From Aquidulcibacter sp. (GTDB lineage Bacteria > Pseudomonadota > Alphaproteobacteria > Caulobacterales > Aquidulcibacteraceae): 64,000 nucleotides of DNA. Positions within the stretch are counted from its first letter, which is position 1, and each line of letters begins with the position of its first letter. Below the pieces are notes generated by a model. The model was not told the DNA's origin. It worked only from the letters and a program-made list of their open reading frames with translations, and made no database searches. Of this stretch, positions 1-64,000 are shown piece by piece. The position numbers and the translations under genes are program-made. The stretch is taken from NCBI RefSeq assembly GCF_020253525.1, contig NZ_JADCBK010000064.1, forward strand, positions 1 through 64,000. The letters run 5' to 3'.

Positions 1-138
1 GGCGCACGGTTTGCGTCGTATTCGGGCCAGTCCGTTAATCTGGCCCACTTCATTGACGCGCTCTTAGCGCCCCGGCCCCTCTTTATGGTGCACCCTCGCA
101 AGGCTTTTCTTGGCGGGGCTAAAGGTGTTGGGGGAACA

Positions 139-161
139 CCCCTCTCCCCCTGGGAGAGGGG
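139..161. repeat. CCCTCTCCC-type extragenic palindrome
   Basis: CCCCTCTCCC, three bases, then GGGAGAGGGG form a perfect 10-bp stem. Elements of this kind are scattered between genes in many proteobacterial genomes. The downstream stretch (gctcttcgctcacgcttcgg) has the look of the same repeat family. There is no T-run, so it is not an obvious intrinsic terminator. Confidence 0.6.
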
Positions 162-260
162 AGCTCCCACAAGGTCCCCGCTCTTCGCTCACGCTTCGGC
201 GGGGATGACATCGATGAAATAGAGAATTGATCTGGAAGCGCTTTGGTGCCCATTCTGGTC

Positions 261-298
261 ACCCATTTTGGTGAAACAGGGTTTCCACCAAAATGGGT
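261..298. repeat. Long perfect inverted repeat (13-bp arms)
   Basis: ACCCATTTTGGTG and CACCAAAATGGGT are perfectly inverted around a 12-base centre. The centre can extend the stem (gtgaaac/gtttccac) with one bulged base. No T-tract follows on either strand, so terminator function is doubtful. It could be a protein-binding site or a mobile palindromic element. Confidence 0.6.
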
Positions 299-372
299 CT
301 AGACAAGAATGCACCTTCCAACCGCTTCTTCTGGCGGGATCGGGCGACTTGACCTGTCAAATCGCCCACAAA

Positions 373-404
373 CCAAAACGGCGACCCCCGAAGGAATCGC
401 CGTT
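373..404 (-). terminator. Rho-independent terminator of pnp
   Basis: On the minus strand AACGGCGA, a 12-base loop and TCGCCGTT form an 8-bp stem that runs into TTGGTTTG. It lies about 25 bases after the pnp stop codon, so it plausibly ends the rpsO-pnp transcript. Confidence 0.7.
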
Positions 405-429
405 AGTAAACCAGGTAAGCCAGAGAGCC

Positions 430-2637
430 TTAGTCGCGACGGCGACGGGGGCGTTCGCTGCGCTCGCGGGGTTGTTCGACCTCTTCAGGCTCCCCACGCT
501 CAGCACGTTCGGCTTTCAGCTTTTCTTCAATGTCTTCGCCCGTAGCTTGGTCGACGACTTTCATCGACAAGCGGGTTTTGCCACGGTCATCAAAGCCCAT
601 CAGCTTCACCTTCACGGTGTCGCCTTCTTTGACGATTTCGCCGACAGTCGCGACCTTGCGGTTAGCAAGTTGCGAGATATGGACGAGGCCGTCTTTGGCA
701 CCGAAGAAGTTCACAAAGGCACCAAATTCCATGACTTTGACGACTTTGCCTTCATAGATTTTGCCGACTTCAGCTTCATCCGTGATGCTCTTCACCCACT
801 TCACAGCGGCATCGATCTTGTCTTGATCGGATGCGGCAACTTTCACGCTGCCATCATCTTCGATCGAGATTTTTGCACCGGTCTTTTCGACGATTTCGCG
901 GATGACCTTGCCACCGGTGCCGATCACTTCACGAATCTTGTCGGTTGGGATCATGAAGGACACGATCTTTGGCGCAAAGGCATTGAGTTCGCCACGGGCA
1001 CCGGTCAAGGACTTGGCCATTTCGCCCAGAATGTGCATCCGGCCAGCATGGGCACGGGTGAGCGCGACCTTCATGATCTCCTCAGTGATGCCGGCTACCT
1101 TAATGTCCATTTGCAGCGAAGTGATGCCATTTTCGGTCCCTGCGACCTTAAAGTCCATGTCACCCAGATGATCTTCATCACCCAGAATGTCGGTCAGAAC
1201 TTCGAAGCTGCCATCATCTTGCAACACAAGACCCATCGCCACACCTGCTACGGGCGCGCTGATTGGGGCGCCTGCATCCATCAGAGCCAAAGAGGCACCG
1301 CAGACCGACGCCATCGAGGACGAGCCGTTGGATTCGGTGATCTCCGACACCAAACGGATGGTGTAAGGGAATTGTTCTGGGGTTGGCAGAACCGCTTGCA
1401 TCGCACGCCAAGCAAGCTTGCCGTGACCAATTTCGCGACGACCCGCGCCACCCATGCGGCCAACTTCGCCCACCGAATAAGGAGGGAAGTTATAATGCAG
1501 CATGAAGCGCTCTTTATAGGTGCCTTCGAGGCTGTCGATGAATTGCTCATCATCGGCAGTACCCAAAGTGGCAACCACGAGAGCCTGGGTTTCGCCGCGG
1601 GTGAACAGGGCCGAGCCGTGTGCACGGGGGAGAACGCCCGCTTCCGATACAATCGCTCGAACCTTGTCGACAGGACGACCATCAATGCGGCGGCCTTCCT
1701 TCACGATGGCGCTGCGCACGATATCGCTTTCGACTTCTTTACAGACCGTCTTGAAGAGCGATGGGTCCATGCCGTCTGGCTTGGTTTCAGAAGCGACCAA
1801 TTCAGCTTCGGCGCGCTTCTTCGCTGCACCAACGGCGTCCTGACGGGCACCCTTGTCGGCGATGCGATAGGCCGCGTCGATTTCGGCACCGATCATGTCC
1901 TTCACAGCCTTATATTCGGCGCTGTGATCTTCGGCTTGGAAGTCCCAAGGATCTTTAGCGGCTTGCTCGGCCAACGAGATGATCAGATCGATCACAGGCT
2001 GCATTTGCTTGTGCGCGAAGGATACCCCGCCCAACACCACTTCTTCGGACAATTCGTAGATTTCCGATTCAACCATCATCACGGCTTCAGCGGTTCCTGC
2101 GACCACCAAATCCATGTCGCTTTCCTTCAGCTGATCGACGGTTGGGTTCAGCACATATTCGCCATTGATATAGCCAACGCGCGCGGCCGAAATCGGGCCC
2201 ATGAAGGGCAGGCCCGACAGAACCAAAGCAGCCGAAGATGCCACCAAGGCGACGATATCGGGATCATTTTCCTGATCGTGCGACAGAGTGGTGACCACAA
2301 CTTGGGTTTCGTTCTTGAAGCCTTTGGCGAACAGAGGACGAATGGGGCGGTCGATCAGGCGGGAAACCAAGGTTTCCTTTTCAGTTGGACGGCCTTCGCG
2401 CTTAAAATAGCCACCGGGAATACGGCCAGCTGCATAGAATTTTTCTTGGTAGTTTACGGTCAAGGGGAAGAAATCGATCCCCGGCTTGGCCGAACGCGCA
2501 CCAACAGCGGTCGCGAGAACTTGTGTGTCGCCATAGGTAGCCAAAACGGCCCCGTCGGCTTGGCGCGCCATGCGGCCAGTTTCCAGTGTCAGCGTACGTC
2601 CGCCCCATTCGAGCGAAACAGTCTTTATGTCAAACAT
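430..2637 (-). CDS. pnp: Polyribonucleotide nucleotidyltransferase (PNPase)
   Basis: PNPase is the phosphorolytic 3'-5' exoribonuclease of the degradosome; it uses phosphate to release nucleoside diphosphates. Two RNase PH-like domains occupy the first roughly 550 residues ([33 protein letters not shown]). A KH domain with the GxxG loop (IGTGGKVI) and an S1 domain ([13 protein letters not shown]) follow, and the tail is Arg-rich. The ORF opens with three consecutive ATGs. The SD (AGAAGGA) abuts the first and sits seven bases from the third, so translation most likely starts at the third ([11 protein letters not shown]), matching alphaproteobacterial orthologues. It is the last gene of the rimP-to-pnp cluster, separated from rpsO by a terminator/attenuator. 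A CCGGC/GCCGG hairpin at about 2721-2736 in the leader could be relevant to the known RNase III/PNPase autoregulation of pnp (inference). The 815-aa plus-strand ORF over it is an antisense shadow. Confidence 0.97.
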
Positions 2638-2811
2638 CATCATTCCTTCTGGCAGATCATGGAGCCTTCCCCATGCTGCCGCCTACAAAACTCAGCCCAG
2701 GCCTTCCTGAACTGAGGGGTCCGGCGTCCTTGCCGGAGAAAGCCCTCGCCCTATGCGGGGGCCATCTTTCATCTTACCCCGATTACCGATTTCGGTTGAG
2801 GGGCAAATAGC

Positions 2812-2839
2812 AAAAGGGCGGCGCATCTCGCACCGCCCT
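2812..2839 (-). terminator. Terminator or attenuator between rpsO and pnp
   Basis: On the minus strand AGGGCGG, an 11-base loop and CCGCCCT form a stem followed by TTTGC. It lies 22 bases after the rpsO stop. In many bacteria a leaky terminator at this position sets the rpsO to pnp transcript ratio. The T-run is short, so read-through is expected. Confidence 0.65.
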
Positions 2840-2860
2840 GATTGATTTTGTCACGACGCC

Positions 2861-3130
2861 TTAGCGACGCAGACCGTGCTTGGTCAAAATGGCCTGATAA
2901 CGTGCCACATCGCGGGACTTCACATAGTCCAGCAAACGGCGACGCAAAGATACCATGGCCAACAGACCGCGACGGGAGTGGTTGTCCTTCTTGTGAGACT
3001 TGAAGTGCTCAGTCAGATTAACAATCCGCTCGGTCAGGATGGCGATTTGGACTTCTGGGCTGCCCGTGTCGTTCGGGGCGAGACCATGTTCTTTCATAAT
3101 TTCGAGCTTACGCTCTGGTGATACCGACAT
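2861..3130 (-). CDS. rpsO: 30S ribosomal protein S15
   Basis: S15 binds the central domain of 16S rRNA early in 30S assembly. The 89-residue product starting MSVSPERK has the usual family length and the conserved stretch [19 protein letters not shown]. The ORF track starts 23 codons upstream, but that extension would overlap the truB end. The start at 3130 has an AAAGGA SD at correct spacing, so it is preferred. It follows truB by 28 bases and precedes pnp. Confidence 0.97.
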
Positions 3131-3158
3131 CGTGGTTTCCTTTGGGTTGGCGGCGGGT

Positions 3159-4121
3159 TCAATCGCGCGCACTGAGTTGAAACACCCGGACCGGCTCAAA
3201 CCGCCCCGCGCGTGCGTCGCCTATAGCCACGGCTTGACCTTGAAGGGTTGCCAATGCTGCCCGGCTCATATCTTCGCCAGAAACAACACGTGGTCTGCGC
3301 TTGGAGCGCAGCTCTTCAACCTGGTGGGGGAGAAGAACAATCCCGCGGCCTTGCCGCAACCTGAAAGCCTCTTCCGCTGTTACGGCCAGCGCCGGGATGT
3401 CGTCCAGCGCGGTCTCAACTGGCAAAAGGCTGTCGGACGCGGCGTCGCTATTGCACACTTCCTGCAGCTTTTCCAGTGTTATTGCTGCGCTCTCATGGAA
3501 TGGGCCGACGGAGGTACGACGCAAAGCACTCACATGGCCCTCCGCGCCAAGCGCTGTTGCGAGGTCACGGGCCAAGGCGCGGACGTAAAAGCCCTTGCCA
3601 CAGCGGCACTCAATCGTGGCGTGATCGGCGTCGGGCACATCGACGAGGCTCGCTTCGATCAGCAAGACGGTCCGTGCCTTGAGCTCAGGCACTTCACCAT
3701 CACGCGCCAGATCATAAGAGCGTTCGCCCGCGACCTTGATGGCGCTATAGATGGGCGGGACTTGCTGGATTTCACCGATGAAGCCTTTCAGAGCCTCTTC
3801 AATCGCCTCTTTGCTGGGCCGCACATCGGAAGTGGCGATGATTTTGCCTTCGCGGTCTTGGGTATCGGTGGATGCACCCCATTCGACCGTAAAGCGATAG
3901 GACTTCTCAGCCTCCATCAGCCAAGCCACCGTCTTGGTCGCCTCGCCGAGCGCAATCGGCAAAATGCCTGTCGCCAAGGGGTCGAGTGTGCCGGCATGGC
4001 CCGCCTTCTTCGCGTCAAATGCCCGCCGGACGCGCGTAACCGCATCGGTGGAGGTTAAGTGCAAGTCCTTATCCAGAACGATCCAGCCATGCACATCTTG
4101 GCCTTTCTTGCGCCGCGACAT
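3159..4121 (-). CDS. truB: tRNA pseudouridine(55) synthase
   Basis: TruB isomerises U55 in the T-loop of tRNAs. The catalytic Asp is D47 in [12 protein letters not shown]. The family motifs [19 protein letters not shown] and the [12 protein letters not shown] stretch follow. The 320-residue length is normal. Its ATG overlaps the rbfA TGA by one base (TGATG), indicating translational coupling inside the nusA-infB-type operon. Confidence 0.96.
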
Positions 4122-4528
4122 CAGGCCTCATCCGCCGGTTTGATCAGATCGGCGCGAACCTTGGGATCGTTGAAAAGATCATTCATCTTCAAGGCCGCGT
4201 CATAGGACGTGTCAGCAATAAAGCGCAGGTCTGGGGTAAATTTGCTTTCCAGCGCCCGCCCACATTCACCGCGTAAGAATTTCGAAGCACGGTTCAGAGC
4301 CTTGGCAATCTCTTCGGCATCTTCAAGGCCAAGGGCCGCCACAAAGACATTGGCATGCTTCAAATCTGGGCTCATGCGGACTTCGCCGACCGTGATGCTT
4401 TTGTCCACCAAGGCAGGGTCGCGAATATCGCCCCGGCGCAGGATTTCGACCAGCACGTGACGAATGTTTTCCCCTGCCCGCAATTGCCGCTGGGTAGGGC
4501 CAGATGAATTATCGAAACGCTTTGCCAT
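4121..4528 (-). CDS. rbfA: 30S ribosome-binding factor RbfA
   Basis: RbfA is a single KH-like domain protein needed for late 30S maturation at the 5' end of 16S rRNA. The 135 residues carry the family pattern [17 protein letters not shown], then [17 protein letters not shown], and a C-terminal [10 protein letters not shown]. It overlaps truB by one base. Its usual upstream partner infB is here about 1.3 kb away behind an accessory insert and a hairpin terminator, so rbfA probably needs its own promoter. I could not pick out a convincing one in 4529-4675, and the SD is weak (GAAAG). Confidence 0.94.
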
Positions 4529-4675
4529 GATTTAACTTTCAAAGCCCATGCTGGGATCGACCAGTCAAAGGCGGTTTATGTCTACTATCCGCTGTTCCAA
4601 TACAGCGCGGGCGACCGAAGTAGCGGCTTGGCCTGCGTGAGGCAAGGGAAACGCTGAGCGGCAAGCCTTGCGCAA

Positions 4676-5002
4676 CTACAAAAACATATCTCCGGGTCCC
4701 TTTACGTCGCCAGAACGCAATCGGTAAGTCTTTGCGCCATCTTCTTTATTCCACCCAATAAACATAGCTTCGGTCAATCCAATGGCCCAGCCAACCAACG
4801 CAAAAGTGTTTTATGCGGATATAAAGGTCCGATGTTCGCCATCAGGGAACTCGATAATCACTTCACCTGTCTCCTCAATGATTGTGACGCCATTAGTAAT
4901 AGTTGTCTCCCGTGGACCAAGGAAGTTGAAGTGAACAGGCGTTTCCTCGATTTCGCCATCGGGAAATTGATGCCGAATGATGTGTGGGCCTAAGCTCTGC
5001 AT
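4676..5002 (-). pseudogene. Small-gene paralogue with an in-frame nonsense codon
   Basis: The ORF track shows only 63 residues (MQSLGPHII to TFISA), ending at TAA (4811-4813). The same frame continues past that stop for 44 codons (NTFALVGWAIGLTEAMF, then SGDVKGPGDMFL) to a TAG at 4676. The combined 327 bp equal exactly the length of the intact neighbour at 5033-5359. Both halves align with it: MxxLGP at the N-terminus, ELVG/ALVG in the middle, PGDxKxPxDMF at the end. The simplest reading is a one-base nonsense mutation in a tandem duplicate. Read-through or a functional short form cannot be excluded. SD GAGG precedes the ATG. Function unknown. Confidence 0.75.
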
Positions 5003-5032
5003 GCTAACCTCATATCGAAGACGCGAACCGGT

Positions 5033-5359
5033 TCACCGAAACATATCGGTGGGCACCTTTATGTCCCCGGGCATATTTCGAAACAGCGTTAAATTATCAA
5101 CCTCACATGTCCTCGATATGTACGCCTCTGCAAACATCATCAAGACCCCGACCAGCTCAATATTGTTTTTACATGAAGCCTTCATCCGGCGCTCGTGGGA
5201 AGCGAAACTGAGCAGGATTTCACCATAATAGGCTAGGCCATCGTCATGCTCAGGCGTGCCTTCTTCTTTGGGGTCATGCAGGAAGATTCTAACCTCGAAG
5301 GTTTCAGTATCACCGCTCTTGTTTTGTAGAGTAAGGGTGTCGGGCCCAAGAGTGATCAT
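5033..5359 (-). CDS. Uncharacterised 108-residue protein, intact member of a tandem family
   Basis: I do not recognise the family with certainty. The product is soluble, acidic in its middle, and has no signal peptide or membrane segment. It starts MITLGPDTLTL, has a predicted beta-rich first half (FEVRIFLHD, YYGEILLSF), a helix (ELVGVLMMFAEAYI) and ends PGDIKVPTDMFR. A one-domain architecture of beta-sheet then helix is common among immunity-like and DUF proteins. The 3' neighbour (nonsense copy) and 5' neighbour (deleted copy) are paralogues, and a frameshifted gene fragment lies upstream. That arrangement suggests a decaying accessory module, possibly toxin-immunity (inference). Base composition is visibly more AT-rich than the flanking ribosomal genes. 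Confidence 0.65.
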   Translation of the reverse strand: MITLGPDTLTLQNKSGDTETFEVRIFLHDPKEEGTPEHDDGLAYYGEILLSFASHERRMKASCKNNIELVGVLMMFAEAYISRTCEVDNLTLFRNMPGDIKVPTDMFR

Positions 5360-5395
5360 TGTCCGTCTCGCTCGCTTTAATTGGATTGGGAAGCG

Positions 5396-5464
5396 TCAAC
5401 GAAACATTTGCCCCGCGCCGTCATCGGAAACGTATGTAAGGATGTGTGGGCTTAAACTCTGCAT
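5396..5464 (-). pseudogene. Internally deleted third copy of the tandem small gene
   Basis: A 22-codon frame reads MQSLSPHILTYV and ends GQMFR then TGA. Its start is nearly identical, at DNA level, to the start of the copy at 5002 (gatgtgtgggc, tctgcatg). Its end (MFR-stop) equals the end of the intact copy. It therefore looks like a paralogue that has lost about 258 bp in frame. An SD (CGAGG) remains. Whether the microprotein is made is unknown. Confidence 0.6.
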
Positions 5465-5476
5465 GTTAGCCTCGAT

Positions 5477-5700
5477 TTAGGCGGAGATGGGCTTGATCTT
5501 CGACTTGTAGCCGCCCGCCCCTTCGGCGCTGGCAAAGAGCCAACCGTAGGTTTTTTTAGGGAATATGCAAAAAGGGCGTCTGGGATTGGCCCGATACTAC
5601 AGCTGCATAGGTGCCGGCCGCGCGTTGTATTCCAACGGCTCCAGCAATCAGCGGCAGTGACGTTCGCGACGCCGCGCGCGTTCCGCAACTCGCCGCGCAC
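5477..5700 (-). pseudogene. Frameshifted gene fragment upstream of the small-gene array
   Basis: One minus-strand frame reads SLPLIAGAVGIQRAAGTYAA and on to QTPFLHIP; another continues YGWLFASAEGAGGYKSKIKP to a TAA at 5477-5479. The two join if one base is gained or lost in a run of seven A residues. There is no good start codon. This fits the 3' remnant of a larger gene whose 5' part is gone. The TAA is 12 bases before the start of the first small-gene copy, a spacing typical of an effector followed by its partner gene. The ORF track's 82-residue ORF here is a different frame and unconvincing. Family not recognised. Confidence 0.4.
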
Positions 5701-5730
5701 TTGCTTTAGGATGTCGAAAAGAATGGCCGC

Positions 5731-5766
5731 TAGCCTCTCAAGCCTTGTTTGGCGTTTGAGAGGCTA
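5731..5766 (-). terminator. Hairpin terminator after infB
   Basis: TAGCCTCTCAA and TTGAGAGGCTA form a perfect 11-bp stem with a 14-base loop, 33 bases after the infB stop. The T-rich tract (ttcttttcg) begins about ten bases later rather than immediately, so it may act as a terminator or as an RNA-stabilising hairpin. It separates infB from the accessory insert and rbfA. Confidence 0.6.
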
Positions 5767-5798
5767 GGTTTCCAATCGTGCGACAAAGAAGCACCGCA

Positions 5799-8489
5799 CT
5801 ACAAACTGCGCTTGATGATCTGCACGTCGAAGCACTCAATCAGATCGCCTTCGCGCAGGTCCTGATAGCCTTCAAATGCCATGCCGCATTCTTGGCCAGC
5901 CGAAACTTCGCTGACTTCGTCCTTAAAGCGCTTCAAGGTAGAGAGCTTGCCTTCGTGAATGACGACATCATCGCGCAGCAAGCGAACACCGCAACCGCGT
6001 TTGATATTGCCTTCATTGATCTTACAGCCAGCAATTTTGCCAACCTTGGTGATGTTGAACACCTGCAAGATTTGGGCATAGCCCAAGAAGGTTTCTTTCC
6101 GCTCTGGCTCCAACATGCCGGAGAGAATGTCTTTCACATCATCCAACAGATTGTAGATGATGGAATAATAACGGATCTCAACGCCTTCATGCTCGGCCAG
6201 ATCGCGCACTTGCTTGGGTGCACGTGTATTGAAGGCAAGAATTGGTGCGCCGGATGACTTGGCCAAAAGCACGTCGCTCTCGGTAATCCCACCAACGGCT
6301 TGGTGGATAACTTTGGCGCGCACTTCCTCGGTCGAGAGTTTCTCGAGCGCGGCGGTAATAGCTTCGGCAGACCCGCCCACATCGGCTTTGACGATAAGGG
6401 GGAATTCCTTGACTTCGGCATCCTTGATGCGGGCCAACATGGCTTCCAGACCCGAACGCGCGGTTTGGCGCACGACGACCTTTTCCCGCTTCATGCGGAT
6501 CCGGTAATCGGTGACTTCGCGGGCACGGGCTTCGCTGTCGACCACAACCACGACATCGCCGGGCTCTGGCGTTCCATCAAGACCTAAGATCTCAACGGGT
6601 TGCGATGGGCCTGCCGATTGCAAGGTTTGGCCACGCTCGTCGGTCAAAGCGCGAACACGGCCCCATTGGGTGCCGGCCACGACCAGATCGCCGCGCTTCA
6701 AGGTCCCACGCTGTACCAGAACGGTCGCGACCGAACCCCGGCCCTTGTCGAGCTTGGCTTCGATGACGGCACCTTCTGCGGCGCGATCTGGATTGGCTTT
6801 CAAGTCCAAAACTTCCGACTGCAGCAGGATGGTTTCCAACAGGGTATCCAGATTTGTGCGCTCTTTTGCCGAGACGGGCACCCACAAGGTGTCGCCACCC
6901 ACGGCCTCCGTCAGAACTTCATATTGCAGAAGCTCGTTCAAGACCTTTTGCGGATTAGCCTCTGGCTTGTCGATTTTGTTGACAGCCACAATGATGGGAA
7001 CGCCAGCGGCTTTGGCGTGATTAATCGCCTCTACCGTTTGTGGCATGACACCATCGTCTGCCGCGACCACCAAAACCACCACGTCTGTAATGCTGGCACC
7101 ACGCGCCCGCATGCTAGAGAAGGCTGCGTGACCTGGCGTATCTAAGAAGGTCACACGCTCGCCATTGGCCAAACGCACCTGATAGGCACCGATATGCTGG
7201 GTAATCCCGCCAGCTTCGCCCTTGACGGTATCGGCAGAGCGGATGGCATCCAAAAGCGAGGTCTTACCATGGTCCACATGGCCCATGATGGTGACAACAG
7301 GTGGACGTGGCAATTGGTTCTCGTCGGTATCAGCTTCACCTTCGAGGCCAATTTCAACGTCTGATTCCGCCACGCGCTTCACGGTGTGACCAAAGTCGGT
7401 GACGATCAATTCGGCGGTATCTGCATCGAGATTATCCGCACCCTTCATCATCTGACCTTGCTTCATCAGATATTTGATGACGTCTGTCAGGCGCTCGGCC
7501 ATCCGGTTGGCCAATTCGGCCACGGTGATGACTTCGGGCACAACGACTTCGCGCACTTGCTTGGTCTGCTCTTGACCCTTCAGCATGCGCAAGCGGCGAT
7601 CGCGTTCTTTTTCACGGGCACGTCGAACTGAAGCCAATGAACGCTGACGATCTGAATCGTCGCCCAAGGCCGATGTAATCGTCAGTTTGCCCGAGCGGCG
7701 CTGCTGCGCACCTTTGGCGCGCGAGACAGGGGGTGCGCGCACGACCGCAACCTTCTGCCGCTTTACCCGGCCACCCAATTCCGACAACAAGTCGCCGTCT
7801 TCGCCTTCTTCGCCAGAAGGGGCTTCGCCAGCATCATCGTCACGGTCGGCACCTAAAGCTTGCGGCTCAGGCTCATAGGCTGGTGCCGCTTCTTCGCGGC
7901 CACGAACAGGGCCGTCATTTTGGATGTTGAGCGCAGCTTGTGCTGCAACGCGGCGGGCTTCGGCGGCCCGCTGCTCTTCTTCTTGCTGACGCTTGCGTTG
8001 CGCTTCTGCTTCGGCGAGCTGACGTTCTTCCTCGGCGCGACGACGATCAGCCTCTTCACGACGCTGGCGCAGTTCAGCTTCGGCCAATTGCTGTTGGCGG
8101 CGGATTTGTTCTTGTTCCCGCGCACGCTCGAGCGCAGCCATGCGGGCTTTCATTTCGCTGTCAGACAGACCCAAAGTCTTGGTGGTACGTGCAGGCGCTT
8201 GACGCGACTCGTCGGATTGAGCCGGTGCCGCAGGCTTTGCGGCGGGCGCTGCGGCCACGGGGGCTGCAGGACGGGAAGGCGGGGTAAAGGCTGGCTTTGG
8301 CACAGATCCAGGTGCGCCGGCGGCAGGTGCTTCGCCAGGGCCGATGGTGCGTTTCTTCTTGACCTCAACCACAACTTGGTTGGTGCGCCCATGCGAAAAG
8401 CTCTGGCGAACGGTGCCAGCGCCCACATTGCGGGAAAGGGTCAGAGGCTTACGCCCCGTTTGGTTTTCGTTGTCGTTACCGTCGCTCAT
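5799..8489 (-). CDS. infB: Translation initiation factor IF-2
   Basis: IF-2 is the GTPase that delivers fMet-tRNA to the 30S subunit and promotes subunit joining. A long, charged, low-complexity N-terminus (Ala/Pro-rich to about residue 100, then a Glu/Arg/Gln coiled-coil stretch to about 188) is followed by the IF2_N domain at about 319-370. The G domain has GHVDHGKT near 405, then [12 protein letters not shown] and SAKE, and domains II-IV complete the protein. The frame opens MSMSDG. The AAGG SD touches the first ATG and is six bases from the second, so the second is preferred (6 bp shorter than the track). It is co-oriented with the ylxR-like gene, 156 bp upstream, in the nusA operon. Confidence 0.97.
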
Positions 8490-8651
8490 GCTCATCCTTG
8501 CGCACGCAGTGGCGCGTCGTAAAATTTAAACCGGCCTTTGGCCCCAAAATTAGGTCCAGCAAGCACAAAAACCGCCGTTCGAGCAGGGTTACCGCCCGGG
8601 CGTCCTGTGCCGGTCAAGATCGGCTTCGTCCAGTTCCAAATAGACCTGCCC

Positions 8652-9287
8652 CTATATATAGGTGCCGTCCCTTGGCCAATCATCGGGCACTAATGGAATA
8701 AAACCCGCTAAGCGCCTAATGTCCGTCGTCCAGCTGTCTGCTAAACGCCCTGGCATTAAGATAGCATGTATCACAACATCGCGTCCTAACGCCATGCCCA
8801 TTTCCACCCCAGTGAAACAGCCTGCAGTTGGCACCCCGCCCCACGCGCGCGACAGACCGTCTAATTTACCTCGACCATCTGGCGATCCGTCACTGGCTTC
8901 AATACGCCAAGCTGGCTTTGTTGTTCGCAACGCCGAGGCAACTTGATCATTGCCAAGAACAATTTCGCCGGCTTTTCGCGCAATCGAGAGCTGATTCAAA
9001 CAGCGCTGCCGCAAGGCCTCGACTAGTCTGTCCATCAAATCTTCGCGTGGCTTCGCCTCGCGCTTGAGGCCCCGCGAAAAAGCACCTTTCTTGATAGCAA
9101 GGCCTACAGCCTCCCGCGTGGAGGTTACCCACACCCCACGACCGGGTGCCCGTGCGGCTGGATCAGGAAAGACCCAGCCGTCAGGATCGGCCACAAATCG
9201 GATAAGGCCAGCCTCGGGCTGAACCTCTCCGGTGGCTACACAGCGCCGAACGCGTCCGGCGCCTTCACGTCGCTCACTCTTGTCCAT
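8652..9287 (-). CDS. YlxR/RnpM-type RNA-binding protein with an L7Ae-like domain
   Basis: The N-terminal YlxR (DUF448) domain shows RRCVATGEVQP, then LIRFV, GRGVWV and KKGAFSRGLK. A second half resembles the L7Ae/ribosomal fold (NQLSIARKAGEIVLG near the middle), as in alphaproteobacterial fusions called DUF448 or RNA-binding proteins. YlxR (RnpM) has been shown elsewhere to bind RNase P RNA. I chose MDKSERREGAG (9287) over the track start 23 codons upstream. This gives a 14-bp overlap with the end of nusA, typical for this pair. The stop codon lies in an odd palindrome, CCTATATATAGG. Confidence 0.88.
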   Translation of the reverse strand: MDKSERREGAGRVRRCVATGEVQPEAGLIRFVADPDGWVFPDPAARAPGRGVWVTSTREAVGLAIKKGAFSRGLKREAKPREDLMDRLVEALRQRCLNQLSIARKAGEIVLGNDQVASALRTTKPAWRIEASDGSPDGRGKLDGLSRAWGGVPTAGCFTGVEMGMALGRDVVIHAILMPGRLADSWTTDIRRLAGFIPLVPDDWPRDGTYI

Positions 9288-10884
9288 CGGCGGCAACTTC
9301 CGCCTCTGCTTCGGCTTCTTCAGCCGCAGGAGCCTCAACCCAGCCCATGGCGACACGTGCAGCCATGATCAGCGCATCCGCTTGCTCAACGCTCATGCTC
9401 ATGCCTTCCAAAAGGCCTGGGAAGCGGACTTTCTCACCATTCTTGACTTCAAACCAGCCACGCAGATCGTCTGAAACCAAGCCTGCGACGTCTTCCACAG
9501 TTTTCACGCCGCCTTCACCCAATTTGATGGCGATTTCCAGCGTAACCCCGGGCAGACCCAAAACTTCGTCTTCGACGCCAAGGCTGGTGCGCTTGGTATT
9601 GAGTTCGTTTTGAGCGCGTTCGATGTAATCGCGGGCGCGGGCTTGCAGCTCGGCGGAGACGTCTTCGTCAAAGCCTTCAATCTGCAACAGGTCGCCCAAT
9701 TCAACATAGGCCAATTCTTCGATGGTTTCGAAGCCTTCCGAAACCAGAAGGCGGGCCATCATCTCATCAACGTCGATTGCACCCATGAACAATTCGGTGC
9801 GGCTGTTGGCTTCTTTCTCGCGGCGCGAACGCTCTTCTTCTTCGGTCAGAATATCGATCGACCAGCCAGTCAATTGGCTGGCAAGGCGGACGTTTTGGCC
9901 GCGACGACCAATGGCCAAGCTCAATTGCTCATCTGGAACCACGACTTCCACGCGGTTTTCGTCTTCGTCGAGAACCACTTTGGTCACTTCAGCAGGCTGA
10001 AGCGCATTCACGATAAAGGTTGCAGGGTCGGGCGACCAAGGAATAATGTCGATTTTCTCGCCACCCAATTCGCCGACCACTGCCTGAACCCGCGAACCAC
10101 GCATACCGACGCAAGCGCCCACAGGATCGATTGAATTGTCATGGCTGAAAACGGCGATCTTGGCGCGCGAGGACGGATCACGGGCAACCGCCTTGATTTC
10201 GATGACGCCGTCATAAACTTCAGGTACTTCAGCTTCGAACAACTTCGCCATGAAGCCTGGATGGGCGCGCGACAGGAAAATTTGTGGGCCTTTTGGCTCA
10301 CGACGCACGTCGTAGATATAGCAGCGGACGCGGTCACCCATGTTCAGATTTTCGCGTGGCAAGGTCTGATCACGGCGGATAACGCCTTCGCCACGACCCA
10401 GATCGACGATCACATTGCCATATTCAACGCGCTTGACTATGCCATTAATGATGTCGGCAACGCGGTCCTTGTATTCTTCAAACTGCTTATCACGCTCTGC
10501 TTCGCGGACCCGCTGGGTGATGACCTGCTTACCGGTCAAGGACATCACGCGGCCAAAGTCGAACAAGGGCAGGTCTTCTTCAAAGACATGGCCCACATCC
10601 ACACTGGGGTCGATACGCTTAGCAACCGACAGCGGAATTTGCTGGCTGGGGTTTTCGACATCGTCTTGGGTCGCAACCACCGTCTGCTTGCGCTTCAGGG
10701 TCAGTTCACCTGACTTTGGATTGATGCGAGCATCAATCTGATGGTCAGCACCATAGCGGGCGCGGGCAGCTTTGCTGATCGCCTCTTCAATCGCTTCAAC
10801 CACGATCGATTCGTCGATATTCTTTTCATATGCGACCGAGCGGGCGATGGACAAAAGTTCAAGCCGGTTGGCGGAAATGGCCAT
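9274..10884 (-). CDS. nusA: Transcription termination/antitermination factor NusA
   Basis: NusA binds RNA polymerase and nascent RNA and modulates pausing, termination and rRNA antitermination. The order is the RNAP-binding N-terminal domain (ANRLELLSIARSVAYEK to about 130), an S1 domain (GIVKRVEYGNVIVDLG), two KH domains (VGACVGMRGSRVQ and LAIGRRGQNVRLA), and two helix-hairpin-helix-like acidic repeats at the C-terminus. The tail is Glu/Ala-rich. It sits between rimP and the ylxR-like gene in the canonical order. The start has a GAAGGA SD. Confidence 0.97.
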   Translation of the reverse strand: MAISANRLELLSIARSVAYEKNIDESIVVEAIEEAISKAARARYGADHQIDARINPKSGELTLKRKQTVVATQDDVENPSQQIPLSVAKRIDPSVDVGHVFEEDLPLFDFGRVMSLTGKQVITQRVREAERDKQFEEYKDRVADIINGIVKRVEYGNVIVDLGRGEGVIRRDQTLPRENLNMGDRVRCYIYDVRREPKGPQIFLSRAHPGFMAKLFEAEVPEVYDGVIEIKAVARDPSSRAKIAVFSHDNSIDPVGACVGMRGSRVQAVVGELGGEKIDIIPWSPDPATFIVNALQPAEVTKVVLDEDENRVEVVVPDEQLSLAIGRRGQNVRLASQLTGWSIDILTEEEERSRREKEANSRTELFMGAIDVDEMMARLLVSEGFETIEELAYVELGDLLQIEGFDEDVSAELQARARDYIERAQNELNTKRTSLGVEDEVLGLPGVTLEIAIKLGEGGVKTVEDVAGLVSDDLRGWFEVKNGEKVRFPGLLEGMSMSVEQADALIMAARVAMGWVEAPAAEEAEAEAEVAADGQE

Positions 10885-10916
10885 GTTTGTCTTCCTTCTG
10901 AAACGGAATGGGCTGA

Positions 10917-11522
10917 TTAGGTTAGATCTGGATCCACATCTGGCAGGACATCATCGGTGACAAATTCCACCTGATCGTCATCCAGAGCTTTTTCCAGTTG
11001 CTCAAGTTCGTCTTCATCTGCCCCGCGACGGCGCAAGGATTCGCGGATTAGATCGTCCGTCAGCACCAAGCGGGCGCTGGCGATCCATTCGAAGGGGATG
11101 AGGGCTGTGTCTTCTTCGCCTTCGAGATTGATGCAGATATTCGTGTCTTCAGTTCCAGCCAGCTCACCGGAGAAGCGCTTGCGCCCTTCGATACCGCGAT
11201 CCAGCTCTAACTTCGCTTCCCAGCCGATCCAGCGATCAAAATCCGAAAAGCGGGTCAAAGGACGATCAATGCCGGGAGAAGAGACTTCCAGCGCATATTC
11301 CCCCTCAATCGGGTCTTCGGCTTCAAGAAGCGGGCTCAAGCCCCGCGACAGCTTTTCGCAATCGCCGGACGACATACGGCCATCGGGACGCTCTGCCATG
11401 ATCTGAAAGGTCTTGCGGCGCGATCCCATCAGACGCACGCGCACAATCTCATAGCCCAAATCACGGGCAGCAGGCTCAATTAGAGCCAAGAGTTTGTCTT
11501 CATAAGGCGACGTTGTGCGCAC
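10917..11522 (-). CDS. rimP: Ribosome maturation factor RimP
   Basis: RimP assists early 30S assembly around S12. The N-terminal domain shows LIEPAARDLGYEIVRVRL and the hallmark YALEVSSPGIDRPLT; the C-terminal domain is SH3-like. The C-terminus is unusually acidic (about the last 30 residues). The start codon is GTG. It is the first gene of the nusA-infB operon and is preceded by the terminator of the FKBP gene, so the promoter should lie in 11523-11572. Confidence 0.94.
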   Translation of the reverse strand: MRTTSPYEDKLLALIEPAARDLGYEIVRVRLMGSRRKTFQIMAERPDGRMSSGDCEKLSRGLSPLLEAEDPIEGEYALEVSSPGIDRPLTRFSDFDRWIGWEAKLELDRGIEGRKRFSGELAGTEDTNICINLEGEEDTALIPFEWIASARLVLTDDLIRESLRRRGADEDELEQLEKALDDDQVEFVTDDVLPDVDPDLT

Positions 11523-11572
11523 GTGGGTCTCAATCTATTGCGCCATCCCTCTAAGGAGGTCGGCAGGTTTCA

Positions 11573-11612
11573 GAACAAACAAAAAGCGGCCCCGGTGACC
11601 CGGAGCCGCTTT
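11573..11612 (-). terminator. Rho-independent terminator of the FKBP gene
   Basis: On the minus strand AAAGCGGC, a GC-rich centre and GCCGCTTT run into TTTGTTTG. The inner CCGG/CCGG can lengthen the stem. It is the third of three consecutive hairpins downstream of the FKBP gene and lies just upstream of rimP. Confidence 0.85.
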
Positions 11613-11703
11613 GACCGCCTCAGGCGATCAAAGTCGATCTGTTAAACGCCTTATAGGCTGAGGAAGCCGCCTTGTCACCAGCTTTGGCGCAGGCTTCCTC
11701 AGC
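11613..11703 (-). ncRNA. Two strong hairpins in the FKBP 3' region; possible sRNA or structured 3' UTR
   Basis: GCTGAGGAAGCC (11657-11668) and GGCTTCCTCAGC (11692-11703) are perfect 12-bp inverted arms. Directly downstream on the minus strand, CTTTGATCGCC and GGCGGTCAAAG form an 11-bp stem with one G-U pair. With the terminator that follows, this gives a 130-base structured tail. The frame after the FKBP stop also stays open for 35 codons, so a former protein extension is an alternative. No promoter was identified. Confidence 0.35.
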
Positions 11704-11727
11704 GAAGTGGGTGCAAAGGCTAAAAAA

Positions 11728-12303
11728 TCAGCGGGTCGCACCCTTTTCAGCCTGAATCCCCGCATCGGAATCAGGGCCACCCACGATCTTTTCCAGCTTC
11801 ATGCGGAAGATCAAAAGCGAGTTCGGCGGAATTGGGCCACCGCCTTGGGCACCATAGCCTAGGGCGGGCGGCACCCAAATCGTCCATTCATCGCCAGGGC
11901 GCATCATTTGCAAAGCTTCAACCCAGGCTGGGATCAAAGCACCGACTTGAAACTCTGCCGCTTCGCCACGGGCAAAAGAGCTATCAAACACTTCGCCATT
12001 GAGAAGCTTACCTTCGTAATTCACCTGAACCATCGAATCGACTGCCGGCTTTGGTCCAGTCTCTGGACCCTTGGCAATGACGGCATATTGCAGGCCCGAG
12101 GCCGTCGTGATCACGCCAGGCGCGCTCTTATTCTTTTCCAGAAACTCCTTCGCGGCCTGGCCATTCGCGTCCAGCGGCGCTTCTGCCGCTTTGCCATCGA
12201 CGCCATCCATTACCGACTTATCTTGATTGGCACCGGCAGGCTGGCACGCCACAAGCGCAACGCACGAAATCAACATGAGGGACGTCAGTCTCTTTTTGAA
12301 CAT
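11728..12303 (-). CDS. FKBP-type peptidyl-prolyl isomerase lipoprotein
   Basis: From MFKKRLTSL the product has a lipoprotein signal with lipobox LVAC, so Cys20 should be lipidated and the enzyme anchored in the envelope. After a linker the FKBP domain shows VQVNYEGKLLNGEVFDSS, then GALIPAWVEALQMM, PPALGYGAQG and IPPNSLLIF, the usual active-site and core positions. It resembles FkpA/Mip-like enzymes without the long dimerisation helix. The track start (a TTG 14 codons upstream) is rejected because it would hide the signal peptide. It is downstream of fur, separated by about 55 bp. Confidence 0.9.
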   Translation of the reverse strand: MFKKRLTSLMLISCVALVACQPAGANQDKSVMDGVDGKAAEAPLDANGQAAKEFLEKNKSAPGVITTASGLQYAVIAKGPETGPKPAVDSMVQVNYEGKLLNGEVFDSSFARGEAAEFQVGALIPAWVEALQMMRPGDEWTIWVPPALGYGAQGGGPIPPNSLLIFRMKLEKIVGGPDSDAGIQAEKGATR

Positions 12304-12357
12304 AGGGGCAGCCTTTTGTTGGGAGAAAGGGTAAGCGGACGGCAAGAGGCCGCGGTA

Positions 12358-12771
12358 TCACGAGTCCTCAAGCGGGACGCCATAAAGCTCGAGCCGATGG
12401 TCGATCAACCGATAGCCCAAACGACGAGCGATTTCTTGTTGAAGGCGCTCGATCTCAGGATCGACGAATTCAAGGACGCGGCCTGTTTTCATATCGATCA
12501 AATGGTCATGATGCTCTGCGCCTGCTTCTTCATAGCGCGAACGCCCATCGCGAAAATCGTGACGTTCGAGGATGCCGCTTTCTTCAAACAAGCGGACCGT
12601 GCGATAGACCGTGGCGATAGAAATGCCCTTGTCGACCGCCGCCGCGCGGCGGTGCAATTCTTCCACGTCAGGATGATCTTTGGCTTCCGACAGAGTGCGC
12701 GCGATGATGCGGCGCTGCTCGGTCATACGCAGACCTTTTTCCACGCAAAGGGCTTCAATGCGATCAGGCAT
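12358..12771 (-). CDS. fur: Ferric uptake regulator family repressor
   Basis: This is an iron- or metal-responsive DNA-binding repressor. A winged helix comes first (KGLRMTEQRRIIARTL, then ISIATVYRTVRLFEESG). The metal-binding and dimerisation domain carries the Fur hallmark EHHDHLIDMKTGRV. No CxxC zinc motifs are present; only one Cys is visible, as in many alphaproteobacterial Fur proteins. I prefer the second Met (MPDRIEALC, 12771), which agrees with orthologues; the track start is six codons upstream. It follows rimI. The specific metal (iron, manganese or other) cannot be read from sequence alone. Confidence 0.88.
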   Translation of the reverse strand: MPDRIEALCVEKGLRMTEQRRIIARTLSEAKDHPDVEELHRRAAAVDKGISIATVYRTVRLFEESGILERHDFRDGRSRYEEAGAEHHDHLIDMKTGRVLEFVDPEIERLQQEIARRLGYRLIDHRLELYGVPLEDS

Positions 12772-12835
12772 AGTGGTTCCATCCGTCATGGTTAAGATAT
12801 GCGAGGTTTGCGCTGTTTCGTCTACAGCTTTGACA

Positions 12836-13279
12836 TCAATGTGCTGTAGTCAACGCACAAGAAAGAAGCTTTGCGTCCATATTCGGGCCATTTTCGCGCC
12901 GATAATAGGCTTTGCGGACGCCGATTGGCGTAAATCCATGGCCTTCATAGAGCGCTAAAGCCGGCAGATTATCGGCGGCAACTTCCAAGAAAAGACGAAC
13001 GACACCATGTCCGACCAAGTCTTGTTTCGAAGCGGTGAGAAGAGCGGCGGCGTGCCCATTTCGTCGCGCTGATGGATCAACAGCCAAGGTCAAAATCTCA
13101 GCTTCGTCGCCAATAGCGCGAACCAACAAAAAGCCTGCAATCGGCTTGCCAATGATCCAAACAAAATCTGATGCCACATAAGTAGCAAAGTCGGCCTCCG
13201 ACCATGAATGATCAAACGCAGATTGGTGGATGCGGGCAAGGGCCGCCGCATCTGAGGGGTGCGCACGGCGCAAAGTCAT
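12836..13279 (-). CDS. rimI: Ribosomal-protein-alanine N-acetyltransferase (RimI-like GNAT)
   Basis: This GNAT-fold acetyltransferase is about 147 residues long. Acetyl-CoA-binding motif A appears as LTLAVDPSARRNGHAAALL. FLEVAADNLPALALYEGHGF and a C-terminal GVRKAYYR match RimI, which acetylates S18. Its ATG overlaps the tsaB stop by four bases (ATGA); tsaB-rimI pairing is common. A CTACAGC/GCTGTAG hairpin overlaps the stop codon (12822-12849). Confidence 0.88.
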   Translation of the reverse strand: MTLRRAHPSDAAALARIHQSAFDHSWSEADFATYVASDFVWIIGKPIAGFLLVRAIGDEAEILTLAVDPSARRNGHAAALLTASKQDLVGHGVVRLFLEVAADNLPALALYEGHGFTPIGVRKAYYRRENGPNMDAKLLSCALTTAH

Positions 13280-13923
13280 GTCAGCGCAGTTTCCAAAGAG
13301 AGCCCCCCGGGAAGCTTTGCCTCATGTCCGCGCAAGTAAAGCGGGGCGGGTGGATTGCTGGCCGGGTCAAGGTCCTGGGCCAATTGCGCCAATATCACAG
13401 GGTCTGGCACATCTTGCTTCACCACCTGCCAATCCGGGCGAAGTCGGGCCAGACTGGCTGCGCCCGGCCCGGTTAAACTCCATTCCCCATGGAGGCGATC
13501 GAGCACGCTTTCGACATCAAGGCGACACGGCTCGATGACGCACACGCGCCCCTCCCACGCCCCGACAAATAGACTTCCGGCTACATCAATGGCCGCCAAG
13601 GTACGCTGAGCCGCCGCACCATGGGCCAGGACTTCCAGCGTCGAAATGCCGAGGCAGGGTCGATCCAAAGCCACTGCTAAACCACGCGCAAAGGCAAGGC
13701 CGATACGGAGTCCTGTAAAGGCACCAGGACCGCGTGTCACAGCAATGCGATCAATCTGAGCCGCATTAACCCCCGCCTCTATCAGCACTTCATGCACCAT
13801 GGGGGCGAGGCGCTCCGCCTGACCTTTGGCCATGGGCTCGACGCGCGACACAAGGACTTCGCCCGATCGCAGAACCGCCACGGAGCAGGCATTTAGCGCT
13901 GTATCTATGGCCAGAATAAGCAT
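13276..13923 (-). CDS. tsaB: tRNA threonylcarbamoyladenosine biosynthesis protein TsaB
   Basis: TsaB (YeaZ) is the ASKHA-fold partner that supports TsaD in making t6A37 in tRNAs. Motifs are LAIDTALNACSVAV at the N-terminus, ERLAPMVHEVL and GPGAFTGLRIGLAFARGLA. I prefer ATG 13923, with a GGTGGGG SD, over the GTG two codons upstream. It is translationally coupled to rimI. Confidence 0.93.
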   Translation of the reverse strand: MLILAIDTALNACSVAVLRSGEVLVSRVEPMAKGQAERLAPMVHEVLIEAGVNAAQIDRIAVTRGPGAFTGLRIGLAFARGLAVALDRPCLGISTLEVLAHGAAAQRTLAAIDVAGSLFVGAWEGRVCVIEPCRLDVESVLDRLHGEWSLTGPGAASLARLRPDWQVVKQDVPDPVILAQLAQDLDPASNPPAPLYLRGHEAKLPGGLSLETALT

Positions 13924-13958
13924 CGGCACCCCACCATCTACGCGTCGCGGAGACGGCC

Positions 13959-14306
13959 TCAGATAATGGTCAAAAGAGCAGAGTTTGGACGACCAAGAAC
14001 CGCCTTGTCGCCATTTATTCCAATCGGACGCTGGATAAGCTTAGGGTTCTTGGCCATCGCGGCAAACACATCCGCATCACTTGCATCCGCAGGAAGACCC
14101 GCGTCAGCAGCATCCTTTTCGCGCATGAAGGCGCGAGGCGAAACCCCACCCATTTTTTGGGCGATTTCTTTGAGTTCATCAACGCTCAAACGCTCTGCCA
14201 CCAGCATATAGCGGCGGATTTCGGGCTGAATGCCGGCAGCCTCCAGCACTTCAAGACCCTTTTTCGACGAGCCGCAGCCCGGATTATGGATTAGAACATA
14301 GCTCAT
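13959..14306 (-). CDS. ArsC-family (glutaredoxin-type arsenate reductase-like) protein
   Basis: The thioredoxin-fold ArsC family pattern is clear: HNPGCGSSKKGLEVLEAAGI with the reactive Cys11, and a C-terminal LIQRPIGINGDKAVLGRP. The length of 115 residues fits ArsC. The family includes true arsenate reductases and uncharacterised Spx/YfgD-like members. No arsenic-resistance genes are adjacent, so a role in arsenate reduction is not shown. It is probably a single gene ahead of tsaB, separated by 35 bp. Confidence 0.88.
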   Translation of the reverse strand: MSYVLIHNPGCGSSKKGLEVLEAAGIQPEIRRYMLVAERLSVDELKEIAQKMGGVSPRAFMREKDAADAGLPADASDADVFAAMAKNPKLIQRPIGINGDKAVLGRPNSALLTII

Positions 14307-14505
14307 CGCTGCCGCTCCTAAATTGGTTATTGATCTGGCCTGCTAAATGGCGGGGGGATCAATCAAAGTAAAGGGTTGGGAAAGAAAGATATGACCGTTA
14401 TTGGGCTAGGTATGGCCCGCCCTTTACCGCTTGCCATAAGCAGGACATGATGGGCGACGCTTGAAGGCAGAGCGGGTCGCCTAATTGGCGCTGAAGGAAG
14501 TTCCT

Positions 14506-15936
14506 GTGACTGAGATAAGCAGCCCAACCGCAACACCAACGACCCGTTCACCTGAAAAGCTAGACCGCTCTGCCCTGTCTTGGGCGTGTTTTGAGGCCGG
14601 CCGTAATCCTTATGTGATCTTGTGCACGATTTATATTCTTGCGCCATATATTGCGACGACCGTGTTTTCAGACCCCGTGGTAGGACAGGCAACCATCGCG
14701 AGTTGGCATACGCTGGCTGGGATAATCGTCGCCCTGACGGGCCCATTTCTTGGTGCCATTGCAGACCGCTTTGGTAACCGCAAGCCGATCTTGGGTGTCG
14801 TCAGTTTTACCATGGTTCTGGCTATTTTTAGCCTATGGTGGGCCCTGCCCGCCGGCCAAGGCGGACTATCGATTGTGATGATCGGCACCTTGACCACAGC
14901 ACTCGGGGCCATGTTTGCTTATACCGAAGTGCTGCACAATGCGATGTTACAAACGGCCTCTACGCCAGCCACTTTGCCGCACGCATCTGGGCTTGGACTA
15001 GCCCTCGGTAATTTGGCTTCAGTCGTCTTCTTGATCTTTGTCCTATGGGGCTTAGCGTTTCCCGGGCGCGTGGATTGGAGCTTTGTGCCCAGCCAGCCTC
15101 TGTTCGGCCTGGACACTGCAACCCATGAGACCAGCCGTATTGTCGCGCCAATGACTGCCATTTGGTTTGCGATAGCTGCCTTACCTTTGTTTTTCTTCTC
15201 TCGCGACAAAAAGCCTTCCGGCATGAAACCGTCAAAAGCAGCTATTGATGGGGTCGTGGGCATGTTCAAAGCCGTTGGTCGTCTATTTCGTGTCGACCGC
15301 AATGCCGGCCTCTATCTGATTGCCCGCATGCTTTATGTCGACGGCAAAACCGCCATTCTAATTGTTGCGGGGGTGACCGCAGCGGGTGTGTTTGGCTGGG
15401 ACCTCTTGGAGATGTCCGCCTATGGTGTGATCTTGTCGATATTTGCGGTTTTTGGCGGCTTAGTTGCGGGCAGAGTTGATGCGCGGATAGGAGCAAAATG
15501 GTCCATCATCGCAGAAATTGGCGTAACCTTATTGTGTTTGATTGTCTTAACCGCGCAGTCCAAGACCCATGTGTTTGGCTTGCCCGTGGTGCCAGACACC
15601 CCAATTTGGAATGCGCCCATGTTCACCACTCTGCCCGAAGTCGTATTTGTATGTGGGGCAATCATCATCGCCATATCCATCACAGCAGCCTATGCCTCCT
15701 CACGCACCTTGATGGCCAGACTTGCCCCCAAGGGTATGGAAGGAGAATTCTTTGGGCTTTACTCTTTGGCAGGTTCGGCCACCGTTTGGATGGGCCCAAT
15801 GTTGGTAGGGATATTCACCAAGGCGTTTCAAAGCCAACAGATTGGATTGGCATCGACTGGATTTTTGCTAATCGGTGGCCTCTTCCTCATGCTTTTTGTC
15901 AAGCAGCCACCTCGCCTTGAAAGCGGGACCTACTAG
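14506..15936 (+). CDS. MFS transporter of the UMF1/Atg22-like type
   Basis: This is a polytopic membrane protein with about 12 hydrophobic segments. The motif-A loop is ADRFGNRKPIL, there is a central cytoplasmic region (RDKKPSGMKPSKAA), and the C-terminal half contains MEGEFFGLYSLAGSATVW, typical of the UMF1 family related to vacuolar Atg22. The track starts at a TTG. The GTG seven codons later has an AAGGAAG SD at five bases and is chosen. Substrate unknown. It is monocistronic or followed at about 40 bp by pabB, with no obvious functional link. Confidence 0.88.
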   Translation: MTEISSPTATPTTRSPEKLDRSALSWACFEAGRNPYVILCTIYILAPYIATTVFSDPVVGQATIASWHTLAGIIVALTGPFLGAIADRFGNRKPILGVVSFTMVLAIFSLWWALPAGQGGLSIVMIGTLTTALGAMFAYTEVLHNAMLQTASTPATLPHASGLGLALGNLASVVFLIFVLWGLAFPGRVDWSFVPSQPLFGLDTATHETSRIVAPMTAIWFAIAALPLFFFSRDKKPSGMKPSKAAIDGVVGMFKAVGRLFRVDRNAGLYLIARMLYVDGKTAILIVAGVTAAGVFGWDLLEMSAYGVILSIFAVFGGLVAGRVDARIGAKWSIIAEIGVTLLCLIVLTAQSKTHVFGLPVVPDTPIWNAPMFTTLPEVVFVCGAIIIAISITAAYASSRTLMARLAPKGMEGEFFGLYSLAGSATVWMGPMLVGIFTKAFQSQQIGLASTGFLLIGGLFLMLFVKQPPRLESGTY

Positions 15937-15977
15937 ATTGCGAACAGCCCCGGATCCTCTGACGTAAAGACGCCCAC

Positions 15978-17372
15978 GTGACGCACCCCGCCGTTCGCTC
16001 TCTTTCCTGGCAGCCCGCGCTGCAGGCGCTTGCCTCGTTAGAGCAGGAGGCCGGATGTCTTGGATTCATCGGCGGCGGCACCCATGCTCTGTCGCGGTGG
16101 TCATATGTGATGGCAGAGCCGGTTCGCATCCATAGCTGGCACCGAAGCGCTGGCCATGATCCCTTTATAGACTTGGATGAAGCCTTAGTAGCCCCCGGTA
16201 TCAAGCTGCACCCAGATCTGGGACCATTTCAAGGAGGGTGGGCCGGCCTTTTGAGTTACGAACTTGGCCACGCCTTCGAGGTTTTACCAGAGACTGGCAG
16301 AGAAACCTGGCCCAATGCGTGGCCAGATGTTTGGCTGGGCCTGTATGATACTTTGGCCGTATTTGATGCAGAAAATCAAAGAGCTTGGGTATTATCTTGG
16401 GGCCTCAATAACGCTGGACATTTGGACTTTGCCTTGGCTGAGCAGCGCGCACAAAAACTGGCAACCTCTCTGGAGGCCGCCCGCCCGCTGCCCTTAAAGG
16501 CCGTAGAAGCGCCCACCGAACTGGCGCTGATCCCGTCTTTGCCGCGCGCGACCGTCGAAAGACAGATCGCACGCGCTGTCGACTATATCCATGCGGGTGA
16601 CATATTTCAGGCCAATATATCTGCACGCTTCTCGGGCCAACTCGCGCCAGATGACACGCCTATGGAGTTGTTTTGTCGGCTGATGGGGCGTCATCCTTCC
16701 CCGTTTGCGGCCTATCTATGCCTAGGCGATAAGGTTGTGGCATCCCACTCGCCAGAGCGCTTTATCTCTCGAGACCCGTCAGGCACCTTGGAAACTCGCC
16801 CAATCAAAGGCACCGCTCCGCGTTACAAAGATCCAGCTCAAGACAGCCGAAGTGCGCAGTCCCTGCTTGCCAGCGATAAAGACCGAGCTGAAAATTTGAT
16901 GATTGTTGATTTGATGCGCAATGACATTGCCCGTGTCTGCGAGGCAGGCAGTGTGAAGGTGCCACGCCTGTGCGATTTAGAGAGCTTTTCCACGGTGCAT
17001 CACTTAGTATCGGAAGTGCGCGGCCGTCAAAAGCCAGGCCTTAGCTTTTTCGATGCCCTGCGCAGTTGTTTCCCACCGGGATCCATCACAGGCGCACCCA
17101 AAGTCCGCGCCATGGAGATCATTAGCGAGCTAGAAGGTGAGCCGCGCGGCCCTTGGTGCGGCTCCATGATCCGGGTTGGCTTTGACGGAGCAGCCGATTC
17201 CAATGTGTTGATTCGAACCGCTGCGTGCCGCAGGAATGGCGATCTTTGGCAGATTGACGCCCGCGCTGGCGCTGGCATTGTGGCAGATAGTGAGCCGCCA
17301 AACGAATATGAGGAAATTTTGGTGAAAGCGCGTGCGCTTCGTATTGCCGCCAATCGGGGAGATGTGGCGTGA
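15978..17372 (+). CDS. pabB: Aminodeoxychorismate synthase component I
   Basis: PabB aminates chorismate to 4-amino-4-deoxychorismate for folate synthesis. The C-terminal chorismate-binding domain shows RPIKGTAPR (the Lys distinguishes PabB from TrpE), ENLMIVDLMRNDIARVC, VHHLVSEVRG and PPGSITGAPKVRAMEII. The N-terminal part holds the GGWAGLLSYELG stretch. The start is GTG. The stop overlaps the start of the pabC-like gene (GTGA), so the two are coupled. No glutaminase subunit (pabA) is visible nearby. Confidence 0.94.
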   Translation: MTHPAVRSLSWQPALQALASLEQEAGCLGFIGGGTHALSRWSYVMAEPVRIHSWHRSAGHDPFIDLDEALVAPGIKLHPDLGPFQGGWAGLLSYELGHAFEVLPETGRETWPNAWPDVWLGLYDTLAVFDAENQRAWVLSWGLNNAGHLDFALAEQRAQKLATSLEAARPLPLKAVEAPTELALIPSLPRATVERQIARAVDYIHAGDIFQANISARFSGQLAPDDTPMELFCRLMGRHPSPFAAYLCLGDKVVASHSPERFISRDPSGTLETRPIKGTAPRYKDPAQDSRSAQSLLASDKDRAENLMIVDLMRNDIARVCEAGSVKVPRLCDLESFSTVHHLVSEVRGRQKPGLSFFDALRSCFPPGSITGAPKVRAMEIISELEGEPRGPWCGSMIRVGFDGAADSNVLIRTAACRRNGDLWQIDARAGAGIVADSEPPNEYEEILVKARALRIAANRGDVA

Positions 17373-18193
17373 CATCTTCCACGCTTGGAGAACTCTGTTG
17401 GTTTGATGGCCGCCTGGAAAAAATCGCCAATGTCCGAATTGATCCAAGCGATCGCGGCTTTACCCTTGGCGATGGCCTGTTTGAAACCTTGCTTTGGACT
17501 GGCCAAGAAATTCGCTTCTTCGAAGATCATATGGCCCGAATGGGCCATGGGGCTAGCCAGTTAGGGCTTTCGATCCCGTTTGACATTGCGTCAATTGAAC
17601 AAGGCCTGTTGAGCCTTGCAGCAAAAAGTGGCTTAAAAAGAGGAGCGCTGCGCCTGACACTTACGCGCGGAACAGGGCCAAGGGGATTAAAAATACCTGA
17701 GAATAGTCAACCCAACCTGTTGGCGACACTTGCCGCCGTGCCCGCTGAATTCCCGCCTGTAGAGGTCTGTATTGTGGATGTTTGGCGCGCTGGGGGAGCC
17801 CCGTCCGCACGCTTCAAGACTTTATCGTATGTCGACAATATCGTCGCCTTGTCGATAGCGCAGGCGCAGGGGGCTGATGACGGCCTGATGCGTGGACCCG
17901 ATGAGTCAATTGCCTGCGCGACAAGTTCGAATGTGATGATCAAGGTTGAGGGTACCTGGCGCACCCCACCGATCGAAGATGGGGCCCTACCCGGGATCAT
18001 TCGGGGGCGTTTGATCCGCGCTGGACTTGTCGCTGAAGGTCGGGTCAGCCTTGTTGATCTCACCAGATGCGAGGCAGCTTGCTTAACCAACGCCATTACA
18101 GGCGTACGACCAATCCGCACCTTGAACGGATTAGCCTTGGATACGGACCCAGCGCGCTTTGAAAGCCTGAGAGCAGCTGTGAGCTCAGGCTAG
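17369..18193 (+). CDS. Class IV aminotransferase, PabC-like (4-amino-4-deoxychorismate lyase candidate)
   Basis: This is a PLP fold-type IV enzyme. DRGFTLGDGLFETL is the family N-terminus, the PLP Lys is K150 in ARFKTLSYVDN, and the phosphate-binding C-terminus reads LPGIIRG and NAITGVRPI. Overlap with pabB points to aminodeoxychorismate lyase. One oddity is that the Glu normally contacting the PLP ring nitrogen (VTECCAAN in E. coli PabC) appears as Cys183 in IACATSSN. If the alignment is right, chemistry may be altered. Its stop codon overlaps that of the convergent pseudopilin gene. Confidence 0.82.
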   Translation: MTSSTLGELCWFDGRLEKIANVRIDPSDRGFTLGDGLFETLLWTGQEIRFFEDHMARMGHGASQLGLSIPFDIASIEQGLLSLAAKSGLKRGALRLTLTRGTGPRGLKIPENSQPNLLATLAAVPAEFPPVEVCIVDVWRAGGAPSARFKTLSYVDNIVALSIAQAQGADDGLMRGPDESIACATSSNVMIKVEGTWRTPPIEDGALPGIIRGRLIRAGLVAEGRVSLVDLTRCEAACLTNAITGVRPIRTLNGLALDTDPARFESLRAAVSSG

Positions 18194-18801
18194 CAACCCG
18201 GCGTAGACACACCCGTCAAGCAGAGTTTGGCGGACTTACGGGGGCGAAAGTAAAAACGTTCCCGCATGGTCGTGGTGCCTGATAGAAACGAGGTTCCCAG
18301 CGAGGTGTATTGAAGGGTGACTTCCCCAACAACGACGCCACCATTTGTTGCAAACAGGCCTGTGTCGACCGCAACCGTATTCCCAACTTTCAAAGAATGG
18401 CTGTTGTTGACATTGGCGCAGCCGCCGGTGCCATCAATTTCTTGGCTCCACTCTACTTTCGGGGTGCCGGCTTGTAGGGCGATGGAGCCCACCACAAGCG
18501 ACGGGCTTGTCGCCGTATAAGGGGCAAAAACACCGCGCGTTACGTTGGCTATTTGGGCGAGATCCGTACAGCTTACCCGGTCAGTTTGCGCGGCCAAATC
18601 GCCCAATGTTGACGCAGCGAGAGTCACTTTCCGGTCGACACTGACGGCTTGACTAACTTCTGAAGCCCCAAACAGCATAAGGATCATTAGCGGCGCGATC
18701 AAAGCAAACTCGACGGCGGAAACGCCGCGCTCGGCGGTGCGGTTTTGCGATGCCTGACTTAGAGGACTCAGTCTGTTTTTAAGTGAGGTTTTGAACGTCA
18801 T
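18190..18801 (-). CDS. TadE/TadG-like pseudopilin
   Basis: After a short basic leader (MTFKTSLKNRL), AERGVSAVEFALIAPLMILMLFG carries the TadE-type processing site (G before a hydrophobic helix, Glu at +5). The rest is a beta-rich periplasmic domain with several Cys. Such minor pseudopilins assist Flp pilus assembly and are processed by the prepilin peptidase. ATG 18801 is preferred to the TTG at 18816 that overlaps the upstream stop. It forms a minus-strand group with the next two genes, divergent from the main cpa operon. Confidence 0.8.
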   Translation of the reverse strand: MTFKTSLKNRLSPLSQASQNRTAERGVSAVEFALIAPLMILMLFGASEVSQAVSVDRKVTLAASTLGDLAAQTDRVSCTDLAQIANVTRGVFAPYTATSPSLVVGSIALQAGTPKVEWSQEIDGTGGCANVNNSHSLKVGNTVAVDTGLFATNGGVVVGEVTLQYTSLGTSFLSGTTTMRERFYFRPRKSAKLCLTGVSTPGC

Positions 18802-18812
18802 TACAAACAACC

Positions 18813-19394
18813 TCAATTGAACGGTTCGTTACGGAATGCCGATGTTGCGGCAATGATGCGGTTATAGTTTCCGAGGGTGCCGCCCGAAGACGTGTCGGAG
18901 AAATTCCGCATGGCGTTGGAAATGCCAGGGGTCATCAAGGGCCAGACATAATAGCCGCGCACCACAACAATCGCGTTGGCTGCTGTCGTCTCATAGGGCT
19001 CATCGGCGGCTGAACCCGGTGTTAAGGTCCCATCTGCCCAGGGAACAGGCAAAGTACCAGACACGGGCTGGTTCTGAACTTGAACAAACAAGCGGGCATT
19101 ACAATCAGCCAAGCCCATCATGCGGGCACAAACATTGGCTTTAAACTGGGTCTTTGTAATTGGGGCAGAAGTAGATTGTGCCTGACCTGTTCGAATTTTC
19201 CGTGCTTCTTCGGCGACGGCGGCTTCTAGCGTCGTCTGCACAAAGAAGATCATCATGGTTTCGAAAATGCCAAACAACATGAAGATGAATGGCGTGGCGA
19301 CCATCGCGAATTCAACAGCAGCCGTGCCCCGCTTGCCCTGCTTAGCACGACGAGAACGCAGCCGCTTAACCATGATCGAGAGCAATGCAGACAT
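18813..19394 (-). CDS. TadE-family pseudopilin
   Basis: RGTAAVEFAMVATPFIFMLFGIFETMMIFF is the classical TadE motif, with the conserved Glu and an aromatic-rich transmembrane helix. The periplasmic domain follows. The start MSALLSIMVKRL (19394) has an AAGGAG SD eight bases upstream. The ORF-track start is 11 codons earlier without support. It is followed after 11 bp by the second pseudopilin gene and is probably cotranscribed with it. Confidence 0.82.
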   Translation of the reverse strand: MSALLSIMVKRLRSRRAKQGKRGTAAVEFAMVATPFIFMLFGIFETMMIFFVQTTLEAAVAEEARKIRTGQAQSTSAPITKTQFKANVCARMMGLADCNARLFVQVQNQPVSGTLPVPWADGTLTPGSAADEPYETTAANAIVVVRGYYVWPLMTPGISNAMRNFSDTSSGGTLGNYNRIIAATSAFRNEPFN

Positions 19395-19491
19395 CGTCCA
19401 CTCCTTCAACGCAGGCCCACTAAGCACAGAGGGCCTTTCAGCCTGCTTAAAGCGACGATGACATTTTTATCTATTAACGACGATCTGCGCT

Positions 19492-19956
19492 CTATTGGCG
19501 CGAACCTGAGCCCGCAGCAAAACCCGATCGCTGGTTGATGGCCGTCACCGCGGGATTATTGCCCTGCGTGGTCCCCTCAGAATGAACATTCGGGATGCAC
19601 CGCTCCTGACAGATTGCAGTGGAAATCTCTCTGCCACGTTGAATGGTAACCATGTCGCGCACATTAGCTGGCCGCACTTGCACAGTACCCGAAAACACCG
19701 TGCGGCCCGCGGCGTCTACAGCGGTAATCTCTGTCGTGCCGGTTGACTTGCCGATGACGAAGAGCACGCGGGCATCATGGACAATCACATCGGCAATGCT
19801 GGCATTTCCGACAACCACACCCGTCACTGGGCGCTCAAAGCGCAAGGGTTGGGTTTGATCGACTTCCAATTGAAAAGATTGCGCGGCTGCCGAACTTGCA
19901 ACCAGTACGACAAAGGCGCTGGCAAACAAAGCCAATGATTTTGGAAAGTTGGACAT
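19492..19956 (-). CDS. Secreted pilus-assembly N-terminal-domain protein (CpaC-N-like)
   Basis: A Sec signal peptide (FASAFVVLVASSAAAQ) is followed by the domain found at the N-terminus of CpaC/RcpA secretins: QPLRFERPVTGVVVGNASIADV, then VLFVIGKSTGTTEITAVD. The secretin body is absent. Stand-alone versions occur in alphaproteobacterial Tad loci and may help secretin assembly (inference). The last 40 residues contain two Cys (ICQERCIP) and are Gly/Ser/Asn-rich. It lies upstream of the pseudopilins on minus and diverges from the pilin genes. Confidence 0.78.
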   Translation of the reverse strand: MSNFPKSLALFASAFVVLVASSAAAQSFQLEVDQTQPLRFERPVTGVVVGNASIADVIVHDARVLFVIGKSTGTTEITAVDAAGRTVFSGTVQVRPANVRDMVTIQRGREISTAICQERCIPNVHSEGTTQGNNPAVTAINQRSGFAAGSGSRQ

Positions 19957-20378
19957 GACAGAACTCCGTGCTGCTGCTTGTTTTACCGCCCACCTGTAAA
20001 CCAGCCATTAACAAGTAAACGCCGCTTGAGGCCGAAAATCTCGCAACTTGTGACGACGAAAAGTTTGAATAATTCCCCCTTTCCATGCGCGTATAATATG
20101 TAGAGAAGATACCTTCGGGTAAATTCGTCCAATATAAGACACACAACTTATAGTTTCATGAAAAAGAAAATATTTGTTTTTTGCACTGCTGACTGATTTT
20201 TGTATTTTGAGCGGTAACATATTACTCCATATTTTTTACCCAATTCTCCGGAAATTACAAAAGTGTCGAAATTTTGGCAAAATGTGGCAAATAATAGTAT
20301 TTAAAATCAGATAGTTACGACAGCTATGCCATAAATTCGCTGAAAAAGTGGCATGTCGGATCAATTCTTACGATTCAG

Positions 20379-20393
20379 TTAACGCGCTGTTCA
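20379..20393 (+). promoter_or_regulatory. CtrA-like box upstream of pilin 1
   Basis: TTAA-CGCGCTG-TTCA matches the CtrA consensus TTAA-N7-TTAA at seven of eight positions, 90 bases before the pilin ATG. In Caulobacter crescentus pilA is activated by CtrA. The functional claim here is an inference from that precedent. Confidence 0.45.
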
Positions 20394-20482
20394 TGAGTCT
20401 TCAAGAGAACGAGGCGGACACGGGGAAATGGAAGCAATCAAGACTTCAACCCCCTGGTCGCATGTAGAAAGGAAACCTAAAG

Positions 20483-20653
20483 ATGAAAAAGTTTTTGAAG
20501 AAAATCCGCAACAATGAGTCCGGTGCTACCGCTATCGAGTACGGCTTGATCGCAGCTTTGATCGCTGTGGTTCTGATTAGCTCGTTAAGCACCTTGGGCA
20601 ACAATATGAGCGAACGCTTCAACTCGATTGGTACCTCGATCGGCAGCCGCTAA
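20483..20653 (+). CDS. Flp/PilA-type major pilin, copy 1
   Basis: The 56-residue product MKKFLKKIRNNESGATAIEYG is too short for the ORF track. The basic leader ends at G14, followed by ATAIEYGLIAALIAVVLI. This is the Flp motif with Glu5 and Tyr6 after the predicted CpaA cleavage site, and the helix that forms the fibre core. The SD AAAGGAAA is nine bases upstream. It differs from copy 2 at six residues (for example FL for LF, SLSTLG for TSLGTLG). A weak hairpin terminator follows. Confidence 0.95.
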   Translation: MKKFLKKIRNNESGATAIEYGLIAALIAVVLISSLSTLGNNMSERFNSIGTSIGSR

Positions 20654-20678
20654 TACAGACTTTGTCAATTAAAATTGG

Positions 20679-20710
20679 CGCTTGGTCTTCGGGCCAAGCG
20701 TCTCTTTGCT
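20679..20710 (+). terminator. Weak hairpin terminator after pilin 1
   Basis: CGCTTGG, tcttcggg, CCAAGCG is followed by tctctttgct, an interrupted T-tract. The counterpart after pilin 2 has eight Ts. Read-through from pilin 1 into pilin 2 therefore seems possible. Confidence 0.6.
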
Positions 20711-21030
20711 CTCCGACGCGTACAAGATGTTCTCCTACGCGTATAAGATATAAAGCAAACCCCAGGAGGAAAGTGCGACTGATCCCGGGTGAACAACTTT
20801 CAATTTTCTGAGGGAGAAATGCTAGTTTTTATGGCTTAATGGGCTGTGCTTTGTACTTTGAGCGGTAACATATTACTTCGTATTTTCTATCTAATTCTAC
20901 GGAACCTATGAAGTTGCAGAAATTTTGGCAAAAGAAGACACAAAAATCATCATTAAAATCAGTAAGTTGAATTTGTGTGGCCGCAAATGTGCCGAGAAAG
21001 TGGCATGTCAGTTCAATTTTTACGTTTCAG

Positions 21031-21045
21031 TTTACGCCATGTTTA
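21031..21045 (+). promoter_or_regulatory. Degenerate CtrA-like box upstream of pilin 2
   Basis: TTTA-CGCCATG-TTTA occupies the place equivalent to the box before pilin 1 and matches six of eight consensus positions. Weaker binding than at copy 1 would be expected if the site is real. Confidence 0.3.
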
Positions 21046-21134
21046 TGAGTCTTCGCTAGAACGATGAGGACACAGGGAATTAGAAGCAATCAAGACTTCA
21101 ACCACCCGGTCGCATGTAGAATGGGAACCTAAAA

Positions 21135-21305
21135 ATGAAAAAGCTTTTCAAGAAAATCCGCAACAATGAGTCCGGTGCAACCGCTATCGAATACGGTCTG
21201 ATCGCAGCTTTGATCGCTGTTGTTCTGATCACCTCGTTGGGCACCTTGGGCAACAACATGAGCGCCCGCTTCAACTCGATCGGTACCTCGATCGGCAGCC
21301 GCTAA
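21135..21305 (+). CDS. Flp/PilA-type major pilin, copy 2
   Basis: The 56-residue paralogue MKKLFKKIRNNESGATAIEYG has the same cleavage and fibre motifs as copy 1. Its SD is degraded (ATGGGAA instead of AAAGGAAA), so it may be translated less well. A strong terminator follows. Having two near-identical pilins allows dosage effects or mixed filaments; which one dominates cannot be read from sequence. Confidence 0.95.
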   Translation: MKKLFKKIRNNESGATAIEYGLIAALIAVVLITSLGTLGNNMSARFNSIGTSIGSR

Positions 21306-21328
21306 TACAGACTTTGTCTGTTAAAATT

Positions 21329-21362
21329 GGCGCTTGGTCTCCGGACCAAGCGCCTTTTTTTT
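21329..21362 (+). terminator. Strong Rho-independent terminator after pilin 2
   Basis: GGCGCTTGGTC, tccg, GACCAAGCGCC forms an 11-bp stem directly followed by eight Ts. It isolates pilin transcription from cpaA. Confidence 0.95.
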
Positions 21363-21433
21363 GTTCTTTACCCCAGCCTAGCTCCCTCAGCGCCATTTAC
21401 CTTGGCTTAGCGGAACCGTGCTAAAAGGCGACC

Positions 21434-21955
21434 ATGACACTTGGACCTGAAACATTTGCAGCAGCTGCAGGCTTGATCGCCTTTTCGGGGGCCATGATCT
21501 GGGCTGGGATAGGCGATGTTCGCACATTCCTAATCACAAACAAACTAAACATGCTGATTGCGGCAGGTTTTCTAGTTTTCGCGTTGCCGATGGGCTTAGG
21601 CGTGAATGATCTCGCGGCCCACGTTGGGGTTGGCCTAGTAACTACGATCATTGCCATGGGCATGTTCTTAATCGGCGTTTATGGCGGCGGTGATGCCAAA
21701 TTGACCGGTGCTGCAGCCTTGTGGCTTGGGCCAGCAGCTATGATGCCATTCATCCTATACACGGCCATAGCTGGTGGAATCTTGGTGCTGTTCCTTATCT
21801 TGGGCCGCCGCCTGGCGAAGCAGTTTGGTCTGCCCAAGAGTCCGCGCTGGGCACGTCGACTATTACGGAAATCCGCAGCCGTCCCTTACGGGGTTGCTTT
21901 GGGAATTGGGGCAATTCTTGCAACGCCATATACCGTTTGGTTTCCAAGCATTTAA
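21434..21955 (+). CDS. cpaA: Prepilin peptidase CpaA
   Basis: CpaA is the A24 aspartic prepilin peptidase of the Tad system. It is an integral membrane protein of 173 residues with five or six helices. The first catalytic Asp is in GIGDVRT (about residue 28) and the second in the GxGD-type motif YGGGDAKL. It should cleave the Flp pilins encoded just upstream and the TadE-type pseudopilins. It follows the pilin terminator by about 70 bp, so it has its own promoter. Confidence 0.93.
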   Translation: MTLGPETFAAAAGLIAFSGAMIWAGIGDVRTFLITNKLNMLIAAGFLVFALPMGLGVNDLAAHVGVGLVTTIIAMGMFLIGVYGGGDAKLTGAAALWLGPAAMMPFILYTAIAGGILVLFLILGRRLAKQFGLPKSPRWARRLLRKSAAVPYGVALGIGAILATPYTVWFPSI

Positions 21956-22006
21956 CCTAAAATTGTGTAAATTGTTTGCATTTCTTGAACCAAAGAAATC
22001 ATCGCG

Positions 22007-22021
22007 TTAACCTCTTCTTAG
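22007..22021 (+). promoter_or_regulatory. CtrA-like box upstream of cpaB
   Basis: TTAA-CCTCTTC-TTAG matches the CtrA consensus at seven of eight positions, about 100 bases before the cpaB start, in an AT-rich stretch. It is compatible with cell-cycle control of the cpaB-tadC operon (inference). Confidence 0.4.
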
Positions 22022-22119
22022 AACCTATTTACGCATGGTCGTCCGGTAAATCGTTTTGGATTTGGGTGATTCTCTAAGGGTTCAGCAGGAAATTGGCCTG
22101 CAAGAACCCTGAGCGGGAG

Positions 22120-22998
22120 ATGCGTAGCGTGAATATTCGGCAAATCTCGATCATTGGCGGTGCTTTGCTAGTCGCAGGTGGCGCATTCATTTGGATGCGG
22201 TCGCAAGCCGGAAACCCACAAGTCGCGCAACCGGTTGCGGTTGTCGAGGCCAAGGTCGAAACCGTCAATGTTTTGGTTGCTAAGCGCGATATGGTTGTGG
22301 GCGAACGCATTTCGCCGTCCTCCTTGGGATGGGAAGCCTATACCCCGACCAGCGCTGCTGCGCCCGGATTCATCTTGCAATCAAAAAGTCCCAAGGCAAT
22401 TGAAGAGCTAACCAATGGCATCGTTCGCCAAGCCATGGTGAAGGGCGAACCTGTGCTCGCCAGCAAAATTGTCGATGTTGATGCAAAAACAGGGGCGATG
22501 GCCGCACTGCTTACGCCCGGCATGCGCGCTGTCTCCTTCCCAATCAGCCCAGAAACAGCTGTTGCGGGTTTTGTGCTTCCAGATGATCGCGTCGACATTA
22601 TTCTGACGCGTGAGGTACAATTTACCTCTAATGGTCAGTCTCAGTCTAAGGTCGTTTCAGCGGCTATTTTGGAGAATGTCCGCGTGCTGGCAATCGACCA
22701 GTCGGTCACGCAGGATAAAGACAAAACAACCCTACCAGGCGGCGTCGCGACGGTTGAATTGTCTGCATCTGATGCTGAGAAAGTTCGTCTAGCGCATAAA
22801 CTTGGTGATTTATCCCTTATCTTGCGTGGCTATGCAGATGCTGGTGGTGCAACTTTTGCGTCGACCGGTACCGACGTCATGAGCCAACGCACTGGCATTG
22901 CGCAAACAAGCGACCCGAAGCCGGCGGCAACCCAAGTGGTCCAACAAGCTTCTCAGCCCATCCCGACGACCGTTAAAGTATATCGGGGAGGGCAGTGA
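22120..22998 (+). CDS. cpaB: Flp pilus assembly protein CpaB (RcpC)
   Basis: CpaB is a periplasmic protein anchored by one N-terminal helix (ISIIGGALLVAGGAFIW) that works with the CpaC secretin. An SAF/beta-clip domain reads VNVLVAKRDMVVGERISPSSLGW. The RcpC domain follows with MRAVSFPISPETAVAGFVLPDDRVDIILT. ATG 22120 is preferred over the track's TTG; a GTG nine bases on (MNIRQIS) has slightly better SD spacing and is the alternative. It is the first gene of the cpaBCDEF-tadBC operon. Confidence 0.92.
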   Translation: MRSVNIRQISIIGGALLVAGGAFIWMRSQAGNPQVAQPVAVVEAKVETVNVLVAKRDMVVGERISPSSLGWEAYTPTSAAAPGFILQSKSPKAIEELTNGIVRQAMVKGEPVLASKIVDVDAKTGAMAALLTPGMRAVSFPISPETAVAGFVLPDDRVDIILTREVQFTSNGQSQSKVVSAAILENVRVLAIDQSVTQDKDKTTLPGGVATVELSASDAEKVRLAHKLGDLSLILRGYADAGGATFASTGTDVMSQRTGIAQTSDPKPAATQVVQQASQPIPTTVKVYRGGQ

Positions 22999-24611
22999 TG
23001 CGCAGAACCCAAGCCGCGAAACGTCTACTCGCCGCAGCTTCGAGTCTTGTGCTGTGCGTTGGGTTGATCCCAAGCATGGCATCTGCCCAAGCTGCCATCT
23101 CAAAGCCCGCCAGTCACGCCACTACGACCCAGCGCCTCACCTTAGGGCTGGGTAAATCCGCGATTGTCGACTTGCCAGTTGATGCCCGCGATGTTGTGGT
23201 CTCTGACCCAAACATCACGGATGCAGTCATGCGCACCGGCCGCCGAGCCGTCCTACTCGGCACCCGAGCGGGTGAAACCAATGTCTTTTTTCTAGATGCG
23301 CAGGGCCGCCAGATTTTGGCACTGGAGATTCGGGTTGCCCGCGACACGTCGGAATTAAACGCTTTGATCCAACGCTTAGTGCCAGAGGCACGCGTTGTCG
23401 TTGATAGTGTGGGCGACTCTATCATTTTGACAGGCGAAGTCCCCAATGGACTGACGGCTGACCAAGTTCTGCGCATTGCCGGCCAATATGCAGGCGGCGT
23501 CGACAAAGTTCTGAACATGATGAGCGTCTTGTCGGGCGATCAAGTCATGCTGCGCGTTCGCATCGTAGAAATGCAGCGTTCGGTTATCAAGCAATTGGGC
23601 ATGAACCTGACCTCCACCAACATCCTCAATCAGCTTTTGCCGGAGGATTGGGGCCTTAAATTTGCGACTGCCAATGGCTTTTCGGTGAATGGGGCCTTCT
23701 TAGGCGGCACCACGATTGACTCGACTTGGGCACAAAACTTCATTCGCCCTGTTTCAAACTCGTTTCTGAGCGGCAATTCCAGTCTTCTTGACCCAACTGT
23801 CGGCGCGGGCGCAGGTGGCTTTAGTTCGAGGTTTAACCCTGATACGGGCCGCACAGAGGTCACCTATGGCCCCGGCGAACTGGTGTCGGGGCAGCGCACG
23901 GATAGCAACATCCAAGCATTGGAACGTGTTGGCTTGGCCCGGACCTTAGCCGAACCAAATCTTACTGCAACATCGGGTGAGCCCGCTAAATTCTTGGCCG
24001 GGGGTGAATTCCCTGTACCGACGGCCCAAGAAGGCAATCGCGTCTCGGTTGAATTCAAGCCCTTTGGTGTCGGCTTGGGCTTTACGCCCATCATCTTGAG
24101 CCCCGATCGTATATCTCTGAAGATTTCCACAGAAGTTTCCGAAATCTCCACGGCTGCCTCCTTCCGCCAGGCGGATACACTCATTCGGGATGCGGCAGGA
24201 AACATTACAGATACGATCCGCGGCTTGTCTATTCCTGGGGTCTCCGTACGGCGCGCCGAGAACACGATGGAGTTGCCTTCAGGGCGTTCGATGGTGATGG
24301 CCGGCCTCATTCAACAGGCAACGCGGCAGTCGATTGAGGGGATGCCCGGCCTCAAAGATCTCCCCATTTTGGGCAATCTCTTCCGGTCGCGTGACTTCCA
24401 AAGCAATGAAACCGAGCTGGTCATCATCGTCACGCCCTACATCGTAAAGTCGACGACCATGGACCAACTGCAGACGCCGGGAGATGGATACGCCCCATCA
24501 AATGACGCAACAGCCTTATTACTGGGTCGCATGAATAAAATCGTCAAACCCGATTCGAAGGGGCTGCCGCAAGGACGTTATCGTGCCCCTGTCGGCCATA
24601 TTGTGAATTAA
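22998..24611 (+). CDS. cpaC: Outer-membrane secretin CpaC (RcpA)
   Basis: CpaC forms the outer-membrane channel for the Flp pilus. A Sec signal peptide ending ASAQA is followed by the N-terminal pilus domain (LGLGKSAIVDLPVDARDVVVSDP), a BON/secretin-N region (VVDSVGDSIILTGEVPNG), and the secretin core. The core has RTLAEPNLTATSGEPAKFLAGGEFPVP and, near the end, MPGLKDLPILGNLFRS and ELVIIVTPYIV. The start overlaps the cpaB stop (TGATG). A Gly/Ser-rich insert of about 80 residues precedes the core. Confidence 0.96.
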   Translation: MRRTQAAKRLLAAASSLVLCVGLIPSMASAQAAISKPASHATTTQRLTLGLGKSAIVDLPVDARDVVVSDPNITDAVMRTGRRAVLLGTRAGETNVFFLDAQGRQILALEIRVARDTSELNALIQRLVPEARVVVDSVGDSIILTGEVPNGLTADQVLRIAGQYAGGVDKVLNMMSVLSGDQVMLRVRIVEMQRSVIKQLGMNLTSTNILNQLLPEDWGLKFATANGFSVNGAFLGGTTIDSTWAQNFIRPVSNSFLSGNSSLLDPTVGAGAGGFSSRFNPDTGRTEVTYGPGELVSGQRTDSNIQALERVGLARTLAEPNLTATSGEPAKFLAGGEFPVPTAQEGNRVSVEFKPFGVGLGFTPIILSPDRISLKISTEVSEISTAASFRQADTLIRDAAGNITDTIRGLSIPGVSVRRAENTMELPSGRSMVMAGLIQQATRQSIEGMPGLKDLPILGNLFRSRDFQSNETELVIIVTPYIVKSTTMDQLQTPGDGYAPSNDATALLLGRMNKIVKPDSKGLPQGRYRAPVGHIVN

Positions 24612-24627
24612 GATCAGGAAGAAGCCG

Positions 24628-25371
24628 ATGAACCAAGTAGTCGCTCCAAACGCTTCAATCGCCCGAACCGGCAAGGCCGCCGCCATGGCGGTTGCGCTGT
24701 CAGCGCTGATGCTACTCGGCGCCTGCGGGGGCGGTCATGCTGCCAAAGAAGAGGCCCCTGTCGATTTTGTTGAGCAGGCCCATTTGAAACGCACGGTTCT
24801 AGATGCCTACATCCCTGAAGTCGTCCCCGTCGAAGCGCGTATGGCGGTTTCCGCACCGAGTGGCGCTGTTGGCCTCAATGTACAAGAAGCGGCAGAGCTG
24901 AAGGCTTTCGCCCAAGAATATGTTCGTCTTGGTCGCGGCAATATCGTTGTTTCGGTACCCGCTAATGCCAGCAACAGCCAAACGGCTGGGCAAGTAGCCC
25001 AAGATGTTCAACGGGCCCTTTTCCTTGGTGGCGTTGATTTTTCAAAAATCTCTTCCGGCCCCTATCAAGCGCAAGGGCAGTCCAATGCCCCGATTTTGAT
25101 TACTTTCGGCCGCTATGAAGCCAAGCCAATCGTTTGCGAACCTTGGACGTCGTTTGATCCGCGAAAGACGGCCAACAACACGCCAGTCGACCGATTTACA
25201 TGCGCTCAGAACGCCAATTTAGCCGCGATGGTGGCTGATCCTGGCGACCTTCTTGGCGATCGCAAAGATGGGCCGCGCGATGCAGCCCGAATTCAGACAG
25301 GTATTGATCTACACCGCAAAGGCGGTGTGCCGACAGTTAGTGGATCCGTTGCAGCCGGGGGTGGCAAATGA
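24628..25371 (+). CDS. cpaD: Pilus assembly lipoprotein CpaD
   Basis: This is an outer-membrane lipoprotein of the Tad secretin complex. A signal peptide with lipobox LLGAC (near residue 33) is present. The CpaD domain includes IVVSVPANASNSQTAGQVAQDVQ and the family signature RFTCAQNANLAAMVADPGDLL. Its stop overlaps the cpaE start (ATGA). Confidence 0.93.
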   Translation: MNQVVAPNASIARTGKAAAMAVALSALMLLGACGGGHAAKEEAPVDFVEQAHLKRTVLDAYIPEVVPVEARMAVSAPSGAVGLNVQEAAELKAFAQEYVRLGRGNIVVSVPANASNSQTAGQVAQDVQRALFLGGVDFSKISSGPYQAQGQSNAPILITFGRYEAKPIVCEPWTSFDPRKTANNTPVDRFTCAQNANLAAMVADPGDLLGDRKDGPRDAARIQTGIDLHRKGGVPTVSGSVAAGGGK

Positions 25372-26762
25372 TTGGGAATGCAAAACGCAAGCCCATGTGG
25401 GAAGAATTGGCAACGGCTGACGAGCCTTTTGAGCTGGATGCCGACCTAGACTTTCTAGAGCCGACCCATGCGCAAAGCATCCCAGCGGCCGCCTCCCCGG
25501 GTGACTTCGATGCAGCTGCCTTTGAAGAAACCTATGTCGGTGAGCTAGCACGCGGCGGTGACCAACCTGTGCCACGCATCTCGGTGCAAGTTTTCTGCGA
25601 GCGACCCGATACCGCGCAATTGCTGCAATCGGCCTCGACCGATCGCCGGATTGCAAAAGCGCATGTGACCGTTTCGATGGGCGGCTTGGCAGGGGCAATC
25701 GAATTCTTCCAGGCACAGCCATCGCCAAACCTGATCATTGTTGAAAGCTTGGCTCCGCCAGCAGCCTTGATTCAGCAATTAGATGAACTGGCCTCTTATT
25801 GCGAACCCGGCGTCAAAGTAATTTTGATTGGCGAGTCCAATGATATTGGCCTGTACCGTGAGTTGATCCGGCGCGGTGTTTCCGAATACCTCGTTCCGCC
25901 GCTGCAGCCCTTGCAGCTGATCCGCACCATTTCCGGCCTTTATGTCGATCCTAGCAAGCCATTCTTGGGCCGTACCATTGCGTTTGTGGGCGCAAAAGGC
26001 GGTGCTGGGTCATCTACCATCGCGCACAATGTTGCGTGGTGCATGGCAGAACATGCCCGCGTAAACACCACATTGGTAGACCTTGACCTTTCTTGGGGGA
26101 CCACCGGCCTCGACTTCAATACCGATCCAGCAACAGGTATCGCCGATGCCTTGGAACAGCCAGAGCGGGTCGACGATGTGTTGCTGGACCGCTTGCTGAC
26201 CCGCCATACAGACCACCTGACCCTGTTTACGGCTCCGGCGTCGCTGGAACGTGAGTTTGATATTTCCCCAGACGCCTATGAAACGGTGATCGAAGGGGTT
26301 CGCCGCGGCGTGCCTTATGTCGTTCTTGATTTGCCACACACATGGTCAAAATGGATGCGGCAAACCTTGTTGTCTGCCGATGAAGTTGTCGTCGTGGCCC
26401 AACCAGACTTGGCTGGCTTGCGCAATGCTAAAAACATCTTCGATATGGTGCGGGTTGGTCGCCCAAACGACACGCCACCAAAAGTCATTTTGAATATGGT
26501 CGGCGTTGCCAAACGGCCCGAGATCCCGGTCAAGGACTTCGCCGAAGCCTTGGGCGTACAGCCAACCCTTGTCTTGCCTTACGATCCCCAATTGTTTGGA
26601 ACCGCAAGCAATAACGGGCAAATGTTGGCCGACGTAAATCCCAACAGCAAATGCGCTGAAGGTATGGATTTCTTGGCTCAATTGTTCACGGGCCGCGCGC
26701 CTCAGCCCAAGGCCAAGACCACATTCCTGTCAAAACTAATCCCCGCAAAAGCGGCTAAGTGA
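25368..26762 (+). CDS. cpaE: Pilus localisation/assembly ATPase CpaE
   Basis: A receiver-like domain (about 80-195, VILIGESNDIGLYRELIRRG) lacks an obvious phospho-acceptor pocket and is followed by a MinD/ParA-type ATPase. The deviant Walker A is GAKGGAGSST (208-217). It keeps the signature Lys but has Ser where ParA proteins have the second Lys, as is usual in CpaE. CpaE places the Tad machine at the pole in Caulobacter. It is coupled to cpaD and precedes cpaF by 7 bp. Confidence 0.94.
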   Translation: MIGNAKRKPMWEELATADEPFELDADLDFLEPTHAQSIPAAASPGDFDAAAFEETYVGELARGGDQPVPRISVQVFCERPDTAQLLQSASTDRRIAKAHVTVSMGGLAGAIEFFQAQPSPNLIIVESLAPPAALIQQLDELASYCEPGVKVILIGESNDIGLYRELIRRGVSEYLVPPLQPLQLIRTISGLYVDPSKPFLGRTIAFVGAKGGAGSSTIAHNVAWCMAEHARVNTTLVDLDLSWGTTGLDFNTDPATGIADALEQPERVDDVLLDRLLTRHTDHLTLFTAPASLEREFDISPDAYETVIEGVRRGVPYVVLDLPHTWSKWMRQTLLSADEVVVVAQPDLAGLRNAKNIFDMVRVGRPNDTPPKVILNMVGVAKRPEIPVKDFAEALGVQPTLVLPYDPQLFGTASNNGQMLADVNPNSKCAEGMDFLAQLFTGRAPQPKAKTTFLSKLIPAKAAK

Positions 26763-26769
26763 GGACAGG

Positions 26770-28266
26770 ATGTTTGGTAAACGCGCAGACGGGGCGGCAC
26801 AGGCATCACCTCCTAAGTTTGCCCCCATTGAGGCTCCAAAACCAACAGCAGCGCCACAAGCGCCGTCCCCAACGGCTGCGGCACCGCCATCGGCTTCGCC
26901 CGCTGGAACTTTGGACCCGGCGCGTGTCGCCAAAGCGGTGCGTGCGCCAACCCAGTCAGCACCGCCGGTCGTCCCCGTCAATGATGGAAGGACCGAGGAA
27001 TACTACCGCACCAAGGCTTCGGTCTATAACGCGCTAATCGAGACCATTGATTTGGGTCAGTTGGCTGCGTTGGATCAGCGCACGGCCCGAGATGAAATCC
27101 GCGATATCGTCAATGAGATCATCGCCATCAAACAAGTCATCGTCTCGGTTGCTGAGCAAGAGCAATTGCTCAACGACATCGTCAATGACGTCTTGGGTTA
27201 TGGTCCGCTTGAACCTTTGTTGGCGCGCGATGATATCGCCGACATCATGGTCAATGGGGCAAATGCCGTCTTTATCGAAGTCGGCGGTAAAGTGACCAAA
27301 ACGCCGATCCGCTTCCGCGACAACCAGCAGCTGATGAACATTTGCCAACGGATCGTGAGCCAAGTCGGTCGGCGGGTTGATGAAAGCTCACCAATCTGCG
27401 ACGCGCGTTTACCAGACGGCTCGCGTGTGAACGTTATTGTGCCGCCCTTGGCGCTGGATGGCCCTACCCTCACCATTCGTAAGTTCAAAAAAGACAAATT
27501 GCGGATGAAGGACCTCGTTGGGTTCGGGGCGATCTCTGAAGCCGCGGGCAAAGTGCTCGGCATTATTGGTGCCGCCCGATGCAATGTCCTGATCTCCGGC
27601 GGGACGGGTTCTGGTAAAACGACCCTTCTAAACTGCTTAACCGGATATATTGCCCCAGATGAACGCGTCATCACTTGCGAAGACGCGGCCGAATTGCAGT
27701 TGCAACAGCCTCATGTCGTCCGCTTGGAAACCCGTCCGCCCAATTTGGAAGGTCAAGGTGCGGTCCACATGCGCGACCTCGTCAAAAACTGTCTCCGGAT
27801 GCGTCCAGAGAGGATCATCGTGGGCGAAGTCCGGGGACCAGAAGCGTTCGACTTGCTGCAAGCCATGAACACGGGTCACGACGGTTCTATGGGAACGTTG
27901 CACGCCAACAGCCCGCGCGAAGGTCTGTCGCGGATGGAAAGCATGATCACCATGGGTGGCTTCTCGCTGCCAACCAAAACGATCCGCGAAATGATTGTTG
28001 GTTCGATTGATGTGGTGATTCAGGCAGCCCGCCTGCGGGATGGCTCACGCAAAATCACGCACATCACCGAAGTTCTGGGCTTGGAAGGCGATGTGATCGT
28101 GACCCAAGACCTGATCGTCTTTGAAATGGATGGCGAAGACGCAAACGGCAAAATCATCGGCAAGCACCGTTCGACTGGTATTGCGCGTCCAAAATTCTGG
28201 GATCGCGCACGCTATTACGGTCTGGAAAAGGAACTCGCCGAAGCTCTTGATGCGGCGGATGTGTAA
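26770..28266 (+). CDS. cpaF: Tad pilus motor ATPase CpaF (TadA)
   Basis: CpaF is a hexameric secretion ATPase of the GspE/VirB11 superfamily that powers pilus extension and retraction. A Pro/Ala-rich N-terminus (to about 70) is followed by the N-terminal domain ([24 protein letters not shown]). Walker A is [12 protein letters not shown] (277 on), then the Asp box, [20 protein letters not shown] (Walker B) and the His box [11 protein letters not shown]. It is followed directly by tadB. Confidence 0.97.
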
Positions 28267-28271
28267 CGGAC

Positions 28272-29246
28272 ATGGATCTTGGAACCATCATCCCTGTGAT
28301 TGTAGCCATCGGCGTGGTGCTGATTGGAATTGCGCTGGCTGGCGATGACAACCAGGAGTCTCAAAAGCGAATTAAGTCGGTTGCGCAATCGCGCGAATCC
28401 GCGATCAAGCGTCGCGGTGCTGACCCGGATGAAACACGCCGGAAGCGCTTGCTAGGCAACATTAAAGATATCGAAATGCGGGAACGGCAGTTGCGTCGGG
28501 CCCGGCTTTCTGTAGGCGCGCGCATCGAGCAAGCGGGTCTGACGATCGAAGAAAAAACCTTTTGGATCGCATCGGGTTCAGTTGGCATCTTGGTCGCTTT
28601 GGGCATATTGGTCTCGGGCAATTCTTGGTATGTTGCCTTGGGCGCTGGTGGGGTTGCCGCTTTTGGTTTGCCGCGCTGGATTTTGGGCTTTCTGGTTGGC
28701 CAACGCCAAAAGAAATTCATTGCAGAATTCGCTAACGCCATTGATGTGATCGTGCGCGGCGTGAAGTCTGGTTTGCCCTTAGCAGAATGTCTGAAGATCA
28801 TCGCTCGGGAAGCGCCGGAACCTTTGAGCACAGAATTTCGGCGCATCTGCGATAGCCAATCCATGGGCGTTCCGATGGATCAGTGCTTGGCAAAGCTTTT
28901 TGAACGCATGCCGCTCCCTGAAGTCAGCTTCTTCTCGATCGTTTTGTCGATCCAATTGAAGGCGGGTGGGAACCTTTCGGAAGCCTTGGGCAATTTGTCT
29001 CTGATCTTGCGGTCGCGCAAACTCATGCGCGAGAAGATCAACGCCCTATCTTCCGAAGCTAAGGCATCGGCCATGATTATCGGTGCTTTGCCGATCTGCG
29101 TCTGCTTGATGGTTTACATCACAAGCCCCTCTTACATGGGCCTGCTTTTCACTGACCCCACCGGACATCTTGGATTAGGTGTTGGGGTTTTGATGATGGG
29201 CACCGGCATTTTGGTCATGCGCAACATGATTAACTTCGACATTTAA
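28272..29246 (+). CDS. tadB: Tad pilus inner-membrane platform protein TadB (CpaG)
   Basis: This is a GspF-type platform protein. An N-terminal helix, a cytoplasmic basic region (ARLSVGARIEQAGLTIEEK), paired helices, then the T2SSF domain (FANAIDVIVRGVKSGLPLAECLKIIA) and two C-terminal helices are visible. It starts 5 bp after the cpaF stop and works with TadC as the membrane base of the pilus. Confidence 0.93.
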   Translation: MDLGTIIPVIVAIGVVLIGIALAGDDNQESQKRIKSVAQSRESAIKRRGADPDETRRKRLLGNIKDIEMRERQLRRARLSVGARIEQAGLTIEEKTFWIASGSVGILVALGILVSGNSWYVALGAGGVAAFGLPRWILGFLVGQRQKKFIAEFANAIDVIVRGVKSGLPLAECLKIIAREAPEPLSTEFRRICDSQSMGVPMDQCLAKLFERMPLPEVSFFSIVLSIQLKAGGNLSEALGNLSLILRSRKLMREKINALSSEAKASAMIIGALPICVCLMVYITSPSYMGLLFTDPTGHLGLGVGVLMMGTGILVMRNMINFDI

Positions 29247-29256
29247 GGAACAGACT

Positions 29257-30285
29257 ATGTTCGCAGAAGTTAAGGATTTTGCACGCACGGTCACAGACCC
29301 AGATTTTGTTGCCTCGCTCATCATGGCGGTTGCGCTGTTGATTACTGCTTTGACGATTGCCCAACCTTTGTGGAAAACCGACCAATTGGCGGCCCGCATG
29401 AAAGGTGTGGCAACAGATCGCGAATCCATGCGGCGCAAAAGCCGCGCCACCATTGCCGCTGAGCACGCCGAAAAGACATCGCTGCGCCAACGCGCCAAAG
29501 GTCCATGGAAGTCGATCGTTGACAAGCTAAACCTTCAGAAACTGCTTGAAGATCCCAATGTGACCCAGAATTTGATGGAGGCCGGACTTCGCGGCCCCGG
29601 GCCTGTTGCCATCTTCTATTTTGCGCGATTTGCGACCCCAATTTTCTTCTTCATCGGCGCGCTGACCTATGTCACGATCTTTGGAAAAGACATGACCAGC
29701 AATAACCGCCTTATCGCGGCCCTTGGGGCATGTGTGGCGGGCTTTTACCTGCCAAACATCATTGTCAAAAATATCGCGACCAAGCGGCGCACCTCTATCA
29801 TGCGCGCTTTCCCAGATGCGTTAGACTTGCTTCTAATCTGCGTTGAGTCCGGCATGTCAATTGAAGGGGCCTTCTTACGCGTCGGTCAAGAAATCGGTTC
29901 CTCCTCCATCGAATTGGCTGAGGAATTGAGCCTGACCAATGCCGAGCTCGCCTATCTGCAGGATCGGCGTGTGGCTTATGAAAATTTGGCTAAGCGTACC
30001 AATCATCCAGGCGTAAAGGGCGTCGCTACAGCGCTGATCCAAGCGGAACGATATGGTACACCGCTAGGTGCGGCCTTGCGGGTAATGGCTAAAGAGAACC
30101 GCGAATTGAGGATGACGGAAGCGGAGAAAAAGGCAGCCGCCCTGCCGGCGAAGCTAACCGTTCCGATGATTGTATTCTTCTTGCCAGTTCTGTTCATCGT
30201 GATTCTGACGCCAGCCTATATCCAGTATCAGAACATGAATGGTGGCGCTGGTCCCAAAAACATCTCGGGTGCGCCGCCTCGGTAA
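29257..30285 (+). CDS. tadC: Tad pilus inner-membrane platform protein TadC (CpaH)
   Basis: This is the second GspF-like platform protein. It has an N-terminal helix, a helix pair (IFYFARFATPIFFFIGAL), the T2SSF domain (FPDALDLLLICVESGMSIEGAF) and a final helix (VPMIVFFLPVLFIVI). It is the last gene of the cpaB-tadC operon; the convergent zinc-finger gene begins 25 bp on. No tadD-like TPR gene follows here. Confidence 0.93.
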   Translation: MFAEVKDFARTVTDPDFVASLIMAVALLITALTIAQPLWKTDQLAARMKGVATDRESMRRKSRATIAAEHAEKTSLRQRAKGPWKSIVDKLNLQKLLEDPNVTQNLMEAGLRGPGPVAIFYFARFATPIFFFIGALTYVTIFGKDMTSNNRLIAALGACVAGFYLPNIIVKNIATKRRTSIMRAFPDALDLLLICVESGMSIEGAFLRVGQEIGSSSIELAEELSLTNAELAYLQDRRVAYENLAKRTNHPGVKGVATALIQAERYGTPLGAALRVMAKENRELRMTEAEKKAAALPAKLTVPMIVFFLPVLFIVILTPAYIQYQNMNGGAGPKNISGAPPR

Positions 30286-30310
30286 GCTGCAAGCTGAGCT
30301 AAATCTAGTC

Positions 30311-30514
30311 TTAGTGCGTTGCGCCACCTTCAGAGGTCTTCTGCACATACAGGCGGCCACAATACAGGCACTCAACCTGACCTTCGTCACCCATTTCATA
30401 CCAGACCTTTGGGTGCCCCAAAGCACCACCACCGCCATCGCAGGCGATGCGATGACCATCCACATAAATGGTTTCAACTGGCTGGTTGGTCTTTAAAGGT
30501 ACGGAGACGGACAT
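30311..30514 (-). CDS. Small zinc-finger (zf-CHCC) protein
   Basis: The 67-residue protein has C25, H34, C49 and C52 in the pattern IACDGGGGALGHPKVW then ECLYCGRLYV. This matches the zf-CHCC family, related to mitochondrial NDUFS6 (the complex I zinc subunit). Many alphaproteobacteria carry it as a single gene. Its exact role in bacteria is not established. It is convergent with tadC. Confidence 0.85.
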   Translation of the reverse strand: MSVSVPLKTNQPVETIYVDGHRIACDGGGGALGHPKVWYEMGDEGQVECLYCGRLYVQKTSEGGATH

Positions 30515-30616
30515 TAATCTGTTTCTCTCACAGTGGCGTGATTGCTACGGCCTGTTTAGCGTCCTAATTAGAACTTTCGGGCCCTATCCGTCAACGTGTG
30601 CGCCAAGCGAGAAACC

Positions 30617-31567
30617 ATGACCCAATCCCCTTTTGCGATTGAAGCCCGCGGGCTTCAAAAAACCTATGCAGCCAGCGGAAAATCTCCTGAAAAGCAGGCT
30701 CTGAAAGGGTTGGACCTCGCAATCCCAAAAGGGTCCATATTCGGCCTTTTAGGGCCAAATGGCGCAGGAAAGTCCACATTTATCAACATTCTGGCCGGCC
30801 TTGTCATCAAAACGGCAGGTGAAGTTCGTATCTGGGACATCGATATCGACAAAGACCATCGCGCTGCCAAGGCAGCCATTGGGATTGTGCCACAAGAAAT
30901 TAGTTTTGATGCCTTCTTTACCCCCTTTGAAACACTCGAGCTCCAAGCCGGTTTTTATGGGGTCCCGCCCAAGGAACGGCGTTCGATGGAATTGCTGGAA
31001 GCCGTCGGCTTGGCGGATAAGCGCGACACTTATTCTCGGCAATTGTCGGGAGGCATGAAGCGTCGTTTGTTGATTGCCAAAGCGCTTGTGCACACGCCGC
31101 CGGTTGTCATTCTCGATGAACCCACTGCCGGCGTTGACGTCGAACTCCGCCGCTCCTTGTGGGAATATATCACCATGCTGAATAAAGAGCGTGGTGTGAC
31201 GATTGTCCTGACCACACACTATCTCGAAGAGGCGCAGGAATTGTGCGACAATATTGCGATCATCGATCAAGGACGACTGATTGCCTCTGAGCCAACGCCG
31301 ACCATTTTGAAGCGGCTCGACAAAAAGGCAGTGGTGATCTCTCCCTTAGAGCCCTTGACGCAGATTCCTTCAGGCCTATCCGATCTTGAATGTGTTTTGC
31401 GCCCAGATGGGGCCTTGGCCATTCACTACCGACCCAACGAGCACAGCGTGGAGGCACTCTTGTCTCAGGCGATGGGCGCTGGGGTGCGAATAAAGGATTT
31501 GCGGATCGAAGAACCCAATTTGGAAGATGTCTTTGTGGCCCTCACAACGCCCGCGGGCGGGCGGTAA
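30617..31567 (+). CDS. ABC transporter ATP-binding protein (ABC-2 export type)
   Basis: Walker A is GPNGAGKST, the Q-loop region GIVPQE, the signature LSGGMKRRL, Walker B ILDEPTAGVD and the H-loop TTHYLEEA. The DrrA/CcmA-like sequence suggests an exporter of lipids, polysaccharides or drugs. The start is MTQSPFAIEA (30617), seven codons after the track's GTG. No permease gene is adjacent: the next gene, trmB, is convergent and overlaps its end by 26 bp. The transmembrane partner must lie elsewhere. Confidence 0.88.
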   Translation: MTQSPFAIEARGLQKTYAASGKSPEKQALKGLDLAIPKGSIFGLLGPNGAGKSTFINILAGLVIKTAGEVRIWDIDIDKDHRAAKAAIGIVPQEISFDAFFTPFETLELQAGFYGVPPKERRSMELLEAVGLADKRDTYSRQLSGGMKRRLLIAKALVHTPPVVILDEPTAGVDVELRRSLWEYITMLNKERGVTIVLTTHYLEEAQELCDNIAIIDQGRLIASEPTPTILKRLDKKAVVISPLEPLTQIPSGLSDLECVLRPDGALAIHYRPNEHSVEALLSQAMGAGVRIKDLRIEEPNLEDVFVALTTPAGGR

Positions 31568-32258
31568 AGCGCAAGAAAATGGGCGCACAATCCCCAAGCT
31601 TCTTGGTTTCGTATCGCGTTGTAATGTGATCCTCTGGTGGCGTCCGCCAATCAGCCGCCATTTCTGCCTGCCACTCAAAGCCACCGTGTTGAGTCACTTT
31701 CTCTAGCGTCCACGCGGCATAATTGGCCCAATCGGTGGCGAAACGAAGCTCACCGCCGGGCTTAAGTGCTTTATGGGCATCGTCCAAAAAGGCGTTTTGG
31801 ATAAGACGTCGCTTATTGTGTTTCGCCTTATGCCATGGGTCTGGAAACAGAATCACCAGCTTGTCGAGGCTGGCCGGCTTAAGTGCGTTCAAAACGGGCC
31901 GAGCATCTGACGCCAACAGACGCACATTCATGAGGCCGCGGTCTTCAATACCAACCAATGCCTTGGCCACCCCTTCTTGAAAGGGCTCTGCCCCCAAAAA
32001 GAGGTGACTTGGATGACGCTCTGCTTGCCCAATCAGATGCTCGGCTCCACCAAAGCCGATCTCAAATACAACTGCTTCTGCGGAGGGCATCCAGTGGCTC
32101 GGGTCTAGGCCATGGGCCGGCTCTGCTGGAATCGACACGCGTGGAAATAGGGTTTCATACAGCTGTTCTTGGCGATCAGATAAAGCGCGACCACGCACGC
32201 GCCCGAAGGATCGGAGTGGCCCAAAGGGCTTTGGTGCAGAGAAATCAGGGTTGGACAT
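31542..32258 (-). CDS. trmB: tRNA (guanine-N7-)-methyltransferase
   Basis: TrmB makes m7G46 in tRNA using S-adenosylmethionine. The SAM motif appears as VVFEIGFGGAEHLIGQAE. The family signature is LVILFPDPWHKAKHNKRRLIQ, with the C-terminal TRYETKKLGDCAPIF. The length of 238 is normal. It is convergent with the ABC ATPase gene, with a small overlap of coding ends. Confidence 0.94.
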   Translation of the reverse strand: MSNPDFSAPKPFGPLRSFGRVRGRALSDRQEQLYETLFPRVSIPAEPAHGLDPSHWMPSAEAVVFEIGFGGAEHLIGQAERHPSHLFLGAEPFQEGVAKALVGIEDRGLMNVRLLASDARPVLNALKPASLDKLVILFPDPWHKAKHNKRRLIQNAFLDDAHKALKPGGELRFATDWANYAAWTLEKVTQHGGFEWQAEMAADWRTPPEDHITTRYETKKLGDCAPIFLRFTARPRAL

Positions 32259-32335
32259 AGGCTGCTTATGCCCGTTTGGCTGCCCTTGGACTAGAGCCGG
32301 AGATCTGCTGGTGGCAGCAGCCTCTCCTTAAGAGC

Positions 32336-32743
32336 CTAGTCGTCATCAGCCAGAATACGAACTAGCTCAATGACCTTTTTGCGCTGAGTGCTGGATTTTA
32401 GGCGCGCATAATCGGCCAGAAGCTCTAGAGCGCCAGGGGCAGCCAAAAGGCTCGCGGTAGAAAGTGTCTCTGCTTCGCTTGGAATTTCTGCAACACCCGG
32501 CCCTAGCGCCACGTTTAGCCCATCGAAGAAGAAAGAAGGCTCAACCCCCAATAGGCCGCACAGCTGGAATAGCCGGCTTGCCCCGATACGGTTCATGCCG
32601 CGCTCGTATTTTTGAACTTGTTGAAACGACAGACCCAGCAATTCTGCCAAGCGCTCTTGGCTCATACCCAAATCTTCACGCCGCTGCTTTAAGCGACAGC
32701 CAACATAAGCATCAACGGAAGTAGAACGACGATGATTAATCAT
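32336..32743 (-). CDS. XRE-family helix-turn-helix regulator
   Basis: The HTH_3 domain is at about residues 15-70 (GCRLKQRREDLGMSQERLAELLGLSFQQVQKYERGMNRI). A C-terminal half lacks recognised enzymatic motifs and ends LKSSTQRKKVIELVRILADDD. This matches a regulator family widespread in alphaproteobacteria. ATG 32743 has an AAGG SD; the track start eight codons upstream has none. It is upstream of trmB and downstream of lnt on the same strand. Targets unknown. Confidence 0.85.
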   Translation of the reverse strand: MINHRRSTSVDAYVGCRLKQRREDLGMSQERLAELLGLSFQQVQKYERGMNRIGASRLFQLCGLLGVEPSFFFDGLNVALGPGVAEIPSEAETLSTASLLAAPGALELLADYARLKSSTQRKKVIELVRILADDD

Positions 32744-32791
32744 GAAACCTTGCCTTGGTGCGGGCATTATTTCAATGAAGAGTTGTTTGTG

Positions 32792-34405
32792 TCAATGCCG
32801 CTTGTGTCGCCAAACCGCCATAAGGCCGAAACCAAGAATTAAAATGCCAAACCCGAGTTCGCCGAAACGGGCATAGGGGGTGGGTCCGTGGAAATCAGGC
32901 AGACGTGCTGTCGCATAGCCAGCCCCTGCGCGATGTTCTGCCACCGGGCGTCCGAGGCGATCGACAATAGCGGACCACCCACCACTCGCGGAGCGCACCA
33001 CAGGCAACCCTGTTTCAATGGCCCGATAACGGGCTTGCGCATAATGCTGATCTGGCCCCAGCAAATCACCATACCATGCATCGATCGACACATTCAGGAT
33101 CCAAGCAGCTTTGCCTGTCGCTTGCTTATTAAAGCGTGGAAACACAATCTCATAGCAAATGCGGGGATCGGCCAAAGGCGCTTTGGGAAGGCTTAACGTC
33201 GTGGGCTCTGGCCCGGGTGACATTTCGCCATCATAGGAAACCAGGCTTGCTATCCCGAAAAGTTGGAACAGCGATCGCAGAGGCAGATATTCACCAAAGG
33301 GTACCAGGTGATGCTTGTCATAAACGGCGCGCGTGGTCAGGCCGCCATTCTCAACATCAAACACCAGTAGACTATTGGAAAAAAGCGCTTGACCGGCCAA
33401 AAGGTCACGACGAATGGAGCCTACTGCTAAGGTCCGTGCACCAAGGCGGGCTTGAATCTGCTCTAGGACAAAGGGCTCTTCCAAAAGAATGAATGGGAAA
33501 GCCCCTTCAGGCCAAACCACAATATCTGCCTTTTGGGAGTCTGACGTTTCCAATAAGCCAAGGTAGGTTTCAACGATCCGCACCGTGTTGGCGGGGTCCC
33601 ACACCTCCTTTTGGCTAAACCCAGCTTGTCCAGCAGCAATGACGGGACCTTTTCCAGCCATTGGATCAATCGGTCCCGCTGCGCGAAGTTGAAGCAAGCC
33701 ATACGCACAGGCACCCAATGCCAACCCACCTGCGGCGATAAGAGAGAGATAGCGCTTGAGCCCTTCGCCCTTCGCCAAAAGGACAACAGGGGTTGCTAAT
33801 GCCCAGAGGGTCAAGACTGACAGCCCATAAGGACCGATCACGCCTGCAACTTGGCTGATCGGCTCTCCCGGTTTCCAGATATAGGCCGGCAAATTCCAAG
33901 GAAGCCCGGTGAATAAATGGCTACGCGCAAATTCGCTAATGCCAAAGCAGACGGCAAAAATCAGAAGACGGGACGGCCCTGCTCGCCAAAACCTTTGCGC
34001 CGCGACAGCCGCCAGCCCCCAATATACACCCATCGCGGCGGGCAAGGCCGTTACAGCGAATGGCATCAACACGGCAAATTTCTCGGGATCGACCAAAAAC
34101 GCATTGCCGACCCAAAACATCCCAGCGAGGAAATAGCCAAAGCCCCAAGACCAACCGCGCCAAAAGGCCGATCTAAGCCGCTTCTTGTTTTGAAATGCGC
34201 CATCCAGCAAGAAAATGAGGCCGCAGATGGATACCATGTAGGCCGGCCAAATGTGGAAAGGTGCATGGCCTAAAACCGCAAGCGCTCCCAACAACATCGC
34301 ACCTAAGCCGGAAAGCCACGCAGGCTTGTTCGGCCCCAGAATAGCAATGGGATGACTTGTGTCGGGCTCAGCCGCCTGTGATGGAGGCATTAGGGTATCA
34401 GTCAC
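32792..34405 (-). CDS. lnt: Apolipoprotein N-acyltransferase
   Basis: Lnt transfers the third acyl chain to lipoproteins at the periplasmic face of the inner membrane. Several N-terminal helices lead into the nitrilase-like domain. The catalytic triad is visible as Glu in VVWPEGAFPF, Lys in YDKHHLVPFGEYLP and Cys in RICYEIVFP. The usual NDAW motif reads SIDAWYGD. The length of 537 residues is typical. The start overlaps the end of corC by four bases in the miaB-phoH-ybeY-corC-lnt cluster. Confidence 0.95.
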   Translation of the reverse strand: MTDTLMPPSQAAEPDTSHPIAILGPNKPAWLSGLGAMLLGALAVLGHAPFHIWPAYMVSICGLIFLLDGAFQNKKRLRSAFWRGWSWGFGYFLAGMFWVGNAFLVDPEKFAVLMPFAVTALPAAMGVYWGLAAVAAQRFWRAGPSRLLIFAVCFGISEFARSHLFTGLPWNLPAYIWKPGEPISQVAGVIGPYGLSVLTLWALATPVVLLAKGEGLKRYLSLIAAGGLALGACAYGLLQLRAAGPIDPMAGKGPVIAAGQAGFSQKEVWDPANTVRIVETYLGLLETSDSQKADIVVWPEGAFPFILLEEPFVLEQIQARLGARTLAVGSIRRDLLAGQALFSNSLLVFDVENGGLTTRAVYDKHHLVPFGEYLPLRSLFQLFGIASLVSYDGEMSPGPEPTTLSLPKAPLADPRICYEIVFPRFNKQATGKAAWILNVSIDAWYGDLLGPDQHYAQARYRAIETGLPVVRSASGGWSAIVDRLGRPVAEHRAGAGYATARLPDFHGPTPYARFGELGFGILILGFGLMAVWRHKRH

Positions 34406-35334
34406 GCAGATGGTGCCTGAGAACTATCGGTATTTGCCTTTTCCACCGCTTTGGCAGAACGGATGCGCACCCGTTTGATTCTGCGCGGGTCTGCATCAAT
34501 GACTTCAAAATCATAGCCCGTGGGATGATGAAGGATCTCACCACGTGGCGGCACGCGTCCTGCAAGCGCAAAGACCAAACCACCCAGCGTATCAATATCA
34601 TCTTCCATATCTTCCAACGTCAGATCAACGCCAGCGCGCTCAGAGAAGTCATCCAACTCTACCCGCGCATCGGCCTCCCAGACGCCGTTGCCGGTATCAA
34701 CGATGAGGTCCTGGTCGAGATCATCGTGCTCATCATCAATATCGCCAATGATTTCTTCCACGAGGTCTTCAATCGTCACCAAGCCATCGGTGCCGCCATA
34801 TTCATCGATCACCAGAGCCATATGGCACCGCTTTGCACGCATTTGCAGCAACAGGTTTGGTAACTTCATGGAGATCGGAACATAAAGCAAATCGCGCTTT
34901 AGCCGCCCTAAGACAAGATCATCCAGCTTCGCCTTGGTCTGACCTTCTGCATCCGGGATCAACAAAGATAGAATGTCTTTGACATGGACAAAGCCCAAGG
35001 GTGTGTCGAGATTTTCGGCATAAACCGGCATGCGAGAATGCTGATGCTCTTCAAACATACGAGCGACTTCGCCAAGCGGCATCTCGATTTCTACGGCCGT
35101 AATGTCCGCACGGGGTACCATTACGTCGCGAACCGACAATCGATCAAAGCTTGCAGCCTTGACGATCATGTCCTTTTGATTGCGCTCGATCGTTTCGCCT
35201 GACTGCTCGCGCTCACGCAAGAGCTCGGCGGGATCTAGGCCTGCATAAGCGTTCTGGCGACGCAGCTTTTGCGTCCACCGCTTCCAAAAGCTTGTTTTCT
35301 TGGCTGAGTTACTACTGGATGGGTCGTCAGTCAT
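34402..35334 (-). CDS. CorC/HlyC-type CBS-domain protein
   Basis: This is the YbeX/CorC type without a DUF21 membrane domain. A CBS pair ([63 protein letters not shown]) is followed by the CorC_HlyC C-terminal domain ([18 protein letters not shown]). The family is linked to magnesium/cobalt efflux and, through YbeX, to ribosome metabolism. ATG 35334 overlaps the end of the phoH-ybeY gene by eight bases. Confidence 0.9.
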
Positions 35335-36823
35335 GGGTGTGATAAGGATCAGCAATACCGAGGTTTGCTAATATCTCTCTCTCTAAGCCTTCCATCTCCG
35401 CCGCATCATCATCGGCTTCATGATCATATCCTAAAAGATGTAATAGCCCATGCACAAATAAATGGGTAGCGTGATCTTTGAGGTTTTTGCCCTGTTCTTG
35501 TGCCTCACGTGCGCAGGTTTCGTAAGCAAGCGCGACATCGCCCAAAGTCTTCTCCAAGGCGTGCACCGTCTCAGGTGCCGGAAAAGACAGAACATTTGTT
35601 GGCTGATCCTTGTGCCGCCATTGCGCATTCAAGGCCTGAACAACCGGATCGCTGGTTAGCAAGAGGGCGACGCTATCTCCGTCTGGTTCAAAATAACGTG
35701 AGACGGTTTGCACAATCCGTTCGATTTCAGCGTCTGAATCAGGACCAAATACATGATGCCAGCCTTCAGCCTCAATTTGAACATCAACGCCAAAGGAAGC
35801 GGAGGTCTCGGTCATTTTTGGCTCTGGCGTGACGGGTGGTGGGCTGGGAGGGGGTGTCGCCTCTTCAGCTTCGCGCTCATAGGCCGACACAATCCGCCCG
35901 ACGAGCGGGTGGCGGACCACGTCTTCGGCGTTGAAATGCACGATCTTCATGCCTTCAACTCGCCGCAGAATTCGTAACGCATGCGGCAAGCCTGAATCAC
36001 TCACGCGCGGCAAGTCGATCTGACTTGGATCGCCGTTAACCACCATACGCGACCCTTCGCCCAAGCGGGTCAGCAGCATTTTCATCTGCATGCGGGTGGT
36101 ATTCTGCGCTTCATCCACGATCACAAATGCGTCCGATAAGGTGCGCCCACGCATGAAGGCCAAGGGGGCGACCTCAATTTCACCGGCGGCCTTGCGACGC
36201 TCTAATTGCGCGGCTCCAAGAAGGGTTTTGAATGCATCCCAAATGGGCTGAAGATAGGGATCCACCTTCTCTTCAAGGTCTCCAGGCAAAAAGCCCAAAC
36301 GTTCACCCGCTTCCACCGCGGGTCGGGTCACTACAACGCGTGAGACGCGCCCTTCCAGTAACAGCGAAACACCGACAGCCACGGCTAGAAAGGTTTTTCC
36401 CGTTCCGGCGGGCCCAACGCCAAACACCAAATCAAACTCACCACCCATGAGAGCGTCGAGATAAATGGCTTGGGTCGGAGTTCGAGGCTTAATGTCGGCG
36501 CGGCGCCCGGGCAAGGAAAGAGCGCCGCTCCGGGCGCGCGAACCCGCGCGAACGAATGTGATAGCCGAACGGACTTCAGGCAGACCCAAAGCCATCCCGG
36601 CTTCCGCCCTTTCAATGAGAGCCTGCAATGCCTCGCGCGCTTGGCCAACCGACACAGGATCATCGCCATGGACCAGAATATCACCGCCCTGGGCGGTAAG
36701 ATCGACACCGAAGGCATCCTCGACCAAGGTCAAATTACGATGAGCCGGACCCGCCACCAAAGGCACCAAACTTTGGTTGGTGAGGGCGACGCGCCCTTCC
36801 TCTGATTTGCGACGACGCGTCAC
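35327..36823 (-). CDS. PhoH-YbeY fusion: PhoH-type ATPase joined to endoribonuclease/rRNA maturation factor YbeY
   Basis: One frame encodes two proteins that are normally separate. Residues 1-336 (from the GTG at 36823, which overlaps the miaB stop) are PhoH/YbeZ, with [15 protein letters not shown] as Walker [12 protein letters not shown] as Walker B and [10 protein letters not shown] Pro-rich linker ([13 protein letters not shown]) leads to YbeY (337-498), with the metal-binding motif [16 protein letters not shown] (H-x3-H-x5-H). YbeY trims the 3' end of 16S rRNA and helps late 30S quality control; YbeZ is its NTPase partner. An internal ATG at 35815 starts the YbeY part but has no good SD. 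There is no stop or frameshift between the domains, so fusion is real in this sequence. Confidence 0.93.
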
Positions 36824-38247
36824 GAAGCAGTCACCAATTCCCCGGTCAGGGAATTCGGCATTGTGCCAATGATGCGAACACTTTGAATCTGGCCAATCAA
36901 ATGTTCTGGACCGGCAACGTGGACCGACTGCAACCATGGACTACGGCCCAATATCTGACCCTCATTGCGCCCTTTACCGGTGAAGAGCACGTCAAATGTC
37001 TCCCCAACTTTGGCAGCATTGAAAGCGCGCTGTTGCTCCAATATCAAGGCCTGCAAACGCTGCAGTCGGTCATCGGCGACTTCTGAAGCGACTTGGCCAT
37101 ACATTTCAGAGGCAGGTGTGCCCGGCCGCTTAGAATATTTGAAGCTATAAGCACCAGCATAGCCCACCGCGCGAACCAGCTCCATCGTGTCTTCAAAATC
37201 TTGTTCGGTCTCTCCGGGGAAACCCACAATAAAATCAGAAGCCAAAGCGATGTCCGGACGTGCTTTACGCACCTTGGCAATGGTGTCGAGATAGCTCTCT
37301 ACACTATGCTTGCGGTTCATGGCCTTGAGGATTTTGTTAGAGCCAGACTGCACAGGCAGGTGCAGATAGGGCATTAGCTCCTTCACCTCGCCATGCGCCT
37401 CAATCAAGTCGTCGCTCATGTCGCAAGGGTGTGACGTCGTATAGCGGATACGCTCTATCCCACCGATCTTGGCCAAATGGCGAACCAATTGCGCCAAAGA
37501 CCACGTCTCAGAGCCAGCCAGTGTCGGCCCCTGCCCATGGTAAGCGTTGACGTTTTGGCCCAGAAGCGTGATTTCGCGTACCCCTTGCTGCGCAAGCCCG
37601 CGGGCCTCGAGAATGATGGGGTCAACTGGGCGCGAATATTCCGCGCCGCGCGTATAGGGCACGACACAGAAGGTACAGAACTTATCGCACCCTTCTTGCA
37701 CAGACAAAAAGGCCGATGGACCGTCGGGTGCGCGCAAAGTTGGCAAGGCGTCAAACTTCTCGTCAGCCTCAAAGCTTGTCTCAAGCCGCTCACCGCTAGC
37801 ACGGGCCGCTCGGGCAATCAGCTCGGGTAGCTTATGATAGGCTTGTGGGCCCACGACTAAATCCACAGCTGGCGCGCGACGCATGATTTCTTCGCCCTCG
37901 GCTTGAGCGACACAGCCTGCGATCGCAATGGTCATTTTAGTACCATTCTGCGCCATCAAGTCCTTATGTGCTTTAAGACGGCCAATTTCAGAATAGACTT
38001 TTTCGGTTGCCTTCTCGCGAATATGGCACGTGTTGAGCACAACAAGGTTTGCATTATCAGGCTTATCAACTGGACTGTAGCCTAGGGGCCGCAAGACATC
38101 AGCCATACGTTCGCTGTCATAGACATTCATCTGACAGCCATAGGTCTGGATAAACAGGGTCTTGCCTGTCTTCCCATCTGCTGATGGGGCAGGTGTCGGG
38201 CGGTCTATCTGTTGGCTTTGGAGAGAGGTCGCGGCTTCTTCATGCAT
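36820..38247 (-). CDS. miaB: tRNA-2-methylthio-N6-dimethylallyladenosine synthase
   Basis: MiaB is a radical-SAM methylthiotransferase acting on i6A37 of tRNAs. The UPF0004 domain contributes cysteines in [21 protein letters not shown] and IAGCVAQ for the auxiliary cluster. The radical-SAM motif is [15 protein letters not shown], and a TRAM domain ends the protein ([12 protein letters not shown]). The length of 475 fits. It heads the miaB-phoH/ybeY-corC-lnt operon and overlaps the next gene (GTGA). Confidence 0.96.
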
Positions 38248-38325
38248 AAAGCCAGCCTAAAACGCCAAACGCAGCAAATAGGCAAGAGCATTCGCGCAAC
38301 ACTTTGTCGGCGAAACCAGACAGAT

Positions 38326-38832
38326 TTAGTCGGTGAAGGCTACAGCATCGCCGGGTTTAGCCTGCTTCAGCAGGTCACGCAGGTCGTCTTCGGCCAAAGC
38401 CACGCAACCCTCTGTAGGCCTATAGTCCTCTGAGGCGCAATGCATGAAGATGGCCGACCCCATCGCCGGCACAACGGGGTCATCATTATGTCCAAGAACG
38501 ACAATGATATTGTACAGCCCGTCGTCGCGCCACAAATGTTCAGCGCTAGCCGGATAGGGATGGGTCACGAACTGGTTGTATTTTGGATCATCTGCTGCAT
38601 CACACCACCCGTCTTGGGGCTGAATCGGCGTAGCATCAAATCCCGACACAGGCTTAGGTCCACGATCCTCTCGCCACAGAATGGCACGGATTGGCCACAC
38701 ACCAAGGGGGCTTGCCCCATCGCCCTCACGCTTTTCAGTGGCAGGCTTTGCACCACCCTTACCAATGGAACAACGCACTTTTGTTTGTCCGTAGGTCAGC
38801 CAACCCGATTTTGACGCTGCAAAAACCTGCAT
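38326..38832 (-). CDS. L,D-transpeptidase (YkuD-type) domain protein
   Basis: The catalytic signature is FMHCASEDYRPTEGCVAL (His and Ser-x-Gly-Cys type), preceded by a YkuD-like core with TPIQPQDGWCDAADDPKYN. Enzymes of this family cross-link peptidoglycan or attach proteins to it. No signal peptide is evident from ATG 38832 (MQVFAASKSGW), which is odd for a periplasmic enzyme. The track start 22 codons upstream does not supply one either. It is divergent from the response-regulator gene, with a 75-bp shared promoter region. Confidence 0.82.
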   Translation of the reverse strand: MQVFAASKSGWLTYGQTKVRCSIGKGGAKPATEKREGDGASPLGVWPIRAILWREDRGPKPVSGFDATPIQPQDGWCDAADDPKYNQFVTHPYPASAEHLWRDDGLYNIIVVLGHNDDPVVPAMGSAIFMHCASEDYRPTEGCVALAEDDLRDLLKQAKPGDAVAFTD

Positions 38833-38907
38833 AATTTCCCCTAGATCAAGACTCTGTGATGCCGCACCCTCTTGTATCACGCAATAGGGTGCAACCATGT
38901 AAGGGCT

Positions 38908-39594
38908 ATGTCACGCAAGCGCACCCTCCTTCTGGTCGATGACGACCATGATCTCCGCACCACCTTGGCCGAGCAATTCGAGCTGACGGGGGAATTCGAC
39001 ACCGTTATGGCCCAAGATGCCGCAAGCGGGGTCGCCGCTGCTCGCACCCAAGGTCCCGACCTCATCTTGCTCGATATCGATCTCCCCGATCTCGACGGTC
39101 GTGAAGCCTGTAAGGCGATCCGCACGGGTGGATTTGCAGGCCCTATCATCATGCTGACAGGTCAGTCCACCGATTCTGATACGGTATTGGGCCTCGATGC
39201 GGGTGCCAACGACTATGTCACGAAGCCATTCCGCTTTGCGGTACTTCTGGCTCGCGTACGCGCCCATTTGCGCAGCCATGATCAAACTGACGTCGCAACC
39301 TTGAAGATTGGTCCTTACGACTTCAAACCCGCAAACCGTACATTGACCGACGCCACCGGCAAGCGCATCCGCTTGACCGACAAAGAAGCTGCCATCCTGC
39401 GCTATCTCTATCGCTCCGGCGCAAAAGCAGTGCCTCGCGATGAATTGCTGCGCGAAGTCTGGGGTTATAATGCGGCGGTTACTACGCACACGCTGGAAAC
39501 CCACATCTATCGTTTGCGGCAGAAGATTGAGCCGGTTTCAAGCCGCAACGGGCTCCTAATCACGGAAGGTGGTGGCTATCGCCTTGAGCCATAA
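38908..39594 (+). CDS. OmpR/PhoB-type response regulator
   Basis: The receiver has the acidic pocket LLVDDDHD, phospho-acceptor D56 in LILLDIDLPD and K106 in VTKPF. The Trans_reg_C winged helix has LTDKEAAILRYLYR, PRDELLREVWGYN and THTLETHIYRLRQKIE. The start at 38908 has AAGGG upstream. No histidine kinase is adjacent. Sequence style recalls CenR-like essential envelope regulators of alphaproteobacteria, and the divergent L,D-transpeptidase would fit, but the identity is a guess. Confidence 0.9.
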   Translation: MSRKRTLLLVDDDHDLRTTLAEQFELTGEFDTVMAQDAASGVAAARTQGPDLILLDIDLPDLDGREACKAIRTGGFAGPIIMLTGQSTDSDTVLGLDAGANDYVTKPFRFAVLLARVRAHLRSHDQTDVATLKIGPYDFKPANRTLTDATGKRIRLTDKEAAILRYLYRSGAKAVPRDELLREVWGYNAAVTTHTLETHIYRLRQKIEPVSSRNGLLITEGGGYRLEP

Positions 39595-39612
39595 GGCTTA
39601 AGGCTTAAGGCT
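39592..39612. repeat. Three tandem TAAGGCT heptamers at a convergent gene junction
   Basis: TAAGGCT is repeated three times without mismatch. The first copy contains the TAA stop of the response regulator; the last overlaps the stop of the convergent gntR-type gene. Slippage here could lengthen the junction without touching either protein. Confidence 0.8.
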
Positions 39613-40420
39613 AGCGCCATTCATCGCGGCCGCCCTTGCGCTGCCGCGTTAAATTCATGTGATACTGGAAGCGTTCAGGCCGGTAATAGCCTTGGACAAC
39701 CTCAATCGGTGCCGATTGGGAATCTTTCATGACGCGCACGATCTTTAAAAGAGGCGAGCCGGTTGCAATCTTGAGGGCTTGCGCTGTTGCAGGCTCTGCG
39801 CTGCAAGCTGTGATCCATTGTTCGGCCGAAACCGCGACAAAGCCTGACCGCTCTAGCAAATCCAACATCGGCGTATGCGCCAGCGCATCCGGGTCGAAGG
39901 TCGCTGCGATGTCGATTGGCAAGTGGGTAACGATGTAGGAAAAAGGTTCGCCCTCCAGCTTGCGGATACGCTCTGCGCGCTGGACGGGGACACCGCTCGG
40001 GAGACCCAAGAGTTCTGCAATCTCTGCCGTCGCCGCAACCTGGGCCACATTTATGAGTTCAACCTCTGTAGAAAGGCCCATGACTTTCAGGGCTTCCATC
40101 AGATTATCAAAGCTGCCCTTCACGACTGGTACGGTGGCATTATAGGTCACGACGGTACCGCGGCCCCGATGGCGCGAAACCATGCCCGCCGAAGCCAATT
40201 CATTGAGGGCACGCTTTACTGTAATGCGCGAGACATTGAAGACATGCGTCAGATCTTGCTCGCCTGGCAAAACAGCGCCTAAGGGAAAGGCACCTGAGCG
40301 AATACGCTCACGCAGAACCAAAAATAATTGGTGATACAAGGGCGTCGGCAGCCTTGCGTCTACCATAGCGGCCTTAAGCTCGGAACTAGGTTCGTGAGAA
40401 TTGGGCAAGGTCGTGTCCAT
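39611..40420 (-). CDS. GntR/HutC-family transcriptional regulator
   Basis: The winged helix is near residues 25-90 (YHQLFLVLRERIRSGAFPLGAVLPGEQDLTHVFNVSRITVKRALNELASAGM). A UTRA ligand-binding domain spans about 105-250. UTRA regulators sense small metabolites and usually control nearby catabolic genes. The neighbours are the YciI-like gene and the aconitase/lyase operon, which are therefore likely targets (inference). Confidence 0.9.
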   Translation of the reverse strand: MDTTLPNSHEPSSELKAAMVDARLPTPLYHQLFLVLRERIRSGAFPLGAVLPGEQDLTHVFNVSRITVKRALNELASAGMVSRHRGRGTVVTYNATVPVVKGSFDNLMEALKVMGLSTEVELINVAQVAATAEIAELLGLPSGVPVQRAERIRKLEGEPFSYIVTHLPIDIAATFDPDALAHTPMLDLLERSGFVAVSAEQWITACSAEPATAQALKIATGSPLLKIVRVMKDSQSAPIEVVQGYYRPERFQYHMNLTRQRKGGRDEWR

Positions 40421-40492
40421 GAAAAGAAACTAGTCTGCCCTTAGGAAATGGAAAGCCCTAATTCCGGCAGGCTACTGAAGTAAGATTACGTC

Positions 40493-40870
40493 TCAAGCAC
40501 CGTTGGCACGCTCTCGAACAGAGTCAAGACTCTCCCAGATCTTACCGCCAGGATAAATTCCGATAGACATGGTCATATCATGTACTTCGACAGTCTCGAA
40601 CATCCCACAGGTGAAATAAGGGTCGCCGCGCATGATTGCCCAAGCAGCGTCAACATCATCGGCGCACACGATCAAGCACGATCCATGGATTTTTGAACTG
40701 CCAGGTGCCTTTAAGGGTCCAGCGGTGACATAAGACTGCCAATGGGCTTCAACATGGGCGAGATGCCCCGCCAAATGTTCGATCCGCTTTTCGGGTGCCG
40801 TTGGGCCATCTTTGCAGACAAACAAAAAAGTTGGTTGTGTTTGCCTTGGAACTGTCGGTGGATTTGACAC
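40493..40870 (-). CDS. YciI-like small protein
   Basis: The 125-residue protein has the dimeric alpha-beta barrel YciI pattern: FLFVCKDGPTAPEKRIEHLAGHLAHVEAHW, SCLIVCADDVDAAWAIMRGDPYF and HDMTMSIGIYPG. Some members act like muconolactone isomerase or as accessory proteins in small-molecule pathways; the activity here is unknown. It is divergent from the aconitase-family large-subunit gene, with a 117-bp intergenic region. Confidence 0.82.
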   Translation of the reverse strand: MSNPPTVPRQTQPTFLFVCKDGPTAPEKRIEHLAGHLAHVEAHWQSYVTAGPLKAPGSSKIHGSCLIVCADDVDAAWAIMRGDPYFTCGMFETVEVHDMTMSIGIYPGGKIWESLDSVRERANGA

Positions 40871-40987
40871 TTAGGTCTCCCTTTGTATGGCCATTGCCAC
40901 TTTAGGGGTGAGTCATTGCCTTGCCAATGTTGAAACGTTATTTGATATAAAGATAGATCATTTCTAAGCAAAGGTGCATCCGCGCGC

Positions 40988-42304
40988 ATGTCTGAAGCTT
41001 CCAGACCCCAATTGGTGAGTTCAGGTCAGACTTTGGCACAGAAGCTACTGGCACGGGCATCTGGTAAGCCACGTGTGGAGCCAGGCGAAATCATTTTAGT
41101 ACAAGTTGATTTGGCGATGGCGCATGATTCCAGCGGGCCGCGCCGATGGAAGCCCCATTTAGACTCCCTTGGTGCAACCCTTTGGGATCCGTCTCGCGTC
41201 GTGATTGTTTCGGACCATTATGTTCCGGCCGTCGATGGGGAGAGTGCCGCGATCCTAAAATTAACGCGTGACTTCGCTAAGGATCATCGGGTGGAGCATT
41301 TCTTTGATATGGAAGGCATTTGTCATGCAATCCTACCTCAGAAGGGTCTGCTTCGCCCTGGGATCTTTGTTGCTGGTGGGGATAGTCACACCCCGCATGC
41401 GGGTGCGTTTGGCTGTTATGCAGCGGGGTTTGGTGCCACAGATATGCTTGGCATTGTGGTTACCGGACAAACTTGGACCATTGTCCCTGAGACCATCCGC
41501 GTTGAAATGACCGGCTCTTTAGGGTCGACGGTCTCCGCAAAAGATGTGATGCTGGTGTTGTGCCGAGAGCTTGGCATGGACAACGCGTTTAAGGCGATCG
41601 AATATGGTGGCCCTGGCGTCGAAAGCATGCCGATGGATGAACGTATGGTTCTGTCCAATATGGCGGCGGAACTTGGGGGAGAAGTTGGGCTGATTGCCGC
41701 TGATAAGGTAACCCTTAGCCATATCCGCGCCCATGGTGGATGTGCGACAGAAGCCGACTTGGCTTGGAAGCCTGATCCTGATGCGGCCTATGAACGGATC
41801 ATTTCTATCAATCTTTCCGACCTCGAGCCGCAAATCGCGCTACCCCATTCGCCTGCCAATAGTTTCCCAATCAACCACGCGCTGGGGTCGCCGATCCATC
41901 AAGCTTACATTGGCGCCTGCGTAGGGGCGAAGTTGCAAGATCTTCACATGGCTGCACAAATTCTAAAAGGACAACGCATCGCCAAAGATGTTCGCCTTCT
42001 TGTCGCGCCAGCTAGCTCACAAGTCACCGCTGATGCGGCTGCGGACGGGACTTTGTCGACACTACTTGCTGCAGGTGCAACATTGTTGCCGTCAGGATGT
42101 GGCGCTTGTGCGGGCATGGGCGCGGGATTATTGGCCGCCGGCGAAGTTTGCATTTCAACAACGAACCGGAATTTTAAAGGCCGGATGGGCCATGCCGAGG
42201 CCTTTGTCTATTTGGCCTCGCCCTATACTGTTGCGGCCAGTGCACTTACGGGCTGCGTCAGCGACCCGCGAAAATTCTTCTCTGAATTGGCGGTGGCACA
42301 ATGA
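40988..42304 (+). CDS. Aconitase/isopropylmalate-dehydratase family large subunit (2,3-dimethylmalate dehydratase-like)
   Basis: This is a [4Fe-4S] hydro-lyase large subunit. Cluster ligands are visible in GACVGAKLQD and SGCGACAGMG, and GGDSHTPHAGAFGCYAAGFGATD is the substrate/cluster region of the LeuC/DmdA/HacA type. At 438 residues it is near the archaeal-type LeuC/DmdA size. The small subunit overlaps its stop, and an isocitrate-lyase-family gene follows. That combination occurs in the 2,3-dimethylmalate dehydratase (DmdAB) plus lyase (Dml) pathway of nicotinate fermentation. Leucine synthesis is less likely, because leuA and leuB are not nearby and the third gene is a lyase. Confidence 0.82.
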   Translation: MSEASRPQLVSSGQTLAQKLLARASGKPRVEPGEIILVQVDLAMAHDSSGPRRWKPHLDSLGATLWDPSRVVIVSDHYVPAVDGESAAILKLTRDFAKDHRVEHFFDMEGICHAILPQKGLLRPGIFVAGGDSHTPHAGAFGCYAAGFGATDMLGIVVTGQTWTIVPETIRVEMTGSLGSTVSAKDVMLVLCRELGMDNAFKAIEYGGPGVESMPMDERMVLSNMAAELGGEVGLIAADKVTLSHIRAHGGCATEADLAWKPDPDAAYERIISINLSDLEPQIALPHSPANSFPINHALGSPIHQAYIGACVGAKLQDLHMAAQILKGQRIAKDVRLLVAPASSQVTADAAADGTLSTLLAAGATLLPSGCGACAGMGAGLLAAGEVCISTTNRNFKGRMGHAEAFVYLASPYTVAASALTGCVSDPRKFFSELAVAQ

Positions 42305-42798
42305 CCGAGACGGCAGGGACAGGCCGCGCCTTTGTTTTTGGCGATGATATCGATACCGACCTGCTGGCGCCCGGGCATTTAATGAAACTGTCGGCCGAAG
42401 ACTTGGCACAGCATTGCCTTGAAGCAATTGCGCCGGATTTTGCAAAGTCGGTGCAGCCGGGTGATTTTGTGGTCGCTGGCAAGAATTTCGGCTTGGGCTC
42501 CTCGCGTGAACAAGCAGCCATTAGCTTACGCCTTCTAGGTGTTGGGGCTGTTATCGCACCAAGTTTTGCGCGAATCTTTTATCGGAACGCGCTCAATTTA
42601 GGACTGCCAGCGCTTTTCTGTGAGGAAGCCTATCGTATCGCTGAAGGCGACCAGTTGATGGTCGACCCGGTCTTGGGCAAGATCACGAATAAGACGCGTG
42701 GTGAGACTTTATCGTGTAAACCTATTCCAGACCATTTGATGGCGATGGTTCGGGCTGGGGGCTTAATCGCTCATCTGAAATCAAGACGCGGCACATAG
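42301..42798 (+). CDS. Aconitase-family small (swivel) subunit
   Basis: This is the LeuD/DmdB-like swivel domain: FVFGDDIDTDLLAPGHLMKL at the N-terminus, FVVAGKNFGLGSSREQAA (substrate loop) and IIAPSFARIFYRNALNLGLP in variant form. It overlaps the large subunit by four bases (ATGA), which supports a stoichiometric complex. It precedes the lyase gene by nine bases. Confidence 0.86.
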   Translation: MTETAGTGRAFVFGDDIDTDLLAPGHLMKLSAEDLAQHCLEAIAPDFAKSVQPGDFVVAGKNFGLGSSREQAAISLRLLGVGAVIAPSFARIFYRNALNLGLPALFCEEAYRIAEGDQLMVDPVLGKITNKTRGETLSCKPIPDHLMAMVRAGGLIAHLKSRRGT

Positions 42799-42807
42799 GG
42801 ATCGAGC

Positions 42808-43692
42808 ATGACACAATTTTCTTTGCACGAGCGGCTCGGCCAAAGCAAAGCCCTTTTAGCCCCGGGCGCTTATGATGCTTTGAGTGCGCTTTTGGTGGAA
42901 CAAGCAGGCTTTGAAGCCATTTATATGTCCGGCGCATCCATCTCTTACACGCAATTGGGCCGGCCAGATATTGGGTTGGTCTCGGCTACCCAAGTTGCCG
43001 ACATCATTGGCCGCGTACGCGATCGCGTCCAAATCCCACTTATTGTGGATGCCGATACAGGCTTCGGGAATGCGCTTAACGTTCAACATACGGTTCGACT
43101 GTTTGAGCGAATGGGGGCCAATGCGCTGCAATTGGAAGATCAAACCGCCCCGAAGCGCTGTGGCCATTTAGCGGGGAAAGAACTGGTCGCACCCGGCGAA
43201 ATGGTGGGAAAGATCAAGGCCGCGGTGGACGCCCGTGCCTCGGAAAGCACCTTGATTATAGCACGTACCGACGCCATCGCGGTGGAGGGATTTGACCATG
43301 CATTAGAACGAGCAGACCTCTACCGCCAAGCAGGCGCAGACATTTTGTTTGTTGAAGCCCCACAAGCGATTGACCAAATGCAGGCGATTTGCCGCGCATT
43401 TCCGGCTACACCGCTCTTGGCCAATATGGTCGAAGGCGGCAAGACGCCACTGCTCACATGCGATCAATTATCCGAGATGGGCTATCGATTGGTGATTGCT
43501 CCTGGCTCGATGGTGCGGCTCCATGCTTTTGTCGCACAACAGTTTCTGCAATCGCTTAAGGCCAATGGCACAACGGCCTTGTTCCGCGATAGGATGTTGG
43601 ACTTTAAACAAATCAATGAGTTGTTGGGATTACCAGACCTCATGAATCAAGGCTCTCATTATGAGATGCGCGGCCAAGAAGCGGCGGAATAG
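42808..43692 (+). CDS. Isocitrate lyase/PEP mutase family lyase (2,3-dimethylmalate lyase-like)
   Basis: This is a TIM-barrel enzyme of the ICL/PEPM superfamily. Metal ligands lie in DADTGFGN (D81, D83), and KRCGH (116-120) holds the catalytic Cys typical of C-C lyases such as PrpB and Dml. LAPGAYDALSALLVEQAGFEAIYMSG is characteristic of the Dml/oxaloacetase-type branch. In operon context it would cleave the hydrated product of the preceding dehydratase, for example 2,3-dimethylmalate into propionate and pyruvate. Methylisocitrate or citramalate are alternatives. The operon ends here, with a small gtaa-loop hairpin and T6 just downstream. Confidence 0.82.
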   Translation: MTQFSLHERLGQSKALLAPGAYDALSALLVEQAGFEAIYMSGASISYTQLGRPDIGLVSATQVADIIGRVRDRVQIPLIVDADTGFGNALNVQHTVRLFERMGANALQLEDQTAPKRCGHLAGKELVAPGEMVGKIKAAVDARASESTLIIARTDAIAVEGFDHALERADLYRQAGADILFVEAPQAIDQMQAICRAFPATPLLANMVEGGKTPLLTCDQLSEMGYRLVIAPGSMVRLHAFVAQQFLQSLKANGTTALFRDRMLDFKQINELLGLPDLMNQGSHYEMRGQEAAE

Positions 43693-43840
43693 TGCTCTAT
43701 TGCCGTAAGGCTTTTTTCACTGCGTTTCATTACAGTTTTGTCTCTATGTTGCCAGATTCTGGGTGCATGAAAGCTGTATGGTGATTAGGGACGGTCTCTG
43801 CTGTGAAAAGCATCTGGGTTCAGGTGTTTGGGCTCAACCT

Positions 43841-44590
43841 ATGTTGAGCTGGCTTTCCTGCACCTTCATGGTTTTTGGGCTGCTGTTTGCAGGCTCTGCG
43901 ACTGCACAAACTCAAAAGCGGACAAGCGACCTTACGCTGAATGATATGTTCGCCAGCCCAAATGCAGCTGCCGCACAAGCCGTTTCCTTTAGTGCAGGGC
44001 CCAACAACATCCGTTTTGTCCTAGACCGGTCGCAACCGCGGGTCGTTTTATTGCGCTTTGAGGGCGATCCCGAAGTCTGGGCACTGACTTCGCAATGGGG
44101 ACCACGCGGCGATGAGTTTTTGCGCAATGATATTGGAGAAGTCATTGTGCGTATCACCACATTGGGTGGCGTCACGGTCTATGGGCCATTGGGCACCAAT
44201 GGCGGCCTAGCGGCTAGCGAGGGGCGAGCGAAAACCCTATCGGCCCCAGTGCGAAGCGAAGGCAATCTACAAGCCACCTTAGAAAAAGCGCTGCGCTGGT
44301 TTGATAAATTCTCCAGCCGAAACATTCGGGTTGAGGCTTCGGGTGCATTGCCGCCGGCTTTGGTCCATGAAGCGCTTGAGCGCGCTGCGCAAGGCATGTC
44401 GCGCGCACCGCGTGGCTATTTCGGTCGACCAGAACGTCGCGTCAAACTAATCCGCGTTCAGCGCAGCTTTGATCGCCCCAGTGTACGTTGGCAATCCGGG
44501 GTTTTGACGATTGGTGTGGTGCCTGGCGCAGGCTACGCCGGTAGGCCGTCGAGTGCCGCGGTTCTCTTGGCGCTGACGAAGGGCAAATAG
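43841..44590 (+). CDS. Secreted protein of unknown function (DUF4908-like)
   Basis: From MLSWLSCTFMVFG the product has a Sec signal peptide ending SATAQ and a mature part of about 225 residues with no enzyme motif that I recognise. Stretches such as RVVLLRFEGDPEVWALTSQWGPRGDEF and VRWQSGVLTIGVVPGAG recall a family annotated DUF4908 in Caulobacterales; this is from memory and unverified. The track start is 26 codons earlier and would bury the signal peptide. No strong SD decides it. Confidence 0.6.
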   Translation: MLSWLSCTFMVFGLLFAGSATAQTQKRTSDLTLNDMFASPNAAAAQAVSFSAGPNNIRFVLDRSQPRVVLLRFEGDPEVWALTSQWGPRGDEFLRNDIGEVIVRITTLGGVTVYGPLGTNGGLAASEGRAKTLSAPVRSEGNLQATLEKALRWFDKFSSRNIRVEASGALPPALVHEALERAAQGMSRAPRGYFGRPERRVKLIRVQRSFDRPSVRWQSGVLTIGVVPGAGYAGRPSSAAVLLALTKGK

Positions 44591-44646
44591 TCACACGACA
44601 GACTCAGGCGATTGCCCCGACCATAGGCTCGGCATATATCAAGCCC

Positions 44647-44853
44647 ATGACCTTAGAACCCCTCAATATCGCAATTTTCGTGGCTATGGCTGTTGTTTTG
44701 GCTGTCTTGGTTGCCGGCATCGCTAATCTGGCCATAACGGGTGACAAAGCTCGGTCACGGTCTAACCAGCTGATGCGTCTGCGAGTTGTGGTCCAGTTCA
44801 TCGCCGTCCTTCTTTTGATGCTTGGCTTTTGGCTCAAAACGCGCGCGGGATGA
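44647..44853 (+). CDS. HIG1-domain twin-transmembrane protein
   Basis: The 68-residue protein has two membrane helices (IAIFVAMAVVLAVLVAGI and VVVQFIAVLLLMLGFWL) joined by GDKARSRSNQLMRLR, the conserved loop of the HIG1/Rcf1 family. In mitochondria this family supports respiratory supercomplexes and cytochrome oxidase; in alphaproteobacteria it is common but little studied. Its stop overlaps the start of the SDR gene (ATGA). Confidence 0.82.
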   Translation: MTLEPLNIAIFVAMAVVLAVLVAGIANLAITGDKARSRSNQLMRLRVVVQFIAVLLLMLGFWLKTRAG

Positions 44854-45521
44854 CGAAAAAAAACTTTCCCGGCAAAGTCGCCTTAGTCACAGGTGGGGGT
44901 GGCCGGTTCGGCCGTGTCCTTTGCCAAGCCTTGGCACAACGGGGCTGTTCGCTGGTGGTCGGTGATTGTGACCTTTCAGCCGCGCGAGAAACGGCAGCTC
45001 AAACTCAAGGATTGGCCTTAGGTCTGGATGTTCGCGACCCGCCTATGTGGCTCAATGCACTAACTTCAGCCCGCGACTTGTTTGGATCGGTCGATTTTAT
45101 CTTTCATTGTGCACAGCATCATGGAGAGGGCAACAGCGCCGAGGATTTTACCCAAGTGTGGGCCACTCAAATCACCGCTTTAGAGATCGCACAGCGGGCT
45201 TATTCGGCCGATTTCGCAAAAACAGGGGGAAGTCACATTATCTTTGTTTCTGCGGCAGCTTGGATCCCGGATGGAGCGCGACCCTTATGGTCGGCAGCAG
45301 AAGCCGCAAAGCGGCATTGGCATAAGGCCAATCAGCAGTCGCCAACTCGGGTCCCAAGCACACTAATTGCTTATGATGTCCCACCCCGTACCAACGGCAA
45401 AACACCAAATGATGAGATTGCTGCGGCAACGCTCTGGGCCTTAGCCCGTGGCACGCGCGACGCATTTGTCCCAGGTGGGTTTGGAGTGAGAGGCTTTTGC
45501 CGTAAGGCGGCTAGCGACTAA
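44850..45521 (+). CDS. Short-chain dehydrogenase/reductase homologue lacking the catalytic Tyr/Lys
   Basis: The Rossmann motif is intact (VALVTGGGGRFGRVL) and the Ser region is present (HIIFVSAAAW). However, the expected YxxxK reads WSAAEAAKRH, that is Trp and Glu in place of Tyr and Lys. The acid position after beta-2 reads GDCDLS, suggesting NAD preference if nucleotide is bound. The protein is therefore probably not a classical oxidoreductase and may be a regulatory or structural SDR. It is translationally coupled to the HIG1-type gene. The start MTKKNFPGK is chosen over the track TTG. Confidence 0.8.
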   Translation: MTKKNFPGKVALVTGGGGRFGRVLCQALAQRGCSLVVGDCDLSAARETAAQTQGLALGLDVRDPPMWLNALTSARDLFGSVDFIFHCAQHHGEGNSAEDFTQVWATQITALEIAQRAYSADFAKTGGSHIIFVSAAAWIPDGARPLWSAAEAAKRHWHKANQQSPTRVPSTLIAYDVPPRTNGKTPNDEIAAATLWALARGTRDAFVPGGFGVRGFCRKAASD

Positions 45522-45522
45522 G

Positions 45523-45960
45523 TTAAGCCGGCATCCCGGGGCAGCGCAAATATTTCTCTGGCATCGCGCCATCCCAAGAAATACTGGCGGTTTCGTCACT
45601 TATCTTCTCAATAATCAAGCTAAATGACACCCCAACACCATTTTGGCCTCTGACTTCAAAGCCTTTTTCTGTTGGTTCCACCGCCAAAATCTTATGGCGC
45701 TCTATGCCGGATGGTCTGATACTGTCTAGCCAAAGACCAGACTCTTCATCCATGAGAACATAGCCCTGATTCATCCGTTGAGGATTGCAGGCAATTGGCC
45801 CCGCATCGGCGGGTTGGCCCATAAAGGCAGCATTTGTATCTTTACCGGCGAACAGAAAGTCGCGGTCGGCAGCAGAGATTTTTCCAAGTGGGTCGCCTGG
45901 CGCGCAGGCACTTATGAATAGACCCACCGCCAAGAAACCTGTGATCAGAGTATAGCGCAT
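45523..45960 (-). CDS. Putative lipoprotein of unknown function
   Basis: The signal peptide ends in lipobox FISAC (Cys near residue 19). The mature part of about 125 residues is compact, with two Cys (IACNPQ and LRCPG) that could form a disulfide and no known motif. It is convergent with the SDR gene; the coding ends are one base apart. Family not recognised. Confidence 0.7.
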   Translation of the reverse strand: MRYTLITGFLAVGLFISACAPGDPLGKISAADRDFLFAGKDTNAAFMGQPADAGPIACNPQRMNQGYVLMDEESGLWLDSIRPSGIERHKILAVEPTEKGFEVRGQNGVGVSFSLIIEKISDETASISWDGAMPEKYLRCPGMPA

Positions 45961-46032
45961 CGCCAGACCCCCTTATCGAATGCGTTGGGTACCATCCCAT
46001 CGCGGTGTAAGTGGATCATAGAGCGGTTAATC

Positions 46033-47328
46033 TTATGTGTTCATACTCTGGAAAAAGTCGTCGTTGTTTTTGGTCTGCTTGAGTTTATCCAGCAAGAATT
46101 CCATCGCATCCATGGTACCCATGGGGTTCAGGATGCGGCGAAGCATGTACATTTTTGGCAGATGTTCTTTAGGAACCAAAAGCTCTTCTTTCCGGGTACC
46201 CGACTTGATGATGTCGATGGCTGGGAAGACGCGCTTATCAGAGACTTTACGGTCGAGAATGATTTCAGAGTTACCCGTACCTTTGAACTCTTCGAAGATG
46301 ACTTCGTCCATCCGCGAGCCAGTTTCGATCAGCGCAGTGGCGATGATGGTCAGCGAACCACCTTCTTCCAGATTACGCGCCGCACCAAAGAAACGTTTTG
46401 GACGTTGTAGGGCATTTGCATCGACACCGCCGGTCAAAACCTTGCCGGAAGATGGTACTACCGTGTTGTAGGCGCGGCCCAGACGCGTAATCGAGTCCAG
46501 CAAGATCACGACATCGCGACCATGTTCGGCCAAGCGCTTTGCCTTTTCGATAACCATTTCAGCAACTTGCACGTGGCGCGTCGCGGGCTCGTCGAAGGTA
46601 GAGGATACCACTTCGCCTTTCACTGAGCGCTTCATATCCGTCACTTCTTCAGGACGTTCGTCGATCAATAGCACGATCAAATAGACTTCTGGATGGTTGA
46701 TCTCGATCGACTTGGCAACGTTTTGCAGAATGACCGTTTTACCGGTGCGGGGTGGAGCCACAATCAAGGCACGCTGGCCTTTACCGATAGGGGCTACGAT
46801 ATCAATCACGCGGCCAGTACGATCTTTCCGAGTGGGATCTTGGATTTCCAGATGTAGGCGTTCGTCTGGATAAAGAGGGGTTAAGTTATCGAAATTGACC
46901 TTGTGGCGGGCTTGCTCTGGGTCGGTGAAGTTGATCGTGTCCACTTTTGACAGAGCAAAGTAACGTTCGCCGTCCTTAGGTGCCTTTACGGGTCCTTCGA
47001 CGGTATCACCCGTCCGCAAACCGTGGCGCCGAATTTGTTGTGGCGAGACATAAATGTCATCTGGGCCGGACAGATAATTGGATTCTGGAGAACGCAAGAA
47101 GCCAAAGCCATCTGGCAAAACTTCCAACACACCGCCGCCGCCAATTTCTGAACCGCGTTCGGCTTGTGCCTTTAAAATAGCGAAAAGAAGATCCTGGGTG
47201 CGCAGATTGGATGCGCCATCAATTTCTAGGGATTCTGCCAGCACCACCAATTCAGTTGGGGTGCGGGTCTTTAATTCTTGTAGGGTGGACCGGCGAGGTG
47301 GGGCGTCGATCGACAATTCCTCTGACAT
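46033..47328 (-). CDS. rho: Transcription termination factor Rho
   Basis: Rho is a hexameric RNA helicase that terminates transcription. The N-terminal helical domain ([19 protein letters not shown]) is followed by the cold-shock-like RNA-binding domain ([21 protein letters not shown]). The RecA-like ATPase has Walker [10 protein letters not shown], Walker [17 protein letters not shown] and the Q/R-loops. The length of 431 is normal. A GAGG SD precedes the ATG. It is the last gene of the hemE-hemH-hemJ-rho series. Confidence 0.97.
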
Positions 47329-47466
47329 GTCAGGGCCTCAAAATATCTTTGGTGAAAGCCGTCTTTGCAAGGACTGCAGCGGCTGTAACGCGGTGCCAAA
47401 CCAGAAGAAGGTCTTAGCATCGGATGCTCACATGACGATTATCGCATGCGGGGTCAAGGTGTGTTG

Positions 47467-47922
47467 TCAAGAAAAAGGCTCAAGGACAACCATAAAGACA
47501 GCAACAATCATCAAAACAAAGGGCAACTCGTTCAAGAAACGGAAGGCCACATGGTTCAGCGGGCGCTCACCGCGCTCAAAAGCTTTGCGCCAACGCATAT
47601 ACAAATGATCAACAGCGGTAATGGTGGTCACCATGGCCAGTTTAATCTGCATCCATGGATGGGCCAACAAATCCCATCCGCCTCGCCCGACCAAAAGGGT
47701 AAGGCCCAAAATCCACACGACTATCATGGCCGGAACCATGATCCCGCGATGCAAACGGCGCTCCATAACAATCAATTGTTGATCTACTTCCCCGCCAAGT
47801 GGCGCCATAGAATGATAGACAAACAGACGCGGCAAATACATCAACCCGGCCATCCATGCGATCACCGCAATCAAATGAAGGGCTCGAAAGACCTCATAAT
47901 GACTAGCGATCCATTCACTCAT
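47467..47922 (-). CDS. hemJ: Protoporphyrinogen IX oxidase HemJ
   Basis: This is a small four-helix membrane protein that oxidises protoporphyrinogen IX to protoporphyrin IX. The family pattern FRALHLIAVIAWMAGLMYLPRLFVYH (conserved His residues) and a later LAHPWMQIKLAMV are clear. The start MSEWIASHYEVF (47922) overlaps the hemH stop (ATGA). The track start 14 codons upstream is inside hemH. Adjacent hemE and hemH support the haem role. Confidence 0.93.
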   Translation of the reverse strand: MSEWIASHYEVFRALHLIAVIAWMAGLMYLPRLFVYHSMAPLGGEVDQQLIVMERRLHRGIMVPAMIVVWILGLTLLVGRGGWDLLAHPWMQIKLAMVTTITAVDHLYMRWRKAFERGERPLNHVAFRFLNELPFVLMIVAVFMVVLEPFS

Positions 47923-48965
47923 GCCGCGCATCCACCAAATTCTGCCCGCGGGCAGGCGGGACACGCGACGATACAGCCTGTCGTTCGGGCTGCAAGGATT
48001 GGGTCTGGACCCTCAAGAAGATCGGTGGTTAGACGCGCCAACTCGTCGATGAATTTCGCCCGTGTCCCAAGCGCAGGTGCGCGCAAGTAAAGGGGTACAC
48101 CAACTTCATGGGCCACTTCATAATACTCTTCGTCTAATTCAACCAAAGTCTCAATATGCTCTGAGACAAAGGCAATTGGGACAACGATCACCGCTATTTT
48201 GTCGGCACCGGCGCGCTCAATTTCAGTCTCAGTCGCCGGACCAATCCACTTCACCGGCCCGACGCGCGACTGATAACAAATGGCATGCTCAAAACTGTCC
48301 GGGAGACGAGGCCGAAGGGCAGCCACAGTCTCTTCAACCTGCTTTTGATACGGGTCACCATCGAGGATGATCTTTTCTGGCAGGCCATGTGCGGACCATA
48401 GGACACGCACACGTTCGGGCGAGCCACCAGCCCTCCAGGTTTCCATAACCGCTTCAGCATGCGCTTCAATAAAGCCCGGAGCGTCTGGATAACAGCAAAT
48501 CAGCTTGGCTGGACCCCCGCCTGCCTTTTTCCAAGCTTGAAGGGACGAATCCGTCGTGGTCGTCGAAAACTGAGGATAGAGCGGCAGCAACACGGTTTCG
48601 TCTGGATTAAACGCGCGCACCTGCGCAACCGCATCTTTCACAAACGGCTTCCAATAACGCATGGCCAAGAAGGTTTTGACTTCCGCATTTTCATAGCCTG
48701 GACGCGCCTTAACGGCTTTTTCTAGCGCCTCCGCCTGAGCTAAAGTCTCAGGCACCAATGGCGAGCCACCACCCATCTTTGCATAATTGGCCCGTGCGGA
48801 TTTTGCCCGCAGCGTCGAGATCAGTCGTGCCAACATCCAGCGAACAGGGCCTGGAACGCGAATGATAGCTGGATCAGAAAACAAATTCTTCAAAAAAGGG
48901 CGCACTGAGTCCGGCCCATCCGGGCCCCCTAGATTGAAGAGCACAATCGCTATTTTTTGTCCCAT
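47919..48965 (-). CDS. hemH: Ferrochelatase with C-terminal cysteine cluster
   Basis: HemH inserts Fe(II) into protoporphyrin IX. The active-site His is in WSAHGLPEK and the Glu in SEHIETLVELD. The C-terminus carries four Cys in TTGCIVACPACPRAEFGGCAA. Caulobacter ferrochelatase is known to hold a [2Fe-2S] cluster, so a cluster here is plausible. MGQKIAIVLFNLGGPDGP (48965) is the correct start; the track begins 13 codons earlier. It is in the operon between hemE and hemJ. Confidence 0.95.
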   Translation of the reverse strand: MGQKIAIVLFNLGGPDGPDSVRPFLKNLFSDPAIIRVPGPVRWMLARLISTLRAKSARANYAKMGGGSPLVPETLAQAEALEKAVKARPGYENAEVKTFLAMRYWKPFVKDAVAQVRAFNPDETVLLPLYPQFSTTTTDSSLQAWKKAGGGPAKLICCYPDAPGFIEAHAEAVMETWRAGGSPERVRVLWSAHGLPEKIILDGDPYQKQVEETVAALRPRLPDSFEHAICYQSRVGPVKWIGPATETEIERAGADKIAVIVVPIAFVSEHIETLVELDEEYYEVAHEVGVPLYLRAPALGTRAKFIDELARLTTDLLEGPDPILAARTTGCIVACPACPRAEFGGCAA

Positions 48966-49016
48966 AGACCTATCAATTACCTTTTTTGGCCAGCGGTAGT
49001 CCAACTTAGCCGGTAT

Positions 49017-50063
49017 TTAGGCCAAACCTTTTACGCGGCGCATAACATATTCGACATTTGGGATCGGCGTTGCAGGAACCACACCATGTCCAAGGTTGAA
49101 GATATGTAGTCCCGTAGCCGCCGCGGCAAGAATGGCATCCACAGCCTGTTCAAGCGCCGCGCCACCGGCCATTAACGCCATCGGATCAAGATTGCCTTGT
49201 AAACAAACCTTTGGCCCCAATGCAGACCGGGCTGCACCCAAATCAGCTGCAATATCAAGTCCTACACCTTGGACGCCTGTCTCTTGCTGAAATTGGCCAA
49301 CGCGGTGGCCAGCCCCACGAGGAAAACCGATAATCGGAACTTCCGGATATACAGCGCGAACCACATCCACCGCGCGCTTTATTGGTTTGGTTACCAAACG
49401 AGCGAACAAGTGTCCGGGAATATCCTCGGCCCAAGATTCAAAAATCTGTAGCGCATTCGCCCCAGCCTTTATTTGGGCAATGAGATGTTGGCCAACGGCG
49501 TCTGCCAAAATTGCCAAAAGATCATCCACTAATTCGGGGTTCTGATAGGCAAAAGCCCGAGCAAGGTCACGTTCGCCCCCACGCCCCTGGATCATATAGG
49601 TTGCCAAGGTCCAAGGTGCGCCGGCAAAGCCTATTAACGCCCTGTCTGCATCCATCGCAGCCCGAACTCGTTCCAAAGCCTCATAGACGGGTGCCAAGCG
49701 CGTTTCCAAACGCGACATATCAAGTTTCGCAATATCTGCCGCGCCTTCAAGGGGTGTTAAAAGAGGCCCCTCGCCCTCTGCGAAACGCACATCCCGACCC
49801 AAAGCATGTGGGACCACCAAAATATCGGAAAAAATGATGGCTGCATCGACTGGATAACGACGAACAGGTTGCAATGTCGCTTCAGCAGCCGCTGCGGGCG
49901 CATAACAAAAATCAAGGAAGCTTTTATTCTTTGCGCGAAGTTCTCGATATTCTGGCAAATGACGGCCAGCTTGGCGCATGAGCCAGATCGGGGGATGGGC
50001 TTGCTGCTCACCTAGGAGGGTGCGAACCAACGCGCTATTTTGTCCCTTTGCTCCCTCACCCAT
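49017..50063 (-). CDS. hemE: Uroporphyrinogen decarboxylase
   Basis: HemE decarboxylates uroporphyrinogen III to coproporphyrinogen III. Motifs are IWLMRQAGRHLPEYRELR (N-terminal Arg/Gln loop), AAIIFSDILVVPHALG with the catalytic Asp, and GFAGAPWTLATYMIQG. The length of 348 is normal. It is transcribed leftward away from the origin candidate; in Caulobacter hemE flanks the origin in the same way, with promoters inside it. Confidence 0.97.
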   Translation of the reverse strand: MGEGAKGQNSALVRTLLGEQQAHPPIWLMRQAGRHLPEYRELRAKNKSFLDFCYAPAAAAEATLQPVRRYPVDAAIIFSDILVVPHALGRDVRFAEGEGPLLTPLEGAADIAKLDMSRLETRLAPVYEALERVRAAMDADRALIGFAGAPWTLATYMIQGRGGERDLARAFAYQNPELVDDLLAILADAVGQHLIAQIKAGANALQIFESWAEDIPGHLFARLVTKPIKRAVDVVRAVYPEVPIIGFPRGAGHRVGQFQQETGVQGVGLDIAADLGAARSALGPKVCLQGNLDPMALMAGGAALEQAVDAILAAAATGLHIFNLGHGVVPATPIPNVEYVMRRVKGLA

Positions 50064-50453
50064 CGCGAGCTCCCCTTCCCTTATAAGATTTAGATTCTTG
50101 AATCAGTAGACAGTAGTGCGGTGGATAGACTGATCCTTGCAAGTCACCTGCATGACCTAACGGGATTTCTCAAGCGGTTTATCAGCTTTTGCCCCGGTTT
50201 TCTCCACAGGGTGGAGAGGTCGAAAAGCTCTGAAAATCATGCGATTGCTTGCAGGATCGGGCAATAGTTACCCCCAATGGGGATGCTAATTTCAACATCT
50301 TACCAGCCCTGTGGATGTTCGAGAAAAGTTCCGCGTGGCTTTTTCTCCGGTAATACACAAGCGACGATTTGTCTCACATATTCATACAAAATTAACCGCG
50401 TTTCTTAGAGATTCATTAAGCCCTTTTAACAAGTTATTAACAGCCCTACCGGG
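50064..50453. other. oriC: Candidate chromosomal replication origin (Cori-like)
   Basis: The segment separates divergent hemE and the RP001/ppsR homologue, exactly the Caulobacter Cori setting, and dnaQ-coaE-aroE-maf synteny continues on the right. DnaA-like nonamers are visible. TTCTCCACA at 50200-50208 (8/9 to TTATCCACA) is inverted against GTGGAGAGG at 50211-50219. On the minus strand are CTATCCACC (50120-50128) and ACATCCACA (50310-50318). TAATACACA lies at 50351-50359, and TGATCCTTG at 50131-50139 is close to the Caulobacter G-box TGATCCACA. An IHF-like AATCATGCGATTG lies at 50235-50247. From about 50380 to 50440 the DNA is very AT-rich, a candidate unwinding element, and it holds a perfect CtrA box. 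No ORF fits the gap. Confidence 0.82.
50426..50440. promoter_or_regulatory. Perfect CtrA box in the origin candidate
   Basis: TTAA-CAAGTTA-TTAA followed by C matches the full CtrA recognition site TTAA-N7-TTAAC. Another TTAA lies ten bases upstream (50416-50419) with N6 spacing. In Caulobacter CtrA binds several such sites in Cori and represses replication in swarmer cells. This site could also affect transcription of the RP001 homologue. Confidence 0.75.
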
Positions 50454-50537
50454 ATGGCCTGGGCAGACGCCAAGAAGTTTGACCCGATCATGTATGAAAA
50501 CCTTGATCCGGACTGCGTCGTCAGCCACACCTTCCAC

Positions 50538-51359
50538 ATGCGCATTTCCACATTTCTAAATGTCCATTTGGTGTCTGACTCGACCGGCGAGACGCTGAAT
50601 GCCGTATTACGGGCAGTTGCACCTTTGTTTGAAGGTGTGACGCCGCTAGAGCATTCCTATTATCTGGTGCGCTCCCGTCGCCAATTGGACCGCGTCTTGG
50701 CAGAAATCGAATCCTTTCCAGGGGTAGTTCTTTTCACCATCGCGGCACACGATTTACGTGATGTGTTGGTAGACCATTGCAAGCGTTTAGGCATCCCGGC
50801 ACTACCACTTTTGGACCAAGTTCTCACCATGTGGGAACATCATTTGAAAATGCGGGCCGGCGAAAAGACCGGGTCTAAACAGGCGCTTGATGAAAATTAC
50901 TTCCGCCGGATTGATGCACTCAATTACACAATGGCCCATGATGACGGCCAAATGGTACATGAATTCAATCAGGCTGAAGTCGTTTTGGTTGGCGTAAGCC
51001 GTACGTCGAAAACCCCAACTTCCATTTATTTGGCCAACCGCGGTATTCGCACCGGGAATTTTCCACTGGTGCCAAAAGCGCCAATTCCGCAAGCCTTGTT
51101 AGAGCTAACCAAGCCTTTAGTAGTAGGACTTCGGGTTTCACCCGACCGATTGATTGCGATACGGCGAAATCGACTTTTGTCTCTCAATGCGGATGCGACG
51201 AGCGAATATGTTGATGAAGATGCTGTTCGTGAGGAGATAACAGATGCTAACCGTCTGTTTGAACGTCAGAATTGGCCGGTTATCGACGTAACGCGCCGAT
51301 CTATTGAGGAAACCTCTGCCGCGATCTTAAACCTGCTTGCCGAGCGCAATGCGAGATAA
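50538..51359 (+). CDS. Pyruvate, phosphate dikinase regulatory protein family (RP001/DUF299 kinase-pyrophosphorylase)
   Basis: LVSDSTGETLNAVLRA near the N-terminus and the P-loop-like GVSRTSKTPTSIYLANRG are hallmarks of the DUF299 family. This family contains bifunctional kinases/pyrophosphorylases acting on PPDK or PEP synthase. The homologue (RP001/CC_0001) marks the right side of the origin in Caulobacter and Rickettsia. The ORF can begin at 50454, 50490 or 50538 with no clear SD. MRISTFLNVHLVSDSTG (50538, 273 aa) matches the family length. Confidence 0.88.
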   Translation: MRISTFLNVHLVSDSTGETLNAVLRAVAPLFEGVTPLEHSYYLVRSRRQLDRVLAEIESFPGVVLFTIAAHDLRDVLVDHCKRLGIPALPLLDQVLTMWEHHLKMRAGEKTGSKQALDENYFRRIDALNYTMAHDDGQMVHEFNQAEVVLVGVSRTSKTPTSIYLANRGIRTGNFPLVPKAPIPQALLELTKPLVVGLRVSPDRLIAIRRNRLLSLNADATSEYVDEDAVREEITDANRLFERQNWPVIDVTRRSIEETSAAILNLLAERNAR

Positions 51360-51361
51360 TC

Positions 51362-51949
51362 ATGCTGACGCTTGCTTCTACCAGTGCCATTCGAAAACAT
51401 ATCCTTTCTCAAGCTGGTGTTGAGTTTGAGGCGGTTGGATCTGGGGTTGATGAAGATGCCGTCAAAGAGGCCATGCGTGCTGAAGGCGCTAGCCCACGAA
51501 ATCAGGCCGACAAATTAGCTGAGCTCAAAGCCGTTAAAGTCTCACAAAAGCGGAGCGGGTTCGTACTTGGATGTGACCAGATTCTAGCGTTTGAAGGCCG
51601 TTCCTTTGATAAGGCTGAGACTTTAGAAGAAGCTTTTCAGCGTCTGTCTGTATTGCGCGGCAAGACCCATAGTTTAGAATGTGCGGCCGTAATCGCTAAA
51701 GACGGTCAGGTCATTTGGCGCTTGGTCACCAGCCCCAAACTAACTATGCGGGTATTCTCCGATGCTTTTTTGCGCGATTATCTAAAGGCCTATGGGGATG
51801 CGGCCCTCTCAAGTGTTGGCTGTTACCAATTTGAAGGCCCAGGCGCGCAATTGTTTGACCGTGTTGAGGGCGACTTTTTCTCGATTCTAGGTCTGCCATT
51901 GTTAGAAGTTTTGGCCTTTTTGCGTCTTCATGGGGAACTCCCGACATGA
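51362..51949 (+). CDS. maf: Maf-like nucleotide pyrophosphatase
   Basis: The Maf/Ham1-type housecleaning NTP pyrophosphatase has LASTSAIRKHILSQAGVEFEAV at the N-terminus, NQADKLAELKA and the catalytic Asp region FVLGCDQIL. Orthologues remove non-canonical or methylated nucleotides. It overlaps aroE by four bases. The 195-residue length is typical. Confidence 0.92.
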   Translation: MLTLASTSAIRKHILSQAGVEFEAVGSGVDEDAVKEAMRAEGASPRNQADKLAELKAVKVSQKRSGFVLGCDQILAFEGRSFDKAETLEEAFQRLSVLRGKTHSLECAAVIAKDGQVIWRLVTSPKLTMRVFSDAFLRDYLKAYGDAALSSVGCYQFEGPGAQLFDRVEGDFFSILGLPLLEVLAFLRLHGELPT

Positions 51950-52797
51950 GGATAACAGGATCGACAGAGCTTTATGCCGTCTTGGGCAATCCCGTACGCC
52001 ATTCCATGTCGCCTATTCTACAGAATTCATGGATTCAAGCCCATGGGTTCAACGCTCTGTATGTGGCTTTACCGGTAGAGCCGGAAAACTTTGAAACAGC
52101 ATTGCAGGGCCTAGCCGCTAGCGATGTCTGTGGACTGAATATTACGACCCCATTTAAAGAACGTGCGGCAGCTGCAGCGTTACAGCAGTCAGACCGAGTG
52201 AGGTTGGTCGGTGCAGCTAATTGTTTGACTTTGGACCGCGCAGGCCGTGGTTATGATGCCAATAATACTGATGGCGACGGATTGGTCGCGGACCTAGATA
52301 GCCGTGCAGCACATTGGCGCAGTCTGGAAGGCCATATTGTTGTGTTGGGTGCAGGAGGTGCAGCCAGATCTATCCTTGCTGCCTTGTCTGCCCATAGCGA
52401 TAAAGGAATTTGCGTGATTAATCGCGATCAAGCACGGGCGCAGAAAATCGCAGATCAGCTAAATCCACAACAAATTCGTGTTGGAACGTGGCAGGATCTC
52501 TCGCAGCATTTGGCCAATGCCAGCCTTGTCATCAACGCTACCAGTCAAGGCCTCAATAACCACTCGCCCTTTTCGCCGGATTTTTCGCCGACCCATCCTG
52601 ACGCGATTATCTATGACACCATCTATTCACCTCGGATGACCGCATATCTAGAGAGCGCGAAAAGTTATAAACGTCGTTATCTTGATGGCCTTGGTATGTT
52701 GGCCGGGCAAGGGGCCTTGGCGTTTCAGCATTGGTTTGGCGTTCTACCTAATCTGCAAGATGGTCTGAACACGTTGGAGAAGGCGCTTACTGCATGA
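51946..52797 (+). CDS. aroE: Shikimate dehydrogenase
   Basis: AroE reduces 3-dehydroshikimate with NADPH in aromatic amino-acid synthesis. The N-terminal substrate domain shows AVLGNPVRHSMSPILQN. The catalytic Lys is in NITTPFKE and the Asp in NNTDGDG. The nucleotide-binding loop is VVLGAGGAARSI, and the C-terminus reads DGLGMLAGQGALAFQHWFG. It is coupled to both maf and coaE by four-base overlaps. Confidence 0.95.
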   Translation: MRITGSTELYAVLGNPVRHSMSPILQNSWIQAHGFNALYVALPVEPENFETALQGLAASDVCGLNITTPFKERAAAAALQQSDRVRLVGAANCLTLDRAGRGYDANNTDGDGLVADLDSRAAHWRSLEGHIVVLGAGGAARSILAALSAHSDKGICVINRDQARAQKIADQLNPQQIRVGTWQDLSQHLANASLVINATSQGLNNHSPFSPDFSPTHPDAIIYDTIYSPRMTAYLESAKSYKRRYLDGLGMLAGQGALAFQHWFGVLPNLQDGLNTLEKALTA

Positions 52798-53393
52798 AGA
52801 TTGTGGCGCTGACCGGCTCAATCGGTATGGGGAAATCGACAACCTCGACCATGTTTCAAGATTTGGGCGTGCCTATTTGGGATGCGGATGCTGCCGTTCA
52901 CCGTCTCTATAGCCCGGGGGGTGCCGCAATTGCTCCGCTTCAGGCGCTAGTCCCCGAAGCGATTGGCCCTGAAGGTGTTGATCGAGGCGTTCTAACAGCT
53001 AGAATTTTACAAGACGCGACGCTTCTGAAACAAATTGAAGCCATCGTGCACCCCTTGGTCGGTAAGGACCGCGCGGACTTTTTGGCCGCTGCACGGGAAA
53101 AAGGGGCACCTTTAGTGATCGTCGATGTGCCGCTCTTGTTTGAAACCGGTGGTGAAGCTTATGTTCATGCGGTGATCGTCGTTTCTTGCCCGGCTGATAT
53201 CCAAAAGGCACGTGTTCTGGCCCGCCCCGGTATGACAGACGAGAAGTTTCAGGCGATTTTAGCCCGTCAGACCCCTGATGAAATAAAAAGAGCTAAGTCC
53301 GATTTTGTCATCGAGACCGGCTTAGGGCTTGACGCAGCTCGCGAACAAGTTGGGAAAGTTTACGCAGCTTTGATGGCGGCAGCGGAAGAATAA
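52794..53393 (+). CDS. coaE: Dephospho-CoA kinase
   Basis: CoaE performs the last step of coenzyme A synthesis. The P-loop is LTGSIGMGKSTTS; VPIWDADAAVHRLY and VIVDVPLLFETG are the usual substrate motifs. The length of 199 is normal. It is in the maf-aroE-coaE-dnaQ operon, one base before dnaQ. Confidence 0.95.
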   Translation: MKIVALTGSIGMGKSTTSTMFQDLGVPIWDADAAVHRLYSPGGAAIAPLQALVPEAIGPEGVDRGVLTARILQDATLLKQIEAIVHPLVGKDRADFLAAAREKGAPLVIVDVPLLFETGGEAYVHAVIVVSCPADIQKARVLARPGMTDEKFQAILARQTPDEIKRAKSDFVIETGLGLDAAREQVGKVYAALMAAAEE

Positions 53394-53394
53394 G

Positions 53395-54141
53395 ATGCGC
53401 GAAATCGTTTTTGATACTGAAACCACAGGAACTGACCCGGAGCGAGGCGACAGAATTGTCGAAATCGGCTGTGTTGAGTTAATCGACCTTGTTCCGACCG
53501 GTGCGACTTTCCACCGCTATATCAATCCTGAACGCGATGTACCGGCTGAAGTGGTTCGGGTTCACGGCCTGACCAATGAATTTTTGGCCGATAAGCCAGT
53601 GTTTGGTGCGTCTGAGGTGGTTGAAGAGCTATTGGCGTTTATTGGCGATGCCCCGCTTGTCGCGCATAATGCCGAATTTGACCGACGCTTTTTGAATGCC
53701 GAGCTTGGGCGTCTTGGCTTGCCGCTGATTCCAAAAGAACGCTGTGTCGATACCTTAGTGATCGCGCGCAAAAAATATCCCGGTGCTCCGGCCTCTCTGG
53801 ATGCTTTATGCCGTCGGTTGAACATTGATTTGACCGCACGCGATAAACACGGGGCCTTGCTGGACTCCCAATTGCTCGCAGCGGTTTATCTTGAACTTAA
53901 AGGGGGCCGGGAAAGGCGTCTCGATTTTCTCGATCCTGTCGAGGCGACTCAAGCCCCGAACCAAACGACGCAAGGCATTTTGGAAACCAAAGCCGGACAG
54001 CCCAGACGCGAACGTGCTCAAGCTTTAGAGCCCTTATCTACATTAGAAGAAATAGAAGCGCACCGTGCTTTTGTCGCCACCCTTGGCAAGGAACCTGCTT
54101 GGCACAAATTCCTTGCCGAAAAGGGGCAGGCAATCGCTTAG
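53395..54141 (+). CDS. dnaQ: DNA polymerase III epsilon subunit
   Basis: DnaQ is the DEDDh 3'-5' proofreading exonuclease. Exo I is FDTETTGTDP, Exo II LVAHNAEFDRRFLN, and Exo III RDKHGALLDSQLLA with the catalytic His. The C-terminal tail, which binds the polymerase alpha subunit, includes LEPLSTLEEIEAHRAFVATL. Its stop overlaps the convergent secB stop. Confidence 0.96.
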   Translation: MREIVFDTETTGTDPERGDRIVEIGCVELIDLVPTGATFHRYINPERDVPAEVVRVHGLTNEFLADKPVFGASEVVEELLAFIGDAPLVAHNAEFDRRFLNAELGRLGLPLIPKERCVDTLVIARKKYPGAPASLDALCRRLNIDLTARDKHGALLDSQLLAAVYLELKGGRERRLDFLDPVEATQAPNQTTQGILETKAGQPRRERAQALEPLSTLEEIEAHRAFVATLGKEPAWHKFLAEKGQAIA

Positions 54142-54638
54142 GAAGGCTGACCGCTGGAGCGCTCAATGCGCTGAGTGGCATAAAGTGCGCCAAAATCCAT
54201 TGGATCCAACATCAAAGGCGGATAGCCACCAGCCTGGCTGTTGGTCGCAATCAATTGGCGCGCAAATGGGAAGAGAATCTTCGGACATTCAGCCAACAAC
54301 AAGGGCTCCAAGGCTTCACCAGGAACATTGGCGAACTGGAACAAGCCTGAATACACCAACTCGATGATGAATTGGGTCTGACCTTCACGATCACTGCGCG
54401 CATTGATCTTCAAATCGACTTCAAAAACGCCGGATTCATCCATCGCCCGGGCGCTCACGTCTAATTGAAGATCGATTTTTGGCTGTACACCTTCCCGCAA
54501 GGAATTTGGTGCATTTGGATTTTCAAACGAAAAATCCTTTACATATTGGGCTAAAACACGGACCGAAGGGGCAGTTTCGGCCCCACCATTCGCTAAAGAA
54601 CCGTTTTCTAGTGGCTCAGAGGCCGTTTCGTCTGTCAT
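54138..54638 (-). CDS. secB: Protein-export chaperone SecB
   Basis: This tetrameric cytosolic chaperone hands unfolded preproteins to SecA. Motifs are LAQYVKDFSFENPNAP, FIIELVYSGLFQFANVP and LLLAECPKILFPFARQLIA. MTDETAS (54638) has a GGAG SD; the track start 19 codons upstream is not supported. The first about 25 residues are an acidic, Ala-rich extension. It is divergent from the Tim44-like gene. Confidence 0.96.
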   Translation of the reverse strand: MTDETASEPLENGSLANGGAETAPSVRVLAQYVKDFSFENPNAPNSLREGVQPKIDLQLDVSARAMDESGVFEVDLKINARSDREGQTQFIIELVYSGLFQFANVPGEALEPLLLAECPKILFPFARQLIATNSQAGGYPPLMLDPMDFGALYATQRIERSSGQPS

Positions 54639-54774
54639 GTGATGATCTCCAGAAGCTGTGGTGGCTAGCACGCAACAGCCCTTTACGGCAACCAAGTGGC
54701 TGACTTACGCCACATTGCACCCTATATGAGAGTAAGACCGCCATTCAAAACCAAGCGGAACCGGATCGAAAACC

Positions 54775-55398
54775 ATGGAAATAGTCTTTTTTGCCGTTGT
54801 GGCAGCACTCGTCCTTGGCCGTTTGTACCAAGTTCTAGGCCAAAACCGTGGCGCTGAGCCACCTCCCATGCGGCAACCACGATTTGGTTTACCAGATGCG
54901 CCTGCCGATAAAGGCGATGCGGACACGCCCGCATCCGCCGATGAAAACGGCAAAGTCCTGTCTTTCCCTGTCAAGGAATATGATGGCCCTGGTGCTGCTG
55001 GTCTGAAGGCCATCGGTGCAGCCCAGCGCGGGTTCAATGCGGCTAACTTCTTGGAGGGCGCAAAGGCAGCTTATGAGATGATCGTGACGGCCTATGGCGC
55101 TGGAGACGAGGAGACATTGAAAGGTCTCGTCGATGCCGATGTGTTCGAAGCCTATAAGGTTGCGATGGATGAGCGTCGGGCCGCGAATGCACCCAAGATT
55201 GAAGTCATTCGATTGAGCGACGCCAAAATCCTCGATGCCGAGTTAGACGGCAAGATTGCCCGCATTGACGTAGCTTTCTCGTCAGACCTAGCCGATGGCG
55301 GCGATGGCCTGCGCGCAGCTGATGAAATTTGGACGTTTGAGCGTTCTGTTGACGCGCGCGATCCAAATTGGCTCTTGAGCGCAGTCCGGACTGCCTAA
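54775..55398 (+). CDS. Tim44-like (TimA) domain protein
   Basis: There is one N-terminal membrane anchor (IVFFAVVAALVLGRLYQVLG), a Pro/Asp-rich linker, and a Tim44-like domain from about residue 90 (FLEGAKAAYEMIVTAYGAGDEETLKGLVDADVFEAYKVAM). It is the bacterial relative of the mitochondrial import subunit Tim44, and in alphaproteobacteria it sits next to secB and mltA as here. The function in bacteria is not settled. It is followed after two bases by mltA. Confidence 0.88.
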   Translation: MEIVFFAVVAALVLGRLYQVLGQNRGAEPPPMRQPRFGLPDAPADKGDADTPASADENGKVLSFPVKEYDGPGAAGLKAIGAAQRGFNAANFLEGAKAAYEMIVTAYGAGDEETLKGLVDADVFEAYKVAMDERRAANAPKIEVIRLSDAKILDAELDGKIARIDVAFSSDLADGGDGLRAADEIWTFERSVDARDPNWLLSAVRTA

Positions 55399-55400
55399 GC

Positions 55401-56750
55401 ATGCGTCGTTCTTTGGGTCTTTTGGCCGCATCAGGCTTGATGCCGGTTTTCCTGACGGCTTGCGCCACGGTGGCACCGGTACCCGTGCCTGCGCCAGTTG
55501 CACAACCAATCCCGGCACCTGCTCCCGTAGTTAAGCCGGTGGTACCACCGCCGCCCGTAGCTGCAGCGCCTGCAACACCCCTAAGACCGGCAACGAGCCC
55601 GATTACGCCTTCAGCCGCGCCAGTGCCGCCCGCCGATATTGTACCGTTGCTCTTTAGCCAAGTTGCATTTGACGGCCTACCAGATTGGGCGGAGACAGAT
55701 GTAGGGGCAGCGCGGCGCGCACTGGTACGGTCTTGTGCAATCTCTCAAGCTCGACCCAAGGAGCAGCTTTTGTCTCCTATTGCGTCCTATTCTGGCCGCG
55801 TAGGGGATTGGGCCGAGGTTTGCGCTTTGGCCCAAGATCCCAGCCTTGAAGATCGCAGCTTCTGGGAAAGCCAGTTTCAGGCTTGGCGTGTCTCAACCGA
55901 AACTACCGATATCGGAAGACTAACCGGCTATTATGAGCCAATCATGGCTGCGTCGCGGGTCAAGACCCCCGTCTTTTCGGAGCCTATTCAGGCCAGACCT
56001 GCAGATTTGTTTGAAATTGACCTAGGCCAATTCGATCCCACGCTTCGTAATCGCTCTATCGTCGCTCGGATGGATCGGGGAAAAGTTGTGCCTTATTGGT
56101 CACGAGCTCAAATCAACGAAAACACCGCACCCGTATTGGCTTGGGGGGAACCGGCAGAGGTTCTATCCTTGCAAGTTCAAGGCTCTGGCCGACTACAATT
56201 TGAGGATGGCACACAAGTTCGTGCCGCCTTTGCCGCCCATAATGGCCATCGCTTTGGGTCAAACGCGCAAGAATTGATCCGTCGCGGTGCGTTACCGGTC
56301 AATGGCGCTTCGATGGATGCGATCAAGACGTGGTTTAAGACTGCGTCTCCCAAGGAAGCGCGTGAAGTTTTAAACGCCAACCCACGCACAGTATTTTTCC
56401 GTCTCGAGTCCATTAAGGACCCCAGCGTTGGGCCAAGAGGGGGGCAGCAGGCCCCACTGGAAGCGAATGGTTCGCTCGCTGTGGATACGAGCTACCATGC
56501 TTATGGCGTTCCTATCTTCTTAGCAGCGGATGCCCCGCGCGTGGCCTTGTCTTCCGATGTCAGCTTGCGTCGTTTGGTAGTCGCCCAAGATACAGGCGGA
56601 GCCATTCGTGGCCCGATCCGAGGTGATCTCTATTGGGGCACAGGGCCAGAAGCGGGATTGCGGGCTGGCCGGATCAATCATGACGTGCGGTTTTGGGTGC
56701 TTTTGCCAAAAGGCATGAATCCCACACCCGCTGCTAGCGCAGGCCGCTGA
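55401..56750 (+). CDS. mltA: Membrane-bound lytic transglycosylase A
   Basis: MltA is a lipoprotein that cleaves peptidoglycan glycan strands. The lipobox is LTAC (MRRSLGLLAASGLMPVFLTAC), followed by a Pro/Ala/Val-rich linker of about 70 residues. The MltA domain (LTGYYEPIMAASR, LQVQGSGRLQFEDG) ends in the 3D domain with the catalytic Asp in QDTGGAIRGPIRGDLYWG. The start at 55401 follows the tim44-like stop by two bases. The track start is inside that gene. Confidence 0.94.
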   Translation: MRRSLGLLAASGLMPVFLTACATVAPVPVPAPVAQPIPAPAPVVKPVVPPPPVAAAPATPLRPATSPITPSAAPVPPADIVPLLFSQVAFDGLPDWAETDVGAARRALVRSCAISQARPKEQLLSPIASYSGRVGDWAEVCALAQDPSLEDRSFWESQFQAWRVSTETTDIGRLTGYYEPIMAASRVKTPVFSEPIQARPADLFEIDLGQFDPTLRNRSIVARMDRGKVVPYWSRAQINENTAPVLAWGEPAEVLSLQVQGSGRLQFEDGTQVRAAFAAHNGHRFGSNAQELIRRGALPVNGASMDAIKTWFKTASPKEAREVLNANPRTVFFRLESIKDPSVGPRGGQQAPLEANGSLAVDTSYHAYGVPIFLAADAPRVALSSDVSLRRLVVAQDTGGAIRGPIRGDLYWGTGPEAGLRAGRINHDVRFWVLLPKGMNPTPAASAGR

Positions 56751-56752
56751 GT

Positions 56753-57358
56753 ATGAGCCGGCGTCGCGATTTGATGCCGGAGGAAGCAAAACTGTGGCAT
56801 CGGATTGCCCGAACTGTGCGACCCTATGGTCACAAGAAACCCAAAACAGAGTCAGAAGACCTTTCGCAGTCAAGCCCCCCTGCGCCACAAGTCATTCAAA
56901 GGCCTGCACCGGAATTACCCCATTTGGTGCTTAAACGAGCCAAAGCTGCCCGACATATGCCTGTGTCTCCTGCGCCAAAGCCTGAGAACAAACCTGCGAC
57001 GCTGGTTTCAGATGCTTCCGGGCACAAAAAGGTACGACGCGGCAAGCTCGACATTGACGGTACGATTGATTTGCATGGCTATCGACAAATGGATGCCCAA
57101 ACCGCGCTTGCCGGTTTTCTAGTCCGCATGCGGTCTGGCGGAGCGCGCTGCGTATTGGTGGTGACGGGCAAGGGTCGCGCGATCGAAATTGGTGAGGATT
57201 ATCTGACACCCCAACCCGGCGTCATCCGTCGCCGCCTGCCAGAATGGTTGAGCGGTCAAGGCATTCGGGAGCATGTTTCCGGCTATGCTTCTGCCCACCC
57301 ACGTCATGGCGGCAGCGGAGCCTATTATGTTCTGTTGAAAGCGCTGAAGGATACCTAA
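56753..57358 (+). CDS. Smr-domain protein
   Basis: The C-terminal Smr domain shows GTIDLHGYRQMDAQTAL, CVLVVTGKGRA and RHGGSGAYYVLLK. The N-terminal half is basic and Pro-rich. Smr domains of this type are nucleases or nucleic-acid binders. The tim44-mltA-smr order is conserved in alphaproteobacteria. The stop codon abuts the next ATG. Confidence 0.9.
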   Translation: MSRRRDLMPEEAKLWHRIARTVRPYGHKKPKTESEDLSQSSPPAPQVIQRPAPELPHLVLKRAKAARHMPVSPAPKPENKPATLVSDASGHKKVRRGKLDIDGTIDLHGYRQMDAQTALAGFLVRMRSGGARCVLVVTGKGRAIEIGEDYLTPQPGVIRRRLPEWLSGQGIREHVSGYASAHPRHGGSGAYYVLLKALKDT

Positions 57359-58981
57359 ATGAGCGGTGAAACATCCAAAGATACTTGGTGGAAGACCCGC
57401 TCTGTCTATCAGATCTATCCACGGTCCTTTCGCGATGCCAATGGCGATGGTGTGGGTGATTTGGCTGGGATCACCGAAGGCCTTCGTGCAGTTAAAGCCT
57501 TAGGGGCTGGCATTGTCTGGATGTCGCCAATCTTCCGCTCACCCATGGTCGATAATGGCTATGACATGTCGGGCTATCGCGAGATTGACCCTTTGTTTGG
57601 GACGATGGCGGATTTTGAGGCGCTGTTGGCTGAGGCTAAACGCCTAGACCTTAAAATCGTTTTGGATATTGCGCTAAATCACACTTCCATTGATCACCCA
57701 TGGTTTCAAGCGGCCCTTGCTGATCCCACGGGCCCTTATCGCGACTATTATATCTGGCGGGACAAGCCCAATAATTGGCAGTCCATTTTTGGTGGTCCAG
57801 CCTGGTCTAAGCCTGAAGGTGATCCAGCCTATTATCTCCATCTCTTCGATAAGACGCAGGCAGATCTGAATTGGGAGAACCCGGCAGTACGCGACGAGAT
57901 ATATGGTGCCATGCGGTTTTGGCTCGATAAGGGCGTAAGCGGCTTCCGTCTTGACGTGGTGACCGTTATCTCAAAGCCACTCGGACTACCCGATGCGCCA
58001 GACCCTAGACCGATGCCGCTCTATCATATGTTGGCGGGTGGTCCCCGTTTACATGAATGGCTGCGGGATATGCGACGAGAGGTATTTGATCTCTACGATT
58101 GCGTCGCCATTGGTGAGGGTCCGGGCCTTAATCCAGAGCGGGCTGCGGCCATCGTAAATCCCGCCGATCCCATGCTGCACATGATCTATCACTTTGATTT
58201 TGTTGATCATACAGCTTCACGTCAAGGTGCGGGTTGGGATCGTGTCTGGTTCAAAAGTGTGTTTGATCGATGGGATAAAGGCATTGGCCCAGATGGCTGG
58301 AATTCCTGTGTTGTCGGCAATCATGACCTCCGCCGCCTGATCGCCCGTTTTGGTGACGCAGAGGCCGACGCCAATCTGGTCGCAAAAGCCTTAGCAGCAA
58401 GCTATGTTCTACAACGCGCTACGCCCTTTATTTATCAGGGTGACGAATTGGGCATGGGCGACACCACAATCACCAGCGTCGAGGAATTGGATGATGTTTG
58501 GGCGAAGACCACCTATCGTCTGGCGAAGTCAAAAGGCAATAGCGAAGCCGAAGCCCTAGCCAAAGCCGTCGCGATGACGCGCGACCATGCCCGCACCCCC
58601 TATCCCTGGACACCCGAAGGCGGATTCGGCGCAGGCACACCGTGGCTGAAGCCTACCCCCAATCGCGGAGGTGTGGATTTAGCTACCCAGCAGGCGGACG
58701 AACACTCTGTGTGGGCCTTTTATCGAGCCTTGTTAGAGCTTCGGGCAAAAGATCCCGAAACTTGGGTTTTTGGGGCCTATGAAGATCTGCTGCCCGAGCA
58801 TGAGTCCTTGTTTGTCTATCGGCGCGGCGTCCGTGGCTTGGTTTGCATGAATTTGGCCAGCGAACCTTGTCCGCTACCAGAGAAGATCCTCGCGCTTTTG
58901 GCGAAGCGCAGCTTTATCCTCGCCTCTGGGGACATCACCACAACCCAAATGGGCCCGTGGTCAACTCAGGTCTGGGCCTAA
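57359..58981 (+). CDS. GH13 alpha-glucosidase (oligo-1,6-glucosidase type)
   Basis: This is a family 13 glycoside hydrolase. VYQIYPRSFRDANGDGVGDLAGI is the alpha-glucosidase N-terminus. The nucleophile Asp is in GFRLDVV, the acid/base Glu in AIGEGPG, and the transition-state Asp in VVGNHDLRR. There is no signal peptide, so it acts on imported oligosaccharides such as isomaltose or sucrose-related sugars. It starts on the base after the smr stop. No sugar-uptake genes are adjacent. It overlaps the convergent dienelactone hydrolase end by four bases. Confidence 0.92.
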   Translation: MSGETSKDTWWKTRSVYQIYPRSFRDANGDGVGDLAGITEGLRAVKALGAGIVWMSPIFRSPMVDNGYDMSGYREIDPLFGTMADFEALLAEAKRLDLKIVLDIALNHTSIDHPWFQAALADPTGPYRDYYIWRDKPNNWQSIFGGPAWSKPEGDPAYYLHLFDKTQADLNWENPAVRDEIYGAMRFWLDKGVSGFRLDVVTVISKPLGLPDAPDPRPMPLYHMLAGGPRLHEWLRDMRREVFDLYDCVAIGEGPGLNPERAAAIVNPADPMLHMIYHFDFVDHTASRQGAGWDRVWFKSVFDRWDKGIGPDGWNSCVVGNHDLRRLIARFGDAEADANLVAKALAASYVLQRATPFIYQGDELGMGDTTITSVEELDDVWAKTTYRLAKSKGNSEAEALAKAVAMTRDHARTPYPWTPEGGFGAGTPWLKPTPNRGGVDLATQQADEHSVWAFYRALLELRAKDPETWVFGAYEDLLPEHESLFVYRRGVRGLVCMNLASEPCPLPEKILALLAKRSFILASGDITTTQMGPWSTQVWA

Positions 58982-59850
58982 GGCTTCACGCCATTAGCGG
59001 CAAACCAAGCCAGCAATTCATCCCAACCCTGTTTAGCGGCAGCTTCTTGATATTGCGGCCGATAATCAGCGTGGAAGCCATGTTGGGTTCCGGGATAAAT
59101 GATAAAGCGGCTTTCCCGATTGCCCGCCTTTTCCAAAGCGGCTTTCATGGCTTCAACGCTCGAAAGCGGAATTCCGCCATCATTTTCCGCATATAGGCCA
59201 AGGACAGGGCTTTTCAGTTCACCCGCCACATCCAAGGGCCATTTGCGCTGATCGGTAGACCCTTCGCGGGGCGTCAAACGGCCATACCAAGCGACCCCTG
59301 CCTTGATGCGAGGTGTAAGCGCGCTGGCCATCCATACAACCGCCCCGCCCCAACAGAAACCAGTAATGCCGATTGCATCCTTTTTGACGAATTTTTGTTG
59401 GTCTAGCCACGCAATCGTGGCGGTTATGTCGCCCATGACTTGCGCATTATTGGCCGCATTCACGATGGGCATGATTTTGGTAAAGTCAGTTAGCGGCGCA
59501 GGATCACCCGCACGGGCAAAGAAAGAGGGCGCGATGGCGACATAGCCTAGACGAGCAAGCCGGCGACATACATCACGAATATATTCATGCAAACCGAAAA
59601 TTTCGCTCACCACAATAACTACAGGCTTCCGCCCTTTTGCCTGTGGGCGCGCCACAAAGGCGGGCAGGTCAAATCCTTGCGACGGAAAGCTCACCATTTC
59701 TGTTATCAAACCCTCGGATGGGGTTGTGATCGCGGCCGCATGGACTGGACGAATAGCCGCTGCGAAGCCTGCAAAGCCCAAAGCGCCAGTTAGGCCGCGA
59801 CGAGACAAAGTAACAGTGGCATCAGGGCCGTCGGGACGGGTCAAATTCAT
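58978..59850 (-). CDS. Dienelactone hydrolase family protein, probably Tat-exported
   Basis: This is an alpha/beta hydrolase with the DLH triad: Cys in GITGFCWGGAVV, Asp in AENDGGIP and His in TQHGFHADY. The Glu in VVSEIFGLHEYIRD is typical. An N-terminal twin-arginine signal (LSRRGLTGALGFAGFAAA, then VHAAA) suggests periplasmic export. The substrate is unknown; no chlorocatechol genes are present, so a general carboxyl-ester hydrolase is more likely. Confidence 0.88.
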   Translation of the reverse strand: MNLTRPDGPDATVTLSRRGLTGALGFAGFAAAIRPVHAAAITTPSEGLITEMVSFPSQGFDLPAFVARPQAKGRKPVVIVVSEIFGLHEYIRDVCRRLARLGYVAIAPSFFARAGDPAPLTDFTKIMPIVNAANNAQVMGDITATIAWLDQQKFVKKDAIGITGFCWGGAVVWMASALTPRIKAGVAWYGRLTPREGSTDQRKWPLDVAGELKSPVLGLYAENDGGIPLSSVEAMKAALEKAGNRESRFIIYPGTQHGFHADYRPQYQEAAAKQGWDELLAWFAANGVKP

Positions 59851-60036
59851 GGTGCAATACTCCTCCGTCTTTGGGTTTCACCTTTGACTAAGTGCGTCAA
59901 GTGCATTGCACGCTCTTTCATAATCCATCAGGCTTTACCACTTAGAGCAGACGATAACAGCGCTGCGGCTGCCGCTAGGTTGACCAAATCAACAAAAGCG
60001 TGTCGGAAAGAGCGAGTGAACGAGGAGCCTAGAAGC

Positions 60037-60627
60037 ATGTTTCGCATGGACGAAGAAGACGAAAGCAAAGCGGGTAATCCAGCCCCAGCCATTGTAGAAA
60101 AGGCGCTCTTCGACAGCCGCACCATTCTACTTACTGGCGGCGTGGACGATAAACTGGCCCAGCGGGTTTGTGAACGCATGCTGGCTTTGTCGGGGGAGTC
60201 CGATAAGCCCATCCTTTTGATCATCTCTTCACCAGGCGGTCACGTGGAAAGCGGCGACATGATCCATGACATGATCAAGTTTGTGTCGGCACCTGTGAAT
60301 GTTTTGGGCTCGGGCTGGGTCGCTTCTGCGGGTGCCTTGATTTATGCGGCGGCTGAGCGTGAGCGTCGCTTCTGCTTGCCCAACACCCGTTTCTTGCTGC
60401 ATGAACCACGCGGTGGTGTTGGTGGCATGGTGTCGGATATTGAAATCCAGGCCCGTGAAATCATTCGTATGCGCGAACGTCTGAACGCGATTTTCGCTGA
60501 GGCGACCGGTCAGCCCATCGAGAAAATCAAGGCTGATACCGATCGCGATTATTGGATGAGCGCGGAAGAAGCCGTGGCCTATGGCCTTGTTGGCAAGATT
60601 GTCACCAAGCGTACCGATATTGGCTAA
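60037..60627 (+). CDS. ClpP-family ATP-dependent protease subunit (paralogue)
   Basis: The 196 residues from MFRMDEEDES have an SD GAGGAG ten bases upstream; the track start is 51 codons too early. The triad is S97 (GWVASAGA), H122 (FLLHEPRGG) and D171 (TDRDYWMSAEEA), the same numbers as in mature E. coli ClpP. The surroundings deviate (ASAGA for AASMGA, HEPRGG for HQPxGG), and no clpX or clpA follows. This is probably a second ClpP rather than the main one. It overlaps rimM. Inverted CGCTCTTTC/GAAAGAGCG arms at 59911 and 60006 flank its leader. Confidence 0.88.
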   Translation: MFRMDEEDESKAGNPAPAIVEKALFDSRTILLTGGVDDKLAQRVCERMLALSGESDKPILLIISSPGGHVESGDMIHDMIKFVSAPVNVLGSGWVASAGALIYAAAERERRFCLPNTRFLLHEPRGGVGGMVSDIEIQAREIIRMRERLNAIFAEATGQPIEKIKADTDRDYWMSAEEAVAYGLVGKIVTKRTDIG

Positions 60628-61213
60628 GTCTTTCGTATTGGTAGGCGCAATCGCCGGTGCCTTTGGGGTGCGCGGTGAGATACGCCTGCGCAGCTTTACC
60701 GCAGACCCAGAAGCTATCGTGGATTATGCCCCTTTTTGTAATGAAAAGGGGCAAGTCATTTTGTCGGTCCAATCTTGGCGGCCGATCAAGGATGGCATTG
60801 TGGTGACTTCCAAAGAAGTGCCGACGCGAGAAGCGGCTATGGCTTTGCGAAATACCAAGCTGTTTGTTCCCCGTGATCGATTGCCTGAAGCGGAAGAAGA
60901 CGAATTTTATCATGTTGACTTGATTGGGCTGCGTCTGGAGGCTTTGGACGGAGCGGACTTGGGTCGTGTTCGAGCGGTTATTCCCGGACCCCAAGATTTG
61001 CTCGAGATTGAGGCGACGCCCGGTGCAAAGGGCAGTTGGTTTCTGCCCTTTACCAAGGCCTTGGTTCCTATTGTTGATTTGCCTGGAAGAAAGCTTGTTG
61101 GCGATGTGCCGATTGGCTTGATCCCGGTGATTGGCGAAGTCTTAGAAGAGCCACCAGAGCAACCCTCCCGCCCAAAATCGTCAAAAAAGCCATTGAAAGG
61201 CCCTTCCTCATGA
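60620..61213 (+). CDS. rimM: Ribosome maturation factor RimM
   Basis: RimM aids 30S head assembly with S19. The N-terminal domain shows [20 protein letters not shown], and the PRC-barrel follows with [18 protein letters not shown] and the C-terminal [19 protein letters not shown]. The track's ATG at 60581 adds 13 residues inside clpP. A TTG at 60620 ([13 protein letters not shown]) matches orthologues, with an eight-base overlap. The start is uncertain because neither site has a strong SD. A Lys/Pro/Ser-rich tail ends four bases inside rph. trmD and rplS, the common partners, are absent. Confidence 0.92.
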
Positions 61214-61929
61214 TCCGTCCTTCTGGTCGCACCCCCGAACAATTGCGTCCGTTGAGCCTTGAAGCCGGTGTGTCGCGCTATGCAGAGGGCTCATGTCTGG
61301 CGAAGTTTGGCAATACACATGTGTTGGTGACAGCCTCTTTGGAAGAAAGCCTTCCGGGTTGGCTGCGTGGGCAGAAGCGCGGTTGGGTAACAGCCGAGTA
61401 TGGCATGCTGCCCCGGGCCACCCACACGCGGGGTCGTCGCGAGGCTGCTTCCGGCAAGCAATCGGGCCGCACACAAGAGATTCAGCGCTTGATTGGGCGC
61501 GGTCTGCGCTCGGTAGTCGATCTGGTCGCCTTGGGAGAGCGTCAAATCACCATCGATTGTGACGTGATCCAAGCCGATGGCGGCACACGGACTGCGGCGC
61601 TGACAGGCGCGTGGGTCGCGCTCAAGCAGGCCTGTCTGTACCTCAAGGCTGAGGGCTTGATCACCGACGAGCCAATCCGCGCGCAAGTTGCCGCCGTTTC
61701 ATGCGGGATTTATCAAGGCGTTCCGGTTTTGGATCTCGACTATGCCGAGGACTCAAATGCTGAAGCCGATGCCAACTTTGTTTTGGCCCAGGGGCTTGGC
61801 CTTGTTGAAGTGCAAGCAACCGGCGAAGAGCGGCCTTTCACCGAGGCAGAACTGCAGGTCTTGCTGTCGCTTGCAAAGTCTGGCTGTGAGGATTTGTTTG
61901 CGGCCCAGCGCCAAGCACTGGGCCTTTAG
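61210..61929 (+). CDS. rph: Ribonuclease PH
   Basis: RNase PH is the phosphorolytic 3' exoribonuclease that trims tRNA precursors. Motifs are [47 protein letters not shown] and [23 protein letters not shown]. The length of 239 is normal. It overlaps rimM by four bases (ATGA) and is convergent with the symporter gene. Confidence 0.96.
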
Positions 61930-61932
61930 ACT

Positions 61933-63201
61933 TTAGCTTTGGTTTTTGATCCCTGCCTTTTGGTCGGCCACCAATTCATCATCGGTTAGATCGCCTTCCC
62001 ATTTGGCGACCACCGCTGTGGCGATAGAGTTGCCAATGACGTTGGTGGCAGAGCGGCCCATGTCGAGGAAATGGTCCACCGCCAAGATCAGCAAAATCCC
62101 GGCCTCTGGAATTTTGAAGAAGGAAAGCGTTGCCGCAATCACGACGAGCGAGGCGCGCGGAACCCCGGCCATGCCCTTTGATGTCACCATCAGCAACAGC
62201 AGCATGGTTGCAATCTGTGGGACGGTTAGGTGGATGCCATAGGCTTGGGCGATGAACAGCGTTGCGAACGTGCAATACATCATAGAGCCGTCGAGGTTGA
62301 ACGAATAACCCAAAGGCAGCACGAAGCTGGCGATGCGGCGCGATACACCAAACTTTTCCAATTGCTCCATGGTTTTTGGATAAGCCGCCTCAGATGACGC
62401 GGTAGAGAAGGCAAGCAAAGTGGGTTCACGTATGCGGGCGATCAAATTACCGATCGCTGGGCCGATGACGACAAAGCCGGCGAGTAGCAAAAGACCCCAC
62501 AAAATCATCAGGGCCAAATAGAAGCCACCAATGAAGGATGCATATGTGCCCAGAACGGCTAGGCCCTTGGTTGCGATCACGGCTGCCACAGCGGCAAATA
62601 CGGCCAGCGGTGCCAATGACATCACATAGCCTGTGAGCTTCAACATGGCATGGGAAACCTTGTCTGCCAGGTCTGCCAAGGGTTTGCCTTCTTCGCCCAT
62701 AGCTGTCACAGCGACGCCGAAGAAGATCGAAAAGACCACGATCTGCAAGATTTCATTGTTCGCCATGGCCTCGACGATGGATTTCGGCACCAAATGGATG
62801 ATGAAATCCTTCAAGGTCAGCGCTGTAGGCTTGATATCGCTTACGGCATCAACAGGCGGAATCGGCAGATTTAGGCCAACGCCTGGGTGCAGCAGGCTAG
62901 CAATCACGGCACCTAGAGTTAGGGAAACCAAGGAGGCCGCGAGAAACCATGCCATGGTTTTGATACCAACGCGGCCTAAAGTCGTTGTATCGCCAATATG
63001 TGCGATCCCGGCAACCAAGGTCGCAAACACCAAGGGCGCGATGATCATTTTGATCAAACGCAAGAAAACATCGGTCACAATCTTAAAATTGCCCGCCCAG
63101 ACTTCTTGGCCTTCTTTGGGAACAAACTGGAAAATGGCGGCACCGACCGCAATCCCCAAAACCATGGCGGCGAGAATAAAGAGTGTGAAATGCTTGTTCA
63201 T
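61933..63201 (-). CDS. Dicarboxylate/amino acid:cation symporter (DAACS family)
   Basis: This glutamate/C4-dicarboxylate carrier has eight helices and two re-entrant loops. FLRLIKMIIAPLVFATLVAGIA, AFSTASSEAAYP (the Ser-rich HP1 loop), PLGYSFNLDGSMMY (the NMDGT-like helix 7) and the C-terminal DHFLDMGRSATNVIGN are family signatures. The Asp/Arg pair in DMGRSATNV suggests acidic substrates such as glutamate or C4-dicarboxylates. It is divergent from a second DAACS gene. Confidence 0.92.
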   Translation of the reverse strand: MNKHFTLFILAAMVLGIAVGAAIFQFVPKEGQEVWAGNFKIVTDVFLRLIKMIIAPLVFATLVAGIAHIGDTTTLGRVGIKTMAWFLAASLVSLTLGAVIASLLHPGVGLNLPIPPVDAVSDIKPTALTLKDFIIHLVPKSIVEAMANNEILQIVVFSIFFGVAVTAMGEEGKPLADLADKVSHAMLKLTGYVMSLAPLAVFAAVAAVIATKGLAVLGTYASFIGGFYLALMILWGLLLLAGFVVIGPAIGNLIARIREPTLLAFSTASSEAAYPKTMEQLEKFGVSRRIASFVLPLGYSFNLDGSMMYCTFATLFIAQAYGIHLTVPQIATMLLLLMVTSKGMAGVPRASLVVIAATLSFFKIPEAGILLILAVDHFLDMGRSATNVIGNSIATAVVAKWEGDLTDDELVADQKAGIKNQS

Positions 63202-63513
63202 GCGGTAGCCCTGTTTTTAATCCGAACACACAGAGGGCCATGAGGTTGTAAAACCCCTGCTGGTCCCGCTCTCCTGTGGTCCACCCCCGTGCGACTTAGA
63301 GACTAGACTTATGCCTCATTCAACTTGATGTGAAGCGTTAATAGCCGTCTGACCCTCCCAAAGGGAAAATTGCGCGTAACATGAGCAGCTTATCGCTATG
63401 CAGACCGCATCTTATGCCAATCAGCTCACGGTGAATTGACCCCTTGGCAATTGCGCGTTGGCACCATCGGTCGTTTTCTGAAAGTTTATTAAGCTCGCAC
63501 CAAATGGACCTGC

Positions 63514-64000
63514 ATGACCGCCTTCTTTCAAAAGCCTTTGTGGCTTCGCATCCTCGTCGCCATGGTTTTGGGTGTCTTCTTGGGCTTTGGGATCAGGCCA
63601 GAGGGCTATCTTAATGGCTTAATCGACGGTGAGGCATGGTCAGCCGCGCTGAAGCTGATTGGAGATGCCTTCATCCGCTTGATCCGGATGTTGTCGGTGC
63701 CGTTGATCTTTGTGTCGGTTGCTGCAGCTGTTGTGTCGATTGGCGATTTGAGTCGGCTTGGAAAGTCTGGTGCCCGGATCGCCGCGCTGTACATACCTTC
63801 CGGTCTTTTGGCTGCGTGTCTCGGTGTTGGTTTGGCGATGCTGCTCCAACCTGGCGCAGGGATTGAAGCCCCCGTCGGCCTTTCTGCGCCACCAGTAAAG
63901 CCCCCACCAACCGGCGCGGATATTCTAGCCATGTTCATCCCGGCCAATCCGGTTAAGGCCTTGGCTGAAGGCGATATGTTGAGCGTGATCGTCTTTGCCA
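63514..64000 (+). CDS. DAACS-family symporter, 5' part only (cut by window edge)
   Basis: This gene is missing from the ORF track because it has no stop inside the window. Translation from ATG 63514 gives about 162 residues: MTAFFQKPLWLRILVAMVLG, then GDAFIRLIRMLSVPLIFVSV, which is the third-helix motif of the DAACS family, and later IPANPVKALAEGDMLSVIVF. It is clearly a diverged paralogue of the neighbouring gene on the other strand. The intergenic 63202-63513 (312 bp) holds no gene. It contains a 10-bp direct repeat AATTGCGCGT at 63368-63377 and 63449-63458 that might serve a regulator. Confidence 0.88.
   Translation, partial: MTAFFQKPLWLRILVAMVLGVFLGFGIRPEGYLNGLIDGEAWSAALKLIGDAFIRLIRMLSVPLIFVSVAAAVVSIGDLSRLGKSGARIAALYIPSGLLAACLGVGLAMLLQPGAGIEAPVGLSAPPVKPPPTGADILAMFIPANPVKALAEGDMLSVIVFA

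Follow-up and report, generated by a model that had tools for sequence, protein, structure and literature searches.

The hemE–ppsR gap as probable chromosomal replication origin of an Aquidulcibacter-group bacterium

The intergenic region that separates hemE from ppsR, at positions 50,064–50,489 of the stretch of DNA analysed here, is in our estimate about 94–95% likely to be the single chromosomal origin (oriC) of an Aquidulcibacter-group bacterium. The assignment draws on where the gap lies, on the skew of a close relative, on how well the gap is conserved and on the sites that it contains. Almost certainly, this is the standard origin place for bacteria of this class, and its control sites have a layout of their own; as such it is real and mostly expected. 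The assignment would fix the replication start for a bloom-associated freshwater genus that has cultured members, and for which no origin description was found in the literature examined. It also provides, from many species, a footprint of the origins of Caulobacterales other than Caulobacter, and yields predictions, to the base, of the unwinding site and of control by CtrA.

Position and boundaries of the gap

The window (G000:C129:1-64000) is the whole 64,000-nucleotide stretch that we analysed; it belongs to a draft genome of 3.49 Mb, assembled as 167 contigs. The genus is Aquidulcibacter/Ca. Phycosocius. Among named bacteria the closest are Aquidulcibacter paucihalophilus TH1-2, whose PpsR is 98% identical to that of the window, Hyphomonadaceae bacterium UKL13-1 (G004), with 95% identity and the one complete genome of this genus in the analysis, and Ca. 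Phycosocius. A 2025 study places the Aquidulcibacter family as sister to Hyphomonadaceae (PMC12700997).

The gap is flanked on the left by hemE (uroporphyrinogen decarboxylase; 49,017–50,063, minus strand; TIGR01464, 370 bits, over the cut-off) and on the right by ppsR (RP001/COG1806 homologue; 50,490–51,359, plus strand; NF003742, 308 bits). NCBIfam models identify rho, hemJ, hemH and hemE on one side and PpsR, a Maf-like protein, aroE, coaE, dnaQ and secB on the other, with hemJ slightly below its cut-off. This is the gene order that an earlier note on this DNA had read on both sides of the gap. That note set the extent of the origin at 50,064–50,537; its left edge stands, but the right edge probably moves to 50,489. 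In the alignment of eight species there is a 23-nt indel upstream of 50,490 and not a single gap from 50,490 onward, and hence ppsR probably starts at the ATG at 50,490 rather than at 50,538 (the mechanical ORF begins at 50,454). The true gap is then 50,064–50,489, about 430 bases, with an AT content of 53%. As in Cori-type origins, the two genes diverge from an intergenic region of a few hundred base pairs; the hemE–ppsR spacing is 296–584 bp between match ends in most of the alphaproteobacterial loci compared.

The contig of Ca. Phycosocius spiralis (L010/L038) breaks off at the origin, 26 bp short of the ppsR match, and its gap was left out. At 19,000–23,000 of the window, G+C falls to 0.46, compared with ~0.55 around it, possibly marking an acquired segment.

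Skew and the position of parABS

With the window's own genome in 167 contigs, skew was tested by proxy on the complete genome G004. A two-replichore fit to 20-kb samples places ori at 3.28 Mb, and ter half a chromosome away at 1.52 Mb; across fits, ter is estimated at 1.52–1.55 Mb, opposite ori. When the region 3.12–3.50 Mb is divided into adjoining 10-kb bins, cumulative GC skew is lowest in the bin at 3,270–3,280 kb, and ppsR (3,270,481–3,271,377) lies inside it. The GC skew of G004 is weak (R2 0.37–0.53), and with denser data the support interval for ori is wide (3.23–3.49 Mb). AT skew favours a position nearer 0 and is less precise than GC skew, gene-orientation skew was uninformative for origin position in G004, and the cumulative-skew minimum of the window's own contig is nearly tied between 39–41 kb and 50–52 kb. 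A location at dnaA (2.30 Mb in G004, 0.97 Mb away) is rejected, with a delta logL of -18.5 for the 20-kb samples and -10.7 for the denser data. The earlier note had proposed looking for the GC-skew minimum here or elsewhere, for example at dnaA; in this relative it falls at the hemE–ppsR gap. Together with conservation and the set of sites, this supports the note's placement of a chromosomal origin between hemE and the RP001 homologue.

In three genomes of the genus, the chromosomal parB gene and its pair of parS sites are found beyond ppsR, ~50 kb from the origin (G003:C1:642043-646112, G004:C1:3215942-3220010 and G008:C83:51522-55590). The parS sequences, CGTTTCACGTGAAACA and TGTTTCACGTGAAACC, were recognised from the parB neighbourhood; a consensus scan of G000 and G004 allowing up to two mismatches gave no credible match. 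In f2 relatives, unlike in the Aquidulcibacter genus, parB is ~10 kb from the origin and on the hemE side.

Conservation of the gap

We aligned the gap of eight congeneric species. Conserved blocks have 76–86% invariant columns and the near-neutral spacers between them 5–21%, relative to a baseline of 7% at the fourfold sites of hemE; the baseline uses hemE only, the ppsR figure being excluded with one species out of frame. The block at 50,142–50,190 (TCACCTGCATGACCTAA...GGATTTCTCAAGCKGTTTATCAG) is strongly conserved, with 41 of 49 columns invariant (84%) in the eight species, and contains no recognised site. A search against Rfam found no RNA element.

DnaA boxes and the site of unwinding

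Six nonamers in the gap are within two mismatches of TTATCCACA, compared with a mean of 0.9 per equal-sized segment of the 64 kb, and all segments with at least six overlap the gap. These sites are inverted and scattered, and they are weak (the best has one mismatch, most have two); both their layout and their departure from the E. coli consensus had been recognised in the earlier note. The box CTATCCACC at 50,120–50,128 (minus strand; inverted form GGTGGATAG) reads GGTGGAYAG in all eight species, and its TAGTNNGGTGGATAG is common to the genus g20. Further into the gap are the box TTCTCCACA at 50,200–50,208 (plus strand, one mismatch), a weak inverted DnaA-like pair at 50,268–50,283 (TTACCCCCA/TGGGGA, the latter the reverse complement of the W-box TCCCCA), and the box ACATCCACA at 50,310–50,318 (minus strand), which is surrounded by a block with 34 of 43 columns invariant. 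The DnaA encoded by the genome is full-length and its box-reading helices are conserved; DnaA would load on these weak boxes at 50,120, 50,200, 50,268–50,283 and 50,310. The IHF-like site that had been pointed out is AATCATGCGATTG at 50,235–50,247 (plus strand), one mismatch from WATCARNNNNTTR; the IHF search of the gap returned one-mismatch matches only. An IHF-type protein would bend the middle of the gap, and we lean slightly against this site being a functional part of the origin.

At the arginine-finger position of DnaA (B. subtilis R264 by alignment; L001 958-2466 (-), L207-L226), the Aquidulcibacter genus has V. Among the other Caulobacterales sampled, most have H, L, Q, E, I or K in place of Arg, which is retained in g7 and two f5 genomes. 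Absence of the arginine finger from Aquidulcibacter DnaA only is thus rejected, as the position varies in other sampled Caulobacterales families too.

The earlier note had described an AT-rich block; the gap has two AT-rich stretches, at 50,079–50,118 and 50,354–50,448. The first of these, on the hemE side, includes GANTC at 50,093–50,097 and 50,100–50,104 (GATTCttGAATC, within 50,079–50,104). Next to the 50,120 box, DnaA-trio-like repeats (AATCAGTAG, 50,101–50,109, plus strand) read 3'-GAT-GAC-TAA-5' outward from the box. The published BUS rule specifies a DnaA box with at most two mismatches, a spacer of at most 16 nt, and at least three 3'-NAN-5' trios (PMC8287927). The 50,120 box, with its 10-nt spacer and these three trios, conforms to this rule, which is permissive enough for a chance match to be possible. 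The g6 and g20 sequences conform too, with the box in the same orientation as in g1, the genus of the window. Most other genera of the family do not conform to the strict rule, and hence the evidence for a family-wide BUS is the strand-asymmetric GTAG: on the trio strand near hemE, GTAG is found in 10.3 of 18 groups compared with 2.5 in shuffles, whereas CTAC is not enriched (1.6, with 2.3 expected). The shared orientation in g6 and g20 and the strand specificity of GTAG both strengthen the case for a BUS on the hemE side. A DnaA filament would run from the 50,120 box onto the trio strand towards hemE, opening the AT-rich stretch there.

We favour, with some reserve, a start of unwinding on the hemE side; the reserve is because the AT-richest stretch sits at the ppsR end. 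There, the AT-richest 40-mer of the gap (72%) begins the case for a different reading, in which the origin is real but unwinding begins in the AT-rich CtrA block: this 40-mer is at 50,379, and the top 40-mer on the hemE side reaches 68%. Nonetheless, we consider this reading rather unlikely given the rule-conforming trio layout of g1, g6 and g20, the strand-specific enrichment of the TAG strand near hemE across 18 groups, and the AT-rich stretch of C. vibrioides, which also adjoins hemE.

CtrA sites at the ppsR end

The CtrA half-sites described in the earlier note are borne out as three sites on the plus strand: TTCATACAAAATTAA at 50,381–50,395 and TTAGAGATTCATTAA at 50,405–50,419, each with one mismatch and the second with a GANTC inside it at 50,410, and the perfect site TTAACAAGTTATTAA at 50,426–50,440. 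The last is the sole TTAA-N7-TTAA in the 64-kb window, and it overlaps an IHF-like match (50,427–50,439, one mismatch). The CtrA encoded by the genome has 83% identity over 226 residues to the Caulobacter CtrA sequence. GcrA and a RAMA-domain protein like CcrM are also encoded.

Phosphorylated CtrA at 50,381–50,440 would block initiation in the non-replicating cell and would probably also act on ppsR transcription, and the methylation state that CcrM gives the GANTC sites may indicate whether replication of the origin is recent. We think it likely that CtrA controls this origin. The sites could instead serve ppsR transcription only, with no control of initiation; they are directly upstream of ppsR, and the second half-site is TGAA, not TTAA, in two of the eight species. 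However, the conserved CtrA block, ~70 bp with three sites, exceeds the needs of one promoter, CtrA blocks DnaA at Cori (PMC4285127), and CtrA binds beside the origin of Hyphomonas neptunium (PMC7200025), all of which make a role in ppsR transcription only improbable. The presence of CtrA-like sites here is of some value because CtrA sites have not been seen in most other alphaproteobacterial origins, and were probably gained independently in some (review, PMC4468827).

A variable element at the ppsR end

A 17-bp element at 50,426–50,442 (plus strand, TTAACAAGTTATTAACA) has a DnaA-box form, CNAACAGCTTGTCCACA, in sister genera: at this place the sequence can be read in some genera as a DnaA box (TTGTCCACA) and in others as a CtrA half-site (TTGTTAACA). 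Of 18 groups, 5.2 carry the frame ACA-NN-TTRT-NN-AC, compared with 0.05 in shuffles. Its second NN is TA, giving the CtrA half-site, in six of eight g1 species, in g2, in g4, and in two g20 and two f4 genomes; it is GA in two of the eight g1 species, and CC or TC, giving the DnaA box, in 27 of 30 g11 genomes and one g9 genome. We also placed the two forms on a HemE tree, labelling them by patterns less strict than the frame. A supported clade of g1, g4, g6 and g20 is characterised by the CtrA form and most of its sister clade by the DnaA form, with g2 as the exception.

The Caulobacterales element may have switched in place between DnaA box and CtrA half-site by two base changes. We regard this as doubtful, and as an evolutionary lead rather than a result. 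If true, an activator site can turn into a repressor site in place, which would explain the repeated origin of CtrA control and offer a simple mutational path to the independent CtrA recruitment inferred by Marczynski and colleagues (PMC4468827).

The box-reading helix of DnaA domain IV in g7, g9, g10 and g11 (L212, L213, L214 and L218) reads GYDHTT, GFDHST, WDHTT or GFDHTT, not GRDHTT, and the His following this position is mostly altered too. The g9–g11 genera have a CTTGTCCACA box at the ppsR end; co-evolution of the helix variants and this box is possible.

Several groups have the element ~45–80 bp upstream of ppsR. In g11 it is followed 17 bp later by a conserved GATATG, and the two could be a -35 box and its -10. 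The gap might accordingly be no more than the promoters of the divergent hemE and ppsR, with the real origin elsewhere, e.g. at dnaA, but this is very improbable: two genes diverging from the gap and a possible -35/-10 pair would suit it, but the skew of G004 points to the gap and rejects dnaA, promoters would need neither six DnaA-like nonamers nor such long conserved blocks, and a sigma-70 scan found no promoter.

Comparison with known origins

Judged by its sequence, the gap is a member of the hemE–COG1806 (Cori-type) origins, but it is not Cori in detail. The Cori of Caulobacter crescentus has hemE and CC0001/COG1806 as flanks and CtrA sites of the form TTAA-N7-TTAA, one of them overlapped by an IHF site, along with G-boxes (TGATCCACA) and W-boxes (TCCCCA) (PMC4285127, PMC1914354). 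The Aquidulcibacter gap shares the flanking genes, a hemE-adjoining AT-rich stretch, weak DnaA boxes, the CtrA motif and its IHF-like overlap. In contrast, it contains no TGATCCACA G-box and one W-box-type hexamer. The five CtrA sites of Cori are spread across the whole origin, whereas the one perfect and two one-mismatch sites here are all at the ppsR end. Furthermore, parABS is 8 kb from the origin in Caulobacter (PMC6399470) and ~50 kb from it in the Aquidulcibacter genus. The variant Cori architecture suggested in the earlier note is thus accurate at the level of detail.

The layout on the hemE side resembles the BUS of B. subtilis and others (PMC8287927) in its box with at most two mismatches, 10-nt spacer, three NAN trios and AT-rich stretch beyond, but the Aquidulcibacter box ends in C (TATCCACC). 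Hyphomonas neptunium belongs to the sister family; ambiguous skew and DnaA sites had given no clear origin for it, and its marker-frequency peak is near hemE, not dnaA (PMC6650430). A CtrA ChIP peak adjoins that origin (PMC7200025), and its parAB is only ~7 kb from hemE. The hemE–RP001 origin of Rickettsia prowazekii has the same flanking genes, and CtrA and IHF sites have been proposed for it (PMC1914354); it is >80% AT, compared with 53% in the Aquidulcibacter gap. The Aquidulcibacter origin is therefore variation within a known kind, and divergence between hemE origins has already been described.
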